A stretch of 23,151 bases of DNA from a virus: IMG/VR virus record IMGVR_UViG_3300032820_000128, positions 1 through 23,151 of that record, one strand, 5' to 3'. Positions 1 through 23,151 of the stretch are shown piece after piece. The translations under genes were made by a program, and so were the position numbers. Position 1 is the first letter of the stretch, and every line of letters starts with the position of its first letter. A model generated the notes under the pieces. The model searched no databases. It worked only from the letters and a program-made list of their open reading frames with translations, and was not told the origin of the DNA.

Positions 1-100
1 AGATAATATCCAACACCAAATAGATACACAGTTAAACCTTATGGGATTTACTGAAGAGTATTTTGAGAAACTTAGGAGAAAAAATGACAAACGAGTATAG
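1..100 (+). CDS. 3' end of an unidentified small protein (partial)
   Basis: The frame beginning at base 2 is open from the window edge to a TAG at 98-100 and gives 32 visible residues ending in KLRRKNDKRV. An internal ATG at 41 exists, but since the frame is open at the edge the gene most likely begins outside the window. The C-terminus is basic. Its last codons overlap the ribosome binding site and start of the next micro-ORF at 84, the same tight packing as the rest of this block. No family is recognised; the coding call rests on the open frame and the packing only. Confidence 0.45.
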   Translation, partial: DNIQHQIDTQLNLMGFTEEYFEKLRRKNDKRV

Positions 101-131
101 AGTAAGCAAAGAGGACAAAGCTAATGAGTAA
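84..131 (+). CDS. 15-residue micro-ORF ending in the repeated EDKANE tail
   Basis: ATG at 84 is preceded by AGGAG with a 5-nt gap (AGGAGaaaaaATG), a better ribosome binding site than many larger genes here have. The peptide is MTNEYRVSKEDKANE. Its last six codons come from the junction repeat at 111-132, whose ATG (124) starts the next gene, so its TAA lies 5 nt inside that gene. It may be a leader peptide that couples translation to the next gene, or what is left of a cassette that lost its body. No function can be assigned, and it could also be non-functional. Confidence 0.35.
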   Translation: MTNEYRVSKEDKANE

Positions 132-363
132 ACCCTTAGACTTTGCCAAAGAAACATGGAACAAAATGGAAAGCATGTACGAAGGAGTACAGGTAATGGA
201 CTCTATCATCATGGGAAGGCCTGTCCGCTATTATGTATTCAGATCTAAAGACGGAATACCTATCATCACACTACACGATCACGAATGGGATATTACCAAA
301 GACAAGAAGCTACACAAAAAGGTAGTGGGAGAAATAATCAACAAGCTAACAGAGGAGTTATAA
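124..363 (+). CDS. Small phage protein of unknown function (79 aa)
   Basis: The start is fixed by the junction repeat (AGGA, 8-nt spacer, ATG-AGT-AAA). The 79-residue product is soluble-looking with mixed charge and no membrane segment or cysteine motif. It begins with an amphipathic stretch (MSKPLDFAKETWNKMESMYEG) that would be helical, then a probable beta-rich centre (RPVRYYVFRSKDGIPIITLHDH) and a Lys-rich helical end. No family is recognised. It ends with TAA at 361-363, just before the second copy of the junction repeat, so it is probably co-translated with the zinc-ribbon genes downstream. Accessory function in the infected host cell is a guess based on neighbourhood alone. Confidence 0.7.
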   Translation: MSKPLDFAKETWNKMESMYEGVQVMDSIIMGRPVRYYVFRSKDGIPIITLHDHEWDITKDKKLHKKVVGEIINKLTEEL

Positions 364-375
364 AGGACAAAGCTA

Positions 376-519
376 ATGAGTAAAGTAACTTGTAACAAGT
401 GTGAAATAGTAGGCTATATAGAATATGATAAAGGAGTTGATGATGCTTATTGTTCTTCTTGTGGAAATTGGCAAAAGAGCAGAGAGTATTCAAGTCCGGA
501 GGACAAAGCTAATGAGTAA
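376..519 (+). CDS. Tiny zinc-ribbon-like protein (47 aa)
   Basis: ATG-AGT-AAA at 376 lies in the junction repeat with AGGA 8 nt upstream. The 47-residue product has two CxxC knuckles, CNKC (residues 6-9) and CSSC (26-29), separated by 16 residues, the layout of a one-zinc ribbon. The C-terminal EDKANE is encoded by the next copy of the junction repeat, and the stop TAA at 517-519 lies within the first codons of the following gene. The cysteines suggest a metal-stabilised fold; a role in binding nucleic acid or a host protein is inference. First of three consecutive genes with this layout. Confidence 0.72.
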   Translation: MSKVTCNKCEIVGYIEYDKGVDDAYCSSCGNWQKSREYSSPEDKANE

Positions 520-643
520 ACTTAGGTGTCCTAACTGTCAGTCAAACCAATGGGGATTTTCAAGCATATTTGGAGTGTTTGACTGTCACAAATGCGAACA
601 TGAGTGGCATGCGGAAGAACTTGAGGACAAAGCTAATGAGTAA
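512..643 (+). CDS. Tiny zinc-ribbon-like protein (43 aa)
   Basis: A longer open frame reaches back to 425, but ATG 512 sits in the junction repeat with a proper AGGA spacing and gives a compact domain, so 512 is chosen. The 43 residues start MSKLRCPNCQ and hold CPNC (6-9) and CHKC (26-29), followed by EHEW, typical of a rubredoxin-like or zinc-ribbon knuckle pair. The C-terminus EDKANE comes from the next junction repeat. It shares first and last residues with the 376 gene but the middle differs, as if different inserts were placed between identical ends. Function unknown. Confidence 0.72.
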   Translation: MSKLRCPNCQSNQWGFSSIFGVFDCHKCEHEWHAEELEDKANE

Positions 644-794
644 ACACATAGACTTAAACAAACCCTTTGCTTTTCATTGTAAAACACATGGCTTGGTATT
701 CGTCAAAGCCAGAGATCATATAGGCGAGAATGAGGAACGAGTTGCCTATGGTTGTTATCGTTGTGGCGATAAAAAAGAACTAGAGGAGTTATAG
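636..794 (+). CDS. Tiny zinc-ribbon-like protein (52 aa)
   Basis: Start ATG 636 lies in the fourth junction repeat. The 52-residue product has CKTH (residues 15-18) and CYRC (40-43), a CxxH...CxxC arrangement suited to one zinc ion, with a central acidic stretch (GENEE). It ends in KKELEEL rather than in EDKANE, so the junction repeat is not used at its 3' end; the next gene begins immediately after its TAG. Third in a row of small metal-binding-like proteins; partner and role unknown. Confidence 0.72.
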   Translation: MSKHIDLNKPFAFHCKTHGLVFVKARDHIGENEERVAYGCYRCGDKKELEEL

Positions 795-956
795 ATGAGT
801 AAGAGTCTTGAAGAATATGTTGAGCATAGAGTACAAACTGCTGACTTAGCTGAATTAAAAGAATTTATGCGAGAACAATTATTAGATTGGTATAACGATT
901 GGGGCGAAGATGAACTAGCAGAAATTGGAATTATCAAGAAGAAGGAGAAAAACTAA
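795..956 (+). CDS. Small acidic helical protein (53 aa)
   Basis: ATG 795 directly follows the TAG of the previous gene and has GAGGAG 6-7 nt upstream within that gene's end. The product is 53 residues, again starting MSK, with a heptad-like acidic helix (LEEYVEHRVQTADLAELKEF) and a Trp-rich centre (LLDWYNDWGEDE). Its stop TAA overlaps the next start in a TAATG junction (954-958). No family recognised. The 3' end AAGAAGGAGAAAAAC doubles as the ribosome binding site of the next gene. Confidence 0.65.
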   Translation: MSKSLEEYVEHRVQTADLAELKEFMREQLLDWYNDWGEDELAEIGIIKKKEKN

Positions 957-1192
957 TGGCTAAATTACTGAACGACATTGAACACGAAAACAAACTACTA
1001 GACAAAGTTTTCTTTGAGGGAGACTACCTTGCTGATCGAACCGCAAGCGGTAAAGAGGAATGTGGTATTCGTTTGCGTCACGACATTCATAAAAAATTAA
1101 CCAAAGAAGAAACGGAAGAACTGTACGACCTGGTTGAGAAGGGTTATAAAATGCACAAGTTTTTAATGAAAGGTAGAAGGAGTAAAAAATGA
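956..1192 (+). CDS. Small phage protein of unknown function (78 aa)
   Basis: The start is fixed by the TAATG overlap with the previous stop and by AAGGAG seven nt before it. The product has 78 residues with an acidic N-terminal helix, a central stretch with a single Cys (ECGIRLRHDIHKKLTKEE) and a basic C-terminus (KGRRSKK). The basic end may bind nucleic acid, which is inference only. It overlaps the next gene by four bases (ATGA). Confidence 0.65.
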   Translation: MAKLLNDIEHENKLLDKVFFEGDYLADRTASGKEECGIRLRHDIHKKLTKEETEELYDLVEKGYKMHKFLMKGRRSKK

Positions 1193-1341
1193 GTGGATCA
1201 ACAAGCACATACAAATTGGACAAGCACAATGGCGAATATGTCTTGGTATCATCGGACTCAAACAAGCCTACAATTAGGCTAGGAACTGATGATCTTGAGA
1301 TAGCGAAGGCCAGAGCTAAACCCCACATGAACTTTATGTAA
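1189..1341 (+). CDS. Small phage protein of unknown function (50 aa)
   Basis: ATG 1189 overlaps the previous TGA (ATGA) and follows AAGGAG seven nt upstream. The 50-residue product looks like a compact beta-rich domain (TYKLDKHNGEYVLVSSDS, then PTIRLGTDDLEIAKARA) with a short helix at the end. There is no cysteine and no membrane segment. The TAA stop at 1339-1341 leads directly into AGGAG for the next gene. No family recognised. Confidence 0.62.
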   Translation: MSGSTSTYKLDKHNGEYVLVSSDSNKPTIRLGTDDLEIAKARAKPHMNFM

Positions 1342-1351
1342 GGAGAAAACT

Positions 1352-1483
1352 ATGAGTAAAAAAATGACAAAATTTGAAAGAATTTTATGGGAACACGACT
1401 GTTACCCATTAGACAAAACCACCGCAGACGCAGTAGCAGATGTTAAAAGGACAGAGGACAAAGCTAATTCTTTACAAAGATAA
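1352..1483 (+). CDS. Small protein with a degenerate EDKAN tail (43 aa)
   Basis: ATG-AGT-AAA at 1352 follows AGGAG (1341-1345) with a 6-nt spacer. The product is 43 residues (MSKKMTKFERILWEHDCYPL...). Near its end it reads TEDKANSLQR: the EDKAN is encoded by the degenerate fifth junction repeat at 1454-1468, but the repeat's ATGAGTAA has changed to ATTCTTTA, so this frame runs through to a TAA at 1481-1483. It overlaps the next gene by up to 44 nt. Function unknown. Confidence 0.6.
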   Translation: MSKKMTKFERILWEHDCYPLDKTTADAVADVKRTEDKANSLQR

Positions 1484-1724
1484 ATTCCCTTGCGAGCCTG
1501 TTCTACACTTTGACTCCAAAGACATAGGCACGATAGAATGGACTTGGAGAGCAAGACCCCCAGAGGCTATTTATTGGAAAACATACAAGCCAAAAAAGAG
1601 GGATATCAAAATACTGTCTAAAATAACCCCAGAACAAAGGAAAGAAATCACAAGCGAATTACACAAGGAGATCATTCAAAGCGAACACCCCCTAAAGAAA
1701 AGGAGTAAGCAATATGAGTATTAG
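1440..1724 (+). CDS. Phage protein of unknown function (94 aa; true start uncertain)
   Basis: The open frame begins at ATG 1440, but no Shine-Dalgarno precedes it. Residue 10 is the ATT at 1467 that replaces the ATG of the junction repeat and still has AGGA at the right spacing, so the ancestral start was probably 1467, giving 85 residues. The body contains an aromatic-rich stretch (EWTWRARPPEAIYWKTYKP) followed by a charged helical end (TPEQRKEITSELHKEIIQ). No family recognised. It overlaps the next gene by 11 nt. Confidence 0.6.
   Translation: MLKGQRTKLILYKDKFPCEPVLHFDSKDIGTIEWTWRARPPEAIYWKTYKPKKRDIKILSKITPEQRKEITSELHKEIIQSEHPLKKRSKQYEY
1454..1468 (+). repeat. Degenerate fifth copy of the junction repeat
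   Basis: GAGGACAAAGCTAAT matches the first 15 bases of the junction repeat exactly; the following G of the start codon is T, so ATG has become ATT at 1467-1469. The ATT is in frame with the downstream gene, exactly where the start codon would be. Confidence 0.85.
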
Positions 1725-2040
1725 AAAAAGAGTTTATCTCAACAAGGCGCAAGCAGAGGGATTAGTACAGATATTCCGGAGAAGTCAATTATTGGATCTC
1801 CTGGTCTATGCGGCTATTCATAATAAAAACAAATCTTCACATTACAAACTCTGTATAGACTGTCCCATTGATACCCACCCTAGATTGAGCAACAAGCTAC
1901 AAGATGTCCTGCATACTTTAGTGGATCGACACAGTAAAGCTCTTAAGCAATTAGAATGGGAAGAATACGATGATGCAGAGACATTGGGGCTAACCCCAGA
2001 CTTCAAGGAGTATGTTGAAGAAAAGGAGAAAGAAGAATGA
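1714..2040 (+). CDS. Phage protein of unknown function (108 aa)
   Basis: ATG 1714 follows AAGGAG (about 10 nt) in the end of the preceding gene. The 108-residue product is largely helical, starts with a basic segment (MSIRKRVYLNKAQAEGLVQIFRRSQ), holds one closely spaced cysteine pair (CIDC, residues 47-50) and ends in an acidic Glu-rich tail (EYVEEKEKEE). A single CxxC does not make a zinc site alone. It overlaps the next start by four bases (ATGA at 2037-2040). No family recognised. Confidence 0.65.
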   Translation: MSIRKRVYLNKAQAEGLVQIFRRSQLLDLLVYAAIHNKNKSSHYKLCIDCPIDTHPRLSNKLQDVLHTLVDRHSKALKQLEWEEYDDAETLGLTPDFKEYVEEKEKEE

Positions 2041-2258
2041 GTAAACCAGCAGATATAGAAGAACAATTTGATAAAGCATACGAGATATATACGGATAGAA
2101 AAGGCAGTCAGTTTGCTGTCCATGATGCTGTTGAAGGCGGAATACTCAAGGCTACTTCTTGGCAATGGTGTGAGGCTTGTGAAATTAAGTCGCCAATCTT
2201 GAAAGGTAGCTGCTTAGTTTGTGGGGAAAGTGGAATAGAGGAGAAAGAAAATGACTGA
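2037..2258 (+). CDS. Small zinc-ribbon-like protein (73 aa)
   Basis: ATG 2037 overlaps the previous TGA and follows AAAGGAGAAAG. The 73-residue product begins MSKPADIEEQFDKAYEIY and carries CEAC (residues 45-48) and CLVC (60-63) separated by 11 residues, a zinc-ribbon pattern, followed by an acidic tail. It is the fourth metal-binding-like protein of this + strand block, although its N-terminal half is longer than that of the three tiny ones. Function unknown. Confidence 0.7.
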   Translation: MSKPADIEEQFDKAYEIYTDRKGSQFAVHDAVEGGILKATSWQWCEACEIKSPILKGSCLVCGESGIEEKEND

Positions 2259-2493
2259 GTACACCCACCTAGTTGAAGAAGCAAAGCAACAAGAAGCCTT
2301 TAAAGAATGGAAAAACTATCCCCTGTATCTACAAGCTCAAAATGGCAAGATCGAAATAAAGTACCAGGACGGACGAATTGAGATAGAAGATACAAGCACA
2401 GGCGAAAAAATATATGAGTTCCCAGAAGGCTACGAAGGACAAGCCTACAGGGTAAAATTGTTTGATAGATTCTTAAACTTCTTTACTGGGTAA
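2251..2493 (+). CDS. Small phage protein of unknown function (80 aa)
   Basis: ATG 2251 overlaps the end of the preceding gene by 8 nt and follows GAGGAG. The 80-residue product has an N-terminal helix (LVEEAKQQEAFKEWKN), then a hairpin-like beta section (GKIEIKYQDGRIEIEDTSTGEKIYEF) and an aromatic C-terminus (LFDRFLNFFTG). Last gene of the + strand block: its stop at 2491-2493 overlaps the 3' end of the convergent terminase gene by 11 bp, with no room for an intergenic terminator. Confidence 0.68.
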   Translation: MTEYTHLVEEAKQQEAFKEWKNYPLYLQAQNGKIEIKYQDGRIEIEDTSTGEKIYEFPEGYEGQAYRVKLFDRFLNFFTG

Positions 2494-2986
2494 CTACTTC
2501 CGCTTCTTCTATTTCCAGGAGAGGTTTATAATCTCCCAAGAGTTTCTTAATTCTTTGTTTTATTTCTATTTCACTCAAAGAATCAAGCGTACCGGTACGA
2601 ACTTCTTTGCGTTCAACATACAAGCCTGCCGCCCGTCCCCTTTGTACCTCAGCTGAAACCGCTGCTGTTAAATTTCCTTTATGAATAGCTTCATCACGGA
2701 TCTCCGCCAGCTTTCTGACATGCCTGGAAAAAGTAACCTCATATTTTTTATCCCGTTCCCGCTGGATCCCATCAATGAAGCGAACCACAAGCGGGTACTT
2801 TTGGGGATTAACAAGCTCACTCGCACGCACGGCCGCCGAGCTGTCCGCATACCCAGCTTCAATAGCACACTCGGTCTGCGTCTTAGACCCGTCATTGTAA
2901 ACATACTCCTTAGCAAAACGGATCTGCTTCGCCGTTAAATGCTTCTTATTATTTCCTGAAATGTTCCCCGATACTCCTTTTGGCAT
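2483..2986 (-). CDS. Phage terminase, small subunit
   Basis: The N-terminal region (HLTAKQIRFAKEYV, then NDGSKTQTECAIEAGYADSS and ASELVNP, about residues 17-60) matches the DNA-binding helix-turn-helix of the Terminase_2-type small subunit, which recognises the packaging site and loads the large subunit. The rest is helical and charged, suited to oligomerisation and contact with the motor. The frame is open to an ATG at 3067, but ATG 2986 gives the usual small-subunit length (167 aa) and begins MPKGVSG. A TATAAT lies exactly 6 nt before ATG 2986 and no Shine-Dalgarno is present, so the mRNA may be leaderless; ATG 3025 and 3067 are alternatives. No large subunit is in the window. Confidence 0.85.
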   Translation of the reverse strand: MPKGVSGNISGNNKKHLTAKQIRFAKEYVYNDGSKTQTECAIEAGYADSSAAVRASELVNPQKYPLVVRFIDGIQRERDKKYEVTFSRHVRKLAEIRDEAIHKGNLTAAVSAEVQRGRAAGLYVERKEVRTGTLDSLSEIEIKQRIKKLLGDYKPLLEIEEAEVVTQ

Positions 2987-2992
2987 GCAAGC

Positions 2993-2998
2993 ATTATA
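2993..2998 (-). promoter_or_regulatory. -10 box for terminase small subunit, leaderless placement
   Basis: On the - strand TATAAT is followed by six bases (gcttgc) and then ATG 2986. With normal spacing, transcription would begin at the A of the ATG. No good -35 is present; the closest is TGTACT with an 18-nt spacer. Confidence 0.5.
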
Positions 2999-3119
2999 TA
3001 TACCAAAGTAATAAAAAGTACACATTTTTTCTTCTTTATAAGATGTATAACACATAACTTCTGCCATGTGAGGTACAAACCCTTATTTTATCTACCTTTC
3101 AGCTCTCACCTCACACGAC

Positions 3120-3138
3120 CTCACTTTGCAGAAGTGAG
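3120..3138. repeat. Hairpin CTCACTT-TGCAG-AAGTGAG
   Basis: A perfect 7-bp inverted repeat with a 5-nt loop. The same stem and loop recur, longer, at 3301-3323. Confidence 0.85.
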
Positions 3139-3277
3139 CTAGAAAACCCTATAAGGGCTACATTTCCAGCAAAACGCACACGAAAACTGAAAAAATAAAA
3201 AATATTTTGTATTTACTTTTACATTTTGTAGAAAATAGAAGTGAGGTGCGTTTTCTTATATAAGGGTTACTAAAATT

Positions 3278-3362
3278 ATCAATAAAATCAGTAACTTACC
3301 ACCTCACTTTGCAGAAGTGAGGTCAAAATTTTTATCAATAAAATCAATAGCTTAGACCTCAC
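3278..3362. repeat. Direct repeat with 56-bp period (iteron-like)
   Basis: ATCAATAAAATCA occurs at 3278-3290 and 3334-3346, each followed by a TA-CTTA variant and then ACCTCAC or GACCTCAC. The repeats flank the 3301-3323 hairpin. Confidence 0.8.
3301..3323. repeat. Hairpin ACCTCACTT-TGCAG-AAGTGAGGT
   Basis: A perfect 9-bp inverted repeat with a TGCAG loop; second copy of the element at 3120. A lone right half (AAGTGAGGT) stands at 3239-3247. Confidence 0.88.
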
Positions 3363-3396
3363 ACGTACCTTTTTGCAGATGTTATGTGTGATTTAT

Positions 3397-3425
3397 TTGT
3401 ATACGACTTATATTCATGCTAGAAT
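3397..3425 (+). promoter_or_regulatory. Sigma70-type promoter with extended -10, leaderless placement
   Basis: TTGTAT (3397-3402), a 17-bp spacer ending in TGc, then TAGAAT (3420-3425). The predicted +1, seven bases after the -10 box, is base 3432, the A of the start codon of the 31-aa gene. No Shine-Dalgarno lies before that ATG. Confidence 0.65.
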
Positions 3426-3431
3426 ACCCGC

Positions 3432-3527
3432 ATGAAATATGAAAAAATTGAAGAAAAAGAGACTCATTGTGAGCATTGTGGGGAACTTTTAGACCATTGT
3501 CCAGGGTACAAATGTTGGATAAGGTAA
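3432..3527 (+). CDS. Tiny Cys-rich zinc-finger-like protein (31 aa)
   Basis: The 31-residue product starts MKYEKIEEKETHCEHCGELL and ends PGYKCWIR. It holds CEHC (residues 13-16) followed by H22-C23 and C28, enough ligands for one zinc ion. A strong promoter places the transcript start at its ATG (see 3397-3425), so translation is probably leaderless. It overlaps the next frame (ATG 3512) by 16 nt. Small size makes the call depend on the promoter and the cysteine motif. Confidence 0.55.
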   Translation: MKYEKIEEKETHCEHCGELLDHCPGYKCWIR

Positions 3528-3673
3528 GTCCCAGGTCCTTGGACCTTGATCTCTCCACCAAGAGAGACATACGCAGAAAGGTAAGAATAATCGCCTGGTT
3601 ACTGCCACGTTTTCGCAAAGGGTTATCGGATCCTAAACAATACGAAGCACTCATCGGGAGAGTGGAACAATGA
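3512..3673 (+). CDS. Small basic protein of unknown function (53 aa)
   Basis: The frame opens at ATG 3476, but ATG 3512 follows AGGG at 5 nt and lies at the end of the preceding gene, so it is preferred. The 53-residue product is strongly basic (TKRDIRRKVRIIAWLLPRFRKGLS) with an amphipathic centre, consistent with nucleic acid or membrane contact, but nothing more can be said. Its TGA overlaps the next ATG (ATGA at 3670-3673). Confidence 0.45.
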   Translation: MLDKVSPRSLDLDLSTKRDIRRKVRIIAWLLPRFRKGLSDPKQYEALIGRVEQ

Positions 3674-3744
3674 ATTTGGATCTTGGTCCCTTAGTGAATA
3701 ATCCCTTGGACACGCAAAAGGGACCAGGATCTATATGGACATAG
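3670..3744 (+). CDS. 24-residue micro-ORF overlapping a hairpin
   Basis: ATG 3670 overlaps the previous stop (ATGA) and has GGAG 9 nt upstream. The product is a 24-residue peptide, neutral, Gly/Pro/Asn-rich. Almost all of the frame lies in the 3679-3731 inverted repeat, and its end overlaps the start of the next gene (ATG 3735). It may be a translated regulatory leader rather than a protein gene. Confidence 0.35.
   Translation: MNLDLGPLVNNPLDTQKGPGSIWT
3679..3731. promoter_or_regulatory. Long inverted repeat upstream of the HTH paralogue pair
   Basis: GATCTTGGTCCCTT (3679-3692) pairs with AAGGGACCAGGATC (3718-3731) over 14 positions with one G.U pair, leaving a 25-nt loop. It ends four bases before ATG 3735, and the AGGA of that gene's ribosome binding site (3725-3728 region) lies in the right arm, so folding would hide it. 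It could also be a two-fold operator. Confidence 0.65.
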
Positions 3745-3977
3745 AAGAATTGGTAGCGAACTCTTATCATTTTTCAAGAGAGAAGATGTTATTAGACTTA
3801 AAGGAATTGAACGAGATTGGTTTCAACAACAGCTTAGTTTGTGAAATCTTGAACATGGACATTCGTGTACTACAAAGATTTTTAAAAGGTAAAAAACCAC
3901 ATGAAGTAAATTTCATAAAACTAAAAGAAGGTTTAGCCGAAATAAAGAAACAACACAAGGACAAGGGCGATGAGTGA
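3735..3977 (+). CDS. HTH-type small protein, paralogue A (80 aa)
   Basis: The start follows AGGA at 5 nt. The 80 residues have an N-terminal segment (IEELVANSYHFSR), a middle with an HTH-like pattern (IGFNNSLVCEILNMDIRVLQRFLKGK: turn, then a helix ending in the 'vLQ' motif) and a conserved C-terminal helix (KPHEVNFIKLKEGLAEIKKQH). A tandem paralogue follows, overlapping by 8 nt. The DNA of the two copies is identical over 39 nt at the front and 62 of 63 nt at the back, while the middle 114 nt have diverged. A DNA-binding regulator is the most likely role, but this is inference from the HTH-like pattern. Confidence 0.72.
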   Translation: MDIEELVANSYHFSREKMLLDLKELNEIGFNNSLVCEILNMDIRVLQRFLKGKKPHEVNFIKLKEGLAEIKKQHKDKGDE

Positions 3978-4206
3978 GATAGAAGAATTGGTAGCGAACT
4001 CTTATCATTTTTCAAGAAAGAAAGTGTTAGAAGAATTAAAAGAGTTAAACGACGCCGGCTTTAGCGATAAGGTGATCTGTCAAATCCTAGAGGTGAATCC
4101 AGCGGTATTACAAAGTTTTAAAGATGGTCATAAACCACATGAAGTAAACTTCATAAAACTAAAAGAAGGTTTAGCCGAAATAAAGAAACAACACGATGAA
4201 AATTGA
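3970..4206 (+). CDS. HTH-type small protein, paralogue B (78 aa)
   Basis: ATG 3970 lies in the end of paralogue A, after AAGGGCG. The 78-residue product has the same ends as A (IEELVANSYHFSRKK..., KPHEVNFIKLKEGLAEIKKQH) but a different middle (DAGFSDKVICQILEVNPAVLQSFKDGH), again fitting an HTH: a turn after Gly-Phe and a second helix around VLQSF. Both copies keep the same length with no indel in the core. Equal ends with different cores suggest that both share a partner or oligomerise together but read different DNA sites; this is inference. It overlaps the next gene by 11 nt. Confidence 0.72.
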   Translation: MSEIEELVANSYHFSRKKVLEELKELNDAGFSDKVICQILEVNPAVLQSFKDGHKPHEVNFIKLKEGLAEIKKQHDEN

Positions 4207-4408
4207 AAAGAACATATCCATTACTGCATATCCTCACGGCAAATATGCTTCTCTTGCCCGCGAAATGCAAGCGGGGGACTCCGTCCTTTGTCTAACCATG
4301 AAAGAAGTAATCACCATTAGAGCGGCTATTTATCGCACGGGATACAAAGCCGTTACCAGAAAACTACCGGACGGCGGCTGGAGACTGTGGAAAATAAGAA
4401 AGGACTAG
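4196..4408 (+). CDS. Conserved small phage protein (70 aa)
   Basis: ATG 4196 lies within the last codons of the preceding gene. The 70-residue product contains SLAREMQAGDSVLCLTMKEVITIRAA followed by YRTGYKAVTRKL and a Trp-rich end, a pattern I associate with a common small phage protein family of unknown role; this is from memory. The central basic segment could bind nucleic acid. Last gene of the short + strand run; the next gene is convergent. Confidence 0.65.
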   Translation: MKIEKNISITAYPHGKYASLAREMQAGDSVLCLTMKEVITIRAAIYRTGYKAVTRKLPDGGWRLWKIRKD

Positions 4409-4423
4409 GCACCCCTTGGTGTC
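4408..4423. terminator. Weak hairpin between convergent genes
   Basis: GGCACC-CCTT-GGTGTC forms a 6-bp stem with one G.U pair right after the TAG of the 70-aa gene. No T-run follows, so terminator function is uncertain. Confidence 0.25.
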
Positions 4424-4445
4424 GAGCCACCGCAGGGCGCCGCGA

Positions 4446-4613
4446 TTAGTGTAAGGTCACCGGCGCATCGCTCATCACAAAAGGCACCATCTGAGGGATC
4501 TCCGCAACAATCTCCAGGCCGAGTGTATTGCCCGCTTGTTCTGCCTCTTCCCACGAATTAGCACACAGCAACGGACCCTCATGCCCTTCGACCGTAGTTA
4601 AATAGATCCTCAT
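4446..4613 (-). CDS. Small phage protein of unknown function (55 aa)
   Basis: The frame opens at 4688, but ATG 4613 overlaps the stop of the upstream gene as ATGA and gives a clean domain beginning MRIYLTTVEGHEGP, so it is chosen. The 55-residue product has a beta-hairpin-like start and a helix (SWEEAEQAGNTLGLEIVAEI); this alternation resembles small phage proteins that begin MKIYLTT, role unknown. Translation is probably coupled to the 229-aa gene. It ends next to the convergent + strand block. Confidence 0.6.
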   Translation of the reverse strand: MRIYLTTVEGHEGPLLCANSWEEAEQAGNTLGLEIVAEIPQMVPFVMSDAPVTLH

Positions 4614-5299
4614 CCTTTGCCCGGTCCTTGTCCTTGCATGAGAGTTTTCACTATAGGCATGGCGGTCTTTACACCGGGCATACCCCATTGTTTATAAATA
4701 TTTTTGAATAGGTTGTTAACCCCCATCTTCATGCCGCGGCTCATGGCGACCTTTCCAAATGCTTGGCCCGGAGTCATTTGCCCGCTGGCGGCGCCAAAAA
4801 TGCCACCGGCCACATCGAGGTTCTTACCGAATATTTTTTGCATAGCCGTTTGTCCGAGGGCACCCATGATTCCCTCGCGGCCGCCTTCCTTGATCGCTTT
4901 AGCCAGGTCGTACACCATCATCATGGAACGCGTAGCGGGGTTAAAGCGCAGGACATTTCCGAAAAAGCGTTTAGCCCAGGCACGGCGTTTATCCTTATCC
5001 TTTATGTTTCTTAGCCTGTCGAGAAAAGGGGTGTCCCCGGCAATTCTTTTTTCCCTCCAAGAGCGCTCATCTTTTTGTTTTTCTTTTGTCTGTGTCTCAG
5101 TGGGCGCGACAAAGCCTAGCGGATCCATGATGTTTCCGGAAGGCACCCTAAAAGAGGTGGCATAATTACCGATACCGCTAAACTGGTCGGGGTCGAAGCC
5201 AACACCGCCTGGGCCAAACATGTCGGGCATCTTGCCAGCGGCGGGATTCATAGTAGCGAAAAGACTAGGCACCCCGTGATGTATTCCTTCTCCATTCAT
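4610..5299 (-). CDS. Gly/Met-rich phage protein, possibly virion-associated (229 aa)
   Basis: The 229-residue product has a Gly/Pro-rich N-terminus (FGPGGVGFDPDQF), a strongly charged centre (KEKQKDERSWREKRIAGD..LRNIKDKDKRRAW) and a C-terminal half rich in Gly, Ala and Met with weakly hydrophobic helices (GIMGALGQTAMQ, AGGIFGAASGQMTPGQAFGKVAM). Such Gly/Met-rich segments occur in phage proteins that travel in the virion or contact membranes, but no family is recognised. No Shine-Dalgarno precedes ATG 5299; TGGTAGAAT lies exactly 6 nt upstream, which would give a leaderless transcript. Confidence 0.68.
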   Translation of the reverse strand: MNGEGIHHGVPSLFATMNPAAGKMPDMFGPGGVGFDPDQFSGIGNYATSFRVPSGNIMDPLGFVAPTETQTKEKQKDERSWREKRIAGDTPFLDRLRNIKDKDKRRAWAKRFFGNVLRFNPATRSMMMVYDLAKAIKEGGREGIMGALGQTAMQKIFGKNLDVAGGIFGAASGQMTPGQAFGKVAMSRGMKMGVNNLFKNIYKQWGMPGVKTAMPIVKTLMQGQGPGKG

Positions 5300-5303
5300 A
5301 ATT

Positions 5304-5507
5304 TTATTCTACCAGAAGATCCTGGAGAACGCGTACGTTTTCATCGGCCTCTGCCTGGATGGTTGCCTGCTTGATAATCTCTTGTACCAGATCGGAATGT
5401 TCTGGTATGGCGACCGCGTTTTTACACAGCGCTAAGATGTTTGTGCTTGCCTGGGCGGAACGTGCAGACTCCACCGTAATGGCGGTTTTTAATAATGTGT
5501 CCTTCAT
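5304..5507 (-). CDS. Small helical phage protein (67 aa)
   Basis: The 67-residue product is almost wholly helical in character (LLKTAITVESARSAQASTN, then LVQEIIKQATIQAEADENVRVL) with one Cys and no membrane segment. Its composition is that of a real soluble protein. ATG 5507 is not preceded by a clear Shine-Dalgarno and lies inside the DUF1289-like frame, which overlaps it by 86 nt; translation from the upstream gene is therefore probably coupled. Function unknown. Confidence 0.6.
   Translation of the reverse strand: MKDTLLKTAITVESARSAQASTNILALCKNAVAIPEHSDLVQEIIKQATIQAEADENVRVLQDLLVE
5306..5314 (-). promoter_or_regulatory. Extended -10 box, leaderless placement
   Basis: On the - strand TGgTAGAAT is followed by aaaatt and ATG 5299, so the predicted +1 is the A of the start codon. 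It overlaps the stop codon of the preceding gene and has no recognisable -35. Confidence 0.35.
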
Positions 5508-5724
5508 GTGAAAATACCTGTCTGGGTGTATAGCCTTTTTCCGCAGCGCGGAGGACTACTAATTTTTTATAAACGGAGGGATAAGTGTTCCAATCGCGAA
5601 CTTCAACGAGAGAGCGCCCGCATCCTTTACAGATCGGGTCCCCTCTTGCGGTGGTACAAACTCCAATGCAAGGGGATTCGTCTAGGCTCAATGATAGGCC
5701 TTTACTATCCATAACAAGTCCCAT
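5422..5724 (-). CDS. DUF1289-type cysteine-rich protein
   Basis: Residues 15-60 (DESPCIGVCTTARGDPICKGCGRSL then EVRDW) match the DUF1289 pattern: PCxxxC, a short loop, CxGCGR, then a Trp-containing helix. The four cysteines (19, 23, 32, 35) probably hold a metal or Fe-S cluster; the biochemical role of the family is not established. It is usually a bacterial protein, so a phage copy is unusual. Two in-frame starts fit (ATG 5724 or 5712) and neither has a good Shine-Dalgarno; the frame itself opens at 5916. The last ~29 residues (HEGHIIKNRHYGG...) are unlike the family and lie over the next gene; a one-base shift at a TTTT run would end the protein at that gene's ATGA. Confidence 0.72.
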   Translation of the reverse strand: MGLVMDSKGLSLSLDESPCIGVCTTARGDPICKGCGRSLVEVRDWNTYPSVYKKLVVLRAAEKGYTPRQVFSHEGHIIKNRHYGGVCTFRPGKHKHLSAV

Positions 5725-5731
5725 AATAAGT

Positions 5732-5786
5732 GAAGGGCTTACTCTTCGCAAGCCCTTCAAGGGTCCTCTAAGGGGGAAAGGCCCCC
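5732..5786 (-). promoter_or_regulatory. Two strong hairpins in the leader of the DUF1289-type gene
   Basis: GAAGGGCTT (5732-5740) pairs with AAGCCCTTC (5750-5758), 9 bp with a 9-nt loop; GGGGG (5772-5776) pairs with CCCCC (5782-5786). Both lie between the 61-aa gene and the DUF1289-type start, where no other gene is seen. No T-run follows on the - strand, so they look more like leader structure than a terminator. Confidence 0.55.
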
Positions 5787-5839
5787 ACTTGCGGGTGTTT
5801 TTTATGATGGCACACCTCCCGCGAATGCCGTATCCGGTA

Positions 5840-6025
5840 TTATAGCCCCCCGGACAGGGTGATTTTCTGTAATTCAGCGATGCGCTTGGCCAACCTTTCG
5901 GTAACTTGATCGGCAATATACATATACTTCGGTTCGGTAATAACCCAGGCTTCGTCCATATTAGGGGTCGATAGGTCGTCCCCTTCGTACTGTCCCTTGT
6001 AGTTACGTGCTCTTTTTTTCTTCAT
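5840..6025 (-). CDS. Small conserved phage protein (61 aa)
   Basis: ATG 6025 follows GAGAGG at about 6 nt, inside the end of the nuclease gene (23-nt overlap). The 61-residue product has a basic N-terminus (MKKKRARNYKGQYEGDD), then STPNMDEAWVITE and a helical C-terminus. The KGQY..DD.STP..EAW pattern is, from memory, common in small proteins of marine phages with unknown role. Its stop lies in a TATAAT (5839-5844) that could serve as a -10 box for the next gene. Confidence 0.68.
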   Translation of the reverse strand: MKKKRARNYKGQYEGDDLSTPNMDEAWVITEPKYMYIADQVTERLAKRIAELQKITLSGGL

Positions 6026-6428
6026 ACAATCCTCTCTCGATTAATAACTGTTTGTTTTTCTGGTGGGCATCTTTGATGTCCTCCTTACTCTGTCCATAAT
6101 ACTCCACCGCATAGCCGAGCTCAATCATTTCCTTGTTGATGTTCTTCTCCGCTATCCAGAGCTCGCCCAGGACCCGACCGAACTTGCCTTTGGCCTTCTT
6201 CTTATGTGTCTTGATAACGAAATCTTTGTCCGTTAGGAGATCCTTTAGAGCTTGTTTGGAGAGTAAACCCCTAGCCTTTTCTTCACGATCCCTAGTCCGC
6301 GACTCAGGCGTGTCAATCCCAAGTAAGCGCACCCGACAGGAATGATGAATATTAAAACCCAGGTCAAGAATGCAATCCACAGTGTCGCCGTCAACCACCC
6401 TAGTAACTTTTCCTCTATATTCATACAC
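6003..6428 (-). CDS. Staphylococcal-nuclease-type (SNase) nuclease
   Basis: The 141-residue protein fits the length of a mature SNase domain and covers it end to end. It has VVDGDTVDC (Asp13, Asp15), RLLGIDTPES (Arg34, Asp39, Glu42) and FGRVLGELW (Arg85), matching the Ca2+-binding and catalytic residues Asp21, Arg35, Asp40, Glu43 and Arg87 of S. aureus nuclease. The start is GTG 6428, which shares a base with the TAG of the upstream gene (TAGTG) and follows AGGAG at 9 nt; the frame upstream to 6500 lies within the previous gene. There is no signal peptide, so it probably acts inside the cell or goes with the virion. Host DNA breakdown or recombination are possible roles. Confidence 0.92.
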   Translation of the reverse strand: MYEYRGKVTRVVDGDTVDCILDLGFNIHHSCRVRLLGIDTPESRTRDREEKARGLLSKQALKDLLTDKDFVIKTHKKKAKGKFGRVLGELWIAEKNINKEMIELGYAVEYYGQSKEDIKDAHQKNKQLLIERGLYEEKKST

Positions 6429-7363
6429 TATTTGTAGCTCCTGCCGTAGTCCCCGTAATTCATTACTAAGCCGCCGCCTTGGTAGCCTAGGTCCGTCCAA
6501 CCTATATCTCCTTTTAAGTATCCTTTTCCATAAGCTCTCACGCCTAGTTGGCGCATTGCTTCTTTATGATATTCTGATTTTGTCTCTTGCCATTTTTCTT
6601 CAGCCAATCTAAATGCGCTCTTAAATTCATCCTTTTCAAGTTTATTAATTTCTTCCGTTGTATAAGGAAGGCTCATGTTTTCCCGGGCTTCTGAGGCGGA
6701 TATTTTTCCCGTTTTAAAATCAGCTAAATTTTTCTTTATATCTACATTTCTTACTCCTTTAATGGGAGTAGGAGGATTAAAAAATTCTGCATAATCTTTT
6801 TTAAGATCAAGGTCTGTTTTTAATTCCTGCTTAATACTTGGTATTAAAGTTCCTGGTTTAACTTCCCCCGTCGTAGGCGTCTTACCAATCATGGACATGA
6901 TGCCTTCTTTTTCTCCCATTAGCTTTTCTATTCCCGCATCGATTCCACTGATAGTGCCGGACGAAACTCTTCCGCCTTCAAGGTCCCTTTGTCTGATCGC
7001 ATTGAGCTTATTTAGCTCCTGCTCTATGTCCTTGAGCCGTTGTGTTTCGGCCGCACCCACCTCTTCTTCGGCTATGCCCAGAAGGGAACCGAGCCCAGGG
7101 AACTTACCTGCCCGACCCCAAGGGAGATTTAAAAGAACATTGGTAGATATTTTTTCACCTATTTCTGGCTCGGCCGCTTCAACGGCTTCTATTTGTTTTT
7201 CGACATAATCTAACTGTTCTTCCTTCCGTTTGGTGTCTTTGAATATTTCTTCAAAGCGTCCTTCCTTCCACATCTTATCGCGCTGTGCACTTTGTTCAGG
7301 GGTGGGATCGTAAAGAGACTTACTCAGTTGATCGCGTAGCGCGTAAAGTTTTTCTTTGCTCAT
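6428..7363 (-). CDS. Coiled-coil phage protein, possibly virion-associated (311 aa)
   Basis: The 311-residue product is mostly helical and charged. Coiled-coil-like stretches lie at about 1-75 (KEEQLDYVEKQIEAVEAAEPE) and 105-165, with a Gly/Leu-rich patch between (GRAGKFPGLGSLLG). The C-terminus turns Gly/Tyr-rich (GYQGGGLVMNYGDYGRSYK), an ending type I associate with proteins from phage structural regions. No enzyme motif is visible. ATG 7363 lies 1 nt after the stop of the membrane protein; no clear Shine-Dalgarno, so translation is likely coupled. A role in the particle or as adaptor is inference from position. Confidence 0.65.
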   Translation of the reverse strand: MSKEKLYALRDQLSKSLYDPTPEQSAQRDKMWKEGRFEEIFKDTKRKEEQLDYVEKQIEAVEAAEPEIGEKISTNVLLNLPWGRAGKFPGLGSLLGIAEEEVGAAETQRLKDIEQELNKLNAIRQRDLEGGRVSSGTISGIDAGIEKLMGEKEGIMSMIGKTPTTGEVKPGTLIPSIKQELKTDLDLKKDYAEFFNPPTPIKGVRNVDIKKNLADFKTGKISASEARENMSLPYTTEEINKLEKDEFKSAFRLAEEKWQETKSEYHKEAMRQLGVRAYGKGYLKGDIGWTDLGYQGGGLVMNYGDYGRSYK

Positions 7364-7364
7364 C

Positions 7365-7712
7365 TTACTGCGCTAATGGATTTTTATTGCCTTCTTCGAG
7401 CTTATCAACAGCTTTTTCCAGTCCTTTGACCGAGATGGACAGTCCGGATAGCTGTGCTTTTAAGACACTGGTGTCTGGTATTTCTATATTATCTATTTGT
7501 TTTTCTAAATACTCAACCGTTGTCTCAATAGAAGCAAACCTTTCTTCTATAACCTGTTGTGCACTTTCCGTATCCCCAACACCACCGATCTCAGCCTCTA
7601 GGTTCTCCAAACGGTTAACGTATGTTGCGCCTGTGTAGCCAAATCCGGCTAAGGTCCCGACTATGGTAACTAACGCTATTACTTGTGTTGTTTTATTTTC
7701 AAACCATTCCAT
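7365..7712 (-). CDS. Membrane-anchored coiled-coil protein (115 aa)
   Basis: ATG 7712 follows AGGAAG at 5 nt. Residues 10-28 (VIALVTIVGTLAGFGYTGA) form one membrane segment after a short N-terminal tail; the rest (NRLENLEAEIG..ERFASIETTVEYLEKQIDNIE..GLEKAVDKLEEG) is a coiled coil. This layout, one N-terminal membrane anchor and a long periplasmic or cytoplasmic coiled coil, is seen in spanin-like and holin-associated proteins and in some phage ejection or adhesion proteins. No lipobox and no second lysis gene are found next to it, so lysis is only one option. It lies 9 nt after the large exported protein gene and is probably expressed with it. Confidence 0.7.
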   Translation of the reverse strand: MEWFENKTTQVIALVTIVGTLAGFGYTGATYVNRLENLEAEIGGVGDTESAQQVIEERFASIETTVEYLEKQIDNIEIPDTSVLKAQLSGLSISVKGLEKAVDKLEEGNKNPLAQ

Positions 7713-7721
7713 TTGTTCTTC

Positions 7722-10067
7722 CTATAAGTTAGGTTGTAAGTTTATCATCTCCCCCATGGTATTCAAACTGGTTCTGGCCAGGCTGTAAAAGCCTTGGATA
7801 TTATCCGGGAGATAGGCGTCTGCGTATATTACCTTGGGTTCATACCAGGTAGGCTGGGGAGGCAGTTGGGCTTCCCGATAAGCATCAAACCCCGGAACGT
7901 AGCCGAGATACGCTATGAGTGCAGACTCGTCCCCGTATTTCCCTGTTTCTTCTTGCTGTGCAGTACCTTCTTCCTGCTGTTCCTTGATGTTTTGCGCGAT
8001 AATTTTATCCGCTATTTGATCCGCTTCGCTGGCCGTCATCACTCCGCCAACGGCCGTGTCTATTTCGCCTTGCATATCTTGTACTTGTACGTCGGCCATC
8101 ACTACTTGAGGGCTATCATCGAGTCCTGGCATCGGTGTTACCACTACCGAGACATTGGTAACAGCGCCGGTGTCCCCACTCAAAGACAAAATCTGTTGGG
8201 TTTGTACGGAGGCCGAGGCAAACTGATCGGATCTACTGGGGGAACTGCTGGTACTCATGCCTCCGGTTGAGGAGGAAGTCATGGCAGAGGAAGATCCGGT
8301 ACTGCTGGAGGACACTGCTGCGCCTCCGCTGGAGTACCCAGAAGAGCTGCCTGTGGAACCGCTTACGCTATTGGCCGCTGTCCTTATGGTGTTGGCCACT
8401 ACACTTAGAGCCATTTCTCTGGTTAAAGAGCTTTTACCCTCTCCTTCTTCGTCCGCTAATAGTTCTTCCTCTAATTCTTCTTCCTGTTCTATAATTTCTT
8501 CTTCCGCTTCGGCTATCCGCTCTTCTTCTATTTCTTCGTAGATTTCTTCGACGGCTTCTTCTTCAAAGATTTCTTCTTCAGGTTCTTCTTCGTGGGCGAC
8601 CATTTCTTCTTCGGCAACCATTTCTTCTTCAAACCACTCATCCAGTTCTTCCACTGTGTCAAAACTTTCGACAAAAACTTCTTCATAATCTAATTCCTCC
8701 CTCAATATAGTATCGAATTCATAGAGCTCTGTCAGTTCTTCTCCATCGAATACTTCTATATATTCTGTTTCATAATAGTTAGCTTCTTCAAAATCAAATA
8801 TATCCATTTGCAGGTCCAGATCGTCCCAGGTGTCCAAGGGCGAAGTATCCCATTCAATCCAGCCTTCGTTATTAAAGGCTACTTCCGTTCCATACCATTC
8901 ATCTACCTGTGTTTGACCAAATTCCTGTAAATCTATTTCGTACCACTCGGCATCGGTAAAGTACATACCTGCATAGGGATCGTCATCGTAACAATAACTT
9001 GGGTTATCTATACAACTATCGGCAAAAGGATCATCGTAACCATAATCAAATTCATCTTGAGCATAGTAAGCGACTGAGGCTTCTTGTGTATAACCGGGAC
9101 AAAACGGCGCATATTGTGGATCGTCATCGCATTGTTGATCGTCATAAGCACTCCAATAAGAAGGGCATTCCTGACTGTAAAGTTGAGACACATTACATTG
9201 TTGCGTTAAATAAGCTGCTGCATAACCATCACAATCGTCATCATATAAAGAATTTAACGCACATTGTTGAGCTAGATAAGCCACCGCATAGCCAGAACAA
9301 TTAACCGAAGTTAAAGGTACAGTTGCGCATAATGATTGATCGGTGCCATCACCGTATAAAGAACCACCATCTTCCAACAGGGTATTCACAGCGTTACTGC
9401 TGGAGTTCCAATCATAGCTAACACAGGTTCCGGATACATCAGTGGTTCCTGTATTACATTCATCAAAGAAATGGTAAGTGTAAATCTGTGAGGTACTGCC
9501 CTGTTCCCCTATTAAAACATCATGGCTAATAATATCTAATTCACCGTAGCGATACTCATAAGTATCGTTGGGGTATAACCAAACTTCTATACTGTTATCA
9601 GAATTAGCTCGGTTGTATTCCCTCATGTTATACCAACCAAAAATAGTGTAGTCATCAAAGGCTTTGGCTTTCATGGCTGAACCACCATCTTTTATCAGGT
9701 CAGTCCAAAACACAAATAAAGTGTTAGTGTATTGCGGTAATGGGTCTGGAGTGTAGTCCCCACAATAACTGCCTGTCAGGTTAAAGTGTAGACAGCCATT
9801 GGTAGCCATTCTCGCTTTAGTATAATCATTACCATAAAAGGTAAAGGTGAATCCTAAATCAAAGGCTGCTGAAACTGAATCATCGTTTGAGCCTAAACCT
9901 GTTGAGCCTGATGAATTGGCTTGTAAGTCATATAAATCTTGGCTTCCTTCATAGACATAATCTGCACTAAGTGTACCTGCACATAATAAAGCAAATACAG
10001 CCAACCATTTTTTAACCTGCATCATTCCATTCTTTTTTACAACTAAATTTACTTTTTCTAAGACCAT
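7722..10067 (-). CDS. Exported protein with 22-residue Cys repeats and acidic tract (781 aa)
   Basis: ATG 10067 follows AAGGAG at 6 nt; ATG-ATG at 10025/10022 is the alternative. A signal peptide is clear (MQVKKWLAVFALLCAGTLSA, cleavage before DYVYEG about residue 36). Residues 36-210 form a beta-rich domain (LGFTFTFYGNDYTKARMATNGCLHF) like surface domains with a 'fY G..y....v.tNG.l.F' pattern. Then come four 22-residue repeats starting at Cys 247, 269, 291 and 313, aromatic/acidic sequence to about 475, a Glu-rich tract (475-545), a Ser/Gly tract (565-625), and a conserved C-terminal domain (ESALIAYLGYVPGFDAY...YEPKVIYADAYLPDN...LQPNL). It resembles a family seen in marine phages. Adhesion or envelope contact is likely but unproven. 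Confidence 0.82.
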   Translation of the reverse strand: MVLEKVNLVVKKNGMMQVKKWLAVFALLCAGTLSADYVYEGSQDLYDLQANSSGSTGLGSNDDSVSAAFDLGFTFTFYGNDYTKARMATNGCLHFNLTGSYCGDYTPDPLPQYTNTLFVFWTDLIKDGGSAMKAKAFDDYTIFGWYNMREYNRANSDNSIEVWLYPNDTYEYRYGELDIISHDVLIGEQGSTSQIYTYHFFDECNTGTTDVSGTCVSYDWNSSSNAVNTLLEDGGSLYGDGTDQSLCATVPLTSVNCSGYAVAYLAQQCALNSLYDDDCDGYAAAYLTQQCNVSQLYSQECPSYWSAYDDQQCDDDPQYAPFCPGYTQEASVAYYAQDEFDYGYDDPFADSCIDNPSYCYDDDPYAGMYFTDAEWYEIDLQEFGQTQVDEWYGTEVAFNNEGWIEWDTSPLDTWDDLDLQMDIFDFEEANYYETEYIEVFDGEELTELYEFDTILREELDYEEVFVESFDTVEELDEWFEEEMVAEEEMVAHEEEPEEEIFEEEAVEEIYEEIEEERIAEAEEEIIEQEEELEEELLADEEGEGKSSLTREMALSVVANTIRTAANSVSGSTGSSSGYSSGGAAVSSSSTGSSSAMTSSSTGGMSTSSSPSRSDQFASASVQTQQILSLSGDTGAVTNVSVVVTPMPGLDDSPQVVMADVQVQDMQGEIDTAVGGVMTASEADQIADKIIAQNIKEQQEEGTAQQEETGKYGDESALIAYLGYVPGFDAYREAQLPPQPTWYEPKVIYADAYLPDNIQGFYSLARTSLNTMGEMINLQPNL

Positions 10068-11103
10068 CTAAGTCTCCTTGAACATGCTTAGTATCTCTAC
10101 ACTTCTTAATGAATTGCTTTCTTTTCATATCGTAATCAGGTCTATCAGTTCTATTTTCTTTCCACCCTGTAGATGCTTCCTTACCGATCTTGCCCATGTA
10201 AGGACAGGGAGTACCTGCCATTTCCATCGCAGCAAATACTCGTTGATCTTGGCAAAGTATTGAAACTGCTGCCACCTTCATTCCCATATCATAAATGTAT
10301 TTAGATAGTTTCAGCTTTTCACAGTTTTCATCTCGTATAGTTCTGCCCGTTGAGAAACCAAATACCTGACCTTGAAAAGCTCCAGAACGCCCAGTCGTAC
10401 AGAGGTCCTGGCTATAACTCATAATTGATGGAGCGATTGCCGAGGCTGGTGGTGCTTCTGTCTTAATGTCCTGTTCTATTCTTTGCGTGGAACTGGACTC
10501 GTTAATGTTTCGGTTGGTATTGTCCGTAGTTGAATTATTTTCATTTCGGTTGGTATTATCTGTTTTTACATTGGACTCAGATGTGGACTGATTTACATTG
10601 GTATTCGTGTTGTCAGACGTACTTGTTGATGTATTAACATTGGTGTTGGTATTGTCCGTTGCCGAGGTGCTGGTAACATTCTGATTAACTGTTGAATTTA
10701 CTGTTGAATTAGACGTTGACGTATTGACATTCGTATTAGTGTTCGTATTGTCGTTGGTTGAAGTTGCTGTCGTAGTCGCTGTCGAAGTATTTACATTGGT
10801 ATTGGCGTTGGTTGATGTATTGTTATTGTTATTGGTATTGGTCGCTGTCGCTGTCGTTGTTGTCGTGTTGGTATTATTATTGGTATTGGTTGCAGTCGAA
10901 GTCGAAGTATTATTATTGGTGTTGGTATTTACGTTGGTATTACTGGTTGTTGTATTATTCGTTGTGTCCAACGAATTTTGTTCACAATGTTCAGTACCAG
11001 CTTCACAGTCAGGGTTTTCAGGTTCATTTTCTGCTGTGTAAAGGACACCGGTGAAGCTTATCCCCAGACTTACTAACAGGAGTATTTTCTTCGCTGCGTT
11101 CAT
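10012..11103 (-). CDS. Exported Asn/Thr-rich repeat protein with Cys-containing C-terminal domain (363 aa)
   Basis: Residues 4-24 (AKKILLLVSLGISFTGVLYTA) form a signal peptide. A short Cys-bearing section (NPDCEAGTEHCEQ) is followed by about 160 residues of Asn, Thr and Ser repeats (NTNVNT, TSTST, DNTNTN units, 47-205), likely an extended linker. The C-terminal domain (about 216-363) has APSIMSYSQDLCTTG, GFSTGRTIRDENCEKLKLSKYIYDMGMKVAAVSILCQD and MAGTPCPYMGKIG, with regularly placed cysteines; it resembles a family frequent in marine phages, function not known. The gene overlaps the next one by 56 nt. A TTCGCA-17-TATAAT promoter puts the RNA start 2 nt before its ATG. Confidence 0.8.
   Translation of the reverse strand: MNAAKKILLLVSLGISFTGVLYTAENEPENPDCEAGTEHCEQNSLDTTNNTTTSNTNVNTNTNNNTSTSTATNTNNNTNTTTTTATATNTNNNNNTSTNANTNVNTSTATTTATSTNDNTNTNTNVNTSTSNSTVNSTVNQNVTSTSATDNTNTNVNTSTSTSDNTNTNVNQSTSESNVKTDNTNRNENNSTTDNTNRNINESSSTQRIEQDIKTEAPPASAIAPSIMSYSQDLCTTGRSGAFQGQVFGFSTGRTIRDENCEKLKLSKYIYDMGMKVAAVSILCQDQRVFAAMEMAGTPCPYMGKIGKEASTGWKENRTDRPDYDMKRKQFIKKCRDTKHVQGDLDGLRKSKFSCKKEWNDAG
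10489..10965 (-). repeat. Low-complexity coding tract (Asn/Thr/Ser codon repeats)
   Basis: About 477 bp of imperfect short repeats built from AAT/AAC and ACA/ACG/ACT codons (on the + strand seen as repeated TTGGTATTGGT/ATTGTC units). All are in frame with the 363-aa gene. Such tracts can change length by slippage. Confidence 0.9.
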
Positions 11104-11111
11104 ATCTCATT

Positions 11112-11140
11112 ATTATAACCTTACTCAAACCAATTGCGAA
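11112..11140 (-). promoter_or_regulatory. Sigma70-type promoter of the Asn/Thr-rich protein gene
   Basis: On the - strand TTCGCA (11135-11140), a 17-bp spacer and TATAAT (11112-11117). The predicted +1 is base 11105, two bases before ATG 11103. The -35 lies in the end of the SNF2 gene. Confidence 0.5.
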
Positions 11141-12569
11141 CCTCCCCTAATATTTCATTACTAATTTTTACTTTGTTAAGTAAATTCTGCAATATTCGTT
11201 CGTCCACCGTTCCTTTAGAAACTAAATCAATATAGGTACAACTGCGCTCTTGCCCAATTCTGTGTATGCGATCTTCGGCCTGTACCCTGAGTTCTAGGTC
11301 GTAGGAATTAGAATAAAAAATCATGGTACTGGCCTCGGTTAACGTAATCCCCCGTCCCCCGGTCTGTGGATTAGACACAAAATATCTAAGCTCACTATCG
11401 GGATCTTGAAACTTGTCTATAATGACTTGGCGTTTGTCTTGCGGTGTCTTACCGTAATAAGAAGCTACTGCACCCGGTCCGAATTTCTCAGCAATGGCTT
11501 TTTCCAACTCTTGTATGTCTGTTTGGAACATAGCAAAGATAACTACTTTACCCGATGTCTCTTCTAATAAATCCAACACTGCTTGAACACGATTATTTTT
11601 TAAGACAATGGTTTCTCCTTCTTCATTACGCAAGCTGCCCGCTACAATTTGTTGTAGCCTCATTAATTGTGTAAGTATATTAACGGTGGAGAAAAGTTCG
11701 TCCTCTAGAATCATTAGTGCTTGTTTTTTCATGGAGCCATAAGCTACTTTTTGTTCATCGGTCAGCTCTATGTGGCGTTTTGTGTATACTTTTTCCGGAA
11801 GATCCAGACACTCATCTTTTCTTTTTCTTATGGAAAAGTCCTTGATGCTTTCCTGAAGTTCCTCCAGTTTTTGAAAACCTATAATTTGCTGGAAAGAATG
11901 TCTCCCCATGCGCCGTGCCTGGGTTATTGCATATCTGGCGCGAAAAGCATAGTAACTGCTAAAGCCCAGTAGGTTAGGAGACAAAAAATAACATTGGGAG
12001 TAGAGATCCAATGGGGTTCTGGTAATGGGAAAACCAGTTAAAATTCTCCTGTAGTCTGCCAGAGGGGCTAATTTAATTAAGTGTTGGGTTCGTTTGGCTT
12101 TGGGGTTTTTAATGGTGGTGGATTCATCTATGACCATCATGGTATCGTGGGTTACTAAAAATTCTTCTACAAATTTGCAGGCCTTGACGGTGGCAAAGGC
12201 TTCTACATTAACTAGAAAGATATTTAAAGTGCCGGTACTGTCCTCTTTGACCATTTTTTTGAAGGCCGTGGTCCATCGTTGTGTGTGATTGGGCTGCCAT
12301 ACCAGTACATTTCTTTCAATGCGCTCTGGCAAGTGCTTACTAATCTCATGCACGTCCCAATTACGCAAATTTCCTTTGGGAGTTACGATGAGTAGTCCAG
12401 AAATTTTTTGTTCTTCAAATAAGAAGGCTGCGTTATCCAACAGGATCTTGGATTTACCCAGGCCCATTTCCAAAAAAAGTGCAAATAGGGTACGATGGGC
12501 ACTGGCATTTAAAGTGTCAGATTGATGTTGATATGGTTCGGTCTTAAATTCATAATTTTCTAGGCTCAT
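11121..12569 (-). CDS. SNF2-family helicase/ATPase (phage type)
   Basis: The 482-residue protein has both helicase lobes of superfamily 2: a Q-like motif (YQHQSDTL, 13-20), Walker A (EMGLGKS, 34-40), Ia (LIVTPKGNLRNW), Walker B (VIDES, 147-151, in place of DEAH), III (LTGFPI, 178-183), IV region (KVVIFAMFQTDI), V (QTGGRGITLTEA, 402-413) and VI (QAEDRIHRIGQER, 430-442). The HRIGQ motif and the size place it with SNF2-like ATPases that move along double-stranded DNA. It probably remodels DNA-protein complexes or forks during replication or recombination. ATG 12569 follows AAGGA at 8 nt and a TTGCAG-17-TATAAT promoter. Confidence 0.93.
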   Translation of the reverse strand: MSLENYEFKTEPYQHQSDTLNASAHRTLFALFLEMGLGKSKILLDNAAFLFEEQKISGLLIVTPKGNLRNWDVHEISKHLPERIERNVLVWQPNHTQRWTTAFKKMVKEDSTGTLNIFLVNVEAFATVKACKFVEEFLVTHDTMMVIDESTTIKNPKAKRTQHLIKLAPLADYRRILTGFPITRTPLDLYSQCYFLSPNLLGFSSYYAFRARYAITQARRMGRHSFQQIIGFQKLEELQESIKDFSIRKRKDECLDLPEKVYTKRHIELTDEQKVAYGSMKKQALMILEDELFSTVNILTQLMRLQQIVAGSLRNEEGETIVLKNNRVQAVLDLLEETSGKVVIFAMFQTDIQELEKAIAEKFGPGAVASYYGKTPQDKRQVIIDKFQDPDSELRYFVSNPQTGGRGITLTEASTMIFYSNSYDLELRVQAEDRIHRIGQERSCTYIDLVSKGTVDERILQNLLNKVKISNEILGEVRNWFE

Positions 12570-12610
12570 AAGTTCTATCCTTTATTCTTCGTTATACATT
12601 CAAATAAATG

Positions 12611-12638
12611 TTGTAATTTATTATACAGGTGGTATAGT
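12611..12638 (+). promoter_or_regulatory. Sigma70-type promoter for the replication block
   Basis: TTGTAA (12611-12616), a 16-bp spacer, TATAGT (12633-12638). It points into the + strand replication genes; the predicted start is near 12645, the first base of the GCAACT inverted repeat. Confidence 0.6.
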
Positions 12639-12648
12639 CTCACTGCAA
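12620..12648 (-). promoter_or_regulatory. Sigma70-type promoter for the SNF2 gene
   Basis: On the - strand TTGCAG (12643-12648), a 17-bp spacer and a perfect TATAAT (12620-12625). It is interlaced with the + strand promoter: the two -10 boxes lie within the same 20 bp, so both cannot be occupied at once. Confidence 0.6.
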
Positions 12649-12659
12649 CTCGAAGTTGC
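12645..12659. promoter_or_regulatory. Inverted repeat GCAACT-cga-AGTTGC (operator candidate)
   Basis: A perfect 6-bp dyad that overlaps the - strand -35 box and the + strand transcription start. A dimeric repressor here would block both promoters; in RNA it would form a 5' end hairpin on the replication transcript. Confidence 0.5.
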
Positions 12660-12679
12660 TAACGAAAAAAAGGGGAAAA

Positions 12680-13252
12680 ATGAAAAAGATAAATGACCTG
12701 TTTGAAGAAAGTACCACGAAGGCCGTAGAAGAAATTGACGACACCTCCATTAAAGATCTTAGTGAAGTTTGCAATAAACTTCTTAAGGTAGAAGGAACCA
12801 TTGGCAACACGGAGGAAAGACTTAAACGGCTCAAAGATCAACGAAGAGAACTTTCAGAACAAATCATCCCGGATAAATTAACGCAATTAGGCGTAACCGA
12901 CATCAAGCTGACGGACGGATCACGTATTTCAGCAGAACCTTTTTATAGTGCCCGCATCAGTGCAGCCAATTTGGAATTTGCTCACGCGTGGCTACGAAAT
13001 CATGGACACGGCGACATCATCAAAAACACTTTGACCTTAACTTTTGGTCAAGGAGAAGATGAGATGGCCAAAGAATTGGAGGAGCAGTTAATTTCTCAAG
13101 GGCATATACCCGAAGAGAAAGAGGCGGTTCATCCAAGCACCCTGAGAGCGTTCATTAAAGAACGCATTGAATCGGGGGATAATACGTTTGACCTTGACGT
13201 GCAGAAGAAATTTTCTGTGTATCAGGGCAAGCGCACAAAAATAAATCGTTGA
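12680..13252 (+). CDS. Conserved phage early protein (190 aa)
   Basis: ATG 12680 follows AGGGG at 4 nt; a TTG at 12656 in the same frame is a less likely start. The 190-residue product has a long N-terminal coiled coil (LSEVCNKLLKVEGTIGNTEERLKRLKDQRRELSEQI), then a small mixed domain (GVTDIKLTDGSRISAEPFYSARISAANLEFAHAWLRNHGHGDIIKNTLTLTFGQGEDE) and an end with HPSTLRAFIKERIE. This arrangement is, from memory, that of a phage family of unknown function found next to replication genes (DUF7173-like; not verified). First gene after the divergent promoter, so probably expressed early and at a high level. Confidence 0.75.
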   Translation: MKKINDLFEESTTKAVEEIDDTSIKDLSEVCNKLLKVEGTIGNTEERLKRLKDQRRELSEQIIPDKLTQLGVTDIKLTDGSRISAEPFYSARISAANLEFAHAWLRNHGHGDIIKNTLTLTFGQGEDEMAKELEEQLISQGHIPEEKEAVHPSTLRAFIKERIESGDNTFDLDVQKKFSVYQGKRTKINR

Positions 13253-13274
13253 ATGAAGAAAGAAGGAGTAAAAA

Positions 13275-14066
13275 ATGGCAACGAAAAAAAATGGCAATGG
13301 GACGGCCATAACGTCCCTATTTGAAAACATCGAAGAGAAAGGTTTCGGTGATGTTGGAGCGGAAGATCTTAAAACTCCGCGTGTAAGCATAGTCCAGGCA
13401 TTGTCTCCACAAAGACAAAAAGCCTCTCCCGATTATGTGGCAGACGCAGAGGAAGGAGACATCTTCTTCTCAGGTAACAATACCAGTACAAGCGGCGACG
13501 AAGGTCTGCTGTTTCTACCCGTTTTCTACAACAAAACTCTAGTAGAGTGGAAGTTGCGTGAAAAAGGAGGTGGGCTTGTTGCCGTGCATCAACCGGATTC
13601 AGATCTTTTTAATCGATGCACTCGCGATGGTCAAGGTAGGCTGATAACGCCAGGTGGGGAAACCCAGTTGACGACTACTGCCAATCATTATGGCTACGCG
13701 CTTGTTGATGACACACCTCAAAAATGTGTTATTAATATGACGGGATCACAACTTAAGCACTCTCGCGCTTGGAACACCTTGATTCAAGGAACGAAAGTCC
13801 AGGGCCAGAAAGGGTTATTTACCCCTCCGGCTTTTTCTCACTGGTATCGTTTAAAGACTCAAGTGGAGTCCAATGATCGTGGGTCGTGGTACAGTTATAG
13901 TGTCACACAGGAACGGGTGTTAACGGAGAAGGATACTGAGCTCTTTAAAGAGGCAGAGGAGTTTTCTAAGTTTTGTTCCTCTGGAGGCATGGACCAATTA
14001 CAGGGTCCTAAGACTCCAACAATAGAGGATAAATCTTCCGAAAAAAAGGATTGGGAAGATAGTTAA
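13275..14066 (+). CDS. Conserved phage early protein, possible ssDNA-binding protein (263 aa)
   Basis: ATG 13275 follows AAGGAG at 6-7 nt. The 263-residue product has a basic start, then LKTPRVSIVQALSPQRQK and GDIFFSGNNT, a beta-rich centre (GLLFLPVFYNKTLVEWKLRE, YGYALVDDTPQKCVINMTGSQLKHSRAWNTLI) and an acidic C-terminus (IEDKSSEKKDWEDS). A beta-rich core with an acidic tail, just before primase and polymerase, is what a phage single-strand binding protein looks like, but no diagnostic OB-fold motif can be proven by eye. The alternative is another replication accessory protein. Confidence 0.65.
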   Translation: MATKKNGNGTAITSLFENIEEKGFGDVGAEDLKTPRVSIVQALSPQRQKASPDYVADAEEGDIFFSGNNTSTSGDEGLLFLPVFYNKTLVEWKLREKGGGLVAVHQPDSDLFNRCTRDGQGRLITPGGETQLTTTANHYGYALVDDTPQKCVINMTGSQLKHSRAWNTLIQGTKVQGQKGLFTPPAFSHWYRLKTQVESNDRGSWYSYSVTQERVLTEKDTELFKEAEEFSKFCSSGGMDQLQGPKTPTIEDKSSEKKDWEDS

Positions 14067-14073
14067 TCTATTT

Positions 14074-14129
14074 GGACTCCGACATTTTTGACACCATGCT
14101 TCTTTGTTGGAGTCCTCCCTCTGGGGACT
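14074..14129 (+). promoter_or_regulatory. Mutually exclusive hairpins in the primase leader
   Basis: GGACTCCGAC (14074-14083) pairs with GTTGGAGTCC (14106-14115) over 10 positions with one G.U pair. The part AGTCC (14111-14115, extended to 14117) can instead pair with GGGGACT (14123-14129), which contains the Shine-Dalgarno of ATG 14131. Only one of the two can form. Confidence 0.55.
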
Positions 14130-14130
14130 T

Positions 14131-15720
14131 ATGGAAAAAAATGCACAAAAATTTATGCAGGTATTCTCCGGACTGGAAAGAGCCCACGGCATCTATGAAA
14201 TAACAGGACAAAAGACTACCGCCAAAGGCATAAAAAAGGAGGGGCATGGACGCACCTTGCAAGAACCACTTACCGTAGATGTATGGCAACAACATCTTGA
14301 AGGAGAAATTTCTATCGGGGTAGTTCCCCTTAAAGATGATGAGACTTGTCAGTGGGGATGTATCGATGTGGACGAGTATCCTATTGATATTAAACAACTT
14401 TTAAAGACTCTTAAGGATATGTCATTGCCCCTAATCCCGTGTATGACTAAATCGGGAGGAGTACATTTGTTCTTATTCACTAAAAAGCCTATACCGGCTT
14501 TTAAAATACAAAGCAAATTAGAAGAAATTGCTGCTGCCATGGGAAGAACAGGGGATGAAATATTTCCTAAGCAGTATGAATGGTCTAAACAACTGCCCAA
14601 AGAAAAACAAACAGGGAACTGGCTCAACATGCCCTACTTTGCTGGGGAAGATACTACTCGATATGCACTCAATGTAGAGGGAGAAGCTGCAACTATTGAA
14701 GAGTTTTTTCAACTGGTAAAGAAAAAGGCCATTACTGAAAAACAAATAGACGAATATATCCCGGTTAAGAAAAACAGGAAAAAGCATGTTACCAAAGGAA
14801 ACGGCCTTTGGGATGAGGCTCCCCCCTGTTTGGTCCACATGAAACTCAATGGTATTCCAGAAGGCATGAGAAATAATGCCCTTCTTAACTACGGCGTTTT
14901 TTTGCGTAAGGCCTTTCCGGAGGGAGAGGAATGGAAAGATAAACTACAAGAAATTAATAAAACAGTATGTGCAAAGGCCCTATCACACAGTGAACTCAGC
15001 ACCATTATTCAAAGCTTGGAAAAAACAGAGTACCGCTATCAGTGCAGTAAGCCACCGCTAGTAGATTTTTGTCAAAGTGGTGTTTGTGTTACACGCCGTT
15101 ATGGCATAGATGCTTCGGAAAGGGAGCCAAATTTTGGAGGCTTACGAAAATATTTAACAGATCCACCACTTTGGCATTTGGACGTGGATGGTAGGACCAT
15201 TGTGCTGGATACTAAACAATTGCATAACTTCTCCATGTTTCAACAGCGCTGCATGGAAGTTTTAAATCAATGCCCCCCTGACATTAAAAAATCGGATTGG
15301 GTATCTCGACTTAATATATTACTACAAGAAGTACAGGAAGTAGATGTTCCTTCCGACATGACAAAGCACGGTCTTTTACAAGAAGCTATCTATGAGTTTT
15401 GCAGACTATCCGAATCTTTATCTAAACTGTCCATCGCTTCCAGTGGAGTATATCGACACGAAGAAGATGGAGAAAACCAATGGTGGTTTACTGGTCGGGA
15501 TGCCGTACTTTTTATTCAAGAGTTTAAGAAAATGCGTCATATTAAAGAAGCAGAAGTATTTACTGAACTGAAAGAGATGGGAGCATTGTCTCTTTCTAAA
15601 TGGATAGATAAAGGCATAGGAAATAAAAGAGTATGGGTATTGGATATACAGGAATTAGACGAGGACTCTATCATTGCAACTGATTTTAAAATAGCAGAGG
15701 AGCCAAAGGCATGGGAATAA
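14131..15720 (+). CDS. Archaeo-eukaryotic-type primase (TOTE-like)
   Basis: The frame opens at 14104, but ATG 14131 follows GGGGA at 4-5 nt. The 529-residue product has the AEP catalytic motifs: GCIDVDEYP (Asp79, Asp81), KSGGVHLFLF (Ser108-His112) and a following Arg/Lys-rich section, then WLNMPYF (164-170). This matches the primase module known from TOTE conflict systems and many phages. Further on are PPCL (Cys233), GIPEGMRNNALLNYG and CSKPPLVDFCQSGVC (Cys305, 314, 319), a probable zinc site. The last ~190 residues hold no known motif. It makes primers for the family A polymerase downstream; no DnaG-type or T7-type primase is present. Confidence 0.88.
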   Translation: MEKNAQKFMQVFSGLERAHGIYEITGQKTTAKGIKKEGHGRTLQEPLTVDVWQQHLEGEISIGVVPLKDDETCQWGCIDVDEYPIDIKQLLKTLKDMSLPLIPCMTKSGGVHLFLFTKKPIPAFKIQSKLEEIAAAMGRTGDEIFPKQYEWSKQLPKEKQTGNWLNMPYFAGEDTTRYALNVEGEAATIEEFFQLVKKKAITEKQIDEYIPVKKNRKKHVTKGNGLWDEAPPCLVHMKLNGIPEGMRNNALLNYGVFLRKAFPEGEEWKDKLQEINKTVCAKALSHSELSTIIQSLEKTEYRYQCSKPPLVDFCQSGVCVTRRYGIDASEREPNFGGLRKYLTDPPLWHLDVDGRTIVLDTKQLHNFSMFQQRCMEVLNQCPPDIKKSDWVSRLNILLQEVQEVDVPSDMTKHGLLQEAIYEFCRLSESLSKLSIASSGVYRHEEDGENQWWFTGRDAVLFIQEFKKMRHIKEAEVFTELKEMGALSLSKWIDKGIGNKRVWVLDIQELDEDSIIATDFKIAEEPKAWE

Positions 15721-15989
15721 ATAGAGAAGAAATATCAACTTATATAGAGGAACAGGGCATGAGTGGGGTACTGCTCGCTGATGGGCTAGAAGATGCTTTT
15801 ATAGGAGTGTCCTGTGGCTTTGGTCCTAATAAAGCTATTTATGACTGGGAGAAATGCGTAAAAATTTTTACGGAACGAGATGGAATGTCTTATGAAGAAG
15901 CTGTTGAATGGATGGATTTTAATGTGACCGGAGCGTATGTAGGCGAACAGACCCCTGAATTTATATTTTTATATGACAAGAATAACTAA
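15711..15989 (+). CDS. Conserved small phage protein (92 aa)
   Basis: ATG 15711 lies in the end of the primase gene after GAGGAG; the 3' end overlaps the helicase by 17 nt. The 92-residue product (GVLLADGLEDAFIGVSCGF, AIYDWEKCVKIFTERDGMSYEEAVEWMDFNVTGAYVGEQTP) matches a pattern common in phages and known to me only as a conserved hypothetical protein: a strand-rich start with 'DGLEDA.IGV', then 'RDGMs.EEA.e...fN..GAYvGe.TP'. Placement between primase and helicase suggests a replication accessory, without direct evidence. Confidence 0.75.
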   Translation: MGINREEISTYIEEQGMSGVLLADGLEDAFIGVSCGFGPNKAIYDWEKCVKIFTERDGMSYEEAVEWMDFNVTGAYVGEQTPEFIFLYDKNN

Positions 15990-17520
15990 ATATTTTGGTC
16001 CACCTGGAACGGGCAAAACGACAACCTTAATGAATATCATTGAAGATTACTTAGACAAAGGCACTCCACCGGAAAAGATTGTGTTTATTTCTTTTTCCGT
16101 TAAAGCAGCTGAGGAAGGAAAGAACAGAGCACATTTACGTTTTGGCCTGGGCTTTGATGAGATGCCTTACTTCTGTACGAGTCATGCTTTTTGCAAACGC
16201 ATAATGGGCATCTCCCAAGTAATGAATGGTAGGCATGTCTTTGATTTTCTTGAAGAGTATGAGTTTAATTTAACTAAAAAATATCCTGATAATGTTAGGG
16301 CGCTTAGGACCATCGTCCAAGATCCTTACTTCGACATCATAGAACGGGCAAAAGTTAACTGTCGTTCTTTAAAAGAAGAGCGGTTATCCCTGGATAAAGA
16401 AGAACGTAAGGGAGTAGTTACTCACATGCTAGAGCCTATTGCTGAAGCATGGGAAGCTTTTCGCTTATCCAGAGTACCTCCCGTTTATTCCTTTGCTGAC
16501 ATGATTAATAAGTTTTTGGCAGAAGGCACTCCTCCTCCTATGGATGTGTTAATAGTGGACGAAGCACAGGACTTAGCAGAATTGAATTGGAGACTGGTGG
16601 ACATGTTAGCTGCCCATGCTGACAAGACCTTTATAGCGGGGGATGATGACCAGGCTATTTATGAATGGAATGGGGCCCGACCGCAGCGTTTTGTGCAGTA
16701 CCGGGGAGATAGTGTGGTATTGGATCAGTCATATCGTATTCCCTCCCTGGTACATCCTCTTGCCGAGAGGATTTCCCAGCGGATTATTTCCAGAGAACCA
16801 AAGAAGTATAAACCTAGAAAAGAGAAAGGAAGTGTCAATAAGGTTAGTTCAGTGGAACTATTGCCGTTGCACAAGGGGCAATGGCTGGTACTAGCTTCCT
16901 GTGACTATATGCTAACGGATGCGTCTAAAGGCTACAATGTCAGAAAGTATTTAATAGATAACGGTTATCCCTTTATGCACAGTCATTTCCGTTATATTCC
17001 CCGTAAGATGATGTCCGCTATTAGCGTATGGGAAAGACTTAATGATGAAGAAGAAATTGCCTTGGGGGAATTGGATGATTTATATATCCATTTAGGAAAA
17101 GCGGGTGTGAAGCGCGGCTTTTTAACCCAAGTTAGTCAAGCCCCTAATAAAGCGCAGATGCTTACTTTACAAGAGATTATAGATAACTATGGATTAAGAG
17201 AAGAATGTTTAGGAAAAGAATGGAAAGAAGTGTTTCAAATGAGCATAGACGTAGAAAGAAGAAGTTTTATCGAAAGAGCTGCTGATAACGAAGAAAATTT
17301 ACATGGAGAACCACGTATTGTCATTTCCACGATACATCAGGCAAAGGGTGGGGAAGCGGAGAACGTCGCTGTGTACTTGGATCTTTCCAAGGCACAAAAG
17401 CGTAGCTCTATTTTACAACCGGATGGGCTGCACAGACAGTTCTATGTTGCGATTACGCGAACAATAGAAAATCTGTATTTGATCCAAGCCCAAGATGATT
17501 ACTACAGGTATGTTATATGA
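15973..17520 (+). CDS. UvrD/Rep-like superfamily 1 DNA helicase
   Basis: The 515-residue protein carries the SF1A set: Walker A GPPGTGKT (9-16), Ia region FISFSVKAAEEGK, Walker B LIVDEAQDL (193-201), III FIAGDDDQAIYEWNGA (220-235), IV LDQSYRIP (250-257), V ISTIHQAKGGEAENV (451-465) and VI FYVAITRTIENLYL (490-503). It is shorter than bacterial UvrD (about 720 aa), so the 1B/2B inserts are reduced. It probably unwinds DNA 3'-5' ahead of or behind the polymerase. ATG 15973 has no Shine-Dalgarno and lies in the end of the preceding gene, so translation is coupled. It overlaps the polymerase gene by 4 nt. Confidence 0.94.
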   Translation: MTRITKYFGPPGTGKTTTLMNIIEDYLDKGTPPEKIVFISFSVKAAEEGKNRAHLRFGLGFDEMPYFCTSHAFCKRIMGISQVMNGRHVFDFLEEYEFNLTKKYPDNVRALRTIVQDPYFDIIERAKVNCRSLKEERLSLDKEERKGVVTHMLEPIAEAWEAFRLSRVPPVYSFADMINKFLAEGTPPPMDVLIVDEAQDLAELNWRLVDMLAAHADKTFIAGDDDQAIYEWNGARPQRFVQYRGDSVVLDQSYRIPSLVHPLAERISQRIISREPKKYKPRKEKGSVNKVSSVELLPLHKGQWLVLASCDYMLTDASKGYNVRKYLIDNGYPFMHSHFRYIPRKMMSAISVWERLNDEEEIALGELDDLYIHLGKAGVKRGFLTQVSQAPNKAQMLTLQEIIDNYGLREECLGKEWKEVFQMSIDVERRSFIERAADNEENLHGEPRIVISTIHQAKGGEAENVAVYLDLSKAQKRSSILQPDGLHRQFYVAITRTIENLYLIQAQDDYYRYVI

Positions 17521-19388
17521 GTTTTGTTTATAAGCCCCCGACGGAATGGATCGCTCCCGATTCCTTTCCAACAGAAAAATTATGTAAAGCAAAAGAAATT
17601 GCTATTGATATTGAAACCAGGGATCCCAAGCTAAAAGAACTTGGTCCCGGCTACATCAGAAGAGATGGAGAAATGGTAGGTATTTCTTTTGCTATTGATG
17701 GTTATGAGAACTATTTTCCTTTTGGCCATGAGTCTGGATTTAATTTCTCCAAGAAGAAAGTGCTGGAGTTTACTAAAAAGATCTGTGCTACCAATAGTGA
17801 TAAGATCTTTCATAACGCCACCTATGATGTAGGCTGGCTTACTAACGAAAACATCCCTGTTAATGGCAGAATTATCGATACGATGGTGGTGGCTCCTCTT
17901 ATTAATGAGAACCAATATTGGTACACGCTGAACGCATTGGGTCGTGAATATGTTAACGAAGGGAAAACCGAGGCGGAGTTAAGCGCTGCAGCAGAGGAGT
18001 GGGGACTCGACCCCAAGGCTGAATTATGGCGCTTACCATCCGCGTATGTAGGGACTTATGCCACACAGGACGCAGCCCTCACGCTTAAATTATGGAATCA
18101 TTTCAAGATATTATTAGAGGAACAAAACCTGTGGAACATCTTTAATTTGGAAATAAATGTGCTTCCGGTCATCCTGGAGATGAAACAAAAGGGAGTCCGG
18201 GTGGATTTGGAACGTGCTGAGTATTTAAAGAAGGAACTTATTAAACGGGAAAAGCGCATTGTGCAAAAAATTAAGAAGGAGTCCGGTGTCCCTGAAGTAC
18301 AGTTATGGGCAGCGAACTCTTTGGCCAAGGTTTTTGATGCGTTGAAGCTGACCTATTTGCGAACTCCAACGGGTCTGCCCAGTTTTACCAAGGCCTTCCT
18401 GGAAAATCATACTCATCCCGTTGCGCGTCTAGTCCGGGAAGCCAGGGAAGTGAATAAAACTCACAGCACTTTCATTGACTCTATCTTAAAGCACGAACAT
18501 AAAGGGCGAATTCATGCCGAGATTAGACAGTTGCGGGGAGAAACCGGAGGTACGGTCACAGGTCGGTTGTCCATGAGCAATCCAAACTTGCAACAAGTCC
18601 CCGCACGGAACAAAGAGATCGGTCCTTTGATCCGTTCCTTGTTCTTGCCGGAAGAAGGAGAGCAATGGTGCTCTGCTGATTTCTCTCAACAGGAGCCGAG
18701 GATCCTTACGCACTACGCCAGTCGTTCCCGGTACGAAGGGGCTGAAACGATTGCCGATGCCTATCACGATGGCGATGCGGATTTCCACCAGGAGGTAGCT
18801 AACTTAGTGGAAATCGATAGAAAGACGGCCAAGACTATCGGGCTTGGCATTATGTACGGCATGGGGAAAGGCAAATTAGCGGATCAATTAGGAGTTACCG
18901 TTGATGAAGCATCGGAAGTATTAGCTAAGTTCAATACCTATGCGCCTTTTGTCAGGCAGCTCGCGGATTCCGTGATGCGTAGTGCCAACCAGAAAGGCTA
19001 TATCAAAACCATTCTGGGGAGAAGGTGCCACTTTGATATGTGGGAACCGCTTAAGTATGGCACCGGCAGACCGATGAAGCATAAGGAAGCGGTACACGAA
19101 TACAACGGAGAGATTAAAAGAGCCTTTGTTTATAAGGCATTGAACAAACTAATTCAAGGGTCGGCGGCCGACATGACTAAACAGGCGATGGTCCATTGCT
19201 ATGAAGCAGGCTATTTATGTCTTTTACAGGTACACGATGAACTGGTGTTCTCGGTCAAAGACATGGATGCGGTAAAAAACATCTGCCGGTTAATGGAGGA
19301 AGCAGTTCCCTTGGATATTCCCAACAAGGTAGATGCCGAGGTGGGAAAGAGTTGGGGGGACTCTATGGAAACCCCTAGGAAAACTTAG
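17517..19388 (+). CDS. polA: Family A DNA polymerase with 3'-5' exonuclease (Leu at the Phe762 position)
   Basis: The 623-residue protein has the T7/Pol I layout without a 5'-3' nuclease domain. Exonuclease motifs: AIDIETRD (Asp31, Glu33), FHNATYDVGWL (Asp104) and YATQDAAL (Tyr181, Asp185), all intact, so proofreading is expected. Polymerase: TVTGRLSMSNPNLQQVPAR (346-364), motif A SADFSQQEPR (Asp388), motif B RKTAKTIGLGIMYG (Arg435, Lys439, Leu443, Tyr447) and motif C LLQVHDELVFS (His573-Glu575). Leu443 aligns with E. coli Pol I Phe762. In marine viruses Leu here has been linked to temperate or slow-replicating phages. The start overlaps the helicase stop (ATGA). The stop lies in a perfect inverted repeat. 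Confidence 0.95.
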   Translation: MSFVYKPPTEWIAPDSFPTEKLCKAKEIAIDIETRDPKLKELGPGYIRRDGEMVGISFAIDGYENYFPFGHESGFNFSKKKVLEFTKKICATNSDKIFHNATYDVGWLTNENIPVNGRIIDTMVVAPLINENQYWYTLNALGREYVNEGKTEAELSAAAEEWGLDPKAELWRLPSAYVGTYATQDAALTLKLWNHFKILLEEQNLWNIFNLEINVLPVILEMKQKGVRVDLERAEYLKKELIKREKRIVQKIKKESGVPEVQLWAANSLAKVFDALKLTYLRTPTGLPSFTKAFLENHTHPVARLVREAREVNKTHSTFIDSILKHEHKGRIHAEIRQLRGETGGTVTGRLSMSNPNLQQVPARNKEIGPLIRSLFLPEEGEQWCSADFSQQEPRILTHYASRSRYEGAETIADAYHDGDADFHQEVANLVEIDRKTAKTIGLGIMYGMGKGKLADQLGVTVDEASEVLAKFNTYAPFVRQLADSVMRSANQKGYIKTILGRRCHFDMWEPLKYGTGRPMKHKEAVHEYNGEIKRAFVYKALNKLIQGSAADMTKQAMVHCYEAGYLCLLQVHDELVFSVKDMDAVKNICRLMEEAVPLDIPNKVDAEVGKSWGDSMETPRKT

Positions 19389-19405
19389 GATATATCCTAA
19401 GTTTT
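19380..19405. terminator. Perfect 11-bp inverted repeat with TTTT tail
   Basis: AAAACTTAGGA, TATA loop, TCCTAAGTTTT. The polymerase stop TAG (19386-19388) is inside the left arm. The stem is AT-rich with T/A tails on both sides, as in weak bidirectional intrinsic terminators; partial readthrough into the exonuclease genes is likely. Confidence 0.6.
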
Positions 19406-19409
19406 AATG

Positions 19410-19415
19410 TATAAT
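19410..19415 (+). promoter_or_regulatory. -10 box TATAAT before the small RHH-like gene
   Basis: TATAAT directly after the inverted repeat. The predicted start (~19422) leaves a 13-nt leader holding AGGAG (19425-19429). No good -35 lies at 16-18 nt, so this is tentative. Confidence 0.35.
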
Positions 19416-19434
19416 CCGAATAACAGGAGTAAGA

Positions 19435-19605
19435 ATGGATACAAATAAATGGAAAAGCGTAGCAATACGTAAAGAAATTGTTGAATTGGCAACCGGGATT
19501 GGTAAAAAGACCGAAAGACCTACCAGCAATGTATTCGCTTTTGCCGTTAAAAGATTGGAAGCTGATCTGGATAGCGGTCGTTTGAGCGACGTACCTAAAC
19601 TATAA
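19435..19605 (+). CDS. Small ribbon-helix-helix-like protein (56 aa)
   Basis: ATG 19435 follows AGGAG at 5 nt. The 56-residue product starts MDTNKWKSVAIRKEIVELA: a short basic strand (WKSVAIRKE) followed by two helices, the order seen in ribbon-helix-helix DNA-binding proteins of the Arc/MetJ type. The remainder (RPTSNVFAFAVKRLEADL) would be the second helix. Size and pattern fit, but the match is by eye. It stands between the polymerase terminator and the exonuclease gene, 2 nt before the latter, and may regulate the early genes. Confidence 0.62.
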   Translation: MDTNKWKSVAIRKEIVELATGIGKKTERPTSNVFAFAVKRLEADLDSGRLSDVPKL

Positions 19606-19607
19606 CC

Positions 19608-20318
19608 ATGAAACATGAAATACTGTACGAATCTCCGTACGAGTATGGCGTGTTTTCCAGTGAAGATAGTAAAGAAGGAAGGTTTTATGATTGTAATGGT
19701 CAGAAATTGCCTTCGGTTACTACGATACTGTCGGCTACCAAGGAAGGGGATGGCTTAAAGAAATGGCGTGAAAAAGTAGGCGAGGAGGAAGCGGAGCGTA
19801 TTAGATCAGAGGCGGCAGCAAGGGGAACGTACATGCACGACCTTCTGGAGCGCCAAATTCGTGACGGTGATATTTGGGATTTTACCCCGGAGAGCGCCGA
19901 TCAAAAGCGCGCTTATAAAATGGCCTGTACGATCATGGACGAAGGTTTCCCTAGCATTTCCCAAGTCTACGGCTGTGAGATCTCTTTATACTATCCGGAT
20001 AAGTACGCCGGGAAGTCTGATGTGATTGGAATCCACAACGGAGAACTGTGCATCATGGATTTCAAACAGACCAATAAGCCTAAACGCAGACAATGGGTTT
20101 GGGACTACTTCCAACAGCTCGCGGCGTATGCCCTAGCACACAATGAACTCTACAATACGGAGATAGAGAAAGGCGTTATTCTAATGTGTTCAATGGACTG
20201 TCTTTACCAAGAGTTTGTCCTTGAAGGGGACGAATTTAAACGTGCGGTGGATGCGTGGCTGGAACGGGTGGAGAAGTTTAATCTTCCAAGTACGGAGGAA
20301 ACGGAAGTAATAAACTAA
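19608..20318 (+). CDS. RecB/Cas4-like PD-(D/E)XK exonuclease
   Basis: The 236-residue product has the RecB-type nuclease order: a leading helix with RGTYMHDLLE (His77), EISLY (Glu124), GKSDVIG (Asp138), IMDFKQ (Asp151, Lys153) and YFQQLAAYA (Gln169-Tyr174). Asp138, Asp151 and Lys153 are the metal and catalytic residues expected. Phages use such enzymes for end resection in recombination or for DNA breakdown. ATG 19608 lies 2 nt after the RHH-like gene; no clear Shine-Dalgarno is present. No Cys cluster of the Cas4 Fe-S type is seen. Its 3' end overlaps the convergent LysM gene by 41 bp. Confidence 0.88.
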   Translation: MKHEILYESPYEYGVFSSEDSKEGRFYDCNGQKLPSVTTILSATKEGDGLKKWREKVGEEEAERIRSEAAARGTYMHDLLERQIRDGDIWDFTPESADQKRAYKMACTIMDEGFPSISQVYGCEISLYYPDKYAGKSDVIGIHNGELCIMDFKQTNKPKRRQWVWDYFQQLAAYALAHNELYNTEIEKGVILMCSMDCLYQEFVLEGDEFKRAVDAWLERVEKFNLPSTEETEVIN

Positions 20319-23151
20319 ACTTACCTCTTCTATAATACTTACTTCTAGCTCTTAATTCATCCTTGGGCCAATATCTGCTGGTAACAGTATCTAAACCATA
20401 AGCTTCAATAAGTGTATCACGCATTTTATCTGTGGTGTTTTCATAGACTTCTTTGGCTGTAGAAGGTTGTTTGTAAGGGGTAAATACACCCTTTTCCAGT
20501 TTACGTCTGAGGGCACTAACACCTGCTCTAGCTTTTAATTGGTCATTAAGAGCACCTACATCAGAGCCCAATGTCTGTGCAGCAAGATAGTTAAAATAAA
20601 GTTCTTGTTGTAAATCAAAGTTGGCTTCGTTTGCTTTGTCCCAAGCAGATAGAAGATCTTCCGGGGTAACTTTACCAAAGTCATTGGCGATGCCTGTAAA
20701 TATATATCCAGCATCTCGTACGCCTTTTTGATAGTCCGTTATTTTATATCTAAAACCGGACGTTGGATTAACCCGATCCGTTCTCATTCCCATTAAAGAA
20801 AGTAAAGCCGGTTGGGTTTGTTCTAGTTTTCCGTAGGTGGTAAAGGCTTCTTCGTCCACGGCCAATCCTTGAGACAGTCTGGTTATTTGGGCAGCGACAC
20901 CTGGCTGACCTTTTTTCCATGCGTATTCCAACTGAGCTTTCAGGATGTCTCCCCACGGAGCTTCCGGATTAGCTATGTCATAGCCTGTATCTGAACGATT
21001 CTGCATTATGTTCATCATTATTTCTGGTGCAATGGATAATTCGTAGTAAGGCTCTAATAAATTAAGCAATGTGGTACTCAGACCATGAGCAATAGCAGGG
21101 GGTAGATTCTCCCCTCCGGTTCTTTCATCGTGTGCCACCTGCATCATCATTGGAATTAGTTTGGCTAAATCATCATAAACAAAAATATAACTACCATCAA
21201 TATAATCGAAACCACCATCTGGCAGTTTTTCACTGATAGGAAGTATCGGGCTGAATCTAGCCCACCACCCTACAAATTTTCTGGCCGCCTCTATTTCTTC
21301 ATCGTCTATGTCATTTACAGCTTTTGCTATGGCAGTAAGAACCGTGCTTAAGCCATACGTTGCCGCACCATATCCAATACTTCGTTTAAGTCCATCTCCC
21401 TTAATTCTTAAGTTTCCTTCAAAGGTCATATCTTTGTAGGACTGCCACATGATGTTACCGCTGGTTCTAATAATCTCCGTAGGAAACGCGATGAAATTAC
21501 CGAAAGGACTTCTACGAATTCTCTGTGCAAAGTTTCCTACATAATCATAATTAGGAATGGTTTGTCTAACTTTATAGGCAGCTATTTCATCAATCATATC
21601 TTCATAAGATTTATGGGCAATAACTTCGCCTAAACCTAAATGCTCTGCGTATCGGACCAGTTCCGCTTCACTACCTGGTTTAAAGGCACTCTTCATAGTC
21701 CCACGTTCTGCTCCCCATGCTGCAATCTTCCAAAAGTCATCGGCTGCCATATAGAGCTTTTGCGGAAGCCCGCTAATTTTTCTACCAAACGGCTTCTTGG
21801 TCCAACTTAATAGTTTAACGGCAAACTGCCCTACGTCGCCATCTTGGTCCCGAATGGCCTCGTCGAAGGTGCTCATAATTTCTCCCAACCGTGTATTGGT
21901 ATTGATAATACCCAGTTCCAGCAGCTTTCTATAGCTCTTTTCCGCTTGGGCTCTTCGTGAAATAGGCCTGCCCTGTGTGTCATAGCCCCCGGCAAATAGT
22001 TCATCGCGTAACGTCCTCATGGACTCAGCAAAATTGCCCACGTTTATATGACCATTTCCCAAGAAGAACAGAGAGGCACTCATAAAGTTACGCATTTGTG
22101 CTGAGATGCTATACACTGTTTTACCCGCTTGCACAGCTATCTTAGGGAGTAATATCATATTTTCATAAAGCTTGGTGGTCAGGTGCTTAGTCTTTTGTTG
22201 AAGGCCAATGGCTTCTGCAACCTGTGGTGTGGTCCACATACCGGCAATAGGAAGGCCTTCTCGTACTTCAATTTGTTCAGTAAGCTGTCCAACTTTGAAA
22301 GGTGAGAACAAACGCTGTCCAGGAATGTTAGTGAGGTCCGCTAATTTTTCATAAAAGCGCATGTTTTCCAGAATACTGGCTACCCGTGTAACCGTGTTGG
22401 TTAAGACTTGAGAGGGATCTGTTATTTCTCCCATCAAAGCTCGGTACTCTTTAGGAATTTTTTGTCTTTCTTTTAAAACACCCGTTGCCAATTCTATCTC
22501 GGCTTTTTGTTTTTCTGCCGGGCGTAATCCCGCCATTAGTCTCACTTCTGCTCCCTTAACCACATCTTTCCCAGCAATAATGTCATTAATAAAGCTGTTC
22601 GCCTCGGCTTCTGATGCTGGAATATAAATGTCATAGCCGGGTCTAATCACTGTTGGCAGTGTAGGATTGAAGGCCTGTAACTCTTCAACGGTAACACCTG
22701 GGAACTTCTCTGCTATGCTTTCCAGTGTGTCCCCCTGTTGAAGCTCATAGTTCGTTCCGTTGTGGGCACGGAAATATTGCTTCGCATCTTCCACTATTTT
22801 CGCTGCCGCTGTGTTTTTAGAAATACGGTTCCACCAACTTAGAGGATTCCAGCCTAGATTTGGTTCATAGATTTTAAAGGATTGTGTAAGATACTTTCCT
22901 AAGTTCTCTCGAATAACTTCTCGACGCGTTTGATCGCCTATTTTCTCTCCCAAAATACTTTCAGGCAATTCGTTTAATAGTCTTTCACTCAGGGTATCTA
23001 CTAAGCCTCTGGCTCTGACCGCGAACTCGGCTAATCCCGCTGGCATTTGCTCAAGCGTAGATACCTTAATTTGAAAATCTATTTTTTCACTGATTTGATT
23101 CTGTAAAAAATTAATTTGTTTTTCTAATCGGGCTCTCCCCGTTGTGTCCTT
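20278..23151 (-). CDS. Very large LysM-containing phage protein, 5' end outside window (partial)
   Basis: The first ATG in the window is 23046, but the frame stays open through the 35 codons to the right edge, so the 5' end is missing; 957 residues are visible. Residues 135-178 are a LysM domain (YELQQGDTLESIAEKF, VTVEELQAFNPTL, RPGYDIYIP), which binds peptidoglycan. The rest is mostly helical, including QMRNFMSASLFFLGNGHI (352-369), a segment type known to me from giant phage proteins, and a probable amphipathic C-terminal half. Proteins of this size and composition are usually ejected or virion-internal proteins that help DNA cross the cell wall. The gene runs convergent to the replication block, so it belongs to the late genes. 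Confidence 0.82.
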   Translation of the reverse strand, partial: KDTTGRARLEKQINFLQNQISEKIDFQIKVSTLEQMPAGLAEFAVRARGLVDTLSERLLNELPESILGEKIGDQTRREVIRENLGKYLTQSFKIYEPNLGWNPLSWWNRISKNTAAAKIVEDAKQYFRAHNGTNYELQQGDTLESIAEKFPGVTVEELQAFNPTLPTVIRPGYDIYIPASEAEANSFINDIIAGKDVVKGAEVRLMAGLRPAEKQKAEIELATGVLKERQKIPKEYRALMGEITDPSQVLTNTVTRVASILENMRFYEKLADLTNIPGQRLFSPFKVGQLTEQIEVREGLPIAGMWTTPQVAEAIGLQQKTKHLTTKLYENMILLPKIAVQAGKTVYSISAQMRNFMSASLFFLGNGHINVGNFAESMRTLRDELFAGGYDTQGRPISRRAQAEKSYRKLLELGIINTNTRLGEIMSTFDEAIRDQDGDVGQFAVKLLSWTKKPFGRKISGLPQKLYMAADDFWKIAAWGAERGTMKSAFKPGSEAELVRYAEHLGLGEVIAHKSYEDMIDEIAAYKVRQTIPNYDYVGNFAQRIRRSPFGNFIAFPTEIIRTSGNIMWQSYKDMTFEGNLRIKGDGLKRSIGYGAATYGLSTVLTAIAKAVNDIDDEEIEAARKFVGWWARFSPILPISEKLPDGGFDYIDGSYIFVYDDLAKLIPMMMQVAHDERTGGENLPPAIAHGLSTTLLNLLEPYYELSIAPEIMMNIMQNRSDTGYDIANPEAPWGDILKAQLEYAWKKGQPGVAAQITRLSQGLAVDEEAFTTYGKLEQTQPALLSLMGMRTDRVNPTSGFRYKITDYQKGVRDAGYIFTGIANDFGKVTPEDLLSAWDKANEANFDLQQELYFNYLAAQTLGSDVGALNDQLKARAGVSALRRKLEKGVFTPYKQPSTAKEVYENTTDKMRDTLIEAYGLDTVTSRYWPKDELRARSKYYRRGKFSLLLPFPPYLED

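What the first reader, a model, noticed from the sequence alone, without database searches (positions are those of the whole stretch)
111..644. A repeated 20-nt start/stop cassette joins consecutive small genes
Four nearly exact copies of GAGGACAAAGCTAATGAGTA each provide ribosome binding site plus MSK start for one gene; in three copies the same bases, read in another frame, also encode the EDKANE-stop tail of the gene before. The genes between the copies differ. This looks like a modular array in which gene bodies can be exchanged between identical junctions by homologous recombination, with built-in start/stop overlap that keeps translation coupled. I know of no named system of this type.
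Basis: partly seen in the sequence, partly recalled or inferred. Interest (0 to 1): 0.8.

Follow-up and report, generated by a model that had tools for sequence, protein, structure and literature searches.

The report
Start/stop linkers joining swappable phage genes
A marine phage carries a row of tiny genes joined by the same short DNA link, which ends one gene and starts the next; related phages have different genes at the same joints, so single genes are gained, lost and swapped without breaking their neighbours.

Summary
Three exact copies and one 1-mismatch copy of GAGGACAAAGCTAATGAGTA lie at 111, 363, 499 and 623, all at gene starts, with a truncated fifth at 1454-1468 (ATG changed to ATT). 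The exact 18-mer core occurs in only one other contig of IMG/VR.
The exchange idea holds up. In 35 non-redundant related marine phage arrays, homology breaks at start codons (65-71% of breakpoints versus 12.6% expected), and 78 of 88 short homologous segments have unrelated neighbours on both sides. Gene B (376-519) is 92-94% identical in two other phages, whose linkers differ and give the protein a different tail. Occupied and empty sites exist; a few inserts are flanked by 15-26 bp linker repeats. Other genomes carry other linkers. Similar linkers cluster among near-adjacent genes, which a genome-wide translation signal alone does not predict.
Not shown: the recombination enzyme, translational coupling, or that linker-linker homology is the main route (clear flanking repeats in about 8% of 76 gain/loss events). 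Related precedents: mycobacteriophage start-associated sequences, T4 PeSL cassettes, lambda's nin region. I rate it a new variant of a known kind.

The parts
111..130 (+). linker copy 1 (exact GAGGACAAAGCTAATGAGTA); start of gene A, tail of mini-ORF 84-131
363..382 (+). linker copy 2 (1 mismatch); start of gene B; fused directly behind gene A's GAGGAGTTATAA end
499..518 (+). linker copy 3 (exact); tail EDKANE* of gene B and start of gene C, 8-nt overlap
623..642 (+). linker copy 4 (exact); tail EDKANE* of gene C and start of gene D, 8-nt overlap
1454..1468 (+). truncated fifth linker copy GAGGACAAAGCTAAT, with ATT where the other copies have ATG, at the end of gene H and old start of gene I
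   Evidence: (family D2)
84..131 (+). 15-codon mini-ORF MTNEYRVSKEDKANE ending in linker copy 1; possibly the remnant of a cassette that lost its body (inference)
   Evidence: read from sequence
124..363 (+). gene A (79 aa), backbone gene; ortholog in L001 starts MVNPLDF with a different linker
376..519 (+). gene B (47 aa, two CxxC motifs), cassette; 92-94% nt identical in L181 and L182 with other linkers and neighbours
512..643 (+). gene C (43 aa, zinc-ribbon-like), cassette
636..794 (+). gene D (52 aa), cassette; 93% nt identical over 623-788 in L180, whose linkers on both sides differ
351..362 (+). AGAGGAGTTATA at the end of gene A: the junction into which cassettes B-C-D are inserted (empty in L001, L106, L107 and others)
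   Evidence: (D10)
782..793 (+). second copy of AGAGGAGTTATA at the end of gene D, on the far side of the insert
   Evidence: (D10)
795..956 (+). gene E (53 aa, DUF7326-like), extra relative to L001
956..1192 (+). gene F (78 aa), found at the same place in L126, L128 and L130, absent in L001
1189..1341 (+). gene G (50 aa), backbone
1352..1483 (+). gene H (43 aa), cassette between G and I; absent in L001, present in L110/L168 with another 3' junction
1440..1724 (+). gene I (backbone); original ATG now ATT, so either an upstream start at 1440 or a rare ATT start
1714..2040 (+). gene J (108 aa), backbone
2037..2258 (+). gene K (73 aa), cassette between J and L; absent in L001; flanked by AGGAGAAAGAA repeats at 2024-2034 and 2239-2249
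2251..2493 (+). gene L (80 aa), backbone, convergent with the terminase small subunit gene

Best explanation
This is the left part of a hypervariable array of small accessory genes in a marine phage distantly related to the HTVC023P/HTVC027P pelagiphages. The genes are packed head to tail. Each joint is a 15-25 nt linker holding, in overlapping frames, the last codons and stop of the upstream gene and the Shine-Dalgarno, ATG and first codons of the downstream gene. Genes enter and leave the array one or a few at a time, with breakpoints inside the linker (at the Shine-Dalgarno or the start codon), so an exchange leaves the upstream gene with a stop and the downstream gene with a ribosome site. 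When a cassette enters at a linker, or a linker-gene unit is locally duplicated, neighbouring linkers become identical, giving the four copies here; recombination between copies could then delete or exchange bodies precisely. Shown: decoupling of body and linker, breakpoint positions, occupied/empty sites, local clustering of like linkers. Inferred: recombination by short homology during coinfection, reuse of linkers as homology, translational coupling.
For: Gene B body in three phages with three linkers and tails PEDKANE/PEEKS/PEETT; gene D body with other linkers in L180, alignment 623-788 covering just that gene. Breakpoints of >=85% identical segments fall at -20..+8 of a start codon in 65% (left) and 71% (right) versus 12.6% for random array positions; 78 of 88 short homologous segments have non-homologous neighbours on both sides. 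Empty/occupied sites at A-G, G-I, I-J and J-L, with a perfect 24+ nt flanking repeat at I-J in L110/L168 and a 17-nt one at J-L in L126. Non-orthologous linkers match (<=2 of 18 mismatches) within a genome 4.7 times more often than between genomes (56 pairs; shuffles mean 13, max 24); the matching pairs lie 2.95 genes apart versus 7.5 in shuffles. Control arrays (T4, lambda nin, HTVC027P, DSL-LC04, psg01) have 1 such pair in 2,121.
Against: Only about 8% of 76 gain/loss events show a clear (>=11 nt) repeat between the two flanking linkers, against 1.8% for random junction pairs, so linker-linker homology cannot be shown to be the main route. For shared bodies, the 3' junction is closer to another junction of its own genome than to the same gene's junction elsewhere in only 26 of 51 cases. 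Linkers are short compared with the 23-27 bp minimal pairing segment reported for Red-beta (PMC3945230). No RecT or ERF annealing protein was found in 13 related records, and an AAA_24 (Sak4-like) protein in 1.
Confidence: 0.68

Rival explanations
1. Ordinary phage mosaicism: illegitimate recombination happens anywhere, and only joints at gene boundaries survive selection. The linkers look alike only because every small gene needs a ribosome site and a tight stop/start overlap.
For: Most gain/loss events have no long flanking repeat. A Shine-Dalgarno read in frame as GAG is common in these arrays (202/295) but also in T4 (9 of 13), so part of the linker's form is generic.
Against: Non-Shine-Dalgarno positions are also identical (ACAAAGC, TCCGAC); like linkers sit next to each other; other tightly packed phages have almost none; linker-plus-gene-tail repeats of 17-26 nt flank some inserts; the exact 18-mer is absent from 419 junctions of the other genomes.
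Confidence: 0.2
2. A regulatory start-associated element, as proposed for SAS of cluster K mycobacteriophages: the repeat binds a phage or host factor or an RNA to control translation of a set of genes, and is kept alike by selection or gene conversion. This could hold together with cassette exchange.
For: Copies lie at gene starts only (for the GGAGTCCGACAATG linker 87 of 90 near-copies in 34 contigs are at called gene starts); conservation reaches beyond the Shine-Dalgarno.
Against: Different linker families coexist in one array (e.g. L181) in contiguous blocks; orthologous genes carry different linkers in sister phages (gene A: window versus L001); similar linkers cluster locally.
Confidence: 0.2
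3. Plain tandem gene duplication followed by fast divergence of the bodies, with the junctions remaining alike.
For: B, C and D all look zinc-ribbon-like; B and C align weakly (35%, including the shared ends); tandem paralogues do occur (window 3735-3977 and 3970-4206; L182 2875-3260).
Against: A-B and B-D show no similarity; B and D occur singly in other phages with 92-94% identity, so their bodies are old and separate while the linkers are identical.
Confidence: 0.08

Closest known systems
Start-Associated Sequences (SAS) of cluster K mycobacteriophages (PMC3203893)
   Same: Short repeated sequence (13 bp, 11-19 copies) including the Shine-Dalgarno just before starts of unrelated non-structural genes; upstream stop codon sometimes inside; different gene families carry it in different phages.
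   Different: SAS genes mostly follow intergenic gaps over 50 bp; SAS is one consensus across the cluster and about half have an inverted repeat. Here the repeat is coding on both sides, includes ATG and MSK codons, varies by genome, and cassette gain/loss at it is documented.
PeSL promoter-stem-loop cassettes of T4-like phages (Arbiol 2010, Comeau 2014; known here only through PMC4503421)
   Same: Repeated intergenic element proposed to mediate shuffling of small genes between related phages.
   Different: PeSLs are transcription elements (early promoter plus terminator stem-loop) between genes; these linkers are translation start/stop overlaps with no gap and no stem-loop.
nin region of lambdoid phages ('chain of interlinked genes', Kroger and Hobom 1982, cited in PMC8022706)
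   Same: Tightly packed small accessory genes with ATGA stop/start overlaps.
   Different: In lambda I found no repeated 18-nt junction (0 of 36 pairs); the nin overlap is the 4-nt ATGA, not a 20-nt repeated linker.

Membership tests
Cluster K SAS | Repeated sequence containing the Shine-Dalgarno immediately before start codons of different genes | tested here: met
Cluster K SAS | Consensus GGGATAGGAGCCC (up to 2 deviations) | tested here: not met
   The repeat is GAGGACAAAGCTAATGAGTA; by inspection it does not match the 13-bp consensus
Cluster K SAS | Associated genes usually separated from the upstream gene by >50 bp | tested here: not met
   12-nt gap, 8-nt overlap and 8-nt overlap at the window copies 363, 499 and 623; in the wider set overlaps of 4, 8 and 1 nt dominate
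T4 PeSL | Early promoter plus terminator stem-loop in the intergenic repeat | tested here: not met
   The repeat is 20 nt, overlaps coding sequence on both sides and no inverted repeat was listed in it
T4 PeSL | Gene shuffling between related phages at the repeat | tested here: met
Lambdoid nin region | Chain of accessory genes with overlapping stop/start codons | tested here: met
   69% of adjacent pairs overlap by at least 1 nt
Lambdoid nin region | Homologous Nin genes between P and Q of a lambdoid early operon | tested here: not met
   No Nin-like family among Pfam/PHROGs results; the array faces the terminase small subunit gene

The most novel reading that the evidence does not exclude
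The linkers are evolved exchange sites: genome-specific, self-propagating start/stop adaptors that let a phage load, drop and reorder single genes as standard parts, with every insertion creating a further linker that can be used again.
Probability: 0.3. Interest if true: 0.8.

Novelty: new variant of a known kind. Interest (0 to 1): 0.58.

Why it matters
How phages gain and lose single small genes without breaking packed operons is usually explained by random joints plus selection. These arrays give concrete joints, empty and occupied sites and several linker families, so the question can be tested by counting crossovers at linkers. They also show that the N- and C-terminal residues of many small phage proteins belong to the joint, not the gene, which matters for annotation and for reading conserved tails as functional.

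Tried and rejected
Reading frame of the Shine-Dalgarno relative to the upstream gene as a design rule: strong in these arrays (202/295 in one phase) but similar in T4 (9 of 13), so dropped as evidence. Identifying the recombinase: RecT and ERF profiles gave nothing in 13 related records, AAA_24 one hit; the window itself has a PD-(D/E)XK exonuclease (phrog_298) and a UvrD-like helicase, which do not settle it. First junction comparison with a window reaching too far upstream and including orthologues gave only about 2-fold enrichment; repeated with orthologues removed. DNA-level relatives among sequenced phage isolates: none. Search for cassettes E, H and K elsewhere found only H in L168/L169. 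The rule 'the linker always belongs to the genome' fails in about half the cases: often the break is at the start codon and the upstream gene keeps its linker. Assembly artefact: related contigs repeat the principle, but the window's own A-B-C-D order is seen only once.

Full report
WHAT WAS CHECKED. The 20-mer GAGGACAAAGCTAATGAGTA is at 111, 499 and 623 exactly and at 363 with one mismatch. It has no other copy within 3 mismatches in the window on either strand, and dinucleotide shuffles give none. Genes A (124-363), B (376-519), C (512-643) and D (636-794) each start at the ATG inside a copy with MSK. Copies 499 and 623 end B and C as ...EDKANE-stop with an 8-nt overlap. Copy 111 does the same for a 15-codon frame at 84-131. 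At copy 363 gene A has already stopped. A truncated fifth copy is at 1454-1468. The 18-mer core is found in one other IMG/VR contig, L001, and in 0 of 419 junctions from the other related phages.

WHOSE GENOME. The window is an IMG/VR virus record of 23,151 bases. Its DNA polymerase is about 51-53% identical to those of Pelagibacter phages HTVC023P and HTVC027P, phage 023Pt_psg01 and phage DSL-LC04. The small genes converge on a terminase small subunit gene (Pfam Terminase_2; matches). No isolate matches the array at DNA level.

RELATIVES DIFFER BY WHOLE GENES AT THE JOINTS. A search with the terminase small subunit gave 80 loci besides the window. Close relatives share a backbone (A, G, I, J, L in window letters) and differ in 1-5 genes between backbone genes. 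L001, 97% identical in the terminase protein, has A directly followed by G (the window has B-F between), G directly by I (the window has H) and J directly by L (the window has K). The A-G joint GAGGAGTTATA is empty in L001, L106, L107, L110 and others, holds B-C-D-E-F in the window, two other genes plus an F homologue in L123/L124/L126/L128, and an F homologue in L130. In both the window (782-793) and L126 a second copy of GAGGAGTTATAG stands on the far side of the extra genes. At I-J, L110 and L168 carry an extra gene flanked by a perfect repeat of CAACCAAAAGTGAGGACACTATGA. At J-L, L123/L124/L126 carry an extra gene flanked by AGGAGAAAGAAGAATGA, and L130 shows the empty site.

BODY AND LINKER ARE SEPARABLE. 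A joined query of B, C and D found B in L181, L182 and L183 and D in L180. The matches cover one gene each: window 623-788 to L180 (92.8%), 369-521 to L181 (93.5%), 360-520 to L182 (91.9%), 391-519 to L183 (82.2%). After the B body the sequences part at the Shine-Dalgarno: window ...CCGGAGGACAAAGCTAATGAGTAAA (tail PEDKANE), L181 ...CCAGAGGAGAAAAGCTAATGAATAAA (PEEKS), L182 ...CCAGAGGAGACAACATGAGTGAA (PEETT, the same linker standing again at its next joint). D ends TTAGAGGAGAAAAGCAATGACTGAATAC in L180 and CTAGAGGAGTTATAGATGAGTAAG in the window. Gene A starts MSKPLDF after this linker in the window and MVNPLDF after GAGAGGAAAAGCTAATGG in L001. So first and last residues of these proteins come from the joint.

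HOW GENERAL. In 35 non-redundant arrays and 439 tight joints, linkers fall into families, each next to several or many unrelated genes: GGAGAAAAGCTAATG (42 joints, 19 genomes), AGGAGTCCGACAATGAGT (31 joints, 14 genomes), AGGAGAAAGCTAATGAGT (16 joints, 8 genomes; the window's variant has C for G), GGAGGTGGCGTAATGG, GAGGAGTTATAG-ATG. Non-orthologous joints agree within 2 of 18 positions in 56 of 3,014 same-genome pairs and 357 of 90,535 cross-genome pairs; label shuffles give 13 with a maximum of 24. Matching pairs are near neighbours (2.95 genes apart, 7.5 in shuffles). Five control regions (T4, lambda, HTVC027P, DSL-LC04, psg01) have 1 such pair in 2,121. A collection scan for GGAGTCCGACAATGARYAA hit 35 stretches; in the 34 newly fetched ones 87 of 90 near-copies are at called gene starts and 23 contigs have two or more. 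Homology of at least 85% between arrays breaks within -20..+8 of a start codon in 65% and 71% of cases versus 12.6% for random positions; 78 of 88 short segments have unrelated neighbours on both sides. Gene calls come from my own simple caller and carry some error; a few of the segments lie in larger genes outside the small-gene array.

LIMITS. Of 76 occupied/empty events only about 8% have a repeat of 11 nt or more between the two flanking joints (random pairs 1.8%). In 51 shared bodies with different followers, the joint resembles another joint of its own genome more than the same gene's joint elsewhere in 26; in many of the rest the break is at the start codon. So identical linkers probably mark recent or local events, while many breaks need no more than a Shine-Dalgarno-sized match, and selection must remove frame-breaking products. 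Relaxed recombination by phage annealing proteins is a known route, with a 23-27 bp minimal segment for Red-beta (PMC3945230), but no RecT or ERF was found in related records and an AAA_24 protein only once. Translational coupling is inferred from the overlaps.

COMPARISON. Start-associated sequences of cluster K mycobacteriophages are the nearest named thing, but have another consensus and sit mostly after gaps over 50 bp. T4 PeSLs share the shuffling idea but are promoter/terminator cassettes (known here through PMC4503421). Lambda's nin genes share the overlaps (PMC8022706) but show no repeated joint in my test. Membership in none of these is claimed; the system works like a translation-level counterpart of PeSLs.

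Noticed in passing
window 3047-3392: Repeated and inverted motifs (CCTCACTTTGCAGAAGTGAG at about 3118 and 3301; ATAACACATAACTTCTGC / GCAGATGTTATGTGTGAT) in an AT-rich gap between the leftward terminase small subunit gene and rightward genes, conserved in L001; could be an operator, promoter or replication origin region.
   Followed up: no
window 3735-3977 and 3970-4206: Tandem paralogous genes (MDIEELVANSYHFSRE.. / MSEIEELVANSYHFSRK..) joined by AAGGACAAGGGCGATGAGTGA, a joint that resembles the one before gene D in L180 (GAGGACAAGGGCGATGA).
   Followed up: partly
window 1467-1469: Gene I's ancestral ATG reads ATT behind a well-spaced Shine-Dalgarno; L123, L124 and L126 (AAGGAGAAAGCTGATT) and L110/L168 (CCGATT) also have ATT. 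Possible ATT initiation, or use of an upstream start.
   Followed up: partly
window 14104-15720: Primase-like gene matching Pfam AEP-TOTE (TOTE conflict system primase domain) and a PHROGs primase family.
   Followed up: no
window 7722-11103 (- strand): Two neighbouring genes for low-complexity proteins: 781 aa rich in acidic residues and serine, and 363 aa with long Asn/Thr repeats.
   Followed up: no
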